Source: Chitinophagaceae bacterium
GTDB taxonomy: Bacteria > Bacteroidota > Bacteroidia > Chitinophagales > Chitinophagaceae
Length of the DNA stretch: 64,000 nucleotides
Assembly (NCBI GenBank): GCA_023957155.1
Contig: JAMLHK010000008.1
Coordinates: forward strand, 124,001 to 188,000
Reading direction: 5' to 3'
The stretch's first letter is position 1; each line of letters begins with the position of its first letter. Shown one piece after another: positions 1-64,000 of this stretch. The notes beneath the pieces are model-generated. The model searched no databases and had not been told where the DNA came from. It was given only the letters and a program-made list of their open reading frames with translations. A program made the translations under genes and the position numbers.

Positions 1-971
1 AAAAAGGACACTATAAGTCTATTTTCGATCTGGCAAAACGGGTTAACCAGCGGGTGGTGAATAAAAAATCGCTGGAATGCCTGGCGTATTCGGGAGCTTT
101 CGATTGCTTTGCCGATATCCACCGGGCGCAATATTTTTATATCCCTCAGGGAGATACAACTACCGGGTTAGAGAAGATCATCAAATTTGGAAATATTTAT
201 CAAAGCCAGTCGGCCAGCTCAACCCATACTTTATTTGGTGATTTGCAGATGCCGGAGATCATGCCGCCGAAATTACCTGATTGTCCGCCCTGGACCTTGA
301 CGGAATGGCTGGAACATGAAAAGGACATTACAGGTATTTTTTTAAGCGGTCATCCTCTTGATCATTTCAGTTTCGAAATGAAGTACTATGGCATTACGCC
401 TATTGCCGAAGTGATTGAATTCAGGGATGCGCATTTAACGCTTTCCAATGCTTCCCGGCATTTTAAGATAGCAGGATTGGTTTCAGATGTGCAGCATCGT
501 ACAACACGGAATGGAAAACAGTTTGGTGTTTTTTCGCTCGAAGATTATTCAGGGAAAATGGAATTGGCATTGTTTGGAGAAGATTATGTACGGTTTAAAG
601 ATCATTTTAGTCTGGGGAACGTGCTTTTTGCTACGGGGAATTTTAAGCCGCGATGGAACAGCACAACGGATTTTGAGTTTAAGCTGGGTACTGTAATGCT
701 GCTGGAGACGCTGAAAAGAGCAGTCACCCGCCAGGTGGATGTGGAGCTGCATCCTAAGCTCCTGACTGAAGAAATGGTGGCTTTTATAGAGCGGAATGTT
801 AAATCATACCCGGGAAAATCCGGCATCAAGTTTATACTGTCTGAACCGGGATCGGGTTGGAAAATTAGCATGTATACCCTGGAAAAAGGGTTTGAAATGA
901 ATGACGAAATGGCTGCTTTCCTGGAATCCAATCCTGATATTGTAGTGAGGGTTACAGTTTTTGAAAAATAG
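1..971 (+). CDS. dnaE: DNA polymerase III subunit alpha, C-terminal part (5' truncated by window)
   Basis: This is the C-terminal end of the replicative polymerase subunit. The reading frame is open from base 3 and continues upstream of the GTG-GTG at 54, reading KGHYKSIFDLAKRVNQR before VNKKSLECLAYSGAFDCF, a typical DnaE helix-hairpin-helix region. About 323 codons of a protein usually near 1,150-1,200 residues lie in the window. Further on is an OB-fold (roughly residues 140-220 of the visible part, FKIAGLVSDVQHRTTRNGK...GVFSLEDYSGK), the domain that contacts single-stranded DNA. The catalytic PHP and palm domains lie outside the window. trxA follows after 127 bp with its own promoter-like box, so the two need not be co-transcribed. 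The identification is secure; the GTG at 54 is an internal codon and not the start. Confidence 0.95.
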   Translation, partial: KGHYKSIFDLAKRVNQRVVNKKSLECLAYSGAFDCFADIHRAQYFYIPQGDTTTGLEKIIKFGNIYQSQSASSTHTLFGDLQMPEIMPPKLPDCPPWTLTEWLEHEKDITGIFLSGHPLDHFSFEMKYYGITPIAEVIEFRDAHLTLSNASRHFKIAGLVSDVQHRTTRNGKQFGVFSLEDYSGKMELALFGEDYVRFKDHFSLGNVLFATGNFKPRWNSTTDFEFKLGTVMLLETLKRAVTRQVDVELHPKLLTEEMVAFIERNVKSYPGKSGIKFILSEPGSGWKISMYTLEKGFEMNDEMAAFLESNPDIVVRVTVFEK

Positions 972-1037
972 GATGAAGCCAAATTGTCTACTCCATCAGG
1001 GTATAATGACATATCATCTTATTTGGGATATTGGACT

Positions 1038-1045
1038 TAAATTTG
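1038..1045 (+). promoter_or_regulatory. Promoter -7 box upstream of trxA
   Basis: TAAATTTG matches the Bacteroidota -7 consensus TAnnTTTG, about 53 bp before the trxA ATG. I see no clean TTTG at the expected -33 spacing, so only the -7 half is supported. Confidence 0.45.
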
Positions 1046-1098
1046 CAGGAAGTACAAGAGAATAACACATTAACTTTTAAATAAAAACTTCGTTTATT

Positions 1099-1419
1099 AT
1101 GGCACTCGAATTTACAGATGCGAACTTTAAAGAGCAGGTATTAGATTCTGATAAGCTGTCCGTTATTGATTTCTGGGCGGAATGGTGTGGTCCCTGCCGG
1201 GCAATTGCTCCGGTTATTGAAGAATTGAGTAAAGAATACAACGGAAAAGTAAATATCGGGAAAGTAAATGTGGATTATAATCCGCAATTATCTATTAATT
1301 ATGGTGTTACCTCTATCCCGGCTATCTTATTTGTAAAGGGTGGACAGGTAGTGGATAAATTAGTTGGTGCCCAGCCTAAAGGGAATTTTGTTAAAAAAAT
1401 TGAACAGCATATCGCTTAA
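1099..1419 (+). CDS. trxA: Thioredoxin
   Basis: A 106-residue cytoplasmic thioredoxin, a general protein disulfide reductant. The active site WCGPC has its cysteines at residues 30 and 33. The cis-proline loop is present as TSIPAIL, and length and fold order match canonical TrxA. It has no signal peptide. The ATG at 1099 is the only sensible start. It appears monocistronic, with a -7-like box upstream (1038-1045) and a strong intrinsic terminator just after the stop (1442-1468). Its reductase partner is probably the TrxB encoded at 54930-55877. Three other thioredoxin-fold genes in this window are more specialised; this one is the housekeeping form. Confidence 0.96.
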
Positions 1420-1441
1420 TGTATAAGGTACAGAACTTTTT

Positions 1442-1468
1442 AAGCAGGCGGAAACGCCTGCTTTTTTA
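1442..1468 (+). terminator. Intrinsic terminator of trxA
   Basis: A perfect 9-bp stem, AAGCAGGCG/CGCCTGCTT, with a GAAA tetraloop runs into a T-tract, 22 bp after the trxA stop. Confidence 0.9.
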
Positions 1469-1559
1469 TTTCATAAAAAAATAACAATTTATTATCATAA
1501 TATCACGATCCGGGCTGATACGAAATATACAAAAATGATTTTATTATTCTTGCTTGCCA

Positions 1560-1567
1560 TACATTTG
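1560..1567 (+). promoter_or_regulatory. Promoter -7 box of the M43 protease gene
   Basis: TACATTTG fits TAnnTTTG exactly. If used, transcription begins near 1572. That excludes the upstream TTG at 1554 as a start codon and favours GTG at 1593. The -33 half is weak. Confidence 0.5.
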
Positions 1568-1592
1568 GAATATATATCATAAACTATTTTTT

Positions 1593-3797
1593 GTGAAGGC
1601 AGTTTATAAGTCTGGTTTCCTTATCGCTTATCTGTATTTTTTCCTGATCTGTAATGGTTTTGCCCAACAGGTACAACAGCGTCCCGCGCGTTGTGCAACG
1701 GGTAATGTAATGGAAGAATATTTTAAAAAATATCCGCGTGACAAGGCTGTTTTTGAAAAAAATCAGTCGGAGTTTCAGCTAAAATATGAAGCAGTAAGAC
1801 GGGCAGGAAAAGAAATACCGGTTCAGCAAAGGGTAAGTGGAATAATTAATATACCGGTAGTGGTGCATATTGTAATGGATAACCCTGCATTAGTTACTGA
1901 TGCCCAGGTGCAGAGCCAGATAGATGTGCTGAACGCGGACTATGCCGGGGCAAATGCGGATTCTGTAAATATCCCGGCTGCATTTAAATCTTTTTTCGGG
2001 AAGAGTAATCTCCGTTTTTGTCTTGCGCAGCGAAGCCCGTCAAATGAACCGACTAATGGGATCAACAGGAAAGTTTCTTCTGCTACTTCCATTCCGGGAG
2101 CAGGGGACCCGGTTAAGTACAGTACTATGGGAGGATCTGATGCATGGGATGTAAACAGGTATCTGAATATCTGGGTATGTAAAATGTCCAGAGATGTTGA
2201 TCTCGGCTATTCCTTTATGCCCGGGTTGACCGGACTGGCATCAGCCGACCTGGGGCTGGTAAATGCTTATCATGCTTTTGGAACCATAGGTTCGGCAACG
2301 GCTCCGTTCAATAAAGGCCGTACCGCTACGCATGAAATTGGTCATTTCTTTAATCTCTGGCATATCTGGGGAGCCAATGAGTGCGAGGAATCCTGTGCGG
2401 ATTCTGATTTTGTGGACGATACGCCCAACCAGTATAAATGTACTTTTGATACGCCGCTTTTCCCTACTACCGACAACTGTACCCCAACCGCGCCGGGTAT
2501 CATGTTTATGAATTTTATGGATTACGTGGATGATGCTGCGATGTGTATGTTTACTGCAGGGCAGGCCGCTCGCATGGAAATGGCTTTATCTACTTTCCCG
2601 GAACTGATGCCGTTGCTTACATCCAATGGTTGTGTGCCGCCGGTATTGTTTAATTATGATGTAAAGGCATGGGCTGTTCAATCTCCCGTAAACTCAACTG
2701 TCTATTGCGGTACCAGTGTTACGCCACAATTGCGCATTAGTAACCTGGGTGCTTTAACGTTAACAAGCGTACAGTTAAATGTAGAAATAGATGGAGCCCC
2801 TCCTGTGGTAACTCAGGTCAATCTTAATCTTCCTTCTTTGCAGGAAACCGTCATATCCGGAAATCCGGTAAATACCGGCACGGGTCAGCATGTTATCCGG
2901 ATGTATACTACCCTGCCTAATGGAAATGCAGATATGCGCCCGGTAAATGATACGGCGGAAATGGTATTTTCTGTTGCGGGTAATGTAGAAGGACCATTGA
3001 AGGAAGGATTTGAATCCAATGTCTTTCCTCCGCAGAACTGGGGGGTCGCTAATAACAGTGATATCATTTCATACAATCCTGCCCGGGTAACCCCGGCTGC
3101 TCATACGGGTACGGCATCAATGAAATTTGATAACTATCATTACCAGCTCTTCGGTAAATATGCCATGCTGGTTAGCCCGCAGGTAGCTATACCCCTGTCT
3201 GCCGATTCGGTAAAAATTACCTTCTGGCGGGCAGCAGCACAATACAGCAGCGCACATTCCGATACCCTGGAAGTTTTATTCTCTGCTGATTGCGGACAAA
3301 CCTATACTTCTGTTTATAAAAAAGCAGGAGCAGATTTGAAAACACGCCGTGATTTTTTAACGGCTGAATATGTTCCTGTAGCAGAAGAATGGGTAGCCGA
3401 TACCATTGATATCAGCACCCTGGTAAAGGGCAGGTATGATAAGATCATGGTACAGTTCCGTAATATTAACGGCTATGGTAGCAATGTGATATACTTAGAT
3501 GATATTCATATTTATAGCCGCACCCTGCCACCGGTTCTAAAAGAAAGAGGATATCTTATTGCGCCTAACCCTACTACGGGTATGTTTGTGATACAGCATT
3601 ATCCTTCAACATCGGCCTTAAAAGGCGTAGCGGTTTACAGCAGCACGGGGCAGTTGGTATGGAAGGGCAGCTATGCCTCGTCCCTTGCACCCGATTATAT
3701 TCCCGTTAACCTCAGCTATATGGCTTCGGGTGTATATATAGTGCGTTTAGTGTATACCGATAAAACCATAACGGAAAAGATCGTGAAGATCAATTAG
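1593..3797 (+). CDS. Secreted M43 (cytophagalysin/pappalysin-type) metalloprotease with T9SS sorting domain
   Basis: A predicted secreted zinc endopeptidase. The signal peptide has hydrophobic core FLIAYLYFFLICNGFA followed by QQ. The zinc signature HEIGHFFNLWH (HExxHxxxxxH) starts near residue 247 and is followed by a Met-turn region (MNFMDYVDDAAMCMF), as in M43 enzymes. The middle holds beta-rich domains, including an adhesion-like segment around GSNVIYLDDIHIYS. The last about 80 residues (IAPNPTTGMFVI ... GVYIVRLVYTDKTITEKIVKI) are a type A T9SS C-terminal sorting domain, so the product is probably exported by PorU/PorV-type machinery and released or surface-anchored. The frame extends up to a TTG at 1554, but GTG at 1593 gives a normal signal peptide and lies downstream of the apparent promoter. 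The substrate is unknown. Confidence 0.88.
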   Translation: MKAVYKSGFLIAYLYFFLICNGFAQQVQQRPARCATGNVMEEYFKKYPRDKAVFEKNQSEFQLKYEAVRRAGKEIPVQQRVSGIINIPVVVHIVMDNPALVTDAQVQSQIDVLNADYAGANADSVNIPAAFKSFFGKSNLRFCLAQRSPSNEPTNGINRKVSSATSIPGAGDPVKYSTMGGSDAWDVNRYLNIWVCKMSRDVDLGYSFMPGLTGLASADLGLVNAYHAFGTIGSATAPFNKGRTATHEIGHFFNLWHIWGANECEESCADSDFVDDTPNQYKCTFDTPLFPTTDNCTPTAPGIMFMNFMDYVDDAAMCMFTAGQAARMEMALSTFPELMPLLTSNGCVPPVLFNYDVKAWAVQSPVNSTVYCGTSVTPQLRISNLGALTLTSVQLNVEIDGAPPVVTQVNLNLPSLQETVISGNPVNTGTGQHVIRMYTTLPNGNADMRPVNDTAEMVFSVAGNVEGPLKEGFESNVFPPQNWGVANNSDIISYNPARVTPAAHTGTASMKFDNYHYQLFGKYAMLVSPQVAIPLSADSVKITFWRAAAQYSSAHSDTLEVLFSADCGQTYTSVYKKAGADLKTRRDFLTAEYVPVAEEWVADTIDISTLVKGRYDKIMVQFRNINGYGSNVIYLDDIHIYSRTLPPVLKERGYLIAPNPTTGMFVIQHYPSTSALKGVAVYSSTGQLVWKGSYASSLAPDYIPVNLSYMASGVYIVRLVYTDKTITEKIVKIN

Positions 3798-3872
3798 TGA
3801 TACCGGGCAGGATATATTGCTATATGGTATGGCAGCTTAAAAATGATGCTGATAATACAACAATGACTGACG

Positions 3873-4442
3873 ATGAAAAAAATACTGACAATCACGCTGA
3901 TTATTTTAACGCTGACCGTTTACAGTCAGGATAAGTATAATTATGTGCACTTCAATAAGCTGACGGAAGTTGCCGGTACGGAATACGTGATGGCCTCAAT
4001 AGAGCATTGGGGTAAAATGCTTGAAACAAAAAGTAATTACCTTTTCTTCATTAATACAAAAACCGGTTCAACAAACCGGGTTGACTTTCCCCATGACGCC
4101 GGGATCGGGAAACCCGAGCAAATCAAAATTGACAGTTTAGCAATTAATGTGATCGTAGTCTCTGCGAGGACCGTTGACCTGAATGGTAAAAAAGGAATTG
4201 ACTGGAACGACCCGGTACAGATCATAGTTCTTTCGGCAGACGGGAAAGAAAAAAATCAACTTACGGAAAGTAAGTTTTTCGTCAACACCTGGACGGTTAA
4301 TAAATTAACCGGAAGGATTGTCGTTACGGGATATTACGATACCAATAACAATAACAAATACGATAAGACCGACAAAAACGAAATACACGTTTATGATCTG
4401 AAGACACTGCAATTAGTAAGTAAAATCGGTGGATCGGACTAA
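3873..4442 (+). CDS. Secreted protein of unknown function with calcium-loop-like motif
   Basis: A 189-residue protein with a clean Sec signal peptide (MKKILTITLIILTLTVYSQ). I recognise no family. The body is rich in beta-strand-like stretches and near its C-terminus has DTNNNNKYDKTD. This acidic/asparagine loop resembles the Ca-binding loop of EF-hand or dockerin-like repeats, then leads into a strand (NEIHVYDLKTLQLVSKI) reminiscent of a beta-propeller blade. It follows the M43 protease by 75 bp on the same strand, so a short operon is possible, although nothing in the sequence proves a shared role. An alternative is a fragment of a WD40-like periplasmic protein. Confidence 0.7.
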   Translation: MKKILTITLIILTLTVYSQDKYNYVHFNKLTEVAGTEYVMASIEHWGKMLETKSNYLFFINTKTGSTNRVDFPHDAGIGKPEQIKIDSLAINVIVVSARTVDLNGKKGIDWNDPVQIIVLSADGKEKNQLTESKFFVNTWTVNKLTGRIVVTGYYDTNNNNKYDKTDKNEIHVYDLKTLQLVSKIGGSD

Positions 4443-4461
4443 AAAGGTTCGATTTAATTTA

Positions 4462-4491
4462 TGCGGTCGGTACCCGGCGGGTCAGACCGCA
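4462..4491. other. Inverted repeat between convergent genes
   Basis: TGCGGTC and GACCGCA form a 7-bp stem around a 16-nt GC-rich loop, in the gap between the + strand unknown gene and miaE on the - strand. It may act as a weak bidirectional terminator. No clear T-tract follows on either side. Confidence 0.3.
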
Positions 4492-4500
4492 GGGATTACC

Positions 4501-5106
4501 CTAATGTATCCGGTCTCCTCTTAGCTCTGTGCTTTGCATTACGCCGGCTTCATATTCCAGCCAGGCCGCCCAACGCGTTCTGACTTTTTCCTTATCTATA
4601 TAGGTTTCCGCCAGGTCAATGAACAACGTGTAATGGCCGGCTTCACTTTCCATAAAACGGCGGTAGAATTTTCGCAGGTAAGCGTCATCTAATCCCTCGC
4701 TCAACCGTTTGAAGCGTTCACAGCTCCGGGCCTCAATCAATGCCATAGTAAGTAACTGATCCAAAAAACGGTCTTCCACGCTGCCTCCTTTCCGTTGAAA
4801 TTCAAGCAGCTTATTAACGTATATGTCTTTACGTTGCTTACCGAGATGTAATCCTCTTTTTTGCAGTTCGGCAAGCACTAACCTGAAGTGTCCCCATTCC
4901 TCCGTAACGATGGGAGCGAGCTCCGTAACCAGCTTTTCTTTATCCGCGTATCGTTGGATCAGGGAAATACAGGAGGTAGCTGCCTTTTGTTCACAATAGG
5001 CATGATCGGTAAGGATAGCTTCCATACTCAGTCCGGCAAGATCAACCCATCGCGGATCGGTTGGCAATTGCAGTCCCAGGATATTTTTTACATCTTCTTC
5101 ATTCAT
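4501..5106 (-). CDS. miaE: tRNA-(ms2io6A)-hydroxylase-like diiron protein
   Basis: A 201-residue ferritin-like protein of the MiaE family. MiaE hydroxylates the isopentenyl group of ms2i6A at position 37 of tRNAs reading UNN codons, using a diiron centre. Carboxylate/histidine ligand motifs are visible in the expected helical order: an early Glu region (AYCEQKAA), EEWGHF, EARSCERF and ESEAGHYTLF. The length matches the family. No miaA or miaB is nearby, so the partner modification enzymes must be elsewhere. It is convergent with the preceding gene and 57 bp from the sialidase stop, with no visible operon partner. I am confident in the family; the exact substrate in this organism is inferred. 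Confidence 0.85.
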   Translation of the reverse strand: MNEEDVKNILGLQLPTDPRWVDLAGLSMEAILTDHAYCEQKAATSCISLIQRYADKEKLVTELAPIVTEEWGHFRLVLAELQKRGLHLGKQRKDIYVNKLLEFQRKGGSVEDRFLDQLLTMALIEARSCERFKRLSEGLDDAYLRKFYRRFMESEAGHYTLFIDLAETYIDKEKVRTRWAAWLEYEAGVMQSTELRGDRIH

Positions 5107-5163
5107 GATATTAAAATAGAGCGGTATAATGAAATTACTGTAATAATCGGCAATAGCCGGGTA

Positions 5164-6351
5164 TTATCTCCATTTCACTTCGGCAAAAACAATTTTTGAA
5201 TAATCCGCTTTCTCATAGAGTATGCCGATCCTTTTCCCGGTTAGCCTGACGATATCGGAATAGGCGGAATGGTCTTCATCATTGTGCGTACTTTTTGCAA
5301 TGACTATATTTTTTTTCCAGGTTTTACCTTCGTCATAGCTGATCCGTAACGTCAGGTTATTTCTTTGCTGTGTATCTGCTGCGTTGCAAAAAGCAATGAT
5401 TGCTTTTTCCTGTCCTGCTGCCCGGCGGGCAGGGGTATTCTCTAAAGTTAAAATACTGCCCTGGTTAACCGGATCGGGTAAGTTGTGATCAAAATAGGTA
5501 CTATCCCAGGTTGCGCCGCCATCACTGCTTATGGATACAATTCGTGCACGGATATCTCCTTTCTGGTTGCGGCTGTTCATCATCAGCCTGTCGGCTGACA
5601 GCGCCGTTGCCATAGATTCGTTACTGCCCGCTAAGGCTACGGTTTGGCTTAAATGAAAAGTTTTGCCGTGATCATCAGTATAGAACCCATGGGCGTTGTA
5701 ATCGGTAAAATGGGGCAGCGGGTCGCCTGCAGAATGATTGGCGGCTACGAAGATGCGTCCCCTGTATTTTCCTGTGCTGAACTGCATGGCGTGCCCGGGA
5801 GTATTGGCATAGCTGCGCCAGTCCTCCGGAAAGCGGTATGCCCCGTTTGCCCGGGGATGATTCGGGCGATGCACCTGTGTGGTAATATTTACCGGGTCGC
5901 TCCATGTTTGCCCGTTATCGGTTGAGGTTTTATACCACACTTCTCTCAGCCCGTTTCCTTTTCTTACTTCGTTTTCGTGGTTATTACCGGTATTGTAGAA
6001 TAAAAATATTCTTCCCCGGGGGTAAGCAGGATCGGTGATATCCGTTACAGGGGCGGGGTTGCCGGCCTGCAGGCTGTCTGCATCTACGATAATTTGTAAT
6101 GCGCTCCATGTTTTTCCTTTATCGCTGCTGCGTTTTAAAACAATATTAATATCGCCAAAATCATCTTCTCCGTGTACGCGCCCTTCACAAAAAGCCAGCA
6201 GATCGCCATTGGGCGTTGCGATGATGGCAGGTATGCGATATGTGTTATGCCCTTCCGTTCCGGACACGAATACCGGAACATCTTTTACCTGTGCAAAGGA
6301 AAAAGCAATCAGCGGAAGCAGGGCGATGGATATAAAAATGTTTTTTTTCAT
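5164..6351 (-). CDS. Exo-alpha-sialidase (GH33), exported
   Basis: A 395-residue sialidase that would remove terminal sialic acids from glycans in the periplasm or outside the cell. After the signal peptide (MKKNIFISIALLPLIAFSFAQ) comes the RIP motif in YRIPAI, which holds a catalytic arginine. Several Asp-box repeats follow: SSDKGKTW, STDNGQTW, TDDHGKTF, SSDGGATW and SYDEGKTW. The order and spacing fit a six-bladed GH33 propeller. The frame stays open upstream to 6519, but that stretch lacks homology-like character, and the ATG at 6351 starts a standard signal peptide. No nan utilisation genes are adjacent, so the enzyme may expose underlying glycans instead of feeding sialate catabolism. 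Sialidase function is well supported; linkage preference is unknown. Confidence 0.9.
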   Translation of the reverse strand: MKKNIFISIALLPLIAFSFAQVKDVPVFVSGTEGHNTYRIPAIIATPNGDLLAFCEGRVHGEDDFGDINIVLKRSSDKGKTWSALQIIVDADSLQAGNPAPVTDITDPAYPRGRIFLFYNTGNNHENEVRKGNGLREVWYKTSTDNGQTWSDPVNITTQVHRPNHPRANGAYRFPEDWRSYANTPGHAMQFSTGKYRGRIFVAANHSAGDPLPHFTDYNAHGFYTDDHGKTFHLSQTVALAGSNESMATALSADRLMMNSRNQKGDIRARIVSISSDGGATWDSTYFDHNLPDPVNQGSILTLENTPARRAAGQEKAIIAFCNAADTQQRNNLTLRISYDEGKTWKKNIVIAKSTHNDEDHSAYSDIVRLTGKRIGILYEKADYSKIVFAEVKWR

Positions 6352-6672
6352 AATACCTGTTTTCAGGTTGATGCGGAATCGTATCTGGTAGTTATTTATG
6401 AAACTATGAAAAAATTTCATAAGATGTTGCAGCCGGTTTCTGATTTCCCACTGGTACCGCTGCTTTTGCAGCCGGGCATGTTTTCTGCGATCACCCGCCG
6501 GGTCAGCGGTATACATCACCTGGCAACCCGTGAGGTTGCTGCAACAGTTTAGCCGGGAAGCAGGTGCTTTTTGTACCGGTGCAGGTATCTTTGAGTTATA
6601 TCATTGTTATTGTTGAGCAGTGTCATAGGTAATGCGCATATTAATATGTAGGTTTGAAAGAAAGCCACCAAC
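6352..6672. other. Divergent intergenic region, sialidase / baeRF gene
   Basis: About 320 bp between divergently transcribed genes. It holds a -7-like box for the + strand gene (6586-6593) and a small perfect hairpin near 6524-6540 (GCAACC/GGTTGC with a 5-nt loop). I see no convincing small gene or RNA here. Confidence 0.5.
6586..6593 (+). promoter_or_regulatory. Promoter -7 box for the baeRF-like gene
   Basis: TATCTTTG matches TAnnTTTG 80 bp before the ATG at 6673. The -33 half is not obvious at standard spacing. Confidence 0.45.
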
Positions 6673-7749
6673 ATGCGAGTTAAAATTTCACCCGCTCTTC
6701 CGGCTGCAGATGAAAAGAAAAGACATTGGCCGGCAGTTTCTATTATTATGCCGTTTGAGCCTGTTATACAGCGCAAGGATGATATTATGCAACGGCTTCA
6801 GAAAGCGGTGAAGAAGGTGGAATGGGAAATGGGTACGGGTTACGATGAAGACCTGGCAGACCTAGTGATGCTTAAATTAAGAATGATCATTAAAAATCTA
6901 AATTTCAGCACCTTTAAGAAAAGCCTTGCCATTTACGTTTCTCCGGTGTTTGAAAAGGTGATGTATCTGAATATTCCGGTAAAAGAGACCATCAGGGTAA
7001 ATGAGTCTTTTTTTATAAGAGACATCATTCATTCCAAGAAAGATACACCCGCTTTTTTTGTACTGGTGCTCGGCGAAAAATGGAGTTCTCTGTATGAAGG
7101 GAATATGACGAAACTGGTTAAGGTAAAGTCGAACGGTGCAGGAAATACGCCTGGTGTAAAACATACCCCTGCCGCAGGGAAAGTGAAAGATGATGATATC
7201 CTTTTTGTTAAAGAGTTTTTGCAGTATACCGATGAGGGACTGACGATCATGTTGTCTGCGATCCCGTTACCGGTGCTGGTTGTGGGAAATAAAAAAGTGC
7301 TGAATTATTTTAAGTCCTTAACGCAAAACGGCGAAAGCATAGTGGAATATATTGAAACCAGCCACGGGAAAGCTGCAGAAGATACATTATCTCATATTAT
7401 ACAGCCGTTTGTAGCCGATTGGGATAAGATAAAAGTTAAGCACTTGTATCATCAGTTAGAAAAAGCAACAACGGAAGGCATGCTGGTAAGTGGTATAGAA
7501 GCAGTACAGCAAAGCATTTCACAAGGGAGGGGACGGCTGCTGGTGGTAGGGAAGAGCGTAATATATCATGCTGAAATTCCGGGCCCGGTTTCCGGAAGGC
7601 GGTTTAATAAATTTTCCTGCGTCAGACATACTATTGATGATATTATCGAAAAGGTGCTGGTAAGCGGAGGCGATATAGAAATGGTGGAAGATGATGTGCT
7701 GGGTGGTCAGCAGATGGTACTGGTGAAAGAAGCAACTCATTATTTTTAA
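6673..7749 (+). CDS. Bacterial archaeo-eukaryotic release-factor-like protein (baeRF/Balon-type ribosome hibernation candidate)
   Basis: A 358-residue soluble protein whose architecture resembles the bacterial aeRF1-like families. It begins with a strand (WPAVSIIMPFEP) and a long helical segment. A central Rossmann-like domain follows (PLPVLVVGNKKVLNYFKSLTQNGESIVEYIETSHGKAAEDTLSHI), then helices and a C-terminal domain ending in GGDIEMVEDDVLGGQQMVLV. Members of this superfamily include Balon, which occupies the ribosomal A site in dormant cells. I see no GGQ peptide-release motif in the equivalent middle domain; the GGQQ near the C-terminus (residues 347-350) is outside that domain. The following gene, 36 bp downstream, is a universal stress protein, which suits a stress or stationary-phase role. 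Family assignment is moderately confident; hibernation activity is inferred. Confidence 0.65.
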   Translation: MRVKISPALPAADEKKRHWPAVSIIMPFEPVIQRKDDIMQRLQKAVKKVEWEMGTGYDEDLADLVMLKLRMIIKNLNFSTFKKSLAIYVSPVFEKVMYLNIPVKETIRVNESFFIRDIIHSKKDTPAFFVLVLGEKWSSLYEGNMTKLVKVKSNGAGNTPGVKHTPAAGKVKDDDILFVKEFLQYTDEGLTIMLSAIPLPVLVVGNKKVLNYFKSLTQNGESIVEYIETSHGKAAEDTLSHIIQPFVADWDKIKVKHLYHQLEKATTEGMLVSGIEAVQQSISQGRGRLLVVGKSVIYHAEIPGPVSGRRFNKFSCVRHTIDDIIEKVLVSGGDIEMVEDDVLGGQQMVLVKEATHYF

Positions 7750-7785
7750 CCCGGAAGAACAACCATTTATAATTTTATACTGTGT

Positions 7786-8625
7786 ATGAAAAAAATCATT
7801 GCTGCATTTGACGGATTGAAATTTTCTGCGGCCACCCGGGACTATGCTATACAGATTGCTAAAGAAAACAATGCACACCTGGTGGGTATTTTTCTTGATG
7901 ATCCGTTTTACCAGAGCTATAAGGTATACGACCTTATTGGTGAGGAAGGCGGGATCTCTCCGGAAAAACAAAAAAAGCTCCTGGCAGCAGATGAAAAGAC
8001 CAGGGAAAAATCTGTAGCCGGTTTTGAAGAAGCGTGCCGGAAAGCCGGTTTGCAATACACCGTTCGCCGGAATAAAGAAGTGGCTACCCAGGCTTTGTTA
8101 CAGGAAAGTATTTATGCGGATTTGATTGTGATCAATGCGCATGAAACATTTACTAACCGGGCGGAACAGGCTCCTACCCGTTTTGTACGGGATATCCTAT
8201 CAGCGGTTCAATGCCCGGTGTTGGTAGTGCCTGCGCATTACAAGCCTTTTAAATCGCTTGTTCTGTTATTTGATGGTCAGCCTGCTTCTGTTTTTGCAAT
8301 CAAGATGTTCAGTTATATGCTGCCCGCTCTGAAAGAACATCCTGCCGAAGTGCTGTCTGTAAAGCCCATGAGCCAGACCCTGCATTTGCCGGATAATAAG
8401 CTGATGAAAGAATTTATGAAGCGGCATTTTCCCAAAGCGGCATACACCATAATGAAGGGGTTGCCGGAAACAGAGATTGTAAATTTCCTGAAAGAAGGAA
8501 AACAGACGCCGTTAGTTGTACTCGGTGCTTATCAGCGGGGTATGGTATCGCGGTGGTTCAGACCCAGTATGGCTGATGTGCTGATAAAGGAACTAAAGCT
8601 CCCGGTGTTTATTGCACATAATTGA
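7786..8625 (+). CDS. Universal stress protein with two tandem Usp domains
   Basis: A 279-residue cytoplasmic protein made of two Usp-fold halves (about 1-150 and 155-279). The first opens with MKKIIAAFDGLKFSAATRDYA and closes with ILSAVQCPVLVVPAH; the second opens with FKSLVLLFDGQPAS and closes with LIKELKLPVFIAHN. The ATP-binding G-x2-G-x9-G-S/T motif is poorly conserved in both halves, so it may be a non-nucleotide-binding member. It lies 36 bp behind the baeRF/Balon-like gene and is probably co-transcribed with it, giving a compact stress/dormancy unit. No terminator is visible; instead a heptamer repeat tract follows the stop. Confidence 0.88.
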   Translation: MKKIIAAFDGLKFSAATRDYAIQIAKENNAHLVGIFLDDPFYQSYKVYDLIGEEGGISPEKQKKLLAADEKTREKSVAGFEEACRKAGLQYTVRRNKEVATQALLQESIYADLIVINAHETFTNRAEQAPTRFVRDILSAVQCPVLVVPAHYKPFKSLVLLFDGQPASVFAIKMFSYMLPALKEHPAEVLSVKPMSQTLHLPDNKLMKEFMKRHFPKAAYTIMKGLPETEIVNFLKEGKQTPLVVLGAYQRGMVSRWFRPSMADVLIKELKLPVFIAHN

Positions 8626-8650
8626 TAGGTTGGCAGGTCACAGGGTGTGC

Positions 8651-8727
8651 CCCTGCAACTTGTACCTTGCAACCCTGCACCTTGCACCCTGTAACTTGCA
8701 ACTTGCAACTTGAGACTTGAAACCTGC
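8651..8727 (+). repeat. Degenerate heptamer tandem repeat tract
   Basis: About eleven imperfect 7-bp units of the type CTTGCAA/CCTGCAC run in phase between the usp stop and the next promoter. A short tract of the same units in reverse orientation lies just beyond the downstream gene (9803-9830), so the gene at 8791-9801 is bracketed by inverted heptamer tracts. Confidence 0.7.
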
Positions 8728-8748
8728 TCCAACAGCCCCGTAAAGTAA

Positions 8749-8756
8749 TACATTTG
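8749..8756 (+). promoter_or_regulatory. Promoter -7 box of the YdjM-like gene
   Basis: TACATTTG matches TAnnTTTG 35 bp before the ATG at 8791. Confidence 0.5.
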
Positions 8757-8790
8757 CAATGAACATATTGATAAACCCGGCAAACCTGAA

Positions 8791-9801
8791 ATGGATTCTA
8801 TCACCCATATAGCATTAGGCGCCTGTGTGGGCGAGGCTTTTTTTGGAAGAGGGTTTGGCAAAAAAGCGATGCTATGGGGAGCGTTGGCGCAAAGTGCTCC
8901 GGATATAGATTTCCTGGGTGCTTTTTGGCTAAGTACCGATGAAAACCTGCTTGCGCACAGGGGATTTACCCACTCTGTATTATTTGCCCTGATGATAGCG
9001 CCGGTACTGGCATTAGTAGCGGAAAAGATACACCGTCCGCATAATATCCGGTTCAGCAAATGGCTGATCTTTTTTCTTGCGGAAGTACTGTTGCATTTGC
9101 TGCTGGATGGTTTTAATAATTATGGCGTAGGCTGGTTAGAGCCTTTCAGCCATTACCGGTTTTCATTCAATGCCATTTACGTTGCCGATCCGCTTTTTTC
9201 TGTTTGGGCAGGCATTGCTATCGTTATGTTGTTCCGTCTGCACAGTTATCATCCCCGCCGCAGGTTCTGGTGGCGTTTCGGTGTGTTCGTTCCATTTCTT
9301 TATCTTGGTATATGCATCATTAATAAGGTGAAGACCAACGGGGATGTAAAAGAGATCCTGCAGCAACAGCATATTGCCTATACCCGTTATTTTACTACGC
9401 CAGCGCCTTTTACCAACCTGCTTTGGTATGTGGTAGCAGGCAATGATACCGGTTATCATGTTGGGTTCCGTTCTGTATTGGATACAAAGAAGCAGATCAA
9501 CTTTTCCTATTTTCCCCGTAACGATTCTTTATTAAAACCTGTTGCCGATCATGAAGAACTGCAGCACCTGATCCGTTTTTCGCAGCAATTTTATACAACG
9601 GAATTGTGGGGTGATACCCTGGTATTCAATGACCTGCGGTTCGGACAAATCATGGGGTGGCAGGATCCCAAAGGAAAATTTGTATTTCATTATATTCTTA
9701 ATCACCCCGAGGATAATACATTGGTAGTACAGCGCGGCCGCTTTAGCGGATGGAACGGTAATGTGCTTAAAGGGTATTTAAAAAGAATAGGAGGGGATTG
9801 A
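8791..9801 (+). CDS. YdjM/DUF457-type metal-dependent hydrolase-like membrane protein
   Basis: A 336-residue inner-membrane protein. The N-terminus carries the family's histidine/aspartate motifs: MDSITHIALGACVGEAF, APDIDFL and HRGFTHS, then HLLLDGFNNYG. These are typical of YdjM-like proteins, which are annotated as metal-dependent hydrolases with unproven activity. Several hydrophobic helices follow (around VLFALMIAPVLALVA, LIFFLAEVLLHLLL, PLFSVWAGIAIVMLF and FVPFLYLGICII). The last about 140 residues are soluble and specific to longer Bacteroidota members. It has its own -7 box and sits alone between heptamer tracts. The biochemical role is unknown. Confidence 0.85.
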   Translation: MDSITHIALGACVGEAFFGRGFGKKAMLWGALAQSAPDIDFLGAFWLSTDENLLAHRGFTHSVLFALMIAPVLALVAEKIHRPHNIRFSKWLIFFLAEVLLHLLLDGFNNYGVGWLEPFSHYRFSFNAIYVADPLFSVWAGIAIVMLFRLHSYHPRRRFWWRFGVFVPFLYLGICIINKVKTNGDVKEILQQQHIAYTRYFTTPAPFTNLLWYVVAGNDTGYHVGFRSVLDTKKQINFSYFPRNDSLLKPVADHEELQHLIRFSQQFYTTELWGDTLVFNDLRFGQIMGWQDPKGKFVFHYILNHPEDNTLVVQRGRFSGWNGNVLKGYLKRIGGD

Positions 9802-9802
9802 G

Positions 9803-9830
9803 GCAGGGTGCAGGTTGCAAGTTGCAGGGG
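9803..9830 (-). repeat. Inverted copy of the heptamer repeat tract
   Basis: Read on the - strand, this stretch is four units (CCCTGCA, ACTTGCA, ACCTGCA, CCCTGCC) of the kind seen at 8651-8727. Confidence 0.6.
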
Positions 9831-9925
9831 TTTAGAGAGAGCAAACCGGATTGCTGATGTATGATTTGTGATTTTGCAATCCTCCCGGGACCTGATAATG
9901 ATCAATTGTTAATGGGGGATGGTTA

Positions 9926-10010
9926 GTGAACTTCTATATCCGTCAACTTAAGGAGCCTATGCGCTCAAACACCCCGAATGGGGTTTAAGTTGACGGTCAT
10001 GGTGAACTTC
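9926..10010. mobile_element. MITE-like remnant: inverted repeats flanked by 9-bp direct repeats
   Basis: CCGTCAACTTAA (9940-9951) and its exact complement TTAAGTTGACGG (9985-9996) form 12-bp terminal-like inverted repeats around 33 bp that include a CCCC-GAAT-GGGG hairpin. Outside them, GTGAACTTC occurs at both 9926-9934 and 10002-10010, like a target-site duplication, with a few extra bases between direct and inverted repeats. There is no coding capacity. It could instead be a terminator or regulatory stem-loop next to the gene ending at 10015. Confidence 0.45.
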
Positions 10011-10014
10011 ACGC

Positions 10015-11625
10015 CTAATTTACCGTGATCAGCAAAGGCTGGAAAAGTGTTTTCTTCACTCTTGCGCGGCCGATGAACTGGTTGCTGTTTATTTTTGTGA
10101 ACTCTGTGGGAAATATCATTACGTCCTCGGAACGGGTATTGAAAACCACCTCTTTTGTAACATTTCCGGCATTGTCAATCTTACTGACAAATACCTGTCC
10201 TCCGAGTCCATCCACATGTTTTCTGGGCGTTTCATCTTCTTTCAGCTCAAGGTTCTTCAGGTTATCCAGGTAAAGAAAATAGTACCCTGTTTCATCACTG
10301 ATCAGCTTAAAGCTCATGGTACCCCTTCCCCTGGAACCGCGCTGGTTCTTGGCTATTTTACGCACCCATTGAAAATCACCCGCAGCATTTATCCTTACCG
10401 CCAGGATATCATTGTAGAAATAGGTATATGTTTGTCTGCTGGTCTTTGAAGAGGGATCGTAGTAACTATTCAGTCTTACAAAATATTCCTCCAGCGAGAT
10501 CAAAATGCTGCCGTCCTTTTCAAGGACCACATCCCTCACATACAGGTTGCCCGGCTCATAATCATCTTTTTTATCAATCTTCCTGCGTTGAGAGGACTTT
10601 TCGAACTTCTGGAGCTCTTCTTTCGGGAACTCGTATTTTCCCTTTTTGTAATTCGTTATTTTTCCGTCAGCACCTATGATGCCCAGGAAAAAACCCGCTG
10701 TGCCAGTGCCTTTTGCCCGGTTGCTATAGGTGCTGGCAATGACCATATCTCCCGTGGTACTCTCGATCAAAGACGTTTCCTTAATAAAGGCGTCATCTAC
10801 CGATACTTTTGCCTGCAGTACCTGGTCGTAGTTACTGGTAAATTTAAATACCTCCAGGTGATACCCCGGCAAACCGGTGGTCTTGTCTACTTCTCTCCTT
10901 GCCTCGGAAGCATATACTTTTGACAGCAGGTAAGCATTACCGTCTTTATCGAGCGCATAATCCTCGTTATCCATAACGGCTTCGTTGTAAGGCATGGTGA
11001 ATTCCTTCCCCCATATCTGCTCCATTTTGTCATTGAACACATATATGCCGATGATGTCAAAGCTCTTTTTATCCTTCCTGTTCTCCGGCGCCACACGATA
11101 GGTCACCAGCAGTTTTGTTTTGTCGGCATTATAGCTTATATCGTACTTATTCACTTTTTTATAGCGGTAAAGCCCGGTCATTTCCACATCTCCGGCCAGT
11201 TTTTTAGTCTCGATCAATTGCTTTGCGGTACCGCTGATCTTACCGGATTTCACGTCCACCTGGTTCACATATAAGATCTCCTTTTCCCTGCTCTTATCCC
11301 AATCGCTTCGCAACCAGTAATAGCGATCGTCGAATGATACGATCATTTCACTGTTCATATTCCTGGTTGCGTCCCTCAGCTCTATTTGTTTTTCGTACGT
11401 AAGGGCAAGTGTTTTGGGGTGAAAACGGGTTACATAGAGCTCGTCTTTCTTAATGGAAAAATTGACGATCCCATCTTTTTCATTCCCGAAAAAAGTAAGG
11501 TCCTCCGCCTTTTTAGGCAGACCGTATTCATCTCCCAGCTTGAAATCAAACTTCTTACTTTTCTGTCCGTATACGGATGTTAGCAACAAAAAGGCAGCAA
11601 CAGCTATAAGTGGTATTCTTTTCAT
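10015..11625 (-). CDS. Large secreted protein of unknown function
   Basis: A 536-residue protein with a Sec signal peptide (MKRIPLIAVAAFLLLTSVYGQ). I recognise no named family. The body alternates short beta-strand motifs and acidic/lysine-rich loops (for example EKEILYVNQVDVKSGKISG and DNEDYALDKDGNAYLLSKVY), a rhythm common in periplasmic beta-propellers of Bacteroidota. There is no lipobox, transmembrane anchor or T9SS tail, so it is probably periplasmic. It lies downstream of czcA but a hairpin at 11706-11731 separates them, so it is likely a separate transcript. No enzymatic residues can be assigned. Confidence 0.75.
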   Translation of the reverse strand: MKRIPLIAVAAFLLLTSVYGQKSKKFDFKLGDEYGLPKKAEDLTFFGNEKDGIVNFSIKKDELYVTRFHPKTLALTYEKQIELRDATRNMNSEMIVSFDDRYYWLRSDWDKSREKEILYVNQVDVKSGKISGTAKQLIETKKLAGDVEMTGLYRYKKVNKYDISYNADKTKLLVTYRVAPENRKDKKSFDIIGIYVFNDKMEQIWGKEFTMPYNEAVMDNEDYALDKDGNAYLLSKVYASEARREVDKTTGLPGYHLEVFKFTSNYDQVLQAKVSVDDAFIKETSLIESTTGDMVIASTYSNRAKGTGTAGFFLGIIGADGKITNYKKGKYEFPKEELQKFEKSSQRRKIDKKDDYEPGNLYVRDVVLEKDGSILISLEEYFVRLNSYYDPSSKTSRQTYTYFYNDILAVRINAAGDFQWVRKIAKNQRGSRGRGTMSFKLISDETGYYFLYLDNLKNLELKEDETPRKHVDGLGGQVFVSKIDNAGNVTKEVVFNTRSEDVMIFPTEFTKINSNQFIGRARVKKTLFQPLLITVN

Positions 11626-11705
11626 AACAACGATTGAGGCTATTCATACACAACGATAAGAATGCCCGTTTATTTTATGTGACTGCAATCTGCCTCCTGC
11701 ATAAA

Positions 11706-11731
11706 GCCTCCGGCTAAAAACCGGAGGCCTG
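11706..11731 (-). terminator. Terminator-like hairpin after the czc operon
   Basis: A perfect 8-bp stem, GCCTCCGG/CCGGAGGC, with a 7-nt loop. On the - strand the loop is T-rich and the stem is followed by TTTAT. It lies 36 bp past the czcA stop. Confidence 0.55.
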
Positions 11732-11766
11732 GAGAAAGCTATACACTTCACGATGTTTATGGTACT

Positions 11767-14700
11767 TTAAGCATTTACGAGCCGTTTACGGTTTTCGGAT
11801 CTCCGGTAAAATATCCAGAACATGATAGGGAAAACCAGCAGGGTTAATATGGTGGCGGTGATCAATCCCCCGATAATAGCAACCGCCAGCGGCTTCTGGC
11901 TTTCGGAGCCGATACCGGTAGATAATGCGGCAGGCAGCAGTCCCAGCATTGCCATGAGCGCCGTCATCACCACGGGGCGTATACGGGTAGTAACACCCTG
12001 CCGGATGGCTTCTTCCAGCGGCAGCTTATTGCGCAGGTTTTGATGGAATACCGAAATGAGAATAACGCCGTTCTGTACGCAAATGCCAAACAGGGCAATA
12101 AAGCCTACACCGGCGGATATGCCAAAATTAATGCCGGTGATATGGAGCGCCAGTATGCCGCCAATAAGGGCGAAGGGTACATTCACCAATATAAGACCTG
12201 CATCTTTTACGTTACCGAAAGTGATAAACAATAAAATGAAAATGGCTAACAGGCTAACCGGTACTACCTGCGCCAGGCGGTGTGTGGCTCTTACCTGGTT
12301 CTCAAACTCGCCCGCCCATTGAATACTATAGCCCCTGGGTAATTTTATATTCCGTTCAACATTTTGCATCGCTTCTTTTATCGTGCTGCCCAGGTCTCTT
12401 TCCCGCACCGTAAATTTTACACCGATGAAGCGTTTGTTCTCATCACGGTAAATAAAGGCGGGGCCTGTTACTTTCCGTAACTGCGCAATACTGCCCAGCG
12501 GGATCTTTCCCGCCTTCAGTGTAGGCACCATCAGCGCCATGATATCATTTTCATCTTTTCGGTAATCGGGACTGTAGCGGATGCGCACATCAAACTTCCG
12601 TTCATCTTCATATTTCTGCGTGGCTGTTTTCCCGCCTATCGCCATTTCAATCACGGCCTGTGCGTCAGCGGCGGATACACCATACATCGCCATCTTTTCC
12701 TCATCCAGCACCACGCTTATTTCAGGTTGTCCTACGTTGCGTAATATGCCTGCATCTTTTATACCCCGCACTTTTTCGATCTGTTTCAGCACCTCATCCG
12801 CCAGCCCGTTCAGCTTGTCGAGGTCATCACCGAATATTTTAACGGCATTGTTGGCATTCATACCGGCCACGGCTTCCGCTACATTATCAATAATGGGCTG
12901 GGAATAGTTGTAGTTAATGCCCTGGAATACCTTCAGCTTTTTGTCCATTTCTTCGATCAGTTCATCGGTTGTTATTTTTCTTTTCCATTCTTTTTTGGGC
13001 TTGAGATTTACCTGCATCTGCACGTAATAGAACCCGCTGGGATCGGTACCATCGTTACTTCGCCCCGCCTGCGACAGCACCCCGTTTACTTCGGGAAATT
13101 CCGATAGCTTCTTGCGCAGCTCACCGGTAATATTCACGGTTTCTTTCAGCGACATGCTCATGGGCATTTTGGCTTCCACCCATAACGCACCTTCATTGAG
13201 CGGGGGCAGGAACTCGGAGCCTAAGAACCTGGCAGATACAAGCGTGAGCGCAAGAATGATAAATGCCGCAAAGAGACTTTTCTTCTTGTTCCGGAAGCAC
13301 CACGAAAAAGCGCTGCCCACGTTGCGGTTAAAAAAACGTACAATAAAATTGTCTTTTTCCCGCACATTCCTGCGTAGCAGGATGGCGCACAAAACAGGCA
13401 CCAGGGTAAGAGTATAGATCAATGCGCCCAGCAATGCGAAGCCCAGCGTCCATGCCAGCGGCGAGAACATTTTTCCTTCCACTTTCTGAAAAGTAAAGAT
13501 GGGCAGCAGCGCGGTAATGATGATCAGCTTGGAGAAAAAGACGGCTTTACCCAGGTCGCCGCCCGTTCGTTTCAACAGCCCGAGCTTCGACAGTTTATTG
13601 AATTTGGCCATGCCTGTTTTGTGGGAAAGGTGGGCCAATGCCACGAACATGCCTTCTACCATCACTACCGCACCGTCAATGATGATCCCAAAATCTACTG
13701 CGCCGAGCGAAAGCAGGTTGGCGCTCATACCTTTAAGCCGGAGGCAGAAAAAAGCAAAGAGCAGCGACAGTGGAATAATAATGGTAACGATAACGGTTGC
13801 ACGCCAGTCGGCCATAAAGATCAGCACAATAACGGTTACCAGCAATATGCCTTCCAGCACATTATGTGAAATGGTTTCGGTGCAATAGTTCATCAGCACA
13901 TCCCGGTCGTAAAAGGTTTCCATTTTTACATCCGCAGGCAGTATTTTATCATTCAGCTCGGCTATTTTTTCTTTTACCCGTTTCAGCACTTCTGCCGGGT
14001 TTTCGTCTTTGCGCATAATAACAATGCCTTCCACCACATCATCGTTTTCATTCAGCCCTGCCTGGCCTACCCGTGGCAATGCACTTTCTTTTACGGCGGC
14101 CACATGCTTTACAAGCACGGGGGCATCGCCGTTTTGTTCAATGATAATGTTTTCAATATCGCTGCTGCTGTTCAGCAGGCCTACTCCTCTTACTACGTAG
14201 GCCTGGTTGTTTTTTTCGATGATATCACCACCCACATTCAGGTTGCTTTTAGATACAGCGGTATATACTTCCAGGGGCGTAATATCGTATTTATGCAGCA
14301 GGCTGGGGTTCACCTGTATCTCGTAAATTTTTTCCTCGCCTCCGAACGCCGCAATGTCTGCCACGCCGTTCACCGAACGCAACTGCCGTTCAATGGTCCA
14401 GTTTTGGATGGTCAGCAGATCCCGGCTGTTGCGTGTTTTGCTCCGCAATACATAGCGGAATATTTCACCGGTGGGTCCATACGGCGGCTGCACATCCGGC
14501 GTTACGCCTTCCGGCATATCTACTGTTCTGAGCTGGTTGTTTACCTGCTGACGCGCAAAGAAATCGTCTACCCCGTCTTCGAAAATAATTTTCATCACGC
14601 TTAGTCCGAACATGGTAATGCTGCGCACGTTGGTTCTCCGCTGCACACTGTTCATGGCTACTTCCACCGGCCGCGTAACAAACCGTTCCACTTCCTCCGC

Positions 14701-14880
14701 GCTGCGGCCGGGCCATTGCGTTACGATAACGATCTGCGTATTGGTTACATCGGGGAATGCTTCAATGGGGGTATGTATAAAGCTGAAGATCCCGGCGATG
14801 ATCATTACACCGGTAAGAAAAAAAATAAAGAATTTATTTTTCAGCGAAAACGCTACAATATTCCGTATAAACTTGTTCAT
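11767..14880 (-). CDS. czcA: CzcA-type heavy-metal efflux RND pump (HME family)
   Basis: The inner-membrane proton-driven pump of a tripartite metal exporter, 1,037 residues, the usual length. The N-terminal helix (FFIFFLTGVMIIAGIFSF) and the periplasmic porter domain (RSAEEVERFVTRPVE, RRTNVRSITMFGLS) precede a TM4 signature DFGIIIDGAVVMVE. This resembles the DFG-x3-DGA pattern of the Co/Zn/Cd subgroup more than the Cu/Ag (CusA) pattern. The second half repeats the fold and ends in PIMFWIFYRRSENRKRLV. It is last in the operon small protein-czcC-czcB-czcA, with 9 bp between czcB and czcA, and a hairpin follows. The metal is inferred as Zn/Co/Cd. Confidence 0.93.
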   Translation of the reverse strand: MNKFIRNIVAFSLKNKFFIFFLTGVMIIAGIFSFIHTPIEAFPDVTNTQIVIVTQWPGRSAEEVERFVTRPVEVAMNSVQRRTNVRSITMFGLSVMKIIFEDGVDDFFARQQVNNQLRTVDMPEGVTPDVQPPYGPTGEIFRYVLRSKTRNSRDLLTIQNWTIERQLRSVNGVADIAAFGGEEKIYEIQVNPSLLHKYDITPLEVYTAVSKSNLNVGGDIIEKNNQAYVVRGVGLLNSSSDIENIIIEQNGDAPVLVKHVAAVKESALPRVGQAGLNENDDVVEGIVIMRKDENPAEVLKRVKEKIAELNDKILPADVKMETFYDRDVLMNYCTETISHNVLEGILLVTVIVLIFMADWRATVIVTIIIPLSLLFAFFCLRLKGMSANLLSLGAVDFGIIIDGAVVMVEGMFVALAHLSHKTGMAKFNKLSKLGLLKRTGGDLGKAVFFSKLIIITALLPIFTFQKVEGKMFSPLAWTLGFALLGALIYTLTLVPVLCAILLRRNVREKDNFIVRFFNRNVGSAFSWCFRNKKKSLFAAFIILALTLVSARFLGSEFLPPLNEGALWVEAKMPMSMSLKETVNITGELRKKLSEFPEVNGVLSQAGRSNDGTDPSGFYYVQMQVNLKPKKEWKRKITTDELIEEMDKKLKVFQGINYNYSQPIIDNVAEAVAGMNANNAVKIFGDDLDKLNGLADEVLKQIEKVRGIKDAGILRNVGQPEISVVLDEEKMAMYGVSAADAQAVIEMAIGGKTATQKYEDERKFDVRIRYSPDYRKDENDIMALMVPTLKAGKIPLGSIAQLRKVTGPAFIYRDENKRFIGVKFTVRERDLGSTIKEAMQNVERNIKLPRGYSIQWAGEFENQVRATHRLAQVVPVSLLAIFILLFITFGNVKDAGLILVNVPFALIGGILALHITGINFGISAGVGFIALFGICVQNGVILISVFHQNLRNKLPLEEAIRQGVTTRIRPVVMTALMAMLGLLPAALSTGIGSESQKPLAVAIIGGLITATILTLLVFPIMFWIFYRRSENRKRLVNA

Positions 14881-14889
14881 GTTTTATGT

Positions 14890-15978
14890 TTAATCATTAA
14901 TGGCATCATATACCAGCAGCGCATTTTTTACGATTATTTTTTCTTCCGCCTGCAGCCCTTCTGCTATATAGGTTCTGCCGGCCGTGGTGCCAACCGGTTC
15001 AACAGCACGGGTTTCCACGCTGTCTTTTCCGTGAAACACCATCAGGTAATTCCGGCTTTTGTCAAACACAACCGCTGCTGCGGGAACTGTAGGTAGCCAT
15101 AGTTGCTCTTTGTGGCGGATATATACGGTAGCTGCCATTTCGGGCTTGAGGGTGTACCCGGGGTTGGGAAGCCGTATACGGATCTTGAGGGTTTTGGTTT
15201 CGGGATCAAGGATGTTCATGATCTTATCAATCCTGCCGGTGAACTTCTTTCCTGCATAGCTTAGCAGCTCCACTTCTGCCGGCATGTTCAGGGATACTTT
15301 GGCGATATCGGTTTCGTATACATTAGCGGTAACAAACACATCGTCTATCTGCGCAATGGTGAATATGCTTTCGGTGAAGCCGGAAGGCAGCTGCATATCC
15401 ACGTTCAGCTTTTTATCGGTAATGAAGCCGCTGATGGGGGCTACTACATTATAGTAAGAGCCATTATTTACGTGGTAAATATTAAATACCTCGTTGATCC
15501 GGTTAAGCTCTGCCCTGGCATCTTCCACCGCTTTTTGAGCGGCTACCAGGTCTCTTTCCGTATTGAGTCTCGACTCGTTAAGCTCCTGTGCCGATTTAAG
15601 GTTCTTCTGAGCCAGCAGCAGCTCTGTTTCTCCATCGCGGCGCTGCTTTTCAAAATCAGCGATATCAGTGCTGCGGATAACCGCCAGCACCTGGCCCTTT
15701 TTTACATGGTCACCTAACGATACGTTTACGCGCGTAACATAACCGGCCACAATAGGAAACACGCTGGCAATTTTATTGTCTTCGGGCGTTACCTTTCCCG
15801 AAAACCGGAGCTCCGTGCTTACCTGTTCGGATCGTACGGTATCAATAGTAATGCGGTTCAGCATGGTGTCGGTAAGTGTAAACGATGCAGGCGTTTCTTC
15901 TGCCGGATGGGTGTTGCACGATGTGGATAAAAAGAAAAGCAACGTGAAAAAGGAAGAGGTTAATATCAGGGATTTCAT
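14890..15978 (-). CDS. czcB: RND efflux periplasmic adaptor (CzcB/CusB family) lipoprotein
   Basis: A 362-residue membrane-fusion protein linking CzcA to the outer-membrane channel. The signal peptide ends in a lipobox (FFLSTSC), so it is probably lipid-anchored. The order is typical: a barrel-sandwich half-motif (GYVTRVNVSLGDHVKKGQVLAVI), an alpha-hairpin (LLLAQKNLKSAQELNESRLNTERDLVAAQKAVEDAR), a second lipoyl half (APISGFITDKKLNVDMQL), a beta-barrel (VYETDIAKVSLNMPAEVEL) and a membrane-proximal domain. No histidine-rich metal-binding N-terminus is visible. It is 9 bp from czcA and 44 bp from the TolC-family gene, in one operon. Confidence 0.92.
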   Translation of the reverse strand: MKSLILTSSFFTLLFFLSTSCNTHPAEETPASFTLTDTMLNRITIDTVRSEQVSTELRFSGKVTPEDNKIASVFPIVAGYVTRVNVSLGDHVKKGQVLAVIRSTDIADFEKQRRDGETELLLAQKNLKSAQELNESRLNTERDLVAAQKAVEDARAELNRINEVFNIYHVNNGSYYNVVAPISGFITDKKLNVDMQLPSGFTESIFTIAQIDDVFVTANVYETDIAKVSLNMPAEVELLSYAGKKFTGRIDKIMNILDPETKTLKIRIRLPNPGYTLKPEMAATVYIRHKEQLWLPTVPAAAVVFDKSRNYLMVFHGKDSVETRAVEPVGTTAGRTYIAEGLQAEEKIIVKNALLVYDAIND

Positions 15979-16022
15979 TTGTGTTATTGATTTTGATGGT
16001 ATAGTGTATGTTATAAACTGTT

Positions 16023-17261
16023 TTACAGGGGGGCTCCGACTGCATATTCCAGCTCTTCCCAGGCTAAGCGTCTTTGTTTTTGCAGTTGGTTGACCTGCCG
16101 GATGGCGGAGTTATAGTTTTCAAAAAAGTCAATGAATTCCAGCAGGGAAATATTTCCCTTATTGAAATTTTCTATGACGCTCCTGTTCACCTCCGGGAAA
16201 TCTTTGTCGAAGCTTTGCTGTGAAACTTCGTATTCTCTTTCAGCTTCTGCCAGCCTGCTGAAGCTTGCTTTTACCTCTGTATCTACTTCATTTTGTTTGT
16301 AGGTCCTGGCTATTTCAGCAGCTTTTACCTGCCATGTCGCTGCTTTTATGTTTCCCTGGTTGCGGTTAAAAAGGGGAAGATCAATAGCAGCGCGGAGCGT
16401 ATAGAGGTGGGCGACATAGCTTCCGTCCTGGTCGTATCCCACTCCAACAGAAAGATCCGGAACGGCTAATGCCTTTTGGTATTTGTAATTCAGTTCCTGT
16501 TCTTTTAACAGGCTTTCCTGCAGGCGAAGATCAGAACGCCCCTGCCGGGCCTTTACAATCAGATCGGGCAATGCCGGCGTGTTTCTTTCGGGCGAGGGCT
16601 CCTTTACAGGAATAATGACCGCTGCGGTATCCATCAAAAGCTGGAGGGTTTGCTGCGCCGCAATGGATTCCATTACGATCGCATTGCGGTCGACGCTCAG
16701 CTGTATGTATTCCGTTTTCAGGCGAACGGCATCTTTCAGCGGTACGTTTTTTTTGGCGGCCTGCGTATCATAGGCCTCAATGATCTTTTGCAAAAGCTGC
16801 ATCTGGTCATCAAACTTTTCAACCAGCTCGTTGGCATATATAACCGTATAAAAGTTTTGCCGCAATTCATATTTTAACGACCGCATCAGCTCGTAGAAGC
16901 TCAGCTTTGCCTGGTTGGTTTGCTCTTTTGCCAGCAGTACATTTTTATTTCTTTTTCCGGCCAGGGTGATCAGCTGGTCTATACCAAATGATTTTTGGCC
17001 CTGCCTGCCTGCATCGAACCATTTACGGGTATTGCTGTATGCGGCTATTTCCGCAGATAGTACGGGGTTGTTATACAGGCGTGCCTGCGTTTCCGCTGCT
17101 TCTGCTGCCGATATGTTATACCTGGATGCAAGAAGCGCCAGGTTGTTTTTCAGGAAAAGTTCTTCCGCCCGGGCAAGTGTAAATGTTACACTGTCTTTAT
17201 GTTGTGCAATTAACGGGTACGAGAAGATGATAGAAAAAAATAACAGACTATATTTTTTCAT
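16023..17261 (-). CDS. czcC: TolC-family outer-membrane channel of the czc system
   Basis: A 412-residue outer-membrane efflux protein with a signal peptide (MKKYSLLFFSIIFSYPLIAQ). Two repeated long-helix/strand halves are visible: the first includes LARAEELFLKNNLALLASRYNISAAE and the second LIVKARQGRSDLRLQESLLKEQE. Each is followed by strand segments such as NPVLSAEIAAYS and PDLSVGVGYDQDG that would form the beta-barrel. It ends NQLQKQRRLAWEELEYAVGAPL, typical of CzcC/CusC-like channels in Bacteroidota. It is the first large gene in the efflux operon, 142 bp after the small upstream ORF. Confidence 0.9.
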   Translation of the reverse strand: MKKYSLLFFSIIFSYPLIAQHKDSVTFTLARAEELFLKNNLALLASRYNISAAEAAETQARLYNNPVLSAEIAAYSNTRKWFDAGRQGQKSFGIDQLITLAGKRNKNVLLAKEQTNQAKLSFYELMRSLKYELRQNFYTVIYANELVEKFDDQMQLLQKIIEAYDTQAAKKNVPLKDAVRLKTEYIQLSVDRNAIVMESIAAQQTLQLLMDTAAVIIPVKEPSPERNTPALPDLIVKARQGRSDLRLQESLLKEQELNYKYQKALAVPDLSVGVGYDQDGSYVAHLYTLRAAIDLPLFNRNQGNIKAATWQVKAAEIARTYKQNEVDTEVKASFSRLAEAEREYEVSQQSFDKDFPEVNRSVIENFNKGNISLLEFIDFFENYNSAIRQVNQLQKQRRLAWEELEYAVGAPL

Positions 17262-17403
17262 CCGGTTTGATTTTAAACGAATAGGGCCATTAAACGGGAG
17301 ATTCCAGGTTTACATACGGTACCGGTATAAGCATAGAGTGCATAGTATAATTCCACATCCGGGAAAGGACGAGGGAGGCGAACCGTTGTAACCTGAATTT
17401 TAA

Positions 17404-17784
17404 TTATGCCCTGTTATCGGGGGGAGGAGAATAGAATGAAGTATACCCGGGGGAAAGTGCTCCTGAACAATACGTGTAAGGGAAATGCGGTATGAGGCTG
17501 TCCGGGAGACGGGTAACTGGCTTTTCTTTTCTTTCCTGGAATGAAAAAAAGAAGACGGTATTTTTTTTCAGCATGGTAGGCTGATCATTACCTTTCTGGT
17601 CGGGAAGCGAAGTATCGCTGACCGTTTCCATCAGCAATTCAACGATACTTTCAATTTCAAGAAACTCCGACTTACCGGAATTTGCTCCTGAAAATGCAGA
17701 CATGTTATCCGCCACATCTATACTTGTATTTAAGATAGATATGGCAACGATCCAGAGTGTGATATGTTGAAAAACATGCCGCAT
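17404..17784 (-). CDS. Small exported protein leading the czc operon, unknown function
   Basis: A 126-residue protein starting MRHVFQHITLWIVAISILNTSIDVAD, which has a short hydrophobic segment likely to be a signal or anchor. An acidic helix (SEFLEIESIVELLMETV) follows. The C-terminus is rich in Pro, Ser and Tyr and ends SPPPDNRA. From memory, small proteins of this layout (NTSID motif, IESI..LV helix, SPPP tail) often precede czc genes in Bacteroidota; that family link is recollection and has not been searched. ATG 17784 is preferred over a TTG at 17796. Its -7 box lies only about 10 bp upstream, giving a near-leaderless mRNA. It could be a periplasmic metal sensor or chaperone, but no Cys or His cluster is seen. 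Confidence 0.6.
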   Translation of the reverse strand: MRHVFQHITLWIVAISILNTSIDVADNMSAFSGANSGKSEFLEIESIVELLMETVSDTSLPDQKGNDQPTMLKKNTVFFFSFQERKEKPVTRLPDSLIPHFPYTYCSGALSPGYTSFYSPPPDNRA

Positions 17785-17793
17785 GAGCGGAAG

Positions 17794-17801
17794 CAAAGAT
17801 A
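17794..17801 (-). promoter_or_regulatory. Promoter -7 box of the czc operon
   Basis: On the - strand this reads TATCTTTG, a perfect TAnnTTTG, ending 10 bp before the ATG at 17784. That implies a 5' leader of only a few bases. No -33 box is evident. Confidence 0.45.
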
Positions 17802-17925
17802 TGGGATATATAGCGCATAGATGATACGCCGGCTATATGAAGATATTGTTAAAAAGCGCCTGAGAAAATTTTATATGTGCAAAGTATACCCATACCGGGT
17901 TTTATTTGATATGACTGTTTCTAAA

Positions 17926-17970
17926 CTATAACGTCCCGCTTATAGCGCGAAGCCATAGGGGACGTTATAG
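17926..17970. repeat. Perfect 12-bp inverted repeat
   Basis: CTATAACGTCCC (17926-17937) and GGGACGTTATAG (17959-17970) flank a 21-bp centre containing GCTTATAGCGCGAAGC. It lies in the gap between the aconitase stop and the czc promoter. An 11-bp piece of it, ATAACGTCCCG, recurs at 39216-39226. It may be a mobile-element remnant or an extended terminator/operator. Confidence 0.5.
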
Positions 17971-18027
17971 TGAAATTTTATTTTTGACCAGGACATTCCG
18001 GTAATGTAAGGTAAAACCTTATGTTCC

Positions 18028-20292
18028 TTATTTCCCAAACTGTTTCCTGATCACGTTCAGCGCTCCGCCTTCCTTAAACCACTGTATCTGCTGCTCATTG
18101 TAGGTATGGTTAACCGTTATATCATCTGTCGTACCATTGGAATGATGCAGCGTCAACGTGAGCGGCTTACCGGGAGTAAAAGTAGTTAAGCCATTGATAT
18201 CTATGCTGTCATCTTCCTGGATCTTATCATAGTCTTCCTTATTGGCAAAGGTAAGAGCCAGCATTCCCTGCTTTTTCAGGTTGGTTTCATGTATACGGGC
18301 AAAGCTTCTCACCACAATGGCACGAACGCCTAAATGGCGCGGTTCCATAGCCGCATGTTCCCGGCTCGATCCTTCCCCGTAATTTTCATCACCTACTACC
18401 ACGCTTCCTGTGCCGGCTGCTTTATATGCCCTTGCCGTTGCCGGTACCGGGCCGTATTCACCGGTCAGCTGGTTTTTAACCGTGTCTGTTTTTTCGTTAT
18501 AAAAATTAATAGCGCCGATGAGCATGTTATTGCTGATATTATCTAAATGTCCCCTGAATTTCAGCCAGGGCCCTGCCATAGAAATATGGTCGGTTGTACA
18601 TTTACCTTTAGCTTTAATGAGCAGCTTCAATCCTTTCAGGTCAGTACCTTCCCATGGGGTAAACGGAGCCAGGAGCTGCAGGCGTTGCGAATCGGGCTTC
18701 ACCACTACTTGCACCTGGCTGCCATCTTTAGCCGGCGCCACATAGCCGGGATCATCAACAGAAAATCCTTTAGGGGGCAGTTCCAAACCTTTAGGTTCAT
18801 CCAGCATTACCTGTTCACCATTTTCGTTGGTGAGCTTGTCTTTTAACGGATTGAATGTAAGGTCACCCGCTATGGCAAATGCGGTAACAATTTCGGGGGA
18901 AGCTACAAAAGCATGGGTGCTGGATAAGCCGTCATTTCTCTTGGCAAAGTTGCGGTTGAAAGAGGTAATGATAGAGTTTTTGCGGTTGGGGTCATCAATA
19001 TGCCTTGCCCATTGCCCGATGCACGGTCCGCAGGCATTGGCTAACACCACGCCGCCAATCTGGTCGAACGTATGTAAAAATCCGTCTTTTTCTATGGTAT
19101 AACGAACCATTTCACTACCGGGAGTGATGGTGAATTCGGCTCTTGTTTTTAATTTTTTATTAATCGCCTGTTGGGCAAGGGAGGCAGAACGGCTGATGTC
19201 TTCATAAGAAGAGTTGGTACAGGAACCGATCAGCGCCACTTCCAATTTTTCCGGCCAATTGTTGGCTTTTATCGCTTCGCCGAATTTACTGATCGGCCAG
19301 GCTAAGTCGGGCGTAAACGGTCCGTTTACATACGGTTCCAGCTCATCGAGATTAATTTCGATCAGCTGGTCGTAATATTTTTCCGGGTTGGCATATACTT
19401 CCGGGTCAGGACGTAAGTGTTCTTTAATGTGATCTGCCAGGTTCGCTACTTCCTCACGTTCCGTAGCCCGGAGATAGGCAGCCATTTTTTCATCATAGGT
19501 AAAAACAGAACAGGTAGCCCCGATCTCGGCGCCCATATTGCATATTGTACCCTTACCGGTAGCGCTAAGACTTTCAGCGCCTTCACCGAAGTACTCTACA
19601 ATAGCCCCGGTGCCGCCTTTAACGGTCAGGATACCGGCTACCTTCAATATCACATCTTTCGGAGAACTCCACCCGCTTAGCTTGCCTGTAAGCTTTATAC
19701 CAATGAGCTTAGGCATTTTCAGCTCCCAGGGAAGTCCGGCCATTACGTCAACGGCATCCGCTCCGCCAACACCGATGGCTACCATACCCAATCCCCCGGC
19801 ATTGGGGGTATGTGAGTCCGTTCCGATCATCATACCGCCGGGGAATGCATAATTTTCAAGCACAACCTGGTGAATGATGCCGGCACCGGCTTTCCAGAAA
19901 CCGATACCGTATTTATTGGAGATGGAAGCGAGAAAATCATATACTTCCCGGTTCACATCCACGGCTGTCTGGAGATCCTGTGCTGCGCCTACTTTAGCCT
20001 GGATAAGATGATCGCAGTGAACGGTAGAGGGTACGGCCACTTTATCCCTGCCGCAGGTCATGAACTGGAGCAGGGCCATCTGGGCGGTAGCATCCTGCAT
20101 AGCTACCCGGTCCGGTGCAAAATCAACATAATCTTTTCCTCTTTCATAAGCACGGGCAGGAGGTTCATATAGATGGGTGTATAGTATTTTTTCTGCCAGG
20201 GTAAGGGGCGTTCCGGTTAGCTTACGTGCTGCCGCAATTTTAGCGGGCATGGCGGCATAGGTTTTTTTAATAAGATCGAGATCAAAAATCAT
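18028..20292 (-). CDS. acn: Aconitate hydratase
   Basis: A 754-residue TCA-cycle enzyme interconverting citrate and isocitrate through a [4Fe-4S] cluster, resembling the mitochondrial-type aconitase common in Bacteroidota. The substrate and cluster regions are intact: [13 protein letters not shown], the first cluster cysteine in [11 protein letters not shown], and the pair in [11 protein letters not shown]. The swivelling C-terminal domain carries [15 protein letters not shown] and [15 protein letters not shown]. The frame is open to 20373, but ATG 20292 begins [25 protein letters not shown], the conserved family start. It is divergent from the PspC-like gene, with a - strand -7 box at 20387-20394. 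Confidence 0.95.
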
Positions 20293-20386
20293 ATATATCA
20301 TTTTTAAGGTTGTCGCATATCGCGTATACAACGTATTATTATGAAATAGTTGCGGGAAGCTGGTAAAATACATTCAAAAAGCCGCG

Positions 20387-20394
20387 CAAAATTA
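20387..20394 (-). promoter_or_regulatory. Promoter -7 box of aconitase
   Basis: The - strand reads TAATTTTG (TAnnTTTG), about 95 bp before the acn ATG. It lies back to back with the box for the divergent gene. Confidence 0.4.
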
Positions 20395-20422
20395 TTGAAA
20401 AACCGGCAGAATTATCTTTTTA

Positions 20423-20430
20423 TAAATTTG
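20423..20430 (+). promoter_or_regulatory. Promoter -7 box of the PspC-like gene
   Basis: TAAATTTG matches TAnnTTTG 72 bp before the ATG at 20502. A TTG at 20395-20397 is further away than ideal. Confidence 0.45.
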
Positions 20431-20501
20431 CGGCATAATAAAAGTTTTTTAGCCGGAAGACGTTTTTTGTGTTAGCATTATTTATTTTTTAATTTAGCAG
20501 T

Positions 20502-20723
20502 ATGAACAGATTCAGAAACTTTATCGAATGGCAGGTGTTCGGGGTTTGTTCCTATATCGGTGAAAAAATAGGAATAGCCACTACTACTATTCGTAAGCAC
20601 TTCATATATATATCCCTTCTTACTATGGGTTCTCCTATAATTATATATATGTTCCTCGCCTTTTGGGTAAATATCCGCAACTATATCTGGAGCAGCCGTA
20701 GAAATCCGCTTAAGAACAGCTAA
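20502..20723 (+). CDS. PspC-domain-like small membrane protein
   Basis: A 73-residue protein. Residues 11-60 (WQVFGVCSYIGEKIGIATT ... FIYISLLTMGSPIIIYMFLAFWV) match the PspC domain pattern: an amphipathic G-V-C..ig..lgi segment followed by a strongly hydrophobic helix. PspC proteins sit in the inner membrane and take part in envelope-stress responses. A - strand ORF (20478-20741) overlaps it but has no recognisable features, whereas this frame has the hydrophobic helix, a good ATG and a -7 box. No pspA or pspB is adjacent. Bacteroidota often carry such stand-alone short PspC proteins, and the exact role is unknown. Confidence 0.75.
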   Translation: MNRFRNFIEWQVFGVCSYIGEKIGIATTTIRKHFIYISLLTMGSPIIIYMFLAFWVNIRNYIWSSRRNPLKNS

Positions 20724-20879
20724 CGGCTTTTTATACCTCATCGAAATTAAGATGACCTGTAGACCGGGTTGATCTATGTTAATGAGATGCAGTGGTTTAT
20801 TGTACCTGTTTCAAATTTTGGACAATCACCGGGTGGGAGTTGGTTCTTGCGTTAATTTGAATGCAAACGTTTGAAAAAT

Positions 20880-20956
20880 ATTGCCTTGCGTAAATGTACT
20901 TAGTATTTCTCTTATTTTTTTCGTGTTATTCAAAATAAGGCAGGAGCGAAGGCAAT
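20880..20956. other. Nested inverted repeats in non-coding DNA, possible structured RNA
   Basis: The outer arms ATTGCCTT (20880-20887) and AAGGCAAT (20949-20956) enclose inner arms CTTATTTT (20911-20918) and AAAATAAG (20932-20939). The 533-bp gap at 20724-21256 has no credible gene. This structure, the tandem array at 21028-21200 and the terminator at 21203-21248 are its contents. Confidence 0.3.
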
Positions 20957-21027
20957 TTATATACGGAACTGCGTTATATATCTGATTTTATAAAAATAGC
21001 TAATCTTATAAAATCCTTACTTACTAA

Positions 21028-21200
21028 TCCATGAAATATAAATGACTTATTCTGTGAAAAACCCGATTCAAATCCATTGAAGAACCACAAATTCAATTAT
21101 CCGGTGAAAAAACCAAAATCCAGGTGTTCTTCATGAAAAACCAAAAAGTCCAGGTCCAATGTAAAAACCAATCCAGTTATCCGATGTAAAAACATCCTAT
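21028..21200. repeat. Tandem array of six imperfect ~26-bp units related to the terminator-linked box
   Basis: Units with pattern ATCCgATGnAAAAACC recur with AAACC anchors at about 21062, 21085, 21112, 21141, 21168 and 21193, spaced 23-29 bp. On the - strand each reads GGTTTTTnCATnGGATAnnTGGATT, closely similar to the 24-nt box found beside terminators at 36.2 and 40.2-40.4 kb. There are no unique spacers, so this is not a CRISPR array. Confidence 0.65.
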
Positions 21201-21202
21201 GG

Positions 21203-21248
21203 AAGCTCCTGATCCTCTATCCTAATGATTCGGGAGCTTTTTTTTTCT
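21203..21248 (+). terminator. Intrinsic terminator following the 26-bp repeat array
   Basis: AAGCTCC (21203-21209) pairs with GGAGCTT (21233-21239) around a 23-nt loop and runs into nine or so T residues on the + strand. No annotated + strand gene reads into it except the distant PspC-like gene. This suggests either a long 3' UTR or an unannotated RNA. Confidence 0.65.
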
Positions 21249-21256
21249 TCTTATTT

Positions 21257-21718
21257 TCAAAACAGGTCAAGTCGCTCTTTCTGTTCGAACCGTACGGGGC
21301 GGGTTATAAAAAAGCCTGATCTTCCTATTTTTATCTTTCCTTCCAGGCGCACCAAAACAGAATCCTTCATGGCGAGGGACAACGCATTCCCGATCACATT
21401 TTTAAATTCTATCTGCACCTTAACCGGTATCTGAAACGTATCTGATTTTTGAATATATATCGTGGAGTCTAATTCCGTATGACCCAGGAGCCGGTTATCT
21501 ACATAAATATTTAAGCTTCCTGATTTGAATATGAGGTTCGACTTATTGGGATTATACATCCTGACCGTTGCCGAAAGGGTGGGGTTGGTTAAGCTCTGTG
21601 CCCCGAACTGTACGTTGTTCACATCAATATATTCCGGTGCGGTAATGTGCCGGCAGGAGGAGAGGAGACCGGTTGCAATGACCAGGGCAGTCAGTAGAGG
21701 TATTCGTTTTTTATTCAT
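21257..21718 (-). CDS. LEA type 2 (WHy-like) lipoprotein
   Basis: A 153-residue protein with a lipoprotein signal (IATGLLSSC) and a single beta-sandwich resembling the LEA14/WHy domain. Diagnostic features are the PTLSATVRMYNPNKSNLIFKSGSLNIYVDNRLLGH stretch and a late VKVQIEFKNVIGNAL segment. Such proteins are periplasmic or membrane-tethered and are linked, mostly by analogy with plant LEA14, to desiccation or stress tolerance. ATG 21718 starts the signal peptide; the longer open frame to 21784 gives an implausible N-terminus. It is a single gene with no obvious operon partner. Confidence 0.75.
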   Translation of the reverse strand: MNKKRIPLLTALVIATGLLSSCRHITAPEYIDVNNVQFGAQSLTNPTLSATVRMYNPNKSNLIFKSGSLNIYVDNRLLGHTELDSTIYIQKSDTFQIPVKVQIEFKNVIGNALSLAMKDSVLVRLEGKIKIGRSGFFITRPVRFEQKERLDLF

Positions 21719-22016
21719 AGAAAAAAATAGGAATGCAAGATAAGGGCTTACGCAGAATGAAAAGAAAAAAATAGCGTTAAACAATCCTCAAACACAGGCT
21801 AAAAATATTAGTTTTACAACCTGAAAACTTGTCCGGTTTAAATTTTTCTGTAATCTAATATTATTAGTTTTATAATTTTAGTTATATAATATTGATTATT
21901 AGTATTTTGTATTTTATTACCTAAAATTTAAAATTCAATATAATAATAGTAAATCACTGTATTTTCCTGTTTTTCCCGGATTGCTATACAAAAAAGTAAA
22001 AAATTAGATTGTAATA
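21719..22016. other. AT-rich divergent intergenic region
   Basis: About 300 bp, strikingly AT-rich from 21840 to 22015, between the LEA-like gene and wbqC. It probably holds both promoters, but I cannot single out convincing boxes. Confidence 0.5.
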
Positions 22017-22628
22017 ATGTTAATAATTGGTTTACAATATTTTGCACCTGTTATTGAATATAAAATTTCATTTCAATATTCAAATATTAATTTGGAGCAA
22101 TATGAATATTGGCAAAAGGCGGCTTTCCGGAACCGCTGTATCATTGCCGGTGCCAATGGATTGGTCAATCTGAGCATCCCGGTAGAAGGCGGCAGACATT
22201 CGGGCAAGCCGGTCAGGGAAGTAAAGATTGACAATACCAGCCGGTGGCAAATGGTCCATTGGCGGTCGGTGGTTTCGGCCTATAACCGTTCACCCTGGTT
22301 TGAATATTACAAAGATGAAATGGAAAGTTTTTATAATACAAAATATAACTGGTTATGGGATTGGAATTATGACCTGTTGCTGTGGACGAATAAAAAGCTT
22401 GGTATTGAAGGGAACATGGAGTTGACGAAAAGCTGGAAAAGAGATTACCCGGCCGGTGATTTTGAGGATTGGCGTTACCGGGTGCTGCCTAAAAACTATA
22501 CTTCCTTTGCCGGGGATTGCCCGGTATACAGGCAGGTTTTTGAAGACCGCCTGGGATTTATTCCTAACCTGAGTATTCTTGATCTGTTATTTTGTGAAGG
22601 CTCTAATGCCATAAACCTGTTAGGGTAA
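22017..22628 (+). CDS. WbqC family protein
   Basis: A 203-residue protein of the WbqC-like family, which is found near polysaccharide biosynthesis and other loci; its biochemical activity is not established. Family hallmarks are an N-terminal strand with a conserved P-I/V segment (LIIGLQYFAPVIEYKIS), W-Q-K-A-A-F-R-N-R-C followed by GLVNLSIPVEGG, and the aromatic core HWRSVVSAYNRSPWFEYY, ending LSILDLLFCEGSNAINLL. It is followed by lysA after 81 bp. No glycan genes are adjacent. Confidence 0.85.
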   Translation: MLIIGLQYFAPVIEYKISFQYSNINLEQYEYWQKAAFRNRCIIAGANGLVNLSIPVEGGRHSGKPVREVKIDNTSRWQMVHWRSVVSAYNRSPWFEYYKDEMESFYNTKYNWLWDWNYDLLLWTNKKLGIEGNMELTKSWKRDYPAGDFEDWRYRVLPKNYTSFAGDCPVYRQVFEDRLGFIPNLSILDLLFCEGSNAINLLG

Positions 22629-22709
22629 ATGTATTTCCGGCTTTAATACTATTCCTGTATTTTCGCTGCCGGATTTTAACAGGCAGAAGCCGGGAAATTA
22701 ACATCATTT

Positions 22710-23927
22710 ATGCCGCAGGTTTTATCACATCAGCAACTACTGGAAATAGCGAATGAGTTTGGTACGCCATTATATATATATCACGCCGAACGAATTACGG
22801 AACAGTACCATCGTTTGCAGGAAGCTTTTAAGGATACGGATGCTACCTTTTTTTATGCCTGTAAAGCGCTTACTAATGTAAATGTACTTAAGCACCTAAA
22901 GCATATCGGTTGTAATATAGACTGTAGCTCTATCAATGAAGTGAGGCTGGCCTTATTAGCCGGTTTTGAGCCGGAAAGGGTATTGTATACGTCCAATAAT
23001 ATAGCGTTTAGTGAAATTGAGGAGGCCGTATCATTGGGGGTGCATGTTAATATTGACAGTGTGTCGAATCTGCAGAAATTCGGGGAGCGCTATGGTCATA
23101 GTTACCCGGTAGGCATTCGTTTACGGCCTAATATTATGGCAGGGGGAAATCTTAAAATTTCCACGGGGCATAATAAGAGCAAATTTGGTATACCGGTTGA
23201 GGATATTGACCAGGTGCTGTCGGTTATGAAGGAAAAGAACCTGCATGTGCGTACATTCCATATCCATACGGGTAGTGAGATCAAGGATGTGGAAGTCTTT
23301 GCCCGGGGTATGGAAGTGTTGTTTGATCTTATCCGGCATTTTCCGGAATTGGAGGTTATTGACCTGGGGGGCGGGTTTAAAGTGCCGTATACACCCGGTG
23401 AGGAAGGTACTGATGTAGAACGGTTGGGTAAAAGGGTAAAGGAGGAGTTTGATACGATTGCAAAAAAATACGGGCGTAGACTGAAGGTATGGTTTGAGCC
23501 GGGTAAATTTTTAGTGAGTGAAGCGGGGTATTTTGTAGTACAGGTAAATGTGCTTAAGCAATCGGGTGATATTTGCTTTGCCGGGGTGAATAGCGGGTTG
23601 AATCATTTGATCCGCCCGATGTTTTACGGCTCATATCATCATATCCAAAACATATCTGATCCGGGTGGTAAGCCGGAAACATATCATATTGTCGGTAATG
23701 TATGTGAAACGGATACTTTTGCAGAAGATCGTGTGCTGCCGAAGATAAAGGAAGGTGATTTCCTTGTATTTTATAATGCGGGTGCGTATGGTTTTGAAAT
23801 GGCCTCAAATTATAATTCACGGTTTAAGCCGGCTGAAGTGCTGGTAATAAATAATAAAGCCCGGCTGATCCGCCGCCGCGATACGTTAGAAGATATTTTA
23901 GCTACGCAGGTAATATTGAAAGATTGA
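22710..23927 (+). CDS. lysA: Diaminopimelate decarboxylase
   Basis: A 405-residue PLP enzyme making L-lysine from meso-diaminopimelate, the last step of the pathway. The PLP-binding lysine is in FFYACKALTN. HTGSEI, the glycine-rich VIDLGGGFKVPY and EPGKFLVSEAGYFVVQV mark the alanine-racemase-like barrel. GNVCETDTFAEDRVLP carries the C-terminal active-site cysteine, and NAGAYGFEMASNYNSR is the closing signature of LysA. The length is normal. A related decarboxylase (carboxynorspermidine type) is less likely given these motifs. The next gene starts 40 bp downstream. Confidence 0.93.
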   Translation: MPQVLSHQQLLEIANEFGTPLYIYHAERITEQYHRLQEAFKDTDATFFYACKALTNVNVLKHLKHIGCNIDCSSINEVRLALLAGFEPERVLYTSNNIAFSEIEEAVSLGVHVNIDSVSNLQKFGERYGHSYPVGIRLRPNIMAGGNLKISTGHNKSKFGIPVEDIDQVLSVMKEKNLHVRTFHIHTGSEIKDVEVFARGMEVLFDLIRHFPELEVIDLGGGFKVPYTPGEEGTDVERLGKRVKEEFDTIAKKYGRRLKVWFEPGKFLVSEAGYFVVQVNVLKQSGDICFAGVNSGLNHLIRPMFYGSYHHIQNISDPGGKPETYHIVGNVCETDTFAEDRVLPKIKEGDFLVFYNAGAYGFEMASNYNSRFKPAEVLVINNKARLIRRRDTLEDILATQVILKD

Positions 23928-23967
23928 TGTATCTTCCCGCAACGGCAACTCCTGTAATTTGTTTTTA

Positions 23968-25464
23968 ATGAAGCGCTTCTTCTTTCTTTTCCTGCTCTTG
24001 TGTGAATTAACTCCCGGGTTAGCCGGAGATGTTGCCGCTACTATTGCGCTGGAGGTAAAGAATGGAAGGGAAACGGTTGTTTCCTATATGCTTCCCGTAA
24101 ATCATACTGTTTTTTGGGGAGCGGTAAAGGAAGATACACTCCGCAATGGGGCCTATCATATTGCCCTGAAAGAAACCCAAACCGGCTTTGTAGATATCCG
24201 GGTCAGGCAGTTTAATATCCGCTTATTTGTGCAACCGGGTGATGACCTCAGGCTGTATATTGATGAAAATAATCCTGAAAAGCCGCTTCGTATTGAGGGT
24301 AATAATAATGCGGGACAGGAAATGTTTACCGCCCTGGAACTTCCTTACCCGGGTAATATCGTTTCCCGTTATAAAAGAGACAGTACGGCAGGGCTATTGG
24401 AAAAGCACGTGGAAGCAGATAAAAAAGTGAGACTTGATATTTTCAGGATCCTGTACAATGAACGGAAGATCAACAAGGCGTTCATGGATTTCATGCAAAT
24501 GAACCTGGATTATTATCATGCTTCCGTAATGTCGGAGGTTATTGCCGGTAAATATGCGCTCACGGGGCTTCCCGGTGATCATCCGTCTTATACCCGGGTA
24601 TTCCCGTCTGACTTTGCCGTTTTATGGGAAAAACTATACCGCCAATACCCGGCTGATAACGTGGCGGCATTGCGAACTTTTGGATATAATGAAGGATTTA
24701 ATTTATATACCGGTAATTATGTCAACGGGTATCTTCACTGGGTGAGGAACAGGAGCCGGTCTGTTCCTTCGGTTTCCACCGACTGGGCATCGGGTATGAG
24801 AGAAACCTGGCAAACAATTCAAAGCAACCTTTCCCCTGCAGTAGCGGAATATGTGATGGCAGGCATGTTGTTTACGGAGCTGAGCCGGGAAAAAAATTAT
24901 ACGGAACTGTTGAAATTTTCTGATGATTTTAAGCGGCGCTATCCGCAAAGCAGCTATACCACGCTGCTTGAGCCTCTGATAAAGAAGGCGGACAGCTATA
25001 CGGTGAAAGTAAAGGCGGATTTTACCGCAGAGCAAAAATTAATACCCGGATACCATGCCATTGATTCTTTCCGGCAGCTGATGACCCCGTTTTTGGGTAA
25101 AGTGGTATTTATTGAATTTTGGGCAAGCTGGTGTATTACCTGTAAGGATCAGTTTGATCATGAAGATGAATTGAGCCGGTTTTTAAAATCGAAGGGAGCG
25201 GAGCATTTGTTTATATCTGTTGACAATGATAAGCATGATGAAGAGTGGAGGGATGGAATTAAGCTGTTTAACCTTCGGGGTAGTCATATCCGGGCTAATG
25301 AAAAATTACTCCGGGACCTGTCCCGTATTTTCTGGCAGGGTAAGGGATATGCCCTCCCTTTATATGTCATTATCAGCCGCTCCGGCTATATTGTTGAATT
25401 TGATACCTACCGGCCATCTGAAAAGAAGAAGCTGTATGACCGGATTCAGAAATATGTGCAGTAG
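23968..25464 (+). CDS. TlpA-like periplasmic thioredoxin-domain protein
   Basis: A 498-residue exported protein with signal peptide MKRFFFLFLLLCELTPGLAG. An N-terminal beta domain (about 20-115), similar to the DUF4369-type domains of Bacteroidota TlpA proteins, is followed by a helical middle region. The C-terminal thioredoxin domain has the active site FWASWCITCKDQF (CITC) and an unusual extension DNDKHDEEWRDGIK. Such proteins reduce or shuffle disulfides in the periplasm, with unknown clients. ATG 23968 is preferred over TTG 23959. It is 40 bp downstream of lysA and may be co-transcribed, without functional link. Confidence 0.85.
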   Translation: MKRFFFLFLLLCELTPGLAGDVAATIALEVKNGRETVVSYMLPVNHTVFWGAVKEDTLRNGAYHIALKETQTGFVDIRVRQFNIRLFVQPGDDLRLYIDENNPEKPLRIEGNNNAGQEMFTALELPYPGNIVSRYKRDSTAGLLEKHVEADKKVRLDIFRILYNERKINKAFMDFMQMNLDYYHASVMSEVIAGKYALTGLPGDHPSYTRVFPSDFAVLWEKLYRQYPADNVAALRTFGYNEGFNLYTGNYVNGYLHWVRNRSRSVPSVSTDWASGMRETWQTIQSNLSPAVAEYVMAGMLFTELSREKNYTELLKFSDDFKRRYPQSSYTTLLEPLIKKADSYTVKVKADFTAEQKLIPGYHAIDSFRQLMTPFLGKVVFIEFWASWCITCKDQFDHEDELSRFLKSKGAEHLFISVDNDKHDEEWRDGIKLFNLRGSHIRANEKLLRDLSRIFWQGKGYALPLYVIISRSGYIVEFDTYRPSEKKKLYDRIQKYVQ

Positions 25465-25520
25465 GGATACCACCCGTCTTTTCCGGAAGTAATGCGCGGA
25501 TACTTTTCTATACCCCGTAT

Positions 25521-26378
25521 TTACACTTTAAACAGGTGATTGGGATAGTTCAATGGGTCCTGGTTAAGCAGGTCGCACAATACCTGGTACAGCTCAGGGT
25601 AATGTAAGTTGAGCCGGTCGGGGCTTTTAAAATATATTTCTATGCTCTCTGCCCAGAATTCCTGGAAATCTTTGATGGCATATTCGGAATATAAGCCGAT
25701 GGTAAGCACTTTTTCTACATTATAGATCTTATCGCCTATGGAGTTAAACTTGCGGAAAGTATCCTTAAAATCTTTGTCAATACTCATCGCGGTTTCGAAG
25801 TTCTGGTAATATAAAGCATGTGCCATTTCATGCAGTCCCACATTTTGCAGTTCATATTTATTCTTATATCCTTCCAGGAACTGTTTCCATGCAATATTGA
25901 TGGTATTGCCCGTTACGTTGCCGATCAATATCCTGAAAGGCTCCAGCCCGACAAAAGCTTCGGGAAAAATTTGTATAATGTTGAAATGCGACAGCAGGTA
26001 TTTTTTTAAGCCGAAAGTGAGCTGGATAGCAGCTGCGCTGATCAGGATCGGCATCTCGCGATAGCCTTTTTTATCGTGGATGATAAATATTTTGGTATCA
26101 ATGAATTTCTTTAACCGGCTGATAAATTTCTCCCGGTCTATGTCCAGGAGGCGGTTATAATACGGAAAATGCCGGGTAAGCACGGCATTTAATACGTCAT
26201 CGGGGAACTCCAGTTCATTGCCGTTATATACCAAAGGACATTTAATATGGGCTTCTTCCTGCGATAATTTATCATGACCCTGCTGATCGGTTGAATCCGT
26301 CAGGGTGAGCCTCACCGACCGGGTTAGCTGCCATATAGATGCAATTACTAATATGATTAATACAATCCAGACAATCAT
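25521..26378 (-). CDS. MtfA/M90-like zinc-dependent peptidase, membrane-anchored
   Basis: A 285-residue protein with an N-terminal hydrophobic helix (VWIVLIILVIASIWQL) and a cytoplasmic or periplasmic peptidase domain. The zinc motif is HEMAHAL within NVGLHEMAHALYYQ, and the third ligand glutamate lies in FQEFWAESIEIYFKSP, as in MtfA. E. coli MtfA regulates glucose PTS through binding of Mlc; Bacteroidota have no such circuit, so the substrate here is unknown. Its stop converges on the TlpA-like gene. The start is 29 bp downstream of the DUF2130 gene, which suggests a two-gene transcript. Confidence 0.85.
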   Translation of the reverse strand: MIVWIVLIILVIASIWQLTRSVRLTLTDSTDQQGHDKLSQEEAHIKCPLVYNGNELEFPDDVLNAVLTRHFPYYNRLLDIDREKFISRLKKFIDTKIFIIHDKKGYREMPILISAAAIQLTFGLKKYLLSHFNIIQIFPEAFVGLEPFRILIGNVTGNTINIAWKQFLEGYKNKYELQNVGLHEMAHALYYQNFETAMSIDKDFKDTFRKFNSIGDKIYNVEKVLTIGLYSEYAIKDFQEFWAESIEIYFKSPDRLNLHYPELYQVLCDLLNQDPLNYPNHLFKV

Positions 26379-26407
26379 TCCATCTGCTTGGGATGGTATA
26401 TAACGTT

Positions 26408-27685
26408 TCAGCCCCCCAATAAATTATCTTTGTCATCACCTTCCAGCAGATCCAGGTCAATCGTGTCAAGTCCGGCAATTCCCTCAATAGAACCGCGGAT
26501 TTGTGCGGCATTCAATAATACTTTTTCCAGGTGCTTTTCTCTTGCCTTCCATAATTTCTCCATGGCATCCCTTTCTTTTTGGATTGACATCCGCATAGAA
26601 AGAAACCCTTCGCGGATCGCTTTCCATTGCTCGGCAAATTCCCGCCCGGTTAAATAATTATAGAGTAAATGCATTTTATCGCCTTTGTTCTCCTGCGACC
26701 GGGCAGTATTATATACTTTAATGATACTATCCCGCAAAATAAATGCAAGGGCCTTCACTTCGGTAAAGCTGCAGATCCATACCCCGTTTTTTTCTCCGAA
26801 CTGGTCCATATCTTTTGGCATGGACTGGGTAACAATAACCGCCACATCGGCGCCCTGGGTTCGCATTTCCGCCTTCAGTTTCTCAATCCAGTCGTTGGCA
26901 AAGTGCTGTGCTCTTTTACTTTCATAAATGATCCTGCCACATTCCTGTCCAAACTGGTTCCGTATGGTTTGTATACAATCTGCGCCTCTGACGCCTTTAC
27001 CTACTTCTTTAATGATGTCAAAGGGAAAGCTGCTTCTCAGCAGGTCTTCCAGGAGAAGCTCCTGTACTTCACCCTGCATTTGCATAGAACCCTGCTCTGC
27101 TTTCCGTTTCATTTCATCTACTAACTTCTTTTGATCTTCGAGTTGCTTCTCCATCTCTTTCATCCTGAGCTGGTATTCTGTTTCTTTTGCACTGATCTTC
27201 TGCTCTTCCAGTTTTCTGATTTCTTCTCCTATCCGTTGTCTTTCTTTAATCAGCGTTTCCTGGATTTGTATTTCCATCTCCTGTTCCCGGTTTTTTAACT
27301 CCTGTTCTTTTTTCAGATATTCCAGCTGTTTGTTACGGGCTTCCTGCAGCTTGGTCTCATTATCCCTGTTGGCCTGTTGCAGCAGGTGCAGCCTGTTTTC
27401 GAAATCTGCACCTATACTTTTCCGTAAGTTTTCTTCCAGCGTTTTTTGCAGGGTTAATTTTTCTTCGGCTAACCTGCCTGCATATTCCGCTTCTTTCTGT
27501 TGCATCTGTTGCAGCAGCGTTTGCTCTTTTCGTAAAAAGCCTTCCTGTTTTTTAAGCCACTCTTCATCTTTTTGTTTGATATAAGAAGCCATCTTTTCCC
27601 GTAGCTCCCTTTTATAATCTTCTGATACCGCCTCTTCCATGGGAAACAGGTGGCCGCAGCCTGGGCATTTTATTTCCGTTGCCAT
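26408..27685 (-). CDS. DUF2130 family protein: zinc-finger-like N-terminus, coiled coil, nuclease-like C-terminal domain
   Basis: A 425-residue cytoplasmic protein. It starts with a CPGCGH motif (residues 8-13) that could be half a zinc site. A very long charged coiled coil (about 25-215) follows. The C-terminal domain contains VGKGVRGADCIQTI, then an E-x-K pair in RIIYESKRAQHFANDWIEKLK and VAVIVTQSMP. That pattern resembles the core of restriction-endonuclease-like (PD-D/ExK) folds. Its cellular role is not established. It is followed at 29 bp by the MtfA-like peptidase. Family assignment is confident; nuclease activity is inference. Confidence 0.85.
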   Translation of the reverse strand: MATEIKCPGCGHLFPMEEAVSEDYKRELREKMASYIKQKDEEWLKKQEGFLRKEQTLLQQMQQKEAEYAGRLAEEKLTLQKTLEENLRKSIGADFENRLHLLQQANRDNETKLQEARNKQLEYLKKEQELKNREQEMEIQIQETLIKERQRIGEEIRKLEEQKISAKETEYQLRMKEMEKQLEDQKKLVDEMKRKAEQGSMQMQGEVQELLLEDLLRSSFPFDIIKEVGKGVRGADCIQTIRNQFGQECGRIIYESKRAQHFANDWIEKLKAEMRTQGADVAVIVTQSMPKDMDQFGEKNGVWICSFTEVKALAFILRDSIIKVYNTARSQENKGDKMHLLYNYLTGREFAEQWKAIREGFLSMRMSIQKERDAMEKLWKAREKHLEKVLLNAAQIRGSIEGIAGLDTIDLDLLEGDDKDNLLGG

Positions 27686-27755
27686 TCCCTCTATTTTTTT
27701 ACAAGTTTACAAAACCTCGTAAAATTCAATATATTTAGTTTTCTAAACAGAGAAT

Positions 27756-28625
27756 ATGATAACAAGGCGATCGCTCATTAAAAAGTCTTTACTCTTTTCC
27801 TCTTTATTGCAAACCGGCGTATGTAAAGAGCTGATTGCAGCAGAACGGGCAAAAGGATTCAAAATCGGTGCGTGCGACTGGTCTTTAGGTAAGGGAAGCA
27901 ATATAGGCGCTTTTGATGTGGCCCGTTTAATAGGGCTTGATGGTATTATGGTAGATATGGGCAATGTGGAGAATAATTTACACATCAGGCAAAAAAAACT
28001 CCGGGAAGATTATCTTAAGGAATCGGCCCGGACGGGAATTGCTATTTCCAGCCTCGCGATGGGGATATACAACAGGGTGCCGTTCCACACGGATGAACGG
28101 GTACAGGAATGGGTGAGAGGATCTATTGATGCGGCTCAGGATCTGCGGGTAGAGGTATTGCTGCTGGCTTTTTTTAATGCAAGCGATCTGCGTAATGATG
28201 ATGCCAGGAAAGCTGCTGCGGTGAGGCATTTACGGAGCTTAATGCCTTATGCGGAAGAGAAAGGTATTATCCTGGGTATAGAATCCTATCTTGATGCCAG
28301 GGAGCATATCGAAATTATGGAAAAGGTGGGATCGGAAAATCTGAAAGTATATTTTGATTTTCGTAATACGGCGGATGCCGGCTACGACCCTGTTGTTGAA
28401 TTTAAAAAGCTGGGAAAAGACAGGGTATGTGAGCTGCACATGAAGGAAAATGGGTTTTTATTAGATGAGGGCTCGGTAGACTGGAAGGCGGTAAGTAAAG
28501 CCGTTGGTCAGACCAGGTATAAAGGAAGCGGCTGGATGCAAATAGAAGGAGCAGTACCTAAGGGCGGAGCTGTTGTGGAAAGTTATCGTCATAATCTGGC
28601 TTATTTACGGAAGCTGTTTAAGTAA
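27756..28625 (+). CDS. Tat-exported sugar phosphate isomerase/epimerase-like TIM-barrel protein
   Basis: A 289-residue xylose-isomerase-like barrel. It begins ITRRSLIKKSLLFSS, a plausible twin-arginine signal, and continues into KIGACDWSLGKGSNIGAFDVARLIGLDGIMVDMG. Metal-ligand candidates appear in the family order: Glu in LGIESYL, Asp in VYFDFRNT, His in ELHMKEN and Glu in MQIEGAV. That arrangement suits ketose 3-epimerase-type enzymes or periplasmic 3-keto-glycoside processing. The next gene, 106 bp downstream, is a large cytochrome-bearing dehydrogenase-like lipoprotein, and the two may act together on an oxidised sugar. The substrate is unknown. Confidence 0.82.
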   Translation: MITRRSLIKKSLLFSSLLQTGVCKELIAAERAKGFKIGACDWSLGKGSNIGAFDVARLIGLDGIMVDMGNVENNLHIRQKKLREDYLKESARTGIAISSLAMGIYNRVPFHTDERVQEWVRGSIDAAQDLRVEVLLLAFFNASDLRNDDARKAAAVRHLRSLMPYAEEKGIILGIESYLDAREHIEIMEKVGSENLKVYFDFRNTADAGYDPVVEFKKLGKDRVCELHMKENGFLLDEGSVDWKAVSKAVGQTRYKGSGWMQIEGAVPKGGAVVESYRHNLAYLRKLFK

Positions 28626-28731
28626 ATAAAATAAGGCCGTAAGTAAAGCAGATGGCCTGGGATACAGCAATACCCCCTGGTGTGGCTTAAGAGAGACTGA
28701 CTTATTCTTTAAAATATATTAAAATTTTCGG

Positions 28732-31605
28732 ATGAAAATAACACGTGTTCTTACCGGTATTTCTTTTTGTTGTGTTTTGTTTACTGCCTGCGATCGCACC
28801 CATCCTAAAACCCGGACCGATATTCCTTTTTTTCTTCCGGATGACCTGGAAGTTACTTTATGGGCAGAATCTCCTATGTTCCATAATCCTACCAATATTG
28901 ATATTGACGCCCGTGGCAGGCTGTGGGTTACAGAAGCGGTGAACTATCGCAATTTCAATAATGACTCTACCCGGTTCTTACACTATCCGCAGGGCGACCG
29001 GGTAGTGATCCTGGAAGATACGGATCATGATGGTGTTGCAGACACCTCAAAAGTATACGTGCAGGATACGAGCCTGGTATCACCCCTGGGTATTGCCGTT
29101 ATTGGTAACAAGGTTATTGTTTCCTGCGCTCCGAATCTTATTATATATACCGATGAAGATGGTGATGATAAGCCGGACAAGAAAGAAATCTTTTTGACCG
29201 GGTTTGGCGGAAAAGATCATGATCATGCGTTACATGCGGTATTGGCCGGAGCTGACGGCAACTGGTATTTTAATACCGGCAATGCCGGCCCGCACCTGGT
29301 TACGGATAAAGCCGGCTGGTCATTGAGATCAGGTAGTATTTACAATGGAGGTACACCGTATAGTAAAGGAAATGAAGGCAATCTGAAAAGTGATGATGGC
29401 AAAGTATGGGTAGGGGGACTGGCATTACGGATCCGTCCGGATGGCACCGGGCTGAAAGTTATGGGGCATAATTTCAGGAATGCGTATGAGCTTACAGTGG
29501 ACTCTTATGGTAATTTCTGGCAGAATGATAATGATGATGAAGTGGCGGCCTGCCGGGTATCGTGGCTGGCAGAAGGCGCAAATGCAGGCTACTTCAGTGC
29601 GGACGGTACCCGTACCTGGGCAGCCGATCAGCGGCCTGACCAGGACGTGTTTACTGCCCACTGGCACCAGGAAGATCCCGGTGTAATGCCCGTAGGGGAC
29701 AGAAGCGGGGCGGGAGCGCCAACCGGCATCGTGTTAAATGAAGGCGATGCGCTGGGAGAAAAATATCGCGGGATGCTGCTCAGTGCGGATGCGGGGAGAA
29801 ATGTGGTGTTTGGTTATTATCCCGAAAAAGAAAAATCGGGACTCGTGCCCGGTAAAAGATTCAATTTTTTTACTTCACTGAGTGAAGACAATGCATTGTA
29901 TGTATGGAATGATAGTGCAGCGAATGCAAATAAAGAAAAGTGGTTTCGCCCCAGTGATGTGGCGATTGGAACAGACGGTGCCTTATATATAGCCGACTGG
30001 TATGACCCTGTTGTGGGAGGGCACCAGATGCAGGATAAAAAAGGCGTTGGCAGGATTTATCGCGTTACCCCCAAAAATAAAACCCTGGTTGCGCCTGCAA
30101 TAGATCTTTCCACTACGACAGGACAGATAGCGGCGTTGCGTAACCCGGCTGTCAACGTACGTTACCTCGGCTTCCTGCAACTGAAGCAACAGGGCGAGGC
30201 TGTTCTCGATCCCGTTCAGGATCTGTTAAAAGATAAAAATCCTTATATACAGGCCAGGGCAATATGGCTGTTGCCTCAGTTAGGCGATAAAGGGATAGAG
30301 GCTACAGCGGCGTTGCTAAAGAATAAGGATGAAATGATAAGAGCTACTGCTTTCCGTTCTCTCCGGGCAGTGGTTCCCGATATCTTGCCTTATGCAGTGC
30401 AACTGCAAAATGATCCTTCCGCTTTTGTACGCCGGGAAATTGCTATCGCGTTGCGCGATCTTCCGTTTGATAAAATACAGCCTGTATTACTGGAATTGTC
30501 CAGGCAGTTTGACGGGGAAGACCTGTGGTACCTGAATGCCTTGGGTGATGCGATGGAGGGTCATGAGGAAGAAATGTATCCCCGTGTGAAACAATTGTTG
30601 GCCGAAAATAAAACAGCTGCCGAATGGGATAAGAAAATGAGCCGCTTTGCCTGGCGCCTGCATCCTGAAAGCGCATTAAACGATCTCTTACAACGGGCTG
30701 CTGACCCGGCATTAGAAGCGGGAGAGCGGAAGCGTGCAATTACGGCTATTGGATTTATGAAAAGCAGGGAAGCTGCAGAAGCTATGCTTGCGCTCAGGGA
30801 AAACCGGTTACCGGATGTTGCTGAACAGGCTTCCTACTGGCTTTCCTTCCGGCAGGGTAATAACTGGTATGCTTTATTGGATTGGGGAAAGCTGAAGATC
30901 AATACGGGCTATGAAAAGAAACTGAATGCGGCAAAAGCTAAGCTGATGGTAGTGCAGGACGGGCGTCTTTCATTGGGTACCAGGCAGGGCCGATTAAAGC
31001 AACTGGTGCTGGATTCAATAGGCGGGCAGTTATTGATCGGACTGGCTTCGGAAAATAAATTTCCTCCCGAATTAGTTCCTGCCGTGGAAGAAAATATATT
31101 TAAAAATCCGGATCTCACCATAAGAGTACAGGCAGGAAAATATTTTAAGCAGCCCGGCACACCCAAAAATTATTCTATTGCTGATATGGCTGCATTGAAA
31201 GGGGATCCTCAAAACGGTAAAGCTGTCTTTACGGCGCATTGTGCTTCCTGTCATAAGTTTGCACAGACTGGTGCCGCCATTGGCCCGGAGTTAACGCGTA
31301 TCGGTAAAAAGTTTGATAAGATGGGCTTGTTTGATGCGATCGTCAACCCCAGTGCGGCTATACTATTGGGTTATGAGCCCTGGCTTATCAATACCAAAGA
31401 TGGCAGCTCCTTTTTTGGCTTCCTGATCAGTGAAAACAAGCAGACGGTAATCATTAAAGATATAGCCGGTCAGCAGCATACCATTTCCACAGACCAGATC
31501 AGTACCAGGCAAAAGCAGGATAAAAGTTTAATGCCGGAGCCGGGTCTTGCAGGTATATCCGAGCAGGAATTGGCCGATGTGGTTAGTTTTTTACTGGCAG
31601 GTTAA
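28732..31605 (+). CDS. PVC-type membrane-bound dehydrogenase lipoprotein with HEAT repeats and c-type cytochrome domain
   Basis: A 957-residue lipoprotein (lipobox in VLFTACDRT). Domain order: an NHL/quinoprotein-like six-bladed propeller (about 35-440, with LEVTLWAESPMFHNPTNIDID and WNDSAANANKEKWFRPSDVAIG), then alpha-helical HEAT-like repeats (about 450-780), then a C-terminal cytochrome c domain. The haem motif is CASCH at residues 837-841 (after KAVFTAHC). It resembles the large haem-binding dehydrogenases seen in Planctomycetes and Bacteroidota, assumed to oxidise sugars or alcohols in the periplasm. The electron acceptor is unknown. The upstream TIM-barrel gene is a likely partner. Confidence 0.85.
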   Translation: MKITRVLTGISFCCVLFTACDRTHPKTRTDIPFFLPDDLEVTLWAESPMFHNPTNIDIDARGRLWVTEAVNYRNFNNDSTRFLHYPQGDRVVILEDTDHDGVADTSKVYVQDTSLVSPLGIAVIGNKVIVSCAPNLIIYTDEDGDDKPDKKEIFLTGFGGKDHDHALHAVLAGADGNWYFNTGNAGPHLVTDKAGWSLRSGSIYNGGTPYSKGNEGNLKSDDGKVWVGGLALRIRPDGTGLKVMGHNFRNAYELTVDSYGNFWQNDNDDEVAACRVSWLAEGANAGYFSADGTRTWAADQRPDQDVFTAHWHQEDPGVMPVGDRSGAGAPTGIVLNEGDALGEKYRGMLLSADAGRNVVFGYYPEKEKSGLVPGKRFNFFTSLSEDNALYVWNDSAANANKEKWFRPSDVAIGTDGALYIADWYDPVVGGHQMQDKKGVGRIYRVTPKNKTLVAPAIDLSTTTGQIAALRNPAVNVRYLGFLQLKQQGEAVLDPVQDLLKDKNPYIQARAIWLLPQLGDKGIEATAALLKNKDEMIRATAFRSLRAVVPDILPYAVQLQNDPSAFVRREIAIALRDLPFDKIQPVLLELSRQFDGEDLWYLNALGDAMEGHEEEMYPRVKQLLAENKTAAEWDKKMSRFAWRLHPESALNDLLQRAADPALEAGERKRAITAIGFMKSREAAEAMLALRENRLPDVAEQASYWLSFRQGNNWYALLDWGKLKINTGYEKKLNAAKAKLMVVQDGRLSLGTRQGRLKQLVLDSIGGQLLIGLASENKFPPELVPAVEENIFKNPDLTIRVQAGKYFKQPGTPKNYSIADMAALKGDPQNGKAVFTAHCASCHKFAQTGAAIGPELTRIGKKFDKMGLFDAIVNPSAAILLGYEPWLINTKDGSSFFGFLISENKQTVIIKDIAGQQHTISTDQISTRQKQDKSLMPEPGLAGISEQELADVVSFLLAG

Positions 31606-31684
31606 ATAAAAATGATATTGTCTTTAGCACCGGTTGAAACGATACCGTTTGTTCATTAAAAATGTTAAGGGCAAAAGGTTGATT

Positions 31685-34600
31685 ATGATAAGCGAGATCA
31701 AAAAGATGGGTGTGATGGCGGGGTGTTTGCTGTTATTGATTTCGGCAGTAGCGCAGGTGTCCGAGTATCATCTGCAGTTATTTGACTATCCCAGCGGTAT
31801 ACGTCCCGATGAGGTACAATCTATGGGAAAGGATGAAAAAGGGCTGCTTTGGATTCAATACCGGTCGCTGGTACAAAGCTTTGACGGTAAGGAGGTGCAG
31901 AACTACCGGCCTGCAGGCAGGGTTAACAGTCTCCTTTGTGATAAGGAAGGTAAAATATGGGTGTGCTCTGAAGAAAAGGTATTTCTTTTTTCCGAAAGAA
32001 CAGGTGCGTTTATACCTGTTGACATAGATGCTCCGGGGGACGGTTTAAAAATAGGCCCGGTGACGGAATTGCCGGACCGGCGGATATGGATGCTTACCTC
32101 TGACGGTTTTTTTCAGTTCGACAAGGTAAAACAGCGGTTTACCAGGGTGAAAACAATGTTCAGTGCTGCACATGAACTGAATACCAACATCTGCCGGTTA
32201 TTCGGGAATGTGATATTTGTACACGGCAAAAATTTTATCTATCGTTATCATATCAATACCGGTAATGCGGATAGTGCATCTATAGGAAGGATATACGGGG
32301 TGTTTCCTGTAAGTGAAGACAGTTTACTTGTTAGCATGGATGATTTTTCACCCCGATGGTATTGCTTTTCAACAAACAGATTCACCGAAGCTTCACTGGG
32401 GAATAACATCAGGGGATCGTTTAGTTTCAGAGATATGACGGCGATTTCGAAAACGCATTTTCTAATTGGTTCTTCAGAAGGGATTTTTAAGTATGATACC
32501 GAGAAAAAGCAGTTCCTCAACCTGAATTTTTTCCTGAACGGGCGGAAGGTAGCAACCAGGGAATATGCCAGGTCTATATTCTATGATGAAGAGGAAGGAT
32601 ATGTCTGGATCGCTTCAACAGATGGTATTGTCCGGTTTGCCTTAATGAACCCGTCTATGGCATTGATTAAAATAAGCCAGATGGATGAAGAAGTATCTGT
32701 GGATGTCAATGATATAAGACGGATGGTTGAAGATGAGAAGGGGAGAATATGGCTTGCTACCGGGTATGGTTTTGTTTGCTGGGAGAAAAAAGAGAATAAA
32801 TGGATATTGTTCCCTCCGGCTAAGGATGACAATAGCAGGTTAAGTCACGAATCCATACGGGGATTAGTATATGATGGCAGGTACCTGATACTCGGACCTA
32901 CCAATAAAGGGGTATGGCTGTTTGATATCAATACACATCAATACCGGCGCCCGGTATATGATTCGGAAGATACCCGGAGGCTGAGTGAAACAGATTTTAT
33001 CTATAATATGACCACCCTGCGGAATGGCGATCATATTATTACCGCTGCCCGCGCGGTATATGTACTTGATGGAAAAACATACCGGATGAGACTGCTTAAC
33101 TATCCGGGGATACATAAAGGGGCTGCAAGTTTTTGTGCACAGGGAAGCGATGGAATAGTATGGGTTGCCACATCTTCAGGTGTGTATTGTTTTGACGCGG
33201 CATTGAATTACCTGCTGACGGTACCCCGGGCTTTCAGCGGTAACCTGCTTACGCTTGAGCATAGCGGGTTTATGTTGCCGGATAACCATTTACTGCTTTC
33301 CGGGGCCGGCGGATTGTATACGCTTTACTATAAAGACGGGGAAGTGATAAGCGAAAAACTGACGGATATTTTTGACGATATTAATTTATATACTCTTTAC
33401 CAGGACGGGAACGGTATCATCTGGGCCAGCTCTGAGAATGGAATTTACCGCTTTGATCCCCAAACTTTAAAATTGAACCTGTTTGATCGTTCTGACAACG
33501 TTCAGGGATACGGGTTTAATTGTAATGCATGGTTCAGGGATAAAGAGGGTTTTCTTTATTTCGGAGGTCTGAACGGGATGAATTACTGGCGTCCCGAAAC
33601 GTTTTCATATCCTTCCCAGTCATTTGATGCCTATATCAGTAAAGTAAGGATTGGTGGTAAGACGTATTCCATGTATGCTTTTGACTCTGTGGGGCCGATC
33701 AGTTATTCAGACCGCTCCATCGGGGTCGTGTTTTCGGCCGTATATTTTAATAATCCGGATAAGGTAAAATTCCGGTACCGGCTCAACGGGCGGGATGAGG
33801 ATTGGAAAGAAACGGGGAGTGGCAGTATTGTAAGTTTTTCATCGCTTGCTCCGGGCAGTTATGTCCTGGAAATGGAGGCCAGCCTGAACCAGGTTGACTG
33901 GATAAGCGCAAATAATACCTTAGCCTTCAGGATCCTTAACCCTTTTTGGATGACCTGGTGGTTTATTGTCTTGTGCATTGTTCTGGCAGGAGTGGTAACC
34001 ATGCGTATTATCTTCAATCACCAGCGAAAAATCAACAGGCATAAAGAAGAGTTGGAAACAGCCCAGTCTGTTAATCATATTGCTTCCGCTATCTATGAAG
34101 CCCCGGATATAGAAAGCTTTTTGCCGGAATTAGCCAGGCTTTGTAAGGAAAAGCTGCATTTCAAAGATTGTATTATCTATACAACAGACCGGGAGACGGG
34201 GCTGTTACATCAAAAAGGAGCTTTGTTAGCGGGTCGTGTTTTTGATCGGGGCAACGGGATTCATAAGGCAGGAGAAATTGCGGAACGGGTGGCTTATTCG
34301 GGCAGGGCAGAGGTGAATACTGAAACTGCGGGTGATGTTGCTGACAAAGAAAAAGCAAAGGTAATGTTATCAGAAGTTGCTGTTCCCGTGATTATAGACG
34401 GAAACGTATGGGGTGTTATCTATGGCGGGCACACAAAGAAAGGTTTCTTTTCACAAAAGCATCTGCCGGTACTCACCACTATTGCTTCGCTTTGTGCCAA
34501 TAAGATCATAAAAGCTAAGGCCGACCGGGAAAAGGCGATGGCCGAATCTGTACTGGTTGATACGCGGCAAAAAATGGCCGAAGCAGAAATGCAGGCGTTA

Positions 34601-35221
34601 AGAGCACAGATGAATCCGCATTTTATATTTAACAGCCTGAATTCTATTAATCGTTATATTGTAAAGAGCGACCAGGTTACGGCGTCATTATACCTTACAC
34701 GGTTTGCCCGGTTAATACGGTTAATATTGGATAATTCCAATAACAAGACGGTTACTTTAGCGAGTGAATTGGAAGCATTAAAGCTGTATATTGAAATGGA
34801 AAGCATCCGGTTTGAAAAGAAATTTACCTGGCATGTAGATGTCCCTCCGGATGTGTATCCTGAAAGCATATATGTGCCTCCGTTACTTATGCAGCCGTAT
34901 GTGGAAAATGCAATATGGCATGGATTATTGCATAAAACAACAGCAGGTTATTTATGGGTACGTATCAGCCGGAAAGGAAGTGACTTACTGCAATGTGTAA
35001 TACAGGACAATGGTGTGGGCAGAAAGAAAGCGAATGAATTAAAAAATAAAACAATTTCGTCAAGGAAATCAATGGGGATGCAACTTACCGAAAGCCGGCT
35101 CATGTTAATGGGACATTTGGCCGGTTCAAATGCATCGGTAGATATCGAAGACCTGGCAGATGAACATGGAGCGGCGCTGGGTACAAGGGTTACGCTCAAT
35201 ATCCCGGTTGATGAATTTTAA
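31685..35221 (+). CDS. Propeller-sensor LytS-type histidine kinase with GAF domain
   Basis: A 1,178-residue sensor with a signal-peptide-like N-terminus (MGVMAGCLLLLISAVAQ). Two seven-bladed propellers of Reg_prop-type repeats follow (for example EKGRIWLATGYGFVCWEK and NGIIWASSENGIYRFDPQ). Next come a Y_Y_Y domain (VKFRYRLNGRDEDWKETGSGS) and a membrane helix near residue 756-780 (FWMTWWFIVLCIVLAGVVT). A cytoplasmic GAF-like domain (about 800-930) precedes the LytS-type kinase with the phospho-accepting His in MNPHFIFNSLN (residue 979), and then the ATPase. The ORF is open from TTG 31634, but ATG 31685 is more plausible. The cognate regulator starts 4 bp after the stop. Such sensors usually detect carbohydrates; the ligand here is unknown. 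Confidence 0.88.
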   Translation: MISEIKKMGVMAGCLLLLISAVAQVSEYHLQLFDYPSGIRPDEVQSMGKDEKGLLWIQYRSLVQSFDGKEVQNYRPAGRVNSLLCDKEGKIWVCSEEKVFLFSERTGAFIPVDIDAPGDGLKIGPVTELPDRRIWMLTSDGFFQFDKVKQRFTRVKTMFSAAHELNTNICRLFGNVIFVHGKNFIYRYHINTGNADSASIGRIYGVFPVSEDSLLVSMDDFSPRWYCFSTNRFTEASLGNNIRGSFSFRDMTAISKTHFLIGSSEGIFKYDTEKKQFLNLNFFLNGRKVATREYARSIFYDEEEGYVWIASTDGIVRFALMNPSMALIKISQMDEEVSVDVNDIRRMVEDEKGRIWLATGYGFVCWEKKENKWILFPPAKDDNSRLSHESIRGLVYDGRYLILGPTNKGVWLFDINTHQYRRPVYDSEDTRRLSETDFIYNMTTLRNGDHIITAARAVYVLDGKTYRMRLLNYPGIHKGAASFCAQGSDGIVWVATSSGVYCFDAALNYLLTVPRAFSGNLLTLEHSGFMLPDNHLLLSGAGGLYTLYYKDGEVISEKLTDIFDDINLYTLYQDGNGIIWASSENGIYRFDPQTLKLNLFDRSDNVQGYGFNCNAWFRDKEGFLYFGGLNGMNYWRPETFSYPSQSFDAYISKVRIGGKTYSMYAFDSVGPISYSDRSIGVVFSAVYFNNPDKVKFRYRLNGRDEDWKETGSGSIVSFSSLAPGSYVLEMEASLNQVDWISANNTLAFRILNPFWMTWWFIVLCIVLAGVVTMRIIFNHQRKINRHKEELETAQSVNHIASAIYEAPDIESFLPELARLCKEKLHFKDCIIYTTDRETGLLHQKGALLAGRVFDRGNGIHKAGEIAERVAYSGRAEVNTETAGDVADKEKAKVMLSEVAVPVIIDGNVWGVIYGGHTKKGFFSQKHLPVLTTIASLCANKIIKAKADREKAMAESVLVDTRQKMAEAEMQALRAQMNPHFIFNSLNSINRYIVKSDQVTASLYLTRFARLIRLILDNSNNKTVTLASELEALKLYIEMESIRFEKKFTWHVDVPPDVYPESIYVPPLLMQPYVENAIWHGLLHKTTAGYLWVRISRKGSDLLQCVIQDNGVGRKKANELKNKTISSRKSMGMQLTESRLMLMGHLAGSNASVDIEDLADEHGAALGTRVTLNIPVDEF

Positions 35222-35224
35222 AAT

Positions 35225-35980
35225 ATGGTCATGATAAGATGTATTTTGGTAGATGATGAAACGAATGCGCTCGAAATGATGGAGTGGCTGCTGAAAACCT
35301 ATTGTCCGCAGGCAGAAATTGTAGCCATGTGCAATACGGCCGGGCAGGGTATAGAAGCTATAAAAAAATATAAGCCCGATGTGGTGTTTCTTGATATTGA
35401 GATGCCCCGGGTCAGCGGCTTTGATATGCTTGAGCAGGTTAAAAACCTGTCATTCGAGATCGTATTCTGCACGGCGTACAACGAGTTTGCCATAAAAGCA
35501 TTTAAATATGCCGCATTAAATTATTTATTAAAGCCGGTTGATCCCGATGAGCTTAAAGTTACTATGCAGCGGATAGAAGGGAAAAAAGCGGTACTTAACA
35601 GGGAGCAGCTGACATTGTTGCTCCAGCAGTTGAACCCGCCTGCAAAATCCACTCCCGCGCGTATTGCACTTACCACAGGCGAGGGCCTGGTATTTATTGC
35701 AACCCGTGATATCATTTATTGTAAAGCGGAAGGTAATTATACTACCGTGGTGCTTACCGATGGAAGGAAGATCACGGTGTCGAAAGTACTTAAAGAGTTG
35801 GATGAGATACTAAGTGGTCCGGATTTTTACCGGGTACACAGCTCGTTCCTGATCGGGATTAATCACATCAAAAGATTTATTCGCGGTGAGGGCGGGCATG
35901 TCATTATGGATAATGATGATAATATAACGATCTCCCGTAGCCGCCGGCAGGAATTCCTGGAGCTGTTTTCCAGGTTTTGA
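35225..35980 (+). CDS. LytTR-type response regulator
   Basis: A 251-residue two-component regulator paired with the upstream kinase. The receiver domain (1-120) has the acidic pocket in ILVDDETNA and the phospho-Asp in DVVFLDIEMPRVSG, with the switch Thr and Lys in FCTAYNEFAIKAFKYAALNYLLKPV. The LytTR DNA-binding domain (about 150-251) includes GLVFIATRDIIYCKAEGNYTTVVLTD and a C-terminal NITISRSRRQEFLELF. Start ATG 35225 or 35231 (MIRCILVDD) are both possible. Downstream non-coding DNA runs to an intrinsic terminator at 36209-36239 associated with the 24-nt repeat box. Targets are unknown. Confidence 0.92.
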   Translation: MVMIRCILVDDETNALEMMEWLLKTYCPQAEIVAMCNTAGQGIEAIKKYKPDVVFLDIEMPRVSGFDMLEQVKNLSFEIVFCTAYNEFAIKAFKYAALNYLLKPVDPDELKVTMQRIEGKKAVLNREQLTLLLQQLNPPAKSTPARIALTTGEGLVFIATRDIIYCKAEGNYTTVVLTDGRKITVSKVLKELDEILSGPDFYRVHSSFLIGINHIKRFIRGEGGHVIMDNDDNITISRSRRQEFLELFSRF

Positions 35981-36178
35981 AATGCAGGGAAAGTTGCTTT
36001 TACCTCTTTGTTATTTTAGCCGGGAAAAGCGGACCGATGTAGCGCCGGGTATCTCTAACCCTGGATTCCCGGATGAAAATAGCCGTGTGTTTATGCTAAA
36101 TACACAGCGAATCCGGCCGAATACTAAAAAGAACGACAAAGCTTCTTTTTTATCAAAATCACATAATACTTTTAACGA

Positions 36179-36239
36179 GGTTTTTCATAGGATATTGGAT
36201 TTTAAAAGCGGGGCGCATGTCTATGCGGCCCTTTTTTTT
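36179..36239 (+). repeat. 24-nt box plus intrinsic terminator, copy 1
   Basis: A 24-nt box (36179-36202, beginning GGTTTTTCATAGG and ending TTGGATTT) is followed 6 nt later by a GGGGCGCAT/ATGCGGCCC hairpin with one mismatch and a run of eight T. It lies about 200 bp past the LytTR regulator stop in the 325-bp gap 35981-36305. The box is identical in the two copies at 40142-40200 and 40345-40402. Confidence 0.8.
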
Positions 36240-36305
36240 ATCCTTACCTGATTTGCCGGGATATATAAGCCCGCCTTGACCTGAAATGGGGCCCTTTCCC
36301 CGTAC

Positions 36306-37799
36306 TTACCGGGTATAGTTAGGAGCTTCCCGGGTGATTTCTATATCATGTGCATGGCTTTCGTTCATTCCCGCATTGGTGATTTTGATGAACTGCGCCT
36401 TTTGCAGCGCGGCAATATGCTGTGCGCCGCAATATCCCATCCCGGAGCGTAATCCGCCGGTATACTGGTATACAATTTCACTCAGGTTACCTTTAAAGGC
36501 TACCCGCCCCTCTATACCTTCGGGTACATATTTTTTAATATCCGCTTCAACGTCCTGGAAATAACGGTCACCGCTACCTTGGCCCATAGCACCCAAAGAA
36601 CCCATACCTCTGTATTGCTTAAATTTTCTGCCTTCATATATAATGGTATCACCGGGACTTTCCTCTGTTCCGGCAAATACACTTCCCATCATTACGGCAT
36701 TAGCACCTGCAGCCAGCGCCTTCACCATATCACCGGTATAACGTATACCCCCGTCTGCAATGAGGGGCACTTTCAATTGTTGAAGAACAGCGGCGGCTTC
36801 CATAATGGCGGTTATTTGGGGTACTCCAGCGCCGGCAACGATCCGGGTAGTGCATATAGAGCCCGGACCGATACCCACTTTAACGGCGTCTGCACCTGCT
36901 TCTGCAAGGGCTTTGGCGCCTGCGGCGGTACCTACGTTCCCGGCAATCACCTGCAGGGTTTTAAAATTCTTTTTTAATTTTTTCAGTGATTCGATCACTT
37001 TAGCGCTATGCCCGTGGGCGCTGTCTAAACAAACAATATCTACCCCGATTTGCTGCAGGGCGGAGGCTCTGTCTAACAGGTCGGCTGTAATACCCAGGGC
37101 GGCACCGGTAAGCAAACGCCCGAAACTGTCTTTTACGGCATTCGGATGGCTTTGTAACTGCAGGATATCCCGGTAGGTGATCAGACCTGTTAATTGCCCT
37201 TTTTTATTGACAACCGGTAGTTTTTCAATTTTATACTGGCTGAGTATCTTCTTTGCCTTAACAAGATCGGTGCCTTCGGGGGCGGTGATCAGGTTTTCTT
37301 TTGTCATAACCTCATTCACCTTCTTTTTCAGGGAGGTTTCAAAACGCAGGTCGCGGTTAGTAAGGATCCCCACCAGCTTCTTCTCTGCGTCAACAATGGG
37401 AATACCGCCTATTTTATTTTCGTTCATCAATCTCAATGCATCACCGATAGTGGCATTTTCGTGTAAGGTGATAGGGTCTAATATTAAACCGCTTTCACTA
37501 CGTTTTACTTTCCGGACCTGTTCTGCCTGTCTTTCAATAGTCATGTTTTTGTGCAGAATGCCCAGGCCGCCTTCCCGGGCCAAAGCAATGGCCAGGTTGG
37601 CTTCCGTTACGGTATCCATGGCAGCGGAAAGCAAAGGAATGTTTAATGTTATGCTTTTGGTAAGCCGGGTGCTGATATCTGCATCACGGGGAAGCACTTC
37701 TGAATAAGCCGGCACCAGGAGCACATCATCGAAGGTTAAACCTTCACCAAAAAATTTACGGGGGAATTTGTCTTTAGCGGAGTTAATTATTGTTGCCAT
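36306..37799 (-). CDS. guaB: IMP dehydrogenase
   Basis: A 497-residue enzyme that oxidises IMP to XMP with NAD+, the committed step of GMP synthesis. The barrel carries the catalytic cysteine in GPGSICTTR and [20 protein letters not shown]. Two CBS motifs are inserted between residues 95 and 215, including [30 protein letters not shown]. The C-terminal flap is [22 protein letters not shown] 37799 is used; a TTG at 37805 adds only MH. The - strand promoter at 37803-37835 ends about 4 bp before this ATG, so the mRNA may be leaderless. A separate gene guaA is not in the window. Confidence 0.95.
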
Positions 37800-37802
37800 G
37801 TG

Positions 37803-37835
37803 CAAAGATAGGGGAGCAGATAAATAGCTTCCAAA
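37803..37835 (-). promoter_or_regulatory. Promoter of guaB, close to leaderless
   Basis: On the - strand, TTTG (complement of 37832-37835), 21 bp, then TATCTTTG (complement of 37803-37810) matches the Bacteroidota consensus. The -7 box ends 4 bp from the ATG, so transcription would begin at or next to the start codon. Confidence 0.6.
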
Positions 37836-37892
37836 TTTTGTTGTAAAAGACGGGCTGTTATACTTTGCCGGCCTGTTCAGGCGGCAGGATGC

Positions 37893-38993
37893 TTACAGGC
37901 ATTTATACCTTTTCCCGGGCATAGCGGTAATTAATCCCTGTAGTTCAAGATTGAGGATGGATGCCGCTATCCGGCTGCTGCTGAAATTGCACCCGGCGGC
38001 GATTTCATCAATGGAAACGGTTTCTTTTTCCCCGATAATTTTCAGAATTGTTTTTTCCTCTGCTGTTTGTTCGGTGAACAATTCTTTTTGTATAGTTTTT
38101 TTCTTTACCGGCGCTTCGCCCCAGTTCATAAACGCAGCGAGGTCTTTACCGGATGTAATCAGCGCTGCCTTGTTGCTCCGGATAAGGTAGTTGCAGCCGG
38201 CGCTTTTTGCATCTGTTGCTCTGCCCGGAACGGCAAACACATCTTTATTATAGCTGTTAGCCAGCTCTGCTGTGATCATGCTGCCCCCGTTAATTTGAGT
38301 TTCAATAACCAGTGTGGCATCTGACATACCGGCTACAATACGGTTCCTTTTTGGGAAGTTTTGCTTATCGGGCGGGGTACCCGACATAAAATCGGTAAGC
38401 AAACCACCCCGGGTTGTCATTTCTTTAGCCAGTGATTTATTGGCGGAAGGATATATGTGGTCAAGCCCGTGAGCCAGTACCCCAATGGTAGACAACTGGT
38501 TTTTTAATGCGGCTTTATGGGCCAACGTATCAATACCATAAGCGAGCCCACTGATAATAAGCACATCATGCCGGGCGATGTCTTCCAGTATTCCCGCGGT
38601 CATTTCCTTTCCATAATCCGTATGATTACGGGTGCCGATAACAGCCATTATCTTATGATGGTTGAGGTCGGCATTTCCTTTAAAATATAGCAGGAAGGGA
38701 GCATCATAGCAATGGAGCAAACGTTTGGGATACCCGGCATCGGTTTGGCGCAATACGGTGATATTATACCGTTCAATAAAACGGAGTTCATCTTCAACCC
38801 GTTTAAAATCCTTAAATGCTTTGATGCTTCTGGAGCGGACCGTACCGATCCCGGGAAAATGATCAAGACTGGATTTTCGCGCGGTAAATACTTTTTCCGC
38901 ATCCCCGAAATGTTGTAATAGCTCCCGCGCATGCACATCCCCGATATGGGGAACCATGGTTAGCGCAATATGGTAAAAAAGATCGCTGTGCAT
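37893..38993 (-). CDS. dprA: DNA-processing protein DprA
   Basis: A 366-residue DNA-uptake and recombination mediator that loads RecA on incoming single strands. The N-terminal helix-hairpin-helix region (LDHFPGIGTVRSRSIKAF) precedes a Rossmann-fold DNA_processg_A domain with VIGTRNHTDYGKEMT, ISGLAYGIDTLAHKAAL and NFPKRNRIVAGMSDATLVIE. The C-terminal winged-helix-like DprA domain (EEKTILKIIGEKETVSIDEIAAGCNFS) is complete. It is 93 bp from guaB and shares the same strand. Competence genes are otherwise absent from this window. Confidence 0.92.
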   Translation of the reverse strand: MHSDLFYHIALTMVPHIGDVHARELLQHFGDAEKVFTARKSSLDHFPGIGTVRSRSIKAFKDFKRVEDELRFIERYNITVLRQTDAGYPKRLLHCYDAPFLLYFKGNADLNHHKIMAVIGTRNHTDYGKEMTAGILEDIARHDVLIISGLAYGIDTLAHKAALKNQLSTIGVLAHGLDHIYPSANKSLAKEMTTRGGLLTDFMSGTPPDKQNFPKRNRIVAGMSDATLVIETQINGGSMITAELANSYNKDVFAVPGRATDAKSAGCNYLIRSNKAALITSGKDLAAFMNWGEAPVKKKTIQKELFTEQTAEEKTILKIIGEKETVSIDEIAAGCNFSSSRIAASILNLELQGLITAMPGKRYKCL

Positions 38994-39066
38994 AGTGCAG
39001 GCGAAAATGGTGTTTAAATTTACCTGTTAAGATTATTTTCCGGCTGGATATGTATAGGAAAATTGC

Positions 39067-39147
39067 TATAAAAAGAAGCCCTCTCCCGATAAATCGGGGG
39101 AGGGGTACTAATCTTTTAACCGTTAACCAATAAACCTTATCCTATGA
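39067..39147 (-). repeat. Diverged box plus terminator hairpin, copy 4
   Basis: On the - strand, CTTTTCATAGGATA (39134-39147 region) is followed downstream by a 12-bp stem (complement of 39079-39104; one G-T wobble) and a T-rich run (complement of 39067-39078). It lies between divergent dprA and fkbM, where no annotated - strand gene ends, so this copy could belong to an unannotated RNA. Confidence 0.5.
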
Positions 39148-39251
39148 AAAGTCGAATGTAAATCATTTTTTGATTATATTAAGAGTGTATTATGAAAAAA
39201 ATTTATCCCAATATAATAACGTCCCGGATGCCTCCGGCGATGGGTTTATGT

Positions 39252-39259
39252 TACTTTTG
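39252..39259 (+). promoter_or_regulatory. Promoter -7 box of the FkbM gene
   Basis: TACTTTTG matches TAnnTTTG 17 bp before the ATG at 39276. No good -33 element is seen. Confidence 0.45.
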
Positions 39260-39275
39260 GTGAAATTTTGTCGAA

Positions 39276-39980
39276 ATGAAATTCAAGCATTATTTTAAGG
39301 TATTGCTCAGCAATTATTTTACAACGATTAAAGCAGGTCCTCTTAAAGACCGGAAATGGATATGGATTTCAGGTAATAAATATATTACGGGCCGGGAAGA
39401 ACCCTACAAAACAGAGGCTTTTCTCAGCCATTTCAAAAAAGGGGAGATATTCTTTGATATCGGGGCGCATATCGGGTATTTTTCGGCTATGGCATCGGTG
39501 CTCAATAATGGAGAGGGCAAGGTGTTTGCATTTGAACCCCGGCCGATGAATATTGATTTTTTTAAAAAGCACATGGCAAAGAACCATTTTTCTGATGTCA
39601 CACTTTTTGAAGTTGCTGTTGGTGATACGGATAAGGAAGTTCGGTTTGATTCAAACCGGGGTTCGGCCACCGGCAGGATTGCCCCGGATGGAAACCTGGA
39701 AGTAAAGCAGGTGTCTGTGGGCAGGATGGTTAAGGAGGGGAGCTTGCCGGTTCCTACTTTTATAAAGATTGATGTTGAAGGAGGTGAAATAGAGGTTTTA
39801 AAAGGATTGGAAGAACTTATTGCCACTACTAAACCCAAATTATTAGTTGCCACACACAATGCAGAATGTCACAGTTTTGTACTGGAATTTTTAGATAAGT
39901 ATAGTTATTCCTACACTATATTAAATCCCGATGCGGTAAAAGGAGATACGGAAATTATTGCGCTCCCGGGGGTACATTAA
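39276..39980 (+). CDS. FkbM family methyltransferase
   Basis: A 234-residue SAM-dependent O-methyltransferase-like protein. Motif I is FFDIGAHIGYFSAMAS, and later motifs are GKVFAFEPRPMNIDFFKKHM and FIKIDVEGGEIEVLKGLEEL. There is no membrane segment. FkbM proteins methylate diverse substrates, in bacteria often sugars or natural products. It stands alone, in a stretch of non-coding DNA on both sides (282 bp before, 468 bp after), so context gives no substrate clue. The ATG at 39276 has a -7 box immediately upstream. Confidence 0.85.
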   Translation: MKFKHYFKVLLSNYFTTIKAGPLKDRKWIWISGNKYITGREEPYKTEAFLSHFKKGEIFFDIGAHIGYFSAMASVLNNGEGKVFAFEPRPMNIDFFKKHMAKNHFSDVTLFEVAVGDTDKEVRFDSNRGSATGRIAPDGNLEVKQVSVGRMVKEGSLPVPTFIKIDVEGGEIEVLKGLEELIATTKPKLLVATHNAECHSFVLEFLDKYSYSYTILNPDAVKGDTEIIALPGVH

Positions 39981-40141
39981 GGCAGGGGTAAGGTACAGGT
40001 AACTTCATTGATCGTACAAACCGGTTACGCTTTCCCGGGGTATTGGAAATCCTTCATGAGGAGGTTCTCATTCTTCTTTTTTGCCTGGTTGTGATGATAA
40101 CGGTATGGGTATCAATATATATGATATTGTACTATATAAAC

Positions 40142-40200
40142 AAAAAAAGGGCTGGATAGACATCCTGCCCGTTTCTAAATCCAATATCCTATGAAAAACC
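40142..40200 (-). repeat. 24-nt box plus intrinsic terminator, copy 2
   Basis: The - strand carries the identical 24-nt box (40177-40200), a short spacer, a GGGC-x-GGAT/ATCC-x-GCCC hairpin (40149-40170) and seven T. It lies downstream of copy 3 on the same strand. The 468-bp gap 39981-40448 holds both copies and no credible gene. Confidence 0.8.
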
Positions 40201-40344
40201 AATTAAAAGACCACAATTCTTTACGAAACGTTGCATACTTTTTTTCTTTTTAAAAAAATATCAGGACAGGAAGATGAGAGGAATAGATAAGGAGGCTGGT
40301 ATGAACCAGTATGTGATATATAGTGTATGAAGGGTAGATATAAT

Positions 40345-40402
40345 AAAAAAGGGCTGGATGGAAATCCTGCCCCGTTTTAAATCCAATATCCTATGAAAAA
40401 CC
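40345..40402 (-). repeat. 24-nt box plus intrinsic terminator, copy 3
   Basis: The - strand carries the identical 24-nt box (40379-40402), spacer, hairpin (40351-40372) and six T. It starts 47 bp after the stop of the thioredoxin-like gene at 40449, which it probably terminates. Copy 2 lies about 200 bp further on as an apparent duplicate. Confidence 0.8.
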
Positions 40403-40448
40403 GGGTATATAACGGTGTACCTGATTCTTATATTGTTGCGGGTTAAAA

Positions 40449-41021
40449 TTATTTCCAGGTTGGTTTGAAATTTTGCATGTAGGTATTAAATGGCGTTTTA
40501 CCATAATGTCCTTCACCAAAATATTTTAAAACCAGCTCCATATCACCCGGCTTTAAATATCCGGGAATGACCTGAGGGGCGGAGCCATCGGCGGGTAGAA
40601 TTATGGTTGAAGGATAGGAAAGTTGTCCGCCGGTAAGCAGGATGGCAAAATCGTGCACCTTATGGGCTTCATTATAGTTGAATTGCTTTCCCCGCCAGTT
40701 TAATACTTCTTTTGTTTCTGCATTTATTTTTACCGGATAGAATTTATCCTGAAGATATTGAATAACATCCCGGTTGGTATAGGTGTTCCTGTCCATTACC
40801 TTACACCAGCTGCACCAGTCGGTATACAAATCAATAATAATATCTTTTTTTTGGGTACTCATACCGGCTTCTGCTTCCGAAAGTGTCAGCCATTGTAACT
40901 TCTCCTTTGTAGCAGAAATGATGCTGGTATCTTTACCATTTACCATAGTGTCTGCTGCCGCAGCCGGACTAAAGAAAATGAAAGACAGCATGATGGACAG
41001 GATAATACCGTTTATTTGCAT
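40449..41021 (-). CDS. Exported thioredoxin-fold protein (CSWC active site)
   Basis: A 190-residue periplasmic protein. After a signal peptide (MQINGIILSIMLSFIFFSPAAAA), an IIIDLYTDWCSWCKVMDRNTY segment matches the thioredoxin-like domains with DWCxWC seen in DsbD-C-terminal or DUF255-like proteins. The cis-proline loop is SYPSTIIL. Start ATG 41021 is chosen because the upstream extension to 41054 is charged and would hide the signal peptide. It could deliver reducing power in the periplasm. Two box-terminator repeats follow the gene. Confidence 0.83.
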   Translation of the reverse strand: MQINGIILSIMLSFIFFSPAAAADTMVNGKDTSIISATKEKLQWLTLSEAEAGMSTQKKDIIIDLYTDWCSWCKVMDRNTYTNRDVIQYLQDKFYPVKINAETKEVLNWRGKQFNYNEAHKVHDFAILLTGGQLSYPSTIILPADGSAPQVIPGYLKPGDMELVLKYFGEGHYGKTPFNTYMQNFKPTWK

Positions 41022-41040
41022 TTGATGTCTTTTAATGATA

Positions 41041-41048
41041 CAAATATA
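41041..41048 (-). promoter_or_regulatory. Promoter -7 box of the exported thioredoxin gene
   Basis: The - strand reads TATATTTG (TAnnTTTG), 20 bp before the ATG at 41021. Confidence 0.5.
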
Positions 41049-41212
41049 ACTCACAATCTAAGTGAAAAATTGTAACAGGAGTTACCGTTGCCCCGATCGG
41101 GGTATACCGGTTACAGCAACTGATCCTGCAAGGGGAGGGAGCAGGGCCGGGGAAAGACGGTTTCAATACAGGATACGGTTAACGTATTATTCAATATTAA
41201 TTTTAACAGTCC

Positions 41213-41887
41213 TTATTGTAAGTCTATTACTTCAATCCCGGGGTATTTAGCCGTATTAAAAACGAAAAAGCCATTATCTATTTTTTCGTTGGGAACAAAA
41301 CGGGTAATCTTGTATATATAGCGGTTACCATTTTTTTCAAACAGCTTGGTGGAAGTAATGTTCTTTGTAGCCTTATCTACAAATACCAGCACTTTAAAAA
41401 ATGCTTTGTTCTTATCGGTTGGGGTCAGTTCTATTTCCTGCAGTACTTTGCCTCCTTCTTTCTTTTCGCCATTCAGCTTATATAAAAAATCTTTTTCGTA
41501 AAAGTTGGTAAAGATCTTCTGTGGGGTAAAGCTCTCTCCCGAGGGATCAAATTTACTTATCTGTACTTCATTGGCTGCTTTGTCATAAGTCCATATTTTT
41601 TGCGCATTACAAAAGATCTGCTGATCCGCTAATTCAACCTTATATTGATTTCCTTTCATATACGCCGTTCCGTTTTTGGTTCCCTGTATTTTACCGGAAG
41701 CATCTTCAATCTGTAGTGCAAAATCAGCTTTTACCGACTGGTAGCTTTTAAATTTAGCCGTTACACCGTCCAATATCTTTTTTGCATTCGGGTCGCTGGT
41801 TCCCTGGGTGGCGATGGCGTTTTGTGTAAAGCCTGAAAAGGAGATTAAAGTCAAAAGTAGGGTAGTCGTGAATATTCCTTTCATCAT
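41213..41887 (-). CDS. lolA: LolA-like outer-membrane lipoprotein carrier
   Basis: A 224-residue periplasmic chaperone-like protein with a signal peptide (MMKGIFTTTLLLTLISFSGFTQ). The open half-barrel fold is indicated by QSVKADFALQIEDASGKIQGTKNGTAYMKGNQYKVEL and by IWTYDKAANEVQISKFDP. LolA ferries lipoproteins from the inner to the outer membrane. It sits downstream of ftsK, a common Bacteroidota and proteobacterial neighbour pair, but has its own strong promoter (41903-41932). The start is ATG 41887 or the adjacent ATG 41884. Confidence 0.87.
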   Translation of the reverse strand: MMKGIFTTTLLLTLISFSGFTQNAIATQGTSDPNAKKILDGVTAKFKSYQSVKADFALQIEDASGKIQGTKNGTAYMKGNQYKVELADQQIFCNAQKIWTYDKAANEVQISKFDPSGESFTPQKIFTNFYEKDFLYKLNGEKKEGGKVLQEIELTPTDKNKAFFKVLVFVDKATKNITSTKLFEKNGNRYIYKITRFVPNEKIDNGFFVFNTAKYPGIEVIDLQ

Positions 41888-41902
41888 TTTTTTATTGGTG
41901 GG

Positions 41903-41932
41903 CAAAGATACTTAATTCATAGACTGCTGCAA
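41903..41932 (-). promoter_or_regulatory. Promoter of lolA
   Basis: On the - strand, TTG (complement of 41930-41932), 19 bp, then TATCTTTG (complement of 41903-41910) is a near-consensus Bacteroidota promoter 16 bp upstream of the ATG. Confidence 0.6.
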
Positions 41933-41975
41933 GGGTAGTTTGGTTTAAAAGGAAACGCTCTGCAGTAAAAATATT

Positions 41976-44462
41976 TTACATATCGCGGAGATAGGACTCC
42001 AGTTCTGCTTCTGTTTTGTATAATACGTCCCTGGCTTTGCTTCCCTGGTTGGGACCTACGATACCGGCTGATTCCAGTTGATCCATTAACCTGCCGGCAC
42101 GGTTATACCCGAGTTTCATGCGCCGTTGTAATAAAGAAGTAGAGCCGATCTGGCTTTGAACGATCAGTTTTGCCGCCTCTTCAAATAAGGGATCACGGTT
42201 GGCGGAATCAAAGTCTTTCCCTTCCAGCTCTTTTTCATCAATGTATTCGGGTAAATAAAAGGGCTGCGGATATCCTCTTTGTGTACTGATAAAATCTACT
42301 ACGTTTTCTACTTCCGGGGTATCTACAAAAGCACATTGTACCCGGGTAACTTCCCCGTTATAAGATACCAGCATATCACCCCGGCCTATTAATTGTTCTG
42401 CTCCGCCGGTATCTAAAATCGTACGGGAATCAATTTTGGAAGATACTTTAAATGCGATCCTGGCCGGGAAGTTGGCTTTAATGGTCCCTGTAATAATATT
42501 AACCGAAGGACGCTGCGTGGCGATGATCAGGTGAATGCCCACTGCCCTTGCCAATTGCGCCAGCCGCGCTATAGGCATTTCAATTTCTTTGCCTGCGGTC
42601 ATGATCAGGTCGGCAAATTCATCAATAACCAGGACAATAAACGGCAAAAACTGGTGACCTTTTTCGGGATTCAGCTTCCTGGCTACAAATTTTTCGTTGT
42701 ACTCCCTGATGTTGCGGCAACCGGCTTCTTTTAGCAGGTCGTAGCGGTTATCCATTTCTATACATAAGGCATTGAGGGTATGTACCACCTTTTTTGTATC
42801 TGTTATAATAGACTCTTCTTCACCGGGCAGTTTGGCAAGAAAGTGTTTTTCAATAAGCCGGTATAAGCTTAATTCCACTTTCTTAGGGTCTACCATTACC
42901 AGCTTAAGCTGTGAAGGATGCTTTTTATATAGCAGCGATACCAGTATGGCGTTAATACCAACAGACTTTCCCTGGCCTGTTGCACCCGCCATTAACAGGT
43001 GAGGCATGGTGGCGAGGTCAACAATAAAATGTTCGTTGTCAATTTTTTTACCTAACGCGATCGGTAATGAAAATTTATTTTGCTGGAACCGGTCCGTAGA
43101 GAGAAGTCCCTTCATGCTTACAATGGCCTTCTTAACATTGGGTACTTCAATACCAATGGTCCCTTTTCCCGGGATAGGGGCAATGATGCGTATGCCCAGG
43201 GCGGCAAGGCTTAATGCGATATCATCTTCAAGGTTCTTGATCCGTGAAATGCGGACACCTGCTGCCGGAACAATTTCGTACAGGGTAACGGTTGGGCCTA
43301 CCGTAGCCGAGATATGGCGGATGGCAATATCATAATTCTTTAAGGTATTGATGATCTGGTTCTTGTTGGCTTCCAGCTCGGAGGCATCCAGAACGATCTT
43401 TTCGCTGCCATGCGTTTCCAGCAGCTCGAGAGAGGGGTACCGGTAATCTTTAAGGTCGAGGATCGGATCATAGGGCGGCAGGTTCTGTACTTTCCTGGCC
43501 GGTGATTCTTCTTCCCCCGAGGAAGAATCATCAATGTTGTCTTCCTCCTCGTTCATGGTATTGATCTGCAATTCCAGCTCGCCGGAATGGTTTTTCCGGG
43601 GCTCGGGTACGATAGTAGCCTGCGGTATGACAGCCTCCGGTTCGGTTGGAAGAGGTACGGCCTTGTCTGTTCCGGCATCATCTGTGCCGGGAGGATGAAT
43701 CACTACAACTCCGCCGTGGTGCTTCATGGAATTGCCCTTGCTGTTCTGTACGATATTTTCTTCCGTAAAGAGCTTTGCTTCTTCTGTAAATGAGTTATCT
43801 ACGGGTACCGGTTTACTGTTTTCTTTTGTATGCTTTAGTCTTTTTGCAGGCAGTGAAAAAGAAGGATTAAAACGCCAGATAAAATAAGCAAAGCCGCCTG
43901 CCAACAAAAGTGCAGCCGTACCTACTCCTCCCAAAAATCCTTTAAGCCAGTTGCTGGTTATATTGCCGGTTTCTCCTCCCCAGGGAAATCCATTGCCATG
44001 CGTGATGAAGGCTAAAGCGGTGCTGAAAAACAACAATCCCACTACGATATACCTGAAGTTGCGCCAGGGCGAGAATATCTTTTCACCAAACAATAAATTT
44101 ATACCCGTTATAAAAAAGAAGCTGCAAAAAAGATAGGAGGACAACCCAAAGCCTTTATAAAAAAATAAATGTGAGATGTATGCGCCAATCCGGCCGAGGA
44201 GGTTAGCGGCCTTTATATTTTCACCAAAAAGGAAGGCAGAAAAACCCTGGAGTACTTTATCCTGGTCTTTTCGCCAGGTAAAGAGATAGGAGGTAAATGC
44301 GATAAAAAGAAAAAAAGCGATAAGCAGCAATACGCTGCCTAATATTTTATGGGTACGTTCATCCTTTACCAGCTCGTTTACTTTAATCTTTTCGGTCTTT
44401 TCGCTGGTAAGTTTTTCAGGATCCGGAGACTTGGACTTGTTATTCTTTAATTTATTCGCCAT
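41976..44462 (-). CDS. ftsK: DNA translocase FtsK/SpoIIIE
   Basis: An 828-residue septal DNA pump that clears chromosomes during division and activates dimer resolution. Four to five membrane helices lie in the first about 190 residues (ILGSVLLLIAFFLFIAFTSYLF and following), then an acidic linker, then the motor. Walker A is MAGATGQGKSVGINAI and Walker B LIVDEFADLIM-like (VLVIDEFADLIMTAG). The C-terminal gamma winged helix is intact (SLLQRRMKLGYNRAGRLMDQLESAGIVGP). A -7 box lies 30 bp upstream. The start ATG 44462 is the first in frame. Confidence 0.95.
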   Translation of the reverse strand: MANKLKNNKSKSPDPEKLTSEKTEKIKVNELVKDERTHKILGSVLLLIAFFLFIAFTSYLFTWRKDQDKVLQGFSAFLFGENIKAANLLGRIGAYISHLFFYKGFGLSSYLFCSFFFITGINLLFGEKIFSPWRNFRYIVVGLLFFSTALAFITHGNGFPWGGETGNITSNWLKGFLGGVGTAALLLAGGFAYFIWRFNPSFSLPAKRLKHTKENSKPVPVDNSFTEEAKLFTEENIVQNSKGNSMKHHGGVVVIHPPGTDDAGTDKAVPLPTEPEAVIPQATIVPEPRKNHSGELELQINTMNEEEDNIDDSSSGEEESPARKVQNLPPYDPILDLKDYRYPSLELLETHGSEKIVLDASELEANKNQIINTLKNYDIAIRHISATVGPTVTLYEIVPAAGVRISRIKNLEDDIALSLAALGIRIIAPIPGKGTIGIEVPNVKKAIVSMKGLLSTDRFQQNKFSLPIALGKKIDNEHFIVDLATMPHLLMAGATGQGKSVGINAILVSLLYKKHPSQLKLVMVDPKKVELSLYRLIEKHFLAKLPGEEESIITDTKKVVHTLNALCIEMDNRYDLLKEAGCRNIREYNEKFVARKLNPEKGHQFLPFIVLVIDEFADLIMTAGKEIEMPIARLAQLARAVGIHLIIATQRPSVNIITGTIKANFPARIAFKVSSKIDSRTILDTGGAEQLIGRGDMLVSYNGEVTRVQCAFVDTPEVENVVDFISTQRGYPQPFYLPEYIDEKELEGKDFDSANRDPLFEEAAKLIVQSQIGSTSLLQRRMKLGYNRAGRLMDQLESAGIVGPNQGSKARDVLYKTEAELESYLRDM

Positions 44463-44491
44463 GGAACTTCAAACCTAAGGTTAAAGATAGA

Positions 44492-44499
44492 CAAAGATA
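44492..44499 (-). promoter_or_regulatory. Promoter -7 box of ftsK
   Basis: The - strand reads TATCTTTG (TAnnTTTG), 30 bp before the ftsK ATG. No clear -33. Confidence 0.45.
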
Positions 44500-44585
44500 A
44501 GAGGATAAACCGGGTTTATACCATAGCAGGTAACGGGCGTATGAATATTAGAAAGGAATACGGTTTGTTTTGCAGCCCGGCGTAA

Positions 44586-45008
44586 CTAATTTTCTTCGGT
44601 TTTATCCCGGTGGCGGTGTGTACCGGGCTTTAGGGCCTGGATGAAAAGACAAATCCAGCCGGCAATAAAACACAGTCCTCCCAGGGGCGTAACGGCGCCA
44701 ACACCTTTAAGGGATTCCGTATCTGTAGCAATTAAGTAGGTTAACAGGTAGAGGGAGCCACTGAATAAGACGATACCGGAGATAAAAAAGATACCTGCCC
44801 ATTCCATTGTTTTTCCGGGCATTCTGCGATATAATATACCAACAGCGAGTAAGGCGAAAGTATGATAAAACTGGTATCTGACACCGGTATCAAATGTGGC
44901 AACAACATCGGCTCCTACATATTTTTTCAGGGCGTGCGCCCCAAAGGCACCCAGTGCTACACTAATTGCGCCAAGAATAGCAGCGTATTGGATAAACCGT
45001 TTAGACAT
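44586..45008 (-). CDS. DUF423 small membrane protein
   Basis: A 140-residue integral membrane protein of the DUF423 (YgdD-like) family. It starts MSKRFIQYAAILGAISVALGAFGAHALKKYV, the family's conserved N-terminal helix, followed by three further helices (including FALLAVGILYRRM, GIFFISGIVLFSGSLYLL and GGLCFIAGWICLFIQAL). No biochemical function is known. ATG 45008 overlaps the last 8 bases of aroK, so translation is probably coupled. The longer in-frame TTG at 45029 is less likely. Confidence 0.87.
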   Translation of the reverse strand: MSKRFIQYAAILGAISVALGAFGAHALKKYVGADVVATFDTGVRYQFYHTFALLAVGILYRRMPGKTMEWAGIFFISGIVLFSGSLYLLTYLIATDTESLKGVGAVTPLGGLCFIAGWICLFIQALKPGTHRHRDKTEEN

Positions 45009-45507
45009 ATTTCTGTATGATTTCTTCAAAGGTAATATCTGAAATGGATTCGGTAGATAATATTATATGGGCCGTATTATAATATGCTTCTCTTTTTCCG
45101 ATGCTGGTTTTAATGAATTTTTCTATTTCCCGGTCGTCTAATTGTTTGATCAGCGGACGGTGCATCTTTTCTTTTATTAATCTTTCCTTCAGAACGGGCA
45201 GGGGGGTTTTCAGGTAAATGGTCAGCCCGTGCTCATTCATCCACTGCATATTATTATAAAAGCAGGGTGTACCGCCGCCTGTAGAAAGGATGAAGTGCTG
45301 TTTGTCCCCGAAGTGGTGGAGTCTTTCCCGCTCCTGCTCGCGAAAAAAATGTTCACCGTGTAGTTCAAATATCTGAGGGATGGTTAACCCGGTATATTGC
45401 TCAATTTCAGTATCCAGGTCAAAAAAGTCCAGCCGGTGCTGTTTTGCCCAGAGCTGTCCCCAGTATGTTTTACCCGTTCCCATAAAGCCCAGGAGGAAGA
45501 TCTTCAT
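45001..45507 (-). CDS. aroK: Shikimate kinase
   Basis: A 168-residue kinase phosphorylating shikimate at the 3-hydroxyl with ATP in the chorismate pathway. Walker A is LLGFMGTGKTYWG. The shikimate-binding DxD region is DLDTEIEQYTG, followed by FREQERE and STGGGTPCF. The lid arginine is in KMHRPLI. The length is normal for AroK. ATG 45507 (MKIFLLGF) is preferred over the frame's upstream start at 45522. It is 11 bp behind the acyl-CoA dehydrogenase gene and overlaps DUF423, forming a three-gene operon with unrelated functions. Confidence 0.92.
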   Translation of the reverse strand: MKIFLLGFMGTGKTYWGQLWAKQHRLDFFDLDTEIEQYTGLTIPQIFELHGEHFFREQERERLHHFGDKQHFILSTGGGTPCFYNNMQWMNEHGLTIYLKTPLPVLKERLIKEKMHRPLIKQLDDREIEKFIKTSIGKREAYYNTAHIILSTESISDITFEEIIQKYV

Positions 45508-45518
45508 TGTGTTTGGTT

Positions 45519-46703
45519 TCACTTAAACGCGTTAAAGCCGGTAATGTCCATGCCGGTTATCAGTAAGTGGATATCATGTGTGCCTTCATAGGTTATGACG
45601 CTTTCCAGATTCATCATGTGGCGCATTACGGCATATTCGCCGGTAATTCCCATACCCCCCAGTATTTGCCGGGCATCGCGGCAGATACCGGCTGCTGTTT
45701 CACAGCCGTTACGTTTTGCCATACTTACCTGCTGCGGGGTTGCTTTACCTTCATTCATCAGTACCCCCACTCTCCAGTTTAGCAATTGAGCCTTGGTGAT
45801 TTCGGTGATCATTTCGGCCAGTTTTTTTTGTTGTAGCTGGAAACCGGCTATCGGGCGGTTAAACTGTTGTCTTTCTTTTGCGTATCTTAAGGCGGTATCG
45901 TAGCAGTCCATCGCCGCACCTATACTTCCCCACGCAATACCAAACCGGGCTTTGGTTAAGCAACCCAAGGGTGATTTTAATCCTTTGGTCTTAGGCAATA
46001 TATTTTCCTTAGGTACTTTAACATTATCAAAAACCAGCTCGCCTGTGGCGGATGCCCGTAAGCTCCATTTTCCGTGGGTGACAGGAGTGGTGAAGCCTTC
46101 CATGCCTCGTTCTACGATCAGCCCGCGGATATCTCCATTGTCGTCTTTTGCCCAAACCACTGCCACATGAGCAAAGGGCGCATTGCTGATCCACATTTTA
46201 GAGCCGTTTAAAAGCACGTGGTCACCGGCATCACTAAAACGGGTGAGCATGCCGGCCGGGTCGGAACCATAGCCGGGTTCTGTTAAACCAAAACATCCCA
46301 GCCATTCGCCGCTGGCTAATTTCGGAAGATATTTTTTCCGCTGTTCTTCGCTTCCGTATTCGTAAATGGGAAACATCACTAAGCTGCCCTGTACGGATGC
46401 CGTGGAGCGTACTCCGCTGTCGCCCCGCTCTAATTCCTGCATCATTAAGCCGTAACTGATATAATCCAGCCCGCCACCACCGTACTCCGCGGGGATGGTA
46501 GGTCCAAAACAACCCATGCCGCCTAATTGTTTTACAATGTGTTCCGGGAATACGGCTCTCTGGGCATAATCTTCAATAATGGGGGATATTTCTTTTTTTA
46601 CGTAATTCCTTACACTTTCCCGGATCAGCTTTTGTTCCCCCGTTAACAGGTCGTCTAATTGTAAATAATCAGGACTGGAGAACTGGTCAGTACGTGCAGC
46701 CAT
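45519..46703 (-). CDS. Acyl-CoA dehydrogenase, glutaryl-CoA-dehydrogenase-like
   Basis: A 394-residue FAD enzyme of the acyl-CoA dehydrogenase family. The FAD/substrate motif is CFGLTEPGYGSDPAGM and the middle domain has GSKMWISNAPFAHVAVVWAK. The C-terminal catalytic base appears as the Glu in SVITYEGTHDIHLLITG. The general sequence, including YGGGGLDYISYGLMMQELERGDSGVRSTASVQ, is closest to glutaryl-CoA dehydrogenases, which act in lysine/tryptophan breakdown. No other catabolic genes are near. It heads an operon with aroK and DUF423. Confidence 0.88.
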   Translation of the reverse strand: MAARTDQFSSPDYLQLDDLLTGEQKLIRESVRNYVKKEISPIIEDYAQRAVFPEHIVKQLGGMGCFGPTIPAEYGGGGLDYISYGLMMQELERGDSGVRSTASVQGSLVMFPIYEYGSEEQRKKYLPKLASGEWLGCFGLTEPGYGSDPAGMLTRFSDAGDHVLLNGSKMWISNAPFAHVAVVWAKDDNGDIRGLIVERGMEGFTTPVTHGKWSLRASATGELVFDNVKVPKENILPKTKGLKSPLGCLTKARFGIAWGSIGAAMDCYDTALRYAKERQQFNRPIAGFQLQQKKLAEMITEITKAQLLNWRVGVLMNEGKATPQQVSMAKRNGCETAAGICRDARQILGGMGITGEYAVMRHMMNLESVITYEGTHDIHLLITGMDITGFNAFK

Positions 46704-46815
46704 GGCAACAGTATTTATAGTGCCGCTAAGATAGGAAAATTAAGTCCTAAGCCGGAAAATGAGTATCCCCTCCTTGCCGGGTATCCGGGGATGAACAGGA
46801 AATCTTTCCGGCATT

Positions 46816-47265
46816 TTATACCCCGGTTATGATCCGCCGGTGATAATTAATTTGTCCGATATGATAGTTTAAGTGGGAGAGGAGATAGATAAGAAAATAG
46901 CTGGTGTTGGTTTTTTCGTCCAATACGGGAAGAATATAGTCTTTTTGCAGATCGCTTTTGGAAAGCTGCTCTAATGTATCGGTTACTACGGCACGGGTTG
47001 TTTCGATGTCTTCCAGCAATTTGCTGCGCGGAACGTTTTTTACCCTGAATTCGGCATCCCGGTTGCGTACATAACCGGAATCTCCTAATACGGATCCGAT
47101 ATAGTGCTGGAGATTGCCGGTGAGATGAAGGCAGAGATTGCCGCCGCTGTTACTGATTCCTTCCCTGGTCTGCCATAGCTGTTCATCTTTCGGGTAGAGG
47201 GTGATTTCTTCTTTTAACTTGTCGAGATCTTTCTGAAAAAGCGGGATTAAGTGTTGAGTGATCAT
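46816..47265 (-). CDS. DinB-superfamily protein
   Basis: A 149-residue four-helix-bundle protein. Histidines that form the family's metal site are visible in LCLHLTGNLQHYIG and in LLSHLNYHIGQINYHRRI. Some DinB-fold proteins are thiol-dependent metalloenzymes, others of unknown function; the name comes from a DNA-damage-inducible gene, which need not apply here. ATG 47265 (MITQHLIPLFQKDL) is the likely start; an upstream frame to 47289 adds a few residues. No operon partner. Confidence 0.82.
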   Translation of the reverse strand: MITQHLIPLFQKDLDKLKEEITLYPKDEQLWQTREGISNSGGNLCLHLTGNLQHYIGSVLGDSGYVRNRDAEFRVKNVPRSKLLEDIETTRAVVTDTLEQLSKSDLQKDYILPVLDEKTNTSYFLIYLLSHLNYHIGQINYHRRIITGV

Positions 47266-47437
47266 ACTGGATAATGTTGTGAAATACAAACGTTACAGGT
47301 CAAAAAAAATTTTATCGGGAACGGTTCGATTAACAGGATTCCGTTCATTAAATTATTAAATAAATTTCGTCCCTTAAACCTCTTTTTTCGAAGATACGGG
47401 CCGGTAAACCCGAATTTTTGCATTTAAAGGTAAAATC

Positions 47438-47469
47438 CTTGCCTGTTGCGTCATTTTATACTACCTTTG
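47438..47469 (+). promoter_or_regulatory. Promoter of rpsA
   Basis: CTTG (47438-47441), 20 bp, then TACCTTTG (47462-47469), which fits TAnnTTTG. The predicted transcript start is about 30 bp before the rpsA ATG. Confidence 0.6.
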
Positions 47470-47501
47470 CCGACCCAATTTAAAACCATTGGGTTTATAT
47501 C

Positions 47502-49439
47502 ATGTCAGAAGAAAATAACATTATTAACCAGCCTGCCGGAGAGGCAGGTGCAAACGCTGATACACAGGAGGTTGCCCTTGAACCTGCAGCGACAACAAAA
47601 GAACCTGTGCAGGCGAAGGCCGAAGAACCGGTAACTGCGCATGACGATTTTGACTGGAGCATTGATAAACGGAATGTTTCTTCCTATAGTAAGGAAGAGA
47701 AGGAAAAATATGACTCCGTTTATGAAGGTACATTTAAAGCTATTTCAGACAATGAAATGGTAGAAGGTGTTGTAGTTGGACTGACTAAAACCGATGTGGT
47801 TATTAATATCGGCTTTAAGAGCGATGGATTGATTTCATTAAATGAATTCCGCGATCTGCCCGGATTAAAAGTGGGTGATGTAGTGGAAGTAATGGTGGTA
47901 GAAAAAGAAGACAGGGAAGGACACCTGCACCTGAGCCGTAAACAGGCCCGCATCACACGCGCCTGGGAGCGTATTGTAGAAATACATAAAACAGGAGAAG
48001 TGGTGACCGGCCTGGTTACCAGCAAAACCAAAGGTGGCTTGATCGTAGATGTATTCGGTATGGAAACCTTCCTTCCCGGATCGCAGATTGATGTGAAGCC
48101 CGTTACGGATTACGATCAGTTTGTGGGTAAAACCATGGAGTTTAAAGTGGTTAAGATCAACGAAACCATTAAAAATGCCGTGGTATCTCATAAGGCGCTT
48201 ATTGAAAGTGATATTGAAGCACAACGTGCGGAGATTATCAGCAAGCTGGAAAAAGGACAGGTGCTTGAAGGAACCATTAAGAATATCACTGATTTTGGTG
48301 CATTCCTGGATCTGGGCGGACTGGATGGATTGCTTTACATCACGGATATCAGCTGGGGACGTATCAACCACCCGAGTGAGGTGCTGAAGTTAGACCAGAA
48401 GCTGAATGTGGTGGTGCTTGATTTTGATGATGACAAAAAGCGCATAAGCCTGGGCTTAAAACAACTTACCCCGCATCCGTGGGATACCCTGCCTGAAACG
48501 ATAAGTGAGGGTAAATTAGTTAAAGGTAAAGTAGTAAACATAGAAGATTACGGTGCTTTCCTTGAAATATTACCCGGTGTGGAAGGCCTGGTGCATGTAA
48601 GTGAAATTACCTGGGCCAATACGCCAATTAATGCTAAAGAATTCTTTAAGCTGGGTGACGAGCATGAAGCCAAGATCGTAACCCTTGATAAAGATTCCAG
48701 GAAGATGAGCTTGTCTATTAAACAGCTTACTCCCGATCCCTGGAATGAAATTGAAAACAAATATCCTGCAGAGAGCCGTCATAAGGGATTGGTGAAGAAC
48801 ATCACGCCTTACGGTGTATTTGTGGAGCTGGAGCCGGGTATCGGCGGAATGATCCATATCAGCGATCTAAGCTGGCTGAAACGCTTTAATCATCCGGGAG
48901 AATATACGAAAGTCGGTTCGGAAATAGACGTCATGATCCTGGGTATTGATAAAGAAAACCGCAAGCTTCAGTTAGGACATAAACAACTGGAAGAAGATCC
49001 GTGGAATGCATTGCAGGATACATTTGCCGTAGGTTCGGTTCACGAAGGCGCGGTAATACGCAAGGATGAAAAAGGTGCTCTTGTTCAATTGCCGTACGGG
49101 CTGGAAGGGTTTGCTCCCAACCGTCATCTGCTGAAAGAAGATGGTAAATCAATCGGTGCAGATGAAACCAGCCAGTTTGTTGTGATTGAATTTGACCGGA
49201 ATGAAAAGCGCATCGTACTCAGCCATACCCGTATTTGGGAACAGGCTAAGGCCGATGAAAAAGAAGCCGAGAATAAGGAAAGAAAAGCAGAAGCTGCAAA
49301 GACTAAAAAAGCCGTAAAAGATATACAGAGTAAGGTTGAAAAAACGACACTCGGAGATCTGGGCGTACTTGCAGAATTGAAGAAGAAGATGGAGCAGGGC
49401 GGAAATGACGCCGCTGCGGAAACACCGGCAGCCGAATAA
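47502..49439 (+). CDS. rpsA: 30S ribosomal protein S1
   Basis: A 645-residue S1 protein that binds mRNA and helps recruit it to the 30S subunit. Its acidic N-terminal tail of about 70 residues is followed by six S1 domains starting near VEGVVVGLTKTDVVINIGFKSDGLI. Repeats of G-x-V-x...G-A-F-L/V-x-L follow (GTIKNITDFGAFLDLGGLDG, GKVVNIEDYGAFLEILPGVEG, GLVKNITPYGVFVELEPGIGG). The C-terminal tail is lysine/glutamate-rich. Bacteroidota depend strongly on such S1-type initiation, given weak Shine-Dalgarno use. It has its own promoter and terminator. Confidence 0.95.
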   Translation: MSEENNIINQPAGEAGANADTQEVALEPAATTKEPVQAKAEEPVTAHDDFDWSIDKRNVSSYSKEEKEKYDSVYEGTFKAISDNEMVEGVVVGLTKTDVVINIGFKSDGLISLNEFRDLPGLKVGDVVEVMVVEKEDREGHLHLSRKQARITRAWERIVEIHKTGEVVTGLVTSKTKGGLIVDVFGMETFLPGSQIDVKPVTDYDQFVGKTMEFKVVKINETIKNAVVSHKALIESDIEAQRAEIISKLEKGQVLEGTIKNITDFGAFLDLGGLDGLLYITDISWGRINHPSEVLKLDQKLNVVVLDFDDDKKRISLGLKQLTPHPWDTLPETISEGKLVKGKVVNIEDYGAFLEILPGVEGLVHVSEITWANTPINAKEFFKLGDEHEAKIVTLDKDSRKMSLSIKQLTPDPWNEIENKYPAESRHKGLVKNITPYGVFVELEPGIGGMIHISDLSWLKRFNHPGEYTKVGSEIDVMILGIDKENRKLQLGHKQLEEDPWNALQDTFAVGSVHEGAVIRKDEKGALVQLPYGLEGFAPNRHLLKEDGKSIGADETSQFVVIEFDRNEKRIVLSHTRIWEQAKADEKEAENKERKAEAAKTKKAVKDIQSKVEKTTLGDLGVLAELKKKMEQGGNDAAAETPAAE

Positions 49440-49471
49440 CGGAACAGGCTCTTAATCATTCTATAAGGTGA

Positions 49472-49506
49472 AAATCCGTCATGTTTAACAGCATGACGGA
49501 TTTTTT
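49472..49506 (+). terminator. Intrinsic terminator of rpsA
   Basis: A perfect 12-bp stem AAATCCGTCATG/CATGACGGATTT with an 8-nt loop and a T-tract, starting 33 bp after the stop. Confidence 0.9.
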
Positions 49507-49554
49507 ATTTCAGGCTTTTGATCTGTCCCCGGATAGAAAAATCCGGTAAAAATA

Positions 49555-49585
49555 TTTGTTTAGTTAGGAATCCTAATTATATTTG
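49555..49585 (+). promoter_or_regulatory. Promoter with MarR-like operator 1 (TTAGGA-A-TCCTAA)
   Basis: A textbook promoter: TTTG (49555-49558), 19 bp, TATATTTG (49578-49585). A perfect palindrome TTAGGAATCCTAA (49564-49576) fills the spacer. Related palindromes lie at 49880 and 50696. It controls the CPVC mini-thioredoxin gene at 49627. Confidence 0.8.
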
Positions 49586-49626
49586 TACCGGCAATATTGC
49601 CACGGACTATTTAATTATGAAATACA

Positions 49627-49860
49627 ATGAGTAAATCTATTTTTTATCACGCGGGATGTCCTGTTTGTGTAAGTGCAGAACACGATATCATTAACCTTAT
49701 TGGCAAAGACAATGTAGATGTGGTGCATATTGGCGATGACCGGAGCCGCATTGAGGAGGCTGAAAAGGCAGGTGTAAAATCAGTTCCTGCTTTGGTAACT
49801 CCTAATGGTAATGTGCTTCACATCAACTTTGGGGCTTCTATGGATGAGGTGAAGGGATAA
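49627..49860 (+). CDS. Small thioredoxin-fold protein with CPVC active site
   Basis: A 77-residue cytoplasmic protein. The start MSKSIFYHAGCPVCVSAEHDI places a CxxC (C11, C14) after the first strand, and the cis-proline loop is KSVPALVTPNG. It is shorter than thioredoxin and resembles glutaredoxin-like miniature thioredoxins. No signal peptide. Its promoter is overlapped by operator 1, tying it to the MarR regulator at 51060. A role as thiol reductant or sulfur/metal carrier is inferred. The next gene in the regulon starts 74 bp downstream with its own operator. Confidence 0.8.
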   Translation: MSKSIFYHAGCPVCVSAEHDIINLIGKDNVDVVHIGDDRSRIEEAEKAGVKSVPALVTPNGNVLHINFGASMDEVKG

Positions 49861-49865
49861 AAATT

Positions 49866-49897
49866 TTTATCCTATATAGTTAGGACTCCTAATTTTG
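49866..49897 (+). promoter_or_regulatory. Promoter with MarR-like operator 2 (TTAGGA-C-TCCTAA)
   Basis: A palindrome TTAGGACTCCTAA (49880-49892) overlaps a -7 box TAATTTTG (49890-49897). A weak TTTA sits 20 bp upstream. This precedes the secreted unknown gene at 49935. Confidence 0.75.
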
Positions 49898-49934
49898 TAT
49901 GATCCCGGTCATTTAAACTTTTAAAAATAATAGA

Positions 49935-50675
49935 ATGAAAAAGATAAGTATTGCTGTACTGGGTTTACTGGTAGCGTTACAGGTGTTTCCCTGTGATAAA
50001 TGCAGGAACTACGATAATAATGATTTTCAGATTACCGGCGTAAGTGTAAAGCATCATCCGGACTTCAAAGCAACCGTATGGGAAATAAAGGTTAAAGGGA
50101 GTGCGGGGAAAACAACGCCCACGCCCGTAGGCCAGCTTAACGGGGCTCCTGTTTTGGGTTATGTTTTTCCTACCACGTTGCGATCCACAGATGTAGGGTT
50201 TAGCGATACCGAAGGGATCGTGGCGCTGGCCCTTACTTCTCATCCCGACTTTGACGATACCCCTCTTTGGGATGAGAACGTGGATGGTAAATATGATAAC
50301 GATGGTATTATCTGGCATCCCCATTGGGTGGTGCTTACAGAAGATAAGCGCGTAAGCGGTGGCCTGGCGGTTAAGCAGTTCAATCCCGGTGATGCGGGTG
50401 TGAAGCTGCCGCCGACCAATCCCGGAATGCCTATGTATATGGATTCTCCCGGGTACCAGGTAGTTACCAAAGGAAATCTTATCCGGGTTATTGTTCCCGA
50501 TTACCGGATTAGCAACAAAACCGATTTTTCGTTTGATGGTGTTGCGGCTTATATGCAGGTAAATACGGGTGAGGGTAATGGTCACGGCAGTTTGGATAAG
50601 CCGATGCTGGGCGTTTATAAAGTGTATTCGGTTGCCAGCGGTAACTTATCGCTGCCGTACCGGGTACAACGATAG
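49935..50675 (+). CDS. Secreted protein of unknown function in the MarR regulon
   Basis: A 246-residue exported protein (signal segment MKKISIAVLGLLVALQVFPC) whose mature N-terminus carries C20-DK-C23. I do not recognise the family. The body is beta-rich, with many Asp, His and Pro residues: GVSVKHHPDFKATVWEIKVKG, ALTSHPDFDDTPLWDENVDGKYDND and IIWHPHWVVLTED. These could form metal or calcium sites. Residues 120-190 include a proline-rich TNPGMPMYMDSPGYQ. It is transcribed from operator 2 and is therefore likely co-regulated with the mini-thioredoxin and DUF2024 genes. The CxxC and histidines suggest metal handling or redox, which is conjecture. Confidence 0.75.
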   Translation: MKKISIAVLGLLVALQVFPCDKCRNYDNNDFQITGVSVKHHPDFKATVWEIKVKGSAGKTTPTPVGQLNGAPVLGYVFPTTLRSTDVGFSDTEGIVALALTSHPDFDDTPLWDENVDGKYDNDGIIWHPHWVVLTEDKRVSGGLAVKQFNPGDAGVKLPPTNPGMPMYMDSPGYQVVTKGNLIRVIVPDYRISNKTDFSFDGVAAYMQVNTGEGNGHGSLDKPMLGVYKVYSVASGNLSLPYRVQR

Positions 50676-50681
50676 TTGAAA

Positions 50682-50713
50682 TTTGTCCTGTATAGTTAGG
50701 AATCCTATCTTTA
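50682..50713 (+). promoter_or_regulatory. Promoter with MarR-like operator 3 (one mismatch)
   Basis: TTTG (50682-50685), 20 bp, TATCTTTA (50706-50713, one mismatch to TAnnTTTG), overlapped by TTAGGAATCCTAT (50696-50708), one base from the perfect palindrome. It shares the flank TATAGTTAGGA with operator 2 and drives the DUF2024-marR operon. Confidence 0.75.
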
Positions 50714-50796
50714 CAGGACATTTCTCTGCTATAACAGGTATAGTAACAACAAACAATTACCCAGGCAGGAGGCTCCTGCCGATAAATGCAAGAAAA

Positions 50797-51060
50797 ATGA
50801 AAGTAGCAGTTTGGGATACTTATGTAACGAAAAAAGACGGGAGCGTGATGCATTTTGATATCATAGTACCATCGCACATAACGGATGCCGCTATGATTTA
50901 CCGTTATGGAAAAGAATACCTGGAAACCAAAGGACAGGAAAGCCAGCCGCTGGCTTCCGAAGAGTGCAGGTTTTGTCATATCGAAACGGTAAAGCCGCAG
51001 CAGGAAGCTGAAATAGATAAAAGAGGATATTATATTTACGAAATGGAAAACTGTAATTAA
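50797..51060 (+). CDS. DUF2024 family protein
   Basis: An 87-residue cytoplasmic protein matching the DUF2024 pattern: MKVAVWDTYVTKKDGSVMHFDIIVPSHI, YGKEYLETKGQ, and a cysteine/histidine motif ECRFCHIE. No function is established for the family; the CxxCH motif could bind a metal. The frame opens at 50683 but ATG 50797 gives the conserved family start. Its stop overlaps the marR ATG (TAATG), so the two are translationally coupled. That coupling links it tightly to the regulator. Confidence 0.87.
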   Translation: MKVAVWDTYVTKKDGSVMHFDIIVPSHITDAAMIYRYGKEYLETKGQESQPLASEECRFCHIETVKPQQEAEIDKRGYYIYEMENCN

Positions 51061-51671
51061 TGGAGCAATCGGATTTTGACCTGCAGCACCAAAACCGGAG
51101 TGTGGAAAGCAGGATTGTAGCTGCATTGGAAAAAATATCGCAGGCTTTCCGTGTTTTGCTGTGGCAGGAGAGCAGGGAATTTTCATTAACCCCGACACAG
51201 GTGCAGGTATTGATTTTTCTGTTGCATCACAGTGAGGAGAAAAGGAAAGTGAGTTATCTGGCAGATGAGTTCAACATGACGAAGGCTACCATCAGTGACA
51301 CGGTGAAAGCACTTACCCAAAAAGGCCTGATTGCTAAAGCCTATGAGCCGGAAGATACCCGCAGTTATATTATCTACCTCACGGAAAAGGGGCGGGAAAT
51401 AGCATCAGAAACTTCCTTTTTCACACGGGAAATTCATGCTCCTATTGACCAATTACACGCTGATGATAAGGAGAACCTGCTGTTGAGCCTGCTCAATATT
51501 ATCCGGCATTTAAACAAGGCCGGCATCATTACCATCCAGCGAATGTGTATGACCTGCGCCCATTACCAGGTATCTGACAGGGGACAGAAACATTTTTGTA
51601 CACTACTGAACCAGAAGCTGGAGGTTACGGATATCCGGATTGATTGTCCTGAATACGAAATGAAAGCATAG
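51060..51671 (+). CDS. MarR-family regulator with C-terminal four-cysteine tail
   Basis: A 203-residue winged-helix regulator. Helix-turn-helix: KVSYLADEFNMTKATISDTVKALTQKG, wing: EPEDTRSYIIYLTEKG. Beyond the usual MarR length, residues 161-203 form an extension with C163-x2-C166, C180 and C196 (CMTCAHY ... HFCTLL ... DCPEYE), likely a metal or Fe-S ligand set. Its operator is probably TTAGGAnTCCTAA, found three times upstream, including before its own operon. TTAG/CTAA half-sites are typical of SlyA/MarR-type proteins. It probably represses and senses thiol/metal/redox signals; the signal is unknown. Confidence 0.85.
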   Translation: MEQSDFDLQHQNRSVESRIVAALEKISQAFRVLLWQESREFSLTPTQVQVLIFLLHHSEEKRKVSYLADEFNMTKATISDTVKALTQKGLIAKAYEPEDTRSYIIYLTEKGREIASETSFFTREIHAPIDQLHADDKENLLLSLLNIIRHLNKAGIITIQRMCMTCAHYQVSDRGQKHFCTLLNQKLEVTDIRIDCPEYEMKA

Positions 51672-51682
51672 GACCCGGAATT

Positions 51683-53650
51683 TTATTTTGTCCAGCTATT
51701 ATTCGAGTCGTCAATATCTGGGAACAGGTGATCCGGGTCAATGACTACCTTACTTAAGGCTTCGCCGGAGTTTACGCTAAAGGTCCATACGTTGTTGTTC
51801 TGCCAGATTTCAACCGGTAGTGTTTTCCGCCCGGTTTTTCCACTTACTGTAGTATATTCCACAATAACAGGCATGGCCATTTGTGCCGCATTTTCTATAC
51901 TTATCAAAGCACCCTGTTTAGGATCGCCGTTCACATATTCAACATTTGTCAATACCTGGTCTAACGCGTAATTATTCAGGATCATACCTTTCCAGAACCA
52001 GGCAAGGTCTTCCCCGGCGCTGTTCTCCATACTGCGGAAGAAATCCCAGGGGGTGGGATGCCTGTATGCCCAGTCGCGGATATAATTTTTAAGTGCATAG
52101 TCAAACCGGTCCTGTCCTAAGATCTGGTTGCGCAGCAGCTCCATCGCATAGCCCGGTTTATAATACAGCAGGTTACCGATATTTCTTTCTTTCATCGCAT
52201 CGGGCGTGTTATAGATACTTTCAGCTTGTGGTCCGAACATATAACCGATCTGGTGCGGATCTCTTCGCCTGGATTTATATTCGCCGTTGTTGAATTCGGA
52301 AGTGGAGATGCCGTTGATAAAAGTATTGAAGCCTTCATCCATCCATCCGTATCTTCTCTCGTTGCTGCCTACGATCATCGGAAACCAGGTGTGTCCGAAT
52401 TCATGGTCGGTTACTCCCCACAGGCTTGCGCCGGCGGCTCTTGCCCCGCAAAAAACGATGCCGGGATATTCCATGCCGCCCACGTTACTGGCTACATTTA
52501 CCGCGGAGTAATAGGAGTAGGGAAACCAGCGCTTTGAATAGTTTTCTATAGAGGCCTTGGTATATTCTGTAGACCTGCCCCAGGCATTCCTGCCATCTGA
52601 TTCGACAGGATATACCGACATGGCCAATCCTTTTTTTCCGTCAGGCAGGTTCATTTTTGCAGCGTCCCAGATAAATGAGCGGGAAGCTGCCCATGCAAAA
52701 TCGCGTGCATTGCTGATCTTAAAATTCCAGGTAAGCGCTCCTTTTTGCGGTTGCGCTTTCGTGTTAGTAACATCGTCTTTGCCGCGAATGACTACTGTCT
52801 TGTCGCTTTCTTTTGCCCGGTTATAGCGCTCTAATTGTTGTGCGGTCAGTACTTCTTTCGGATTCTGCAATTCACCGGAGCCAACTACGATCATGCCGGA
52901 TGGCGCGGTAATATTTACGTCAAAGTCGCCATACTCCAGGTAAAATTCACCGGCGCCGAGATAAGGGTCCGTATTCCATCCCCGTATATCATCAAATACA
53001 CACATACGCGGATACCATTGGGCGATAGAAAAAATATCTCCGTTGCGGGTATTCAAGATCCCCGTTCTGTCGGCGCCATATTGAGGTACGGAGAAAGCAT
53101 ATACAAATTTTAATTTCAGCTCCCCGCCCTTAGCGGCTATTGCGTTGCTTAAGCGTATCTGCATCCGGGTATCCGTTATGATATAATCGGCATTTGATTC
53201 TGTTTGCCCGCTGATGACGGAAACGGATTGAAACCTGAATCCGCCCTTAAAGTCACTGTTGGCATCGCCGTAGCGGCTATGACCTGTTGCCGGCATTTTT
53301 GCATGTCCCCTGGATGAATCGTTAAACAGTTGCTGGTCTAACTGCAACCAGATATAGGGGAGAGGTTGCGGGCTATTGTTTTTATAATGGAGGATAACAG
53401 TTGCGGTTACCTCTTTTTGGGCATCGTTTAAGCTGGCATTGATCTGGTAATCTGCCTTGTTTTGCCAGTACCCAGGACCAGGCGCTCCGTTTGCCCCGCG
53501 ATATTCGTTACCATTATGGGTATAAAAAAGAGGGGAAAAAAGAGCCGTATAGTCATACGCTGTGCCCGTTTTCTGTGATACCTGGGCAATTAATCCGGTA
53601 ACCGTTAATATAATGGCTAATGTAAATACCGTTTTCTTCATTATGTTCAT
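51683..53650 (-). CDS. Exported M1-family aminopeptidase-like metallopeptidase
   Basis: A 655-residue secreted gluzincin with signal peptide ([20 protein letters not shown]). The zinc site [21 protein letters not shown] is followed by the third ligand in MDEGFNTF, giving HExxH-x18-E. The N-terminal beta domain includes an ALTW-like [16 protein letters not shown]. The exopeptidase GxMEN motif appears as NVGGMEYPG, with N replaced by Y, so activity could differ from standard aminopeptidases. It is convergent with the MarR operon. ATG 53650 or 53641 are both plausible starts. Confidence 0.88.
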
Positions 53651-53681
53651 TATTGTTGAGTTGGATTTGAGCGGTGAAATG

Positions 53682-54434
53682 TTATTGTAGTGAGGCCAAT
53701 AAAGTTCTGCCTTCTGTTTTCAGGGATTCATCATCACCGGTACGGGGTGGCATTTTTACCATTTTATTCAGCACTTCTATTGCTTTGTCCGTGCGGTGAT
53801 CCTGTACATAAGTTTGTGCCAGGTCAAGGTAGTTAACGAGCATCCACGGGTTTATCGTCCTGGCTTTTTCAAAGTGCAGAATGGCGGTTTCAAGAGATGC
53901 TTTGGGCATGCCCCCGAATAATACTTTGATTGCAGCTTTTTCTGCCGTATTCAGGTTGTATATTTCCGTGTTCCACTTTCCGGATATATACCATGCTCCG
54001 GCATGCGAAGGATTAAACAGCAGGGCGGAATCGGAATAGAATTTCATATCCCTGAGATTTGCTGCTTTTTCTTTTCCTTTGGTTACGGTTGCCAGCTTCA
54101 TGGCAGCGAATGCCATAGCATAGTAGGCGTCTGCGTAATTTTGTTTTTGGCTTAACGCCTTTTCAGCGTAGGTTTTGGCAGCTGCGTAATATGCGTTTTT
54201 CTGATCGTTACTTTTAAGCCTGCTTCCTGTTCTCCCCGTTAATTCTGCTGCTTTACACAAAGCGATAACGTTATCCGGCTGAATTTTGAGTATCGCCTGG
54301 TAGGCTTCCAGGGCCTCTTTTTCCTGTAAATTTTTCTCCAGCTTTGCGGCTTCATCCAAAAGAGGAGTCATATCCTGCGCCGACAGGATGCCGGCAAACA
54401 ATAGCGGGATGAAAAATGAAAGGCTATACTTCAT
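53682..54434 (-). CDS. Exported TPR-repeat protein, RMD-like
   Basis: A 250-residue periplasmic protein with signal peptide [20 protein letters not shown] and at least four TPR-like helical pairs. A segment [42 protein letters not shown] resembles the RMD-1 type TPR domains. Function unknown, probably scaffolding. The frame extends to 54476, overlapping folB by 4 bp, but ATG 54434 gives a proper signal peptide. It lies between folB and the M1 peptidase and may share a transcript with folB. Confidence 0.75.
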
Positions 54435-54472
54435 AAAAACACGGTTTTGGGTGGTTTCCCCCGGGTTAAGCG

Positions 54473-54829
54473 TCAATTAAATTGCTTGTGATAGGTAACG
54501 CTGGCTTCTCCCTGAAAATTAAGCAGTGGCAGATGAAGTTTGCTTATAGAAACGTTAATTTCACACACCTGTGGAAATTGCTTCTTAATCTCTTGTGCTA
54601 TATCCATTACAATGGTTTCCAGCAGGGGTTCCGGGATACTCATTCTTTTCTTTATAATTTCATATAACGCCGTATAATTGACCGTATCCTTTAACGTGGT
54701 GATCATTTCTGCCGGCTCGTTAAAATATACGGTTACATTTACTTCAAAATCGTTACCGGTTGCTCTTTCCTCTTTATACAGGCCGTGAAAAGCATGAAAT
54801 TTTAAGTGATGCAGGGAAATTTTTAGCAT
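54473..54829 (-). CDS. folB: Dihydroneopterin aldolase
   Basis: A 118-residue folate enzyme converting 7,8-dihydroneopterin to 6-hydroxymethyldihydropterin and glycolaldehyde. Typical motifs are LKFHAFHGLYKEERATGNDFEVNV (with the catalytic-tunnel Glu/His region), DTVNYTALYEII and the late INVSISKLHLPLLNFQGEASV carrying the conserved lysine (KLHLPL). Length matches FolB. A TPR gene follows 38 bp downstream. No other folate genes are in the window. Confidence 0.9.
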   Translation of the reverse strand: MLKISLHHLKFHAFHGLYKEERATGNDFEVNVTVYFNEPAEMITTLKDTVNYTALYEIIKKRMSIPEPLLETIVMDIAQEIKKQFPQVCEINVSISKLHLPLLNFQGEASVTYHKQFN

Positions 54830-54929
54830 ACAGGTTTTGCTATCGGTTATGGGTTTCAGTTATAAGCTGTGAATGGAATATTACGAACAGGGGCCGGTAG
54901 CTTTTCTGTTCTCTTGCTGCCCCTTCTCC

Positions 54930-55877
54930 TCAATGTACTCCTTTTTCACCTAACCATCTTTCGGCATCAATGGCTGCCATACAACCCGAACCTGCAGCGG
55001 TTACCGCCTGCCGGTAGGTTTTGTCCTGAACATCTCCCGCAGCAAAAACACCTTCCACATTAGTTTTTGTAGTTCCGGGTATTGTTTTCAGGTAGCCTGC
55101 TTCATCCATGTCGAGCCATCCTTTAAATATGGCGGAATTGGGCTCATGTCCTATTGCCACAAAGAAACCGCTGATGGGTATAACCCGGGTTTCACCGGTC
55201 TTGGTATTTTTAACCCGTACGGCTTCTGTTTTGTTTTCACCCAGCACCTCTTCCGTCTGGGTATTCCAGAGAATTTTAATATTAGGCGTTTTAAATACTC
55301 TTTCCTGCATCACTTTTGACGCCCGCATTTCATCACGGCGGATGATCATGTGTACTACAGTGCAGAGCTTGGAAAGATACAGCGCTTCTTCTGCTGCGGT
55401 ATCACCAGCGCCAACGATGGCTACTTCTTTTCCGCGGAAAAAGAACCCGTCACATACCGCGCAGGCGCTTACGCCGAAGCCGTTGAGGCGTTCTTCGCTT
55501 GCCAATCCCAGCCATTTGGCCGAAGCGCCCGTAGCTATGATTACGGTATCCGCTTCAATGAGTTGTTCATCGTCTATCCAGACTTTGTGCGGTGATGCTG
55601 AAAAATCAACTTTTGTTGCCAGTCCAAACCGGATATCTGCTCCCATCCGTTTTGCCTGCTTTTCAAAGTCAACCATCATTTCAGGTCCCTGGACGCCATC
55701 GGGGTAACCCGGGTAGTTTTCAACTTCCGTAGTAATGGTAAGCTGACCGCCGGGCTGTATTCCCTGGTACAAAACCGGTTTCAGGTTAGCCCGCGCCGCA
55801 TAAATAGCCGCTGTATACCCGGCAGGTCCTGAACCAATAATTAAACACTGTACTTTCTCCGTTGCTGTATTGTTCAT
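54930..55877 (-). CDS. trxB: Thioredoxin-disulfide reductase
   Basis: A 315-residue FAD/NADPH enzyme that reduces thioredoxin. FAD motif: LIIGSGPAGYTAAIYAARA. Redox-active CAVC in GVSACAVCDGFFF. NADPH motif: VAIVGAGDTAAEEALYLSKL. C-terminal GVFAAGDVQDKTYRQAVTAAGSG. The length is standard. It would serve the TrxA encoded at 1099. It is 101 bp from folB and has 271 bp of non-coding DNA upstream, between its start and the rpoD terminator. Confidence 0.95.
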   Translation of the reverse strand: MNNTATEKVQCLIIGSGPAGYTAAIYAARANLKPVLYQGIQPGGQLTITTEVENYPGYPDGVQGPEMMVDFEKQAKRMGADIRFGLATKVDFSASPHKVWIDDEQLIEADTVIIATGASAKWLGLASEERLNGFGVSACAVCDGFFFRGKEVAIVGAGDTAAEEALYLSKLCTVVHMIIRRDEMRASKVMQERVFKTPNIKILWNTQTEEVLGENKTEAVRVKNTKTGETRVIPISGFFVAIGHEPNSAIFKGWLDMDEAGYLKTIPGTTKTNVEGVFAAGDVQDKTYRQAVTAAGSGCMAAIDAERWLGEKGVH

Positions 55878-56083
55878 AAATGTATCCTTTTAGCCTCTCC
55901 CTGATGGAGCCGTTATATTCCACCCGGTCTGTTTTAGAATCAGATTTGAAATTCACCAAAATTAACTGTATTTCTTCAATTGACAGGCAGGCGGCTGATT
56001 ACATTAGTATTATGCGATAATATGCCGTTTGGAATAGAAGCCCGTTATGTATAAGAAACAGCGGGCAATTTGCGGGATGGCAT

Positions 56084-56119
56084 AAAAAATCCCGGCATTT
56101 ACTGATTTAAAATGCCGGG
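56084..56119 (-). terminator. Intrinsic terminator of rpoD
   Basis: On the - strand, CCCGGCATTT pairs with AAATGCCGGG around a 9-nt loop, followed by six T. It begins about 30 bp after the rpoD stop. Confidence 0.88.
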
Positions 56120-56148
56120 ACTGCTTTTGGTTTGATCCTGTACTTACT

Positions 56149-57006
56149 TTATCCCAGATATGCTTTTAATGAGCTGCTGTAACGCGCTTTTTGCAGGCGT
56201 TTAATGGCTCTTTCCTTGATCTGCCGGATACGTTCTTTCGTAAGGTCATATTTTTGACCTATCTGCTCAATGGTAACACCATTTTCTCCATCCAAACCAA
56301 AATAGGCATTTACGATTTCAGCTTCACGGGGACTTAATGATTTAAGCACTCTGCGTATTTCATTACGCAAAGAATCTTTCATTACATCATCATCGGTTTC
56401 TGCACCGCCTTCCAGCAGGTCGCCCATCGCTACATCTTCCGCTTCGTGTACGGGTGCATCCAAAGACGTATGACGTGTATTGCTTTGGAAAATATTGTTG
56501 ATCTCGGTTTCGCTCATTTCCAGCAGCTCGGCCAATTCTTCTGTGCTGGGCTCACGTTCATGCTCCTGTTCAAATGCCATATAGGCTTTATTGGCTTTAT
56601 TATATGTGCCGATCTTGTTTTGAGGTAAACGTACCAGCCTTCCCTGTTCAGCCAGCGCCTGTAAAATGGACTGGCGGATCCACCACACCGCATAGGAAAT
56701 AAATTTGAACCCTTTGGTTTCATCAAATCGCTGTGCGGCTTTAATTAACCCCAGGTTACCTTCATTGATCAGGTCGCTCAGTGACAATCCCTGATGCTGG
56801 TATTGTTTAGCAACAGAAACCACGAACCGGAGGTTTGCCTGTACCAGTTTATCTAATGCCCGCTGGTCGCTCATTTTGATACGCTGCGCCAATACCGTCT
56901 CTTCTTCCGGTGTAATCATGGAAATCTTGGAGATCTCCTGCAGGTATTTTTCAACTGCCTGGGAATCCCTGTTGGTAATTTGTGTGGCTATCTTTAATTG
57001 TCTCAT
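56149..57006 (-). CDS. rpoD: Primary RNA polymerase sigma factor (Bacteroidota type)
   Basis: A 285-residue housekeeping sigma, short because Bacteroidota lack the large region 1.1 and the non-conserved insert. Region 1.2/2 includes YLQEISKISMITPEEETVLA, then DLINEGNLGLIKAAQRFDETKGFKFISYAVWWIRQSI. Region 4 ends GVTIEQIGQKYDLTKERIRQIKERAIKRLQ. This is the factor that recognises the TTTG/TAnnTTTG promoters noted elsewhere. It has its own terminator, and a possible -7 box lies at 57175-57182. Confidence 0.95.
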   Translation of the reverse strand: MRQLKIATQITNRDSQAVEKYLQEISKISMITPEEETVLAQRIKMSDQRALDKLVQANLRFVVSVAKQYQHQGLSLSDLINEGNLGLIKAAQRFDETKGFKFISYAVWWIRQSILQALAEQGRLVRLPQNKIGTYNKANKAYMAFEQEHEREPSTEELAELLEMSETEINNIFQSNTRHTSLDAPVHEAEDVAMGDLLEGGAETDDDVMKDSLRNEIRRVLKSLSPREAEIVNAYFGLDGENGVTIEQIGQKYDLTKERIRQIKERAIKRLQKARYSSSLKAYLG

Positions 57007-57174
57007 ATTGTATATTTAATATAATCTTATTCGTAAATATCTTAATACGTTGATAACTAATTGACTAAATAACTAACTACGTCCGGGTAAAGACAGGCTT
57101 GCGGGCTAATGAGTTGCAAACAGAGTGCAAACGATATGTTATTTATTCCCGAGAACTGTGCAAGAGACGATTGG

Positions 57175-57182
57175 CAAAGTTA
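57175..57182 (-). promoter_or_regulatory. Possible -7 box of rpoD
   Basis: The - strand reads TAACTTTG (TAnnTTTG) 169 bp before the rpoD ATG. A long leader would follow; no good -33. Confidence 0.3.
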
Positions 57183-57519
57183 ATACGCAAATTTTTGATC
57201 TCATAATGTTTCCGGGAAAAGAAGGAAAAAAAGCAGAGATAAATGCAGATATTAACGTTTTGGACGAATGCAAACGATTGTGTTGGGCGGAGCATCCTGT
57301 AGCATCTTGGTAGGATGGTATGGACAGTACCGGGATTTGGCTTTTTCTGCCAAAATTCCAGGGATAGAATAATATTCAGGCACGACAATCGCATTAAGCG
57401 GGATGGATATCGGACCGGCAGGTGAAAAATGAGGGTATAAACAAGATCATCGTTGAAAAGGATACCCTGTCCTTTTTGCTCTTTTGGGGTTCCGTTTAAC
57501 GCTTGTGCCGGTTTCCTCT

Positions 57520-57527
57520 TATCTTTG
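57520..57527 (+). promoter_or_regulatory. Promoter -7 box of pgi
   Basis: TATCTTTG fits TAnnTTTG, 17 bp before the ATG at 57544. Confidence 0.5.
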
Positions 57528-57543
57528 AAAAAATCAGCTATTT

Positions 57544-59190
57544 ATGTCATTTCCACATGTAAATCCTCTTCAAACTAAAGCATGGAAGGCGCTGGACGAA
57601 TATTTTCCAGTTATCCGTAATAAGAAAATAAAAGACTTTTTTAAGGAAAATCCTCGCCGCTTTGAACAGTATTCGATTGCGTATGAGGATATATTTTTTG
57701 ATTATTCCAAGAATATTATTGATGAAAAAGCATTTGCATTACTGCTTGAGCTCGCCGGGGAATGCGGGTTGAAAGATGCCATTTCGGCAATGTTTGACGG
57801 GGAGAGGATCAATCAAACCGAAAACAGATCCGTATTGCATACTGCCCTGCGGAATTTTTCGGGTAAACCGGTTTTTGCCGATGGTAAGGATGTTATGCCG
57901 GATGTGCAGCGTGTGTTATTGCAAATGAAGACTTTTGCCAACAGGATACACAGTGGCGAGTGGAAGGGGTATACGGGTAAAAAAATAAAATATATCGTCA
58001 ATATTGGAATTGGAGGCAGCGATCTTGGCCCGGTAATGGTTACGGAAGCATTAAAACCTTACCAGGTAGATGGTATAGAAACTTTCTTTGTTTCGAATGT
58101 GGATGGTACGCATATTATGGAAACCCTGAAGAAAGTAACGCCGGATGAAACCCTTTTCCTTGTGGCCTCTAAAACATTTACCACCCAGGAAACCATGACT
58201 AATGCCCATACGGCAAGAAACTGGTTTTTGCAAACCGCTAAAGAAGAGAAGCATGTATCTAAACATTTTGCAGCTCTTTCCACTAATGAAAAAGAAGTGG
58301 TGGCTTTTGGAATTGATAAGGACAACATGTTTGAGTTTTGGGATTGGGTAGGAGGGAGGTACAGCCTCTGGAGCGCCATAGGGCTGTCTATTGTTTTAAC
58401 CATCGGGTATGACCATTTCGAACAACTCCTTAAAGGTGCCCATGCCGCTGATATTCATTTCCGGCAAACGGAGTTCAGTAAAAATATTCCGGTTATCATG
58501 GCGCTTATCGGCCTGTGGTATACCAATTTCTTTGGCGCTCAAACAGAAGCCATTTTGCCCTACGATCAGTATATGCACCGGTTTGCTGCCTATTTTCAGC
58601 AGGGTAATATGGAAAGCAACGGTAAGTATGTAGATCGCAACGGGAATAAGACGGGTTATTCAACCGGGCCGGTTATCTGGGGTGAGCCGGGAACGAACGG
58701 ACAGCATGCATTTTATCAGCTCATTCACCAGGGAACGGTGCTTATTCCGTGTGATTTTATTGCGCCTGCCATCAGCCATAATCCCGTAGGCGACCATCAC
58801 TATAAACTATTATCTAACTTTTTTGCACAGACGGAAGCGTTAATGAATGGCAAAACGCCGGAGATGGTAGAAAGCGAATTAGGCAGCTTATCCGCTGAAG
58901 AGAGGGAGAAGCTGGTTCCTTTTAAAGTTTTTGAAGGAAACAGGCCAACCAATTCTTTCCTCGTTAAGAAAATTACACCCTATACTTTAGGGCAGATGAC
59001 AGCCTTTTATGAGCATAAAATATTCGTCCAGGGGGTTATCTGGAATATCTTCAGCTTTGACCAATGGGGAGTAGAGTTGGGTAAACAGCTGGCCAGCACT
59101 ATATTACCTGAATTACGTCACGATGAGCAGGTTAATGCGCATGATGCATCAACCAATGGTTTAATAAACCGGTATAAAGCAATGAGATGA
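57544..59190 (+). CDS. pgi: Glucose-6-phosphate isomerase
   Basis: A 548-residue glycolytic isomerase interconverting glucose-6-phosphate and fructose-6-phosphate. Signature segments: [60 protein letters not shown] (with the active-site Glu and His) and a C-terminal [14 protein letters not shown] (with the catalytic Lys). Length matches the eukaryote-like PGI of gram-negative bacteria. It is monocistronic and shares a bidirectional terminator with the DUF3276 gene. Confidence 0.96.
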
Positions 59191-59212
59191 GGATAGAACA
59201 GGTATAGAAAAT

Positions 59213-59250
59213 AAAAAAAATGCCCCGGTTTTTCCGGGGTATTTTCTTTT
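59213..59250. terminator. Bidirectional intrinsic terminator, pgi / DUF3276
   Basis: CCCCGG (59223-59228) pairs with CCGGGG (59234-59239) around a TTTTT loop, flanked by an A-run on the left and a T-rich run on the right, so it can serve both converging genes. Confidence 0.85.
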
Positions 59251-59283
59251 ATACAAAAATTTTAAATCAGGCAGAAACTCGAA

Positions 59284-59709
59284 CTACCACTTATCTACCT
59301 CTTCATCTGCCCCGTTATTTTGAGCAGATGTGTCTTCGTCAACGGGAGCCGCTTCGCTAACTCCAACTGTTTCATCGGAAACAGGTCCCATTTCAGATTC
59401 TTCATTTTCATCAAGAGGAGTGTCATGATTGAATGCATCAAAATCGAAATCAGGCATCAATTCAGTTTTAACATGATCTACAGCTTCATTAAGCGCTTTA
59501 ATGAATTTGTTGAAATCTTCCTTGTACAGGAAAATTTTGTGCCTGTCATATCCGTTGTCATTAAAACGCTTACGGCTTTCCGTGATGGTAAGATAATAGT
59601 CCTGGTTACGGGTACTTCTTACGTCAAAGAAATAAGTTCTGCGTTTCCCTGCACGGATACGTTTGCTGTACACACTCTCCATCTTTTTGTCATTGTTGTC
59701 GTACGCCAC
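59284..59709 (-). CDS. PUR-alpha-like DNA/RNA-binding protein (DUF3276)
   Basis: A 141-residue cytoplasmic protein. Residues 10-90 form one PUR repeat: ESVYSKRIRAGKRRTYFFDVRSTRNQDYYLTITESRK followed by KIFLYKEDFNKFIKALNEAVDHVK. PUR domains bind single-stranded nucleic acid in purine-rich sequences. The C-terminal 45 residues are highly acidic and likely disordered. The family is common in Bacteroidota and also in spirochaetes. A near-perfect promoter lies at 59756-59785. The cellular target is unknown. Confidence 0.88.
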   Translation of the reverse strand: MAYDNNDKKMESVYSKRIRAGKRRTYFFDVRSTRNQDYYLTITESRKRFNDNGYDRHKIFLYKEDFNKFIKALNEAVDHVKTELMPDFDFDAFNHDTPLDENEESEMGPVSDETVGVSEAAPVDEDTSAQNNGADEEVDKW

Positions 59710-59755
59710 AGTAAAAATTTTTTAAAGATTAAACTTTATCTGGTTTTAAGAGGGA

Positions 59756-59785
59756 CAAAGATAAAATTGTTTTTGAATTGACAAA
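59756..59785 (-). promoter_or_regulatory. Promoter of the DUF3276 gene
   Basis: On the - strand, TTTG (complement of 59782-59785), 18 bp, then TATCTTTG (complement of 59756-59763), close to consensus and 47 bp before the ATG. Confidence 0.6.
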
Positions 59786-59919
59786 ATTTTAACGGGTGCA
59801 TTCCGGGTTTTCATTTTCATCCTGTTTCCCGGCACGTAATGCCGGTTGGAAGCGGTAGATACGGCGAAGGCCCGGTACGGCATTTTATCCGTACCTGCTT
59901 AATGCTTCCTGTATTTGAT

Positions 59920-61773
59920 TTATGCTTCCCTGTGATCCTGCTCCTGCTGCTGGTAGTACATCTCGGCGTAATGCCCGTTCAGCGCCATTAATTCATCATG
60001 AGTTCCTCTTTCCAGAACCTGGCCTTTATCCATCACGATGATGGTGTCGAATGTAAGCAGGCTGAAAATGCGATGTGTAATGATGATAGCCGTCTTGTTT
60101 TTCAAGAAATCATACAAATTGGTAAGGATTTCCTTCTCTGTTCTGGCATCTACCGCACTCAGGCAATCATCAAATACTACAATTTCGGGGTCTTTGATCA
60201 TAGCACGGGCAATAGATATGCGTTGTTTCTGTCCCCCGCTTAAAGTAACGCCACGCTCGCCTATTATCGTTTGGAATCCTTGCGGAAAGCGATTGATCTC
60301 ATTTTCCACGCTCGCCTGACGGGCTGCTTTACGGATCATATCATCCGTAGCTTTTTCCAGCCCGAATCCGATATTACCCGCAATGCTGTCGCTGAATAGA
60401 AATACGTCCTGTGGCACGTAGCTGATCTGCGCTCTCAATTCCCGCACGTTCATCCCGCGGATATCGGTTTCGTCTATCAGTATCTTACCGTGTGTAGGGT
60501 CATACATCCTCAGCAGGAGTTGGGCAATAGTTGTTTTACCGCTTCCCGTTTTACCGATAATGGCTATTTTTTTGCCCCTGGGTATATTTATGGAAAAATT
60601 TTTCAAAGCCCTGATCCCGGTATGCGGGTAAGTAAAATCAACCTGCTCAAAACGGATATGTCCCTGCAGAGAAACAGATGCCGGGTTTTCTATATCCCGG
60701 ATACCGGGTACGGTATTTAAAAACTCGTTTAGTCTTTTTTGTGAAGCTGAGGCTCTCTGTATCATACTGGCTACCCAGCCAATGGAACTTACGGGGAACG
60801 TAAGCATATTGATATATACCACAAATTCTGCGATGGTTCCGATGGTAATTTCATCGGGACGTTGAATATGATATAAGCCGCCGATCATTATGGTTAACAG
60901 GGTGCTTAATCCGATCATCAGGCTTATGGAAGGAAAGTAAATCGCTTCAATTTTAGCTAAGTTAACCGCACTATTTTTATAGGCCTCACTATTCCGTTCA
61001 AAAAAATGTTCCATCGTGTTTTCCTGTACAAACGATTTGATTACCCGGATGCCTGAATAGGATTCCTGTGCATTGGTGGTCAGGGTGCTGAGCTGCGCCT
61101 GTATATTTTCGCTTCTTTTGTGGATAACGGTATTAACGATATAGATCGTTATGGCGAGAACCGGCAGCGGAACCAATACATAAAGTGTAAGCTCCCAGTT
61201 TTTTTGAAACATATAAAAGAGACTGAAGCCGATAAGCGCAACAAGATTGATCAGGTACATCATTGCCGGGCCGGTATACATTCTTACCCGGCTTACGTCT
61301 TCAGCTATGCGGCTCATGAGGTCGCCGGTGCTGTGCGATTTGTAGAAAGCTGTATCTAATTCCTGGTAATGTCCGTATACTTCATTCTTCTGGTCATATT
61401 CTATCAGGCGGCTCATCACAATTATGGTCTGCCGCATAAAAAACATAAAAATTCCTTTTAACAGTGCCAATACCAGGAGCGTAACGCCGCAGATCATTAC
61501 CAGCCATGTGAAATTATGTGCCTCGATATGCTGTTCTACCTGTTTTATGAAAGCTTTAACGAGCGGGTCATATTCTTTTGAAAGTGTTTTTGTGACTACC
61601 GCCTGCTGCTCATGGATTTCGCTTATTTTGATCTGAACCTTATCTATTACATACCCTGTTACCTGGGGTGCAAGGATGCCGAAATAGTTAGAGATAATGA
61701 TGAAGAGGATACCCAGCAAAAAACGCCACTTGTACTTCCGGAAATATTTATTAACAGCTCTTAGATGCTTCAA
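59920..61773 (-). CDS. ABC exporter, fused permease and ATPase
   Basis: A 617-residue half-transporter expected to homodimerise. Its membrane domain with six helices (for example FLLGILFIIISNYFGI, WLVMICGVTLLVLALLKGI and MYLINLVALIGFSLFYMF) spans about 1-340. The nucleotide-binding domain follows: Walker A IIGKTGSGKTTIAQLL, signature LSGGQKQRISIARAM, Walker B EIVVFDDCLSAVD and switch His in AIIITHRI. It resembles the MsbA/multidrug class; the canonical Walker B Glu is replaced by Asp (FDDCLSA). The substrate is unknown. A -7 box is 19 bp upstream of the ATG. Confidence 0.9.
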   Translation of the reverse strand: MKHLRAVNKYFRKYKWRFLLGILFIIISNYFGILAPQVTGYVIDKVQIKISEIHEQQAVVTKTLSKEYDPLVKAFIKQVEQHIEAHNFTWLVMICGVTLLVLALLKGIFMFFMRQTIIVMSRLIEYDQKNEVYGHYQELDTAFYKSHSTGDLMSRIAEDVSRVRMYTGPAMMYLINLVALIGFSLFYMFQKNWELTLYVLVPLPVLAITIYIVNTVIHKRSENIQAQLSTLTTNAQESYSGIRVIKSFVQENTMEHFFERNSEAYKNSAVNLAKIEAIYFPSISLMIGLSTLLTIMIGGLYHIQRPDEITIGTIAEFVVYINMLTFPVSSIGWVASMIQRASASQKRLNEFLNTVPGIRDIENPASVSLQGHIRFEQVDFTYPHTGIRALKNFSINIPRGKKIAIIGKTGSGKTTIAQLLLRMYDPTHGKILIDETDIRGMNVRELRAQISYVPQDVFLFSDSIAGNIGFGLEKATDDMIRKAARQASVENEINRFPQGFQTIIGERGVTLSGGQKQRISIARAMIKDPEIVVFDDCLSAVDARTEKEILTNLYDFLKNKTAIIITHRIFSLLTFDTIIVMDKGQVLERGTHDELMALNGHYAEMYYQQQEQDHREA

Positions 61774-61791
61774 CGCGGTTTTAATTTATTA

Positions 61792-61799
61792 CAAATGTA
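61792..61799 (-). promoter_or_regulatory. Promoter -7 box of the ABC exporter
   Basis: The - strand reads TACATTTG (TAnnTTTG), 19 bp before the ATG at 61773. Confidence 0.45.
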
Positions 61800-61873
61800 G
61801 TAAAAGACCTCCAGAGGGGAATGTTGGGCGTTGCCTGGTATGCATCGTTTAATTTACTACATGAAGCCTGAAC

Positions 61874-61975
61874 GGGCGCATTCCAAATTGTGGCACCACT
61901 TTTCCCTCTCTGCTGTGCGGAGAGGGAAAAGTGGTGAGGGCAATTAAATAAGCAGCGACAATTTGGAATACGCCC
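61874..61975. repeat. Nested inverted repeat, about 100 bp
   Basis: Outer arms 61874-61891 (GGGCGCATTCCAAATTGT) and 61958-61975 (17 of 18 complementary) enclose a perfect 17-bp hairpin: CACCACTTTTCCCTCTC (61894-61910) and its complement at 61920-61936 with a 9-nt loop. Similar decamers CCTGAACGGG and CCTGAACCCG flank the element. It lies in the 353-bp gap between divergent genes, has no coding capacity and looks like a mobile-element remnant or MITE. Confidence 0.7.
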
Positions 61976-62013
61976 ACCTGAACCCGTACGTCATTTTCCA
62001 GTAAAAAAATATG

Positions 62014-62021
62014 TACGTTTG
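62014..62021 (+). promoter_or_regulatory. Promoter -7 box of the patatin-like gene
   Basis: TACGTTTG fits TAnnTTTG, giving a leader of about 100 nt before the ATG at 62127. Confidence 0.45.
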
Positions 62022-62126
62022 AAAAAACGTTTTGTATTAGCGGTAAGGGTATTTTTATTACTCTGCGTTTTTTGCCGCAACGAAAGCAGAACTTTATTTG
62101 TCTGTGTAACGAGCCGTTTTTAAGTT

Positions 62127-64000
62127 ATGAGAATTTGCTGTATACTAATGGTATTCCTGTTGCTGTTGCATTGTCCGGGGCAATCCCAGCAGGTTCAGGG
62201 GCGTCCTAAAATAGGACTGACCCTGAGCGGGGGAGGCGCCAAGGGGCTTGCGCATATCGGCATATTAAAAGCGATAGATTCTGCCGGTCTTAATGTTGAT
62301 TATATTACCGGCACAAGCATGGGTAGTATAATCGGTAGTTTGTATGCCGTGGGGTATTCTGCCGATACCATTGAAAAAATTGCCAGGACAATTGACTGGG
62401 ATCTGCTATTGAGCAACCAGTCATCCCTTCGGAGTGTATTCATGGATGAGAAGGATGAATATTCCAAATATGTAGTGGAATTGCCCTGGGTAAATCACCG
62501 GTTCCGGCTGGCTACCGGTATACTGGAAGCCCAGGAATTATGGCTCAAGCTTTCGGAATTATTTTTCCCGGTAAGTCATATCAAGGATTTTTCCCGGTTC
62601 AGTATTCCTTTCAAATGTGTAGCAACGGATGTGGGGACGGGTGAGGCTGTGGTTATGGAAAGCGGAGAGATCGTGTCCTCCGTACGGTCCAGTATGGCTA
62701 TCCCTACTTTGTTCACGGCGGTAAAAGTTGACAACAGGCACCTGATAGACGGAGGGGTTATTCGTAATTTTCCCGTTCAGGATGTGAAAAGTATGGGCGC
62801 TGATATTGTTGTGGGAAGTAATGTATCTACCGGCTTACTTTCTTCTGACCAGGTACGGAATCCTTTACAGGTACTTTTGCAGGTGGCTTTTTACCGGGAA
62901 GCGGAAGATCAGCGTACGGAAGTTCCGCTTTGTGATATCTATGTTGACTACCCGTTGAAGAAGTATAATATGGGCAGTTTCGGGCAGGCGATGGATATCC
63001 TGGAAGTGGGGATCAGGAAAGGGGAGGAGATATACCCCCGGCTGAAAGAGCTTGCGGATTCTTTAAATGCCCTATACGGAGATGCTCCGCTGAAACAAAA
63101 CCGGTTGCCCGGAGTGGAGAAAGTTAAGATATCCTCTTTCGAGATCAGCGGACTGAAGAATACTTCTATCGAGTTTTTTATTAATACGCTTGATTTATTT
63201 ACCGGTAAGTGGTATTCGGCAAAAGAAATATCCGGGATGATCCGTCATGCATTTGGTACCCGCTATTATAACCGTATATTATACTCCCTGCATGAGCAGC
63301 CCGATGGCAGCTATAAGATCATTTTTGATGTGATGGAAAATCCGCTGACCTTTGCCAAGCTGGGCCTGCATTATGATAAGTTCAGCGGTATCAGCGCTAT
63401 CGTTAATTTTACCAGCCGTAATTTTATTACTTCTAATTCCCGGAGCCTGCTAACGGTTAATATCGGTGATAATTTTCGGGTAAAGAGTGAACACCTGCAG
63501 TATATTGGCAGGCACAAGAGCTTTTCTTTTTCCTTAGGCGCCCAGTATGACCGGTTTTCCGTTAACACGTATGATATGCAATCCGGGAAAGCATATCGTG
63601 AAACCGGCTTATACCGGCGGCAGTATTCAAAGCTGTATGCTGTAACAGGTTTTTCATCAAACAGGAAGCTGGCAACAGGTCTTGGATTCAGGATGGAATT
63701 TGCAGATTACAAACCGGTTATTTCCGGCATATTGGAAATTGAGGGGAATAATAATTTTCCAACGGTATTTACCTTTTTAAAATACAACACACTGAATAAA
63801 AGAGTTTTCCCTACCCGGGGTATGAAGGTAGATATGGAAATAGGCAGGGTGTTGAAACAAAATCCGAGTGTTTCTATACTCAAAGACGGACAATCTGCGG
63901 ATCCCGGTGAATATCCCGTAGCCCGGCATCCTTACCAGAGGGCGTTACTTGATATCATAAAATATAGCCCTGTTTCGCATAAAATTACTTTGTTAACCTC
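62127..64000 (+). CDS. Patatin-like phospholipase with BamA/TamA-type barrel, 3' truncated by window
   Basis: The reading frame is open to the window end (624 codons seen). After a signal peptide (MRICCILMVFLLLLHCPGQSQ) comes a patatin domain (about 28-240). It has the oxyanion motif LSGGGAKGLAHIG, the nucleophile Ser in GTSMGSIIG and the catalytic Asp in DGGVIRNFP. A POTRA-like segment follows (about 330-400, VKISSFEISGLKNTSIEFFINTLD). Then comes the beginning of an outer-membrane beta-barrel (FAKLGLHYDKFSGISAIVNFTSRNF). The layout matches two-domain outer-membrane phospholipases (PlpD-type) common in Bacteroidota. Enzymatic lipid specificity is unknown. The remainder lies beyond the window. 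Confidence 0.9.
   Translation, partial: MRICCILMVFLLLLHCPGQSQQVQGRPKIGLTLSGGGAKGLAHIGILKAIDSAGLNVDYITGTSMGSIIGSLYAVGYSADTIEKIARTIDWDLLLSNQSSLRSVFMDEKDEYSKYVVELPWVNHRFRLATGILEAQELWLKLSELFFPVSHIKDFSRFSIPFKCVATDVGTGEAVVMESGEIVSSVRSSMAIPTLFTAVKVDNRHLIDGGVIRNFPVQDVKSMGADIVVGSNVSTGLLSSDQVRNPLQVLLQVAFYREAEDQRTEVPLCDIYVDYPLKKYNMGSFGQAMDILEVGIRKGEEIYPRLKELADSLNALYGDAPLKQNRLPGVEKVKISSFEISGLKNTSIEFFINTLDLFTGKWYSAKEISGMIRHAFGTRYYNRILYSLHEQPDGSYKIIFDVMENPLTFAKLGLHYDKFSGISAIVNFTSRNFITSNSRSLLTVNIGDNFRVKSEHLQYIGRHKSFSFSLGAQYDRFSVNTYDMQSGKAYRETGLYRRQYSKLYAVTGFSSNRKLATGLGFRMEFADYKPVISGILEIEGNNNFPTVFTFLKYNTLNKRVFPTRGMKVDMEIGRVLKQNPSVSILKDGQSADPGEYPVARHPYQRALLDIIKYSPVSHKITLLT

Follow-up and report, generated by a model that had tools for sequence, protein, structure and literature searches.

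The locus analysed here lies in a 64-kb stretch of a Chitinophagaceae genome (the window) and comprises, all on the forward strand, the genes TRX, SEC, DUF2024 and marR. TRX (49627..49860) is an open reading frame for a thioredoxin/glutaredoxin-like protein of 77 amino acids with a CPVC motif, which scores under the Pfam cut-offs and matches PDB 2k8s with an E value of 1.8e-31. SEC (49935..50675), a conserved open reading frame for 246 amino acids, contains a CDKC motif and has a signal-like N-terminus from which, judged by eye, the protein is probably secreted. No known family was matched by SEC in profile searches, and its AlphaFold model (mean pLDDT 71.4) rendered no PDB match at E <=0.001 (best E 0.022, prob 0.08); the idea of haem binding, taken from its second structural match, ethylbenzene dehydrogenase, was dropped at an E value of 0.099. 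The DUF2024 protein (50797..51060; 87 amino acids) is identified by PF09630 (1.1e-35) and by PDB 2hfq (E 2.1e-19), and its stop codon (51058-51060) overlaps the ATG of marR (51060) in the sequence TAATG. The last gene, marR (51060..51671), encodes a MarR-family regulator of 203 amino acids, as assigned by Pfam and by its structural model. Gene order, CPVC motif and TAATG overlap are all as claimed in an earlier, sequence-only reading of this DNA. For DUF2024, SEC and the four-cysteine MarR described below, no assigned function was found in the literature.

Three copies of a 13-bp palindrome of consensus TTAGGAnTCCTAA stand before these genes on the forward strand, at the positions given by the sequence-only reading (49564, 49880 and 50696). 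They are referred to as putative operators 1 (TTAGGAATCCTAA, 49564..49576), 2 (TTAGGACTCCTAA, 49880..49892) and 3 (TTAGGAATCCTAT, 50696..50708), the first two being exact matches and the third having one mismatch, and precede TRX, SEC and DUF2024-marR, respectively. Promoters of Bacteroidota have the consensus TTTG, about 19-20 nt, TAnnTTTG, and on reading, boxes of this kind are found at proper spacing at sites 1 (spacer of 19) and 3 (spacer of 20). The -33-like TTTG (49555..49558) of the TRX promoter, read from the sequence, and its -7 box TATATTTG (49578..49585), shared with TRX-class sites of relatives, enclose operator 1 within the 19-nt spacer, which had likewise been noticed before. At the SEC promoter, the -7 box TAATTTTG (49890..49897), also read from the sequence, overlaps operator 2, and no clear -33 box was seen on reading. 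In front of DUF2024-marR, a -33-like TTTG (50682..50685) and a -7 box TATCTTTA (50706..50713) were read and appear in alignment A6, the latter overlapping operator 3 and departing from the consensus at its last base. The TAnnTTTG motif is used in PMC6847099 and PMC9723704. A further palindrome, GGCAATATTGCC (49590..49601, forward strand), lies where the TRX transcript is predicted to begin and may form an RNA stem at its 5' end. It has 7 cells altered on both sides in the 35 sites of alignment A7. This is a picked set: two near-copies were left out of it, and so were those TRX/protoglobin-class sites, at least 12 of 50, that lack the GGCAAT palindrome. Alone, the 49590-49601 palindrome folds weakly (z -0.93).

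The palindromes of the window are unusual by their identity and placement and not by their number, as the three matches found at up to two mismatches in 64 kb are at chance level (shuffle mean 3.61). The whole assembly (4.6 Mb, 88% complete) holds two exact copies of TTAGGAnTCCTAA, both at the window locus, and three single-mismatch copies, one of which is operator 3, a total of five sites versus six for the reversed pattern; neither of the two other single-mismatch sites (L003 and L004) has a module gene behind it. Across 48 whole genomes with this MarR, 29 exact sites versus 27 reversed-pattern sites were found, and enrichment in motif count was rejected as evidence. Because the number of exact sites equals that of the control, it is their placement that is informative: 28 of the 29 stand before a module gene, the remaining one, in G141 (L194), lying about 20 bp past an open reading frame that resembles a tRNA synthetase.

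The regulator itself scores above the Pfam cut-offs for PF12802 (44.6 bits, cut-off 27) and PF01047 (35.9 bits, cut-off 24.6), and its model (mean pLDDT 78.8) has the MarR fold, matching 243 PDB chains at E <=0.001, with a target-normalised TM of up to 0.82 among the matches listed and with MepR and ST1710 as the best of them. It ends in a C-terminal extension (51540..51668, forward strand) with four cysteines (C163, C166, C180 and C196) that are invariant in the 29 rows of alignment A1, the 30 of A5 and the 15 of A10. In the best 60 of 91 solved sequences the matching stretch falls within profile positions 5-153, and the extension alone found no match in the PDB below an E value of 0.87. Scores were under the cut-offs for the AdcR-type zinc MarR (NF038251, 43.1 bits, cut-off 175) and for the Rrf2 domain (PF02082, 17.6 bits, cut-off 30). 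Rrf2 genes were seen near the Hymenobacter, Thermus, Deinococcus and Shinella homologues. The cysteines probably form a metal or iron-sulfur centre; they could also be a structural zinc site, which speaks against the explanation proposed below. A subfamily combining the winged helix with the four-cysteine domain is apparently uncharacterised, no paper on it having been found in the open literature, by title and start of abstract, among the matches listed.

Palindromes upstream of orthologous genes, on whose presence the sequence-only reading depended, were found far beyond Chitinophagaceae. Among the 76 loci that carry a MarR related to this one (L006-L081; L082, with a match of 34 residues, was dropped), exact TTAGGAnTCCTAA occurs at 35 sites in 35 loci versus none for the reversed control, and with up to one mismatch 101 sites occur in 58 loci versus 2 sites in 2 loci. 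All but one of the 18 loci without such a site have one with two mismatches, a level at which the reversed control also matches 32 of the 76 loci. Distant homologues of the regulator (26-33% identity) from Deinococcota, one cyanobacterium and Alphaproteobacteria retain both the four cysteines and the operator, with 0-2 mismatches. Of 13 plasmid loci inspected that encode the four-cysteine MarR in full, 10 carry, ahead of the MarR gene or its probable operon, a TTAGGAnTCCTAA-type site with 0-2 mismatches; neither type of operator was found in one (Paraburkholderia). In the other two (Phaeobacter and Enterobacter) the sequence GTAKCGAnTCGMTAC takes the place of the TTAGGAnTCCTAA-type site, and the helix (A/P)(T/S)x(S/T)(D/E) of the regulator is changed to GTxSQ; from MarR structures, we take this to be the helix that reads the DNA, to which residues 76 and 80 of the window protein belong. 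The regulator was detected in 22 of 296 sampled genomes, including the window's own, and of the 13 genomes with TRX, 10 also have MarR (p = 1.3e-10). In the three of the 296 that have TRX and lack this MarR, no site with up to two mismatches exists in the 3-4 kb around TRX.

The retention of the operator across phyla, its change along with the helix and its loss where the regulator is missing make it very likely that this MarR pairs with the TTAGGAnTCCTAA operator. It is highly improbable that the palindromes are bound by another regulator, to which MarR would be merely a neighbour; in favour of this are that genomes carry no more exact sites than reversed-control ones and that the link between MarR and operator is drawn from sequence, but operator and MarR travel together over phyla, the operator is absent from all three genomes with TRX and without MarR, and it changes where the recognition helix changes. 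The pairing of MarR with TTAGGAnTCCTAA agrees with the compact and probably autoregulated MarR regulon that had been proposed earlier for this locus.

Operator 3 forms the centre of a longer palindrome of 35 nt (50685..50719, forward strand) that also includes the -7 box, overlaps the DUF2024-marR promoter and is predicted to fold as a sense-RNA hairpin (-20.4 kcal/mol, z -5.77). This hairpin covaries as sense RNA, with 15 G-U and no A-C pairs. Of 48 loci, 43 have such a hairpin in the interval that separates DUF2024 from the gene before it, including some with a decayed operator; the 48 are those of L006-L081 selected by the rule of this count, L070 and L078 having been skipped for an interval of >400 nt, and the count supersedes an earlier fold of 20 hand-picked loci. 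It probably terminates the transcript arriving from upstream. An intrinsic terminator is a stable hairpin of this kind with a U-rich tail behind it, and the tail here has a mean of 6.1 T in 10 (25 loci; 5 of 10 in the window). A strict terminator scan of the window did not list the 50685-50719 hairpin, and Rfam gave no match above the gathering score over 49400-51750. Alignment A6 left out L028:5178, whose flanks form no hairpin, and L052, a near-copy of L051; the half-sites seem invariant in A6 partly because its 25 sites were selected by operator match. That the element is a terminator only, the promoter and operator at site 3 having been read into it spuriously, is rather improbable: the hairpin is about as frequent with a best operator match of at least two mismatches (26 of 29 loci) as with a good one (17 of 19), but in many loci a one-mismatch site stands there, accompanied by a conserved TAnCTTTG-like box. 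The sequence-only reading had mentioned neither this 35-nt palindrome nor the four-cysteine extension, the overlap of the -7 boxes with operators 2 and 3 or the small palindrome at 49590-49601. A single 35-bp element that serves as probable terminator, promoter and operator would be a compact design, for the RNA part of which covariation is direct evidence.

Genes within up to 6 kb on each side were surveyed in 91 sources, the window being counted twice. The truncated-globin family is present in 13 of the 91 and the protoglobin family in 9, one member of each being verified by Pfam, and among 89 contiguous runs RIC and hemerythrin genes occur in 4, YggS in 25 and TRX in 62. Neighbours in Hymenobacter are hmpA, a protoglobin and HTHP; the P460-MarR genes of Thermus adjoin a nitrite reductase gene and what is probably a NorBC pair, nirK of Phaeobacter lies about 5.5 kb from MarR/SEC, NnrS is near the Defluviimonas homologue, and that of Nostoc has an AurF-type diiron oxygenase, a glutamine amidotransferase (GATase) and a globin as neighbours. 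A globin is absent from the module in most loci, including the window, and the Paraburkholderia and S. fredii stretches have no annotated nitrogen-oxide gene. The recurrence of globins, P460, flavohaemoglobin, nitrite reductase, RIC-type iron-sulfur repair protein, NnrS, YggS and MOSC suggests that the signal is a reactive nitrogen species, with NO or hydroxylamine as candidates. The sequence-only reading had proposed a stress module sensing thiols, metals or a redox agent, of which the probably autoregulated regulon is retained and the signal, in that form, is not, as the neighbours point to reactive nitrogen.

Thioredoxin-like and peroxidase/redoxin genes recur too, and some room is therefore left for a thiol or redox signal. 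The same autoregulated MarR could respond to thiol/disulfide or peroxide through its cysteines acting as a redox switch, which would suit the frequency of the CPVC-containing TRX (as counted above), a thiol peroxidase gene that is transcribed divergently from MarR in Nostoc and lies 3.6 kb from it in Enterobacter, redoxin or TlpA genes adjoining the homologues of Sphingopyxis, Shinella and Defluviimonas, and a GGACT-like gene in 4 of the 89 runs. We consider this unlikely, as it gives no account of why globins, P460, hmpA, RIC, nitrite reductase and NnrS keep recurring. Within the reactive-nitrogen reading, it can also be the case, with a similarly small chance, that the signal is hydroxylamine (or HNO) and not NO, the module then guarding pyridoxal phosphate and haem against hydroxylamine that originates in the cell itself or in its neighbours. 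Consistent with this are YggS, of a PLP-binding family, in the 25 runs mentioned; MOSC genes in 6 of 15 plasmid stretches (Hymenobacter, Phaeobacter, Deinococcus, Cytobacillus, Nostoc and Shinella); and the Bacteroidota loci L007 and L016, each with a gene of the GATase family, that of L007 verified by Pfam. P460 oxidises hydroxylamine in ammonia oxidisers (PMC9478400). The AurF-type oxygenase and GATase of Nostoc are of the same families as DnfA and DnfC. Antagonism between bacteria by means of hydroxylamine is documented (PMC9355588). On the other hand, the protoglobin, RIC, hmpA, NnrS and NorB-like genes agree better with NO, the P460-family protein of Thermus might be a cytochrome c'-beta that lacks the lysine link (PMC11928373), and DnfR, the known regulator of a hydroxylamine cluster, is MocR-like and not MarR, going by a title cited in PMC9478400.

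Denitrification as a common lifestyle of the carriers was also considered. NosZ is present in 16 of the 22 MarR-positive and in 83 of the 274 other genomes (p = 0.0002, without phylogenetic correction). Little weight is given to this link, since among relatives outside the window's genus it is gone (4 of 9 versus 28 of 77, p 0.72). The idea was rejected because neither NirK (4 of 22 versus 44 of 274, p 0.77) nor qNor (3 of 22 versus 24 of 274, p 0.44) is enriched.

Taking reactive nitrogen as the signal, we propose that the four-cysteine MarR would bind the 13-bp TTAGGAnTCCTAA between, or overlapping, the -33 and -7 boxes and in this way repress, rather than activate, its own operon as well as at least one nearby promoter. 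Reactive nitrogen (NO in the first place, hydroxylamine or another nitrogen oxide next) would act on the four-cysteine site, which would then free the repressor from the DNA, so that TRX, SEC and DUF2024 would be made, or, in other species, globins, cytochrome P460, YggS or MOSC proteins. Before DUF2024-marR, the operator and core promoter lie within the RNA hairpin, at which the upstream transcript probably stops. To this proposal as a whole (repressor, operator, release by reactive nitrogen and hairpin terminator) we assign a probability of roughly 0.6.

The earlier observation was correct, and its extent is greater than had been described: with regulator and site present in several phyla, the system looks like a widespread and uncharacterised stress switch. 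A bolder reading, which we hold only tentatively and below even odds, is that of a pan-bacterial group of MarR sensors, in at least Bacteroidota, Acidobacteriota, Deinococcota, Cyanobacteria and Alphaproteobacteria, that would detect hydroxylamine/NO by a four-cysteine, possibly iron-sulfur, domain and control a small portable defence regulon via TAGGAnTCCTA, the operator having evolved inside a terminator hairpin in Bacteroidota. In this reading, one 35-bp element would close one transcript, open the next and bind the repressor. If the proposed reading of the system is correct, a regulator-operator code readable from sequence would give several unknown families a stress role in several phyla, and the P460-marR promoter of Thermus thermophilus HB27, where the homologue is TT_RS10585, would be a ready assay.

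Comparison with known systems places the window's proteins as follows. TRX and DUF2024 have solved relatives in PDB 2k8s and 2hfq, both presumably from Nitrosomonas europaea. The regulator shares the winged-helix fold with MarR/SlyA/MepR-type repressors (MepR, ST1710, PefR), and the palindromic promoter operators and the probable autoregulation of those repressors seem to be present in the window system as well, whereas the C-terminal extension of about 50 amino acids with four cysteines sets the latter apart. NsrR is an iron-sulfur, NO-sensing repressor of the Rrf2 family, to which the window MarR does not belong by its PF02082 score; the proposed likeness would lie in a cysteine-ligated centre, an NO-type signal and a compact detoxification regulon. 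Finally, DnfR of the Alcaligenes hydroxylamine cluster controls an AurF-type oxygenase and a GATase, both families of which occur near the Nostoc homologue, but DnfR is MocR-like (title cited in PMC9478400), whereas the regulator of the window is a MarR.

Four genes lie on the forward strand within positions 49555-51671 of the window, as read from its open frames. TRX (49627-49860) encodes a thioredoxin-like protein of 77 aa with a CPVC motif; SEC (49935-50675) encodes a probably secreted protein of 246 aa, with a signal-like N-terminus followed by CDKC; DUF2024 (50797-51060; 87 aa) matches the Pfam family of that name (1.1e-35); and marR (51060-51671), joined to DUF2024 by a TAATG overlap, encodes a regulator of 203 aa that scores 44.6 bits against Pfam MarR_2 (cut-off 27). 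A pattern search of the window placed 13-bp TTAGGA-n-TCCTAA palindromes, the putative operators, at 49564, 49880 and (with one mismatch) 50696, confirming the sites, gene set and arrangement described in the sequence-only reading. That reading took the three operators, on three promoters, as an autoregulated MarR regulon sensing thiols, metals or a redox agent. The compact regulon and its predicted autoregulation by marR are well supported by sequence comparison, but the proposed signal is unproven and probably wrong.

In the Pfam search TRX stayed below the thioredoxin cut-offs and SEC had no match at E up to 1; SEC gave a single NCBIfam match, far below cut-off, and none in a sequence search of the PDB. 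In an alignment of SEC with 19 relatives, identity to the window's protein is 61-79% and the motifs HPDFDD and WHPHW do not vary. By reading against the Bacteroidota promoter consensus, operator 1 lies inside the 19-nt spacer of a TTTG/TATATTTG promoter, while at sites 2 (TAATTTTG) and 3 (TATCTTTA) the -7 box begins within the operator. A 12-bp palindrome at 49590-49601, GGCAATATTGCC, has counterparts in many TRX promoters at a constant distance past the -7 box; variants such as GAC..GTC and AGC..GCT stay symmetric among 35 picked rows, and the palindrome is absent from at least 12 of 50 sites of the TRX/protoglobin class. It may be a stem at the 5' end of the mRNA or a second operator.

Site counts are as expected by chance and are not evidence by themselves; placement is decisive. 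The three sites found in 64 kb at up to two mismatches are in line with chance, and the operator is no commoner than its reversed control in 48 whole genomes (29 exact sites versus 27). Of those 29, 28 are upstream of module genes, including one at an extra SEC copy elsewhere in genome G111 (G111:C31:218887, locus L117), which has its own exact operator and an adjoining decayed TRX-like frame; the 29th, found in G141, does not belong to the module. Both exact copies in the window's assembly fall in the module region. Of the 76 loci with a related MarR (L006-L081), 35 have an exact site, one each, and none has the control; the counts are 101 sites in 58 loci versus 2 in 2 at up to one mismatch, and a site in 75 loci versus 32 at up to two. 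Elsewhere in the window's genome, an operator-like sequence with one mismatch (L003 1501-1513; G000:C2:154239), near a RelE-type-toxin-like frame, is probably a chance occurrence.

A contig scan found 77 loci encoding a MarR relative, mostly in Bacteroidota, going by record titles, but also in Ignavibacterium, Melioribacter and Acidobacteria bins. Identity to the window's proteins is mostly 71-90% for TRX and 60-78% for DUF2024, a few values being lower. Contiguous same-strand runs at 89 loci include TRX (62), DUF2024 (51), the PLP-binding family YggS (25), SEC (18), truncated globin (9), protoglobin (6), and the iron-sulfur repair-type protein RIC with hemerythrin genes (4); these families were named by reading, one member of most being checked against Pfam. 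Operators form classes by gene: those of TRX or protoglobin promoters, those of SEC promoters, and those of DUF2024, marR or truncated-globin promoters. In two SEC promoters a further site, with at most one mismatch, follows 19 bp on, and in others an imperfect one. At L055 4430-4490 and L076 1270-1330 the paired SEC-promoter operators, ca. 19 bp apart, fold jointly into a single long hairpin as RNA (z -8.35 and -4.27, respectively). A sample of 296 Bacteroidota genomes that includes the window's own has MarR in 22, TRX in 13 and both in 10 (p = 1.3e-10). In the three TRX-positive, MarR-negative genomes no site of up to two mismatches was found in the stretch around TRX. By reading, TRX belongs in two of them (L167, L196) to a cupin/dihydrodipicolinate-synthase-like operon, and in the third it is upstream of DUF2024 and divergent from YggS. 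One of the former two has a GntR-type N-terminus, MocR-like in appearance, beside TRX, which may there be under another regulator.

The plasmid search returned 82 records with a MarR match, and 15 regions were opened, picked for variety from the MarR, SEC and TRX searches. Two have no full MarR: Cytobacillus (a TRX match, no MarR nearby) and Thermus parvatiensis (a shortened MarR). In 10 of the remaining 13 a TTAGGAnTCCTAA-type site lies 5' of MarR, or 5' of the gene that leads its probable operon, being exact in Spirosoma, Thermus AA3-7 and Nostoc (two sites), with one mismatch in Thermus HB27, Deinococcus, Defluviimonas and Sphingopyxis, and with two in Hymenobacter, Sinorhizobium fredii and Shinella, the last two of which keep TAGGAnTCCTA. 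In Phaeobacter and Enterobacter its place between divergent genes is taken by a perfect palindrome, GTAKCGAnTCGMTAC; the Paraburkholderia region has neither. At up to two mismatches the operator pattern matched three further places in the 15 regions (L180:8967, L187:4469, L188:9563), and the reversed control matched four, none 5' of these genes. In an alignment of 15 MarR sequences, 13 have (A/P)(T/S)x(S/T)(D/E) in the recognition helix, and the two with altered operator have GTxSQ. This parallel change, in only two cases and these possibly of shared ancestry, is the best sequence evidence for the predicted binding of MarR to the operator. On an Enterobacter IncHI2A plasmid (L185 4860-5060) a divergent MarR/TRX pair flanks TTATAGTATCGAATCGATACTATAA, and further downstream lies a gene for a Rho-binding antiterminator; the same TRX occurs in 56 Enterobacter plasmid records.

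Operator 3 is nested in a hairpin that begins 9 nt past the SEC stop (-20.4 kcal/mol, z -5.77). A gap-free alignment of 25 DUF2024-class sites, chosen by operator match after leaving out two sites, one whose flanks form no hairpin and one near-copy, shows a palindrome of 17 pairs, the outer seven of which are paired in 24 of 24 distinct rows, each pair with changes on both sides (31 such cells versus a shuffled mean of 8.2 and at most 6 in slid structures). Over the 25 rows these seven pairs comprise 160 Watson-Crick, 15 G-U and no A-C cells. G-U pairs hold only in coding-strand RNA, so that selection seems to act on the sense transcript, beyond DNA symmetry alone, with the related rows not being independent. 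The first 100 nt of the TRX/SEC-to-DUF2024 interval were folded against mononucleotide shuffles in all 48 loci among L006-L081 whose interval is 25-400 nt long; z was -3 or lower in 17 of the 19 loci where the operator match has at most one mismatch and in 26 of the 29 where it is poorer, and the three Acidobacteria loci retain the hairpin with the operator gone from it. The likeliest origin is a terminator hairpin that came to host operator and promoter in some lineages. Its tail is moderately T-rich (6.1 T in 10 on average, 5 in the window), and it was not among the matches of a strict terminator scan, so its role in ending the upstream transcript is a predicted one.

As for the signal, genome-wide co-occurrence is mixed and counts in part against the reactive-nitrogen reading given below. 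The 296 Bacteroidota genomes gave no enrichment of NirK over cut-off (4/22 MarR-positive versus 44/274 others, p 0.77) or qNor (3/22 versus 24/274, p 0.44). NosZ was found in 16/22 versus 83/274 (p 0.0002, without phylogenetic correction) and, among 98 relatives, in 13/19 versus 30/79 (p 0.02); in relatives outside the window's own genus it was not enriched (4/9 versus 28/77, p 0.72). The window's genome has NosZ and also nirK, the latter on the same contig beyond the window (C25:50890-51858), which fits a reactive-nitrogen reading and proves nothing.

The gene neighbours annotated in Hymenobacter are hmpA, an Rrf2 regulator, catalase, a hexameric tyrosine-coordinated haem protein, protoglobin, DUF2024, MarR and MOSC, with SEC recognized by our own similarity search. 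Thermus AA3-7 has P460, MarR, cytochrome c, radical SAM, nitrite reductase, Rrf2 and DUF542, as annotated, and a gene like those of cbb3-type oxidases that, with an accompanying cytochrome c, we read as probable NorBC; HB27 keeps P460-MarR without these respiratory genes in the fetched stretch. Phaeobacter has MOSC, divergent MarR and SEC, and nirK ca. 5.5 kb off; Defluviimonas has NnrS and nitronate monooxygenase; Nostoc has MOSC, TRX, thiol peroxidase, MarR, an AurF-type diiron oxygenase, glutamine amidotransferase and globin; and four Bacteroidota loci have RIC and hemerythrin genes immediately upstream. No nitrogen-oxide gene is annotated in the Paraburkholderia, S. fredii, Spirosoma and Sphingopyxis stretches. 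In combination, the nitrogen-oxide-type neighbours favour reactive nitrogen species as the signal to which the regulator would respond. Hydroxylamine would also fit, in view of YggS, MOSC, P460 and the AurF/glutamine amidotransferase pair. Hydroxylamine is oxidised by the AurF-like DnfA, and a MocR-like regulator, DnfR, controls the dnf genes (PMC9478400).

Under the favoured reading, with reactive nitrogen species as the signal, the sensor could reside in the C-terminal extension of MarR. The structure model of the whole protein has a MarR-like fold (pLDDT 78.8 on average, with lower values for the extension), and in 60 of the 91 solved sequences that the MarR profile matches, the match falls within profile positions 5 to 153. 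The remaining 50 residues include C163, C166, C180 and C196, invariant in 29/29, 30/30 and 15/15 aligned sequences, which may bind zinc, an iron-sulfur centre or nothing. Searched with a profile of the extension, 98 related genomes gave these MarRs in 19, with two weak matches besides, and the PDB gave no chain below E 0.87. New here are this sensor-like extension, the operator code shared across phyla and the nesting of a presumed terminator with promoter and operator; the regulator itself would be a MarR repressor of known kind with a novel, putatively sensory extension.
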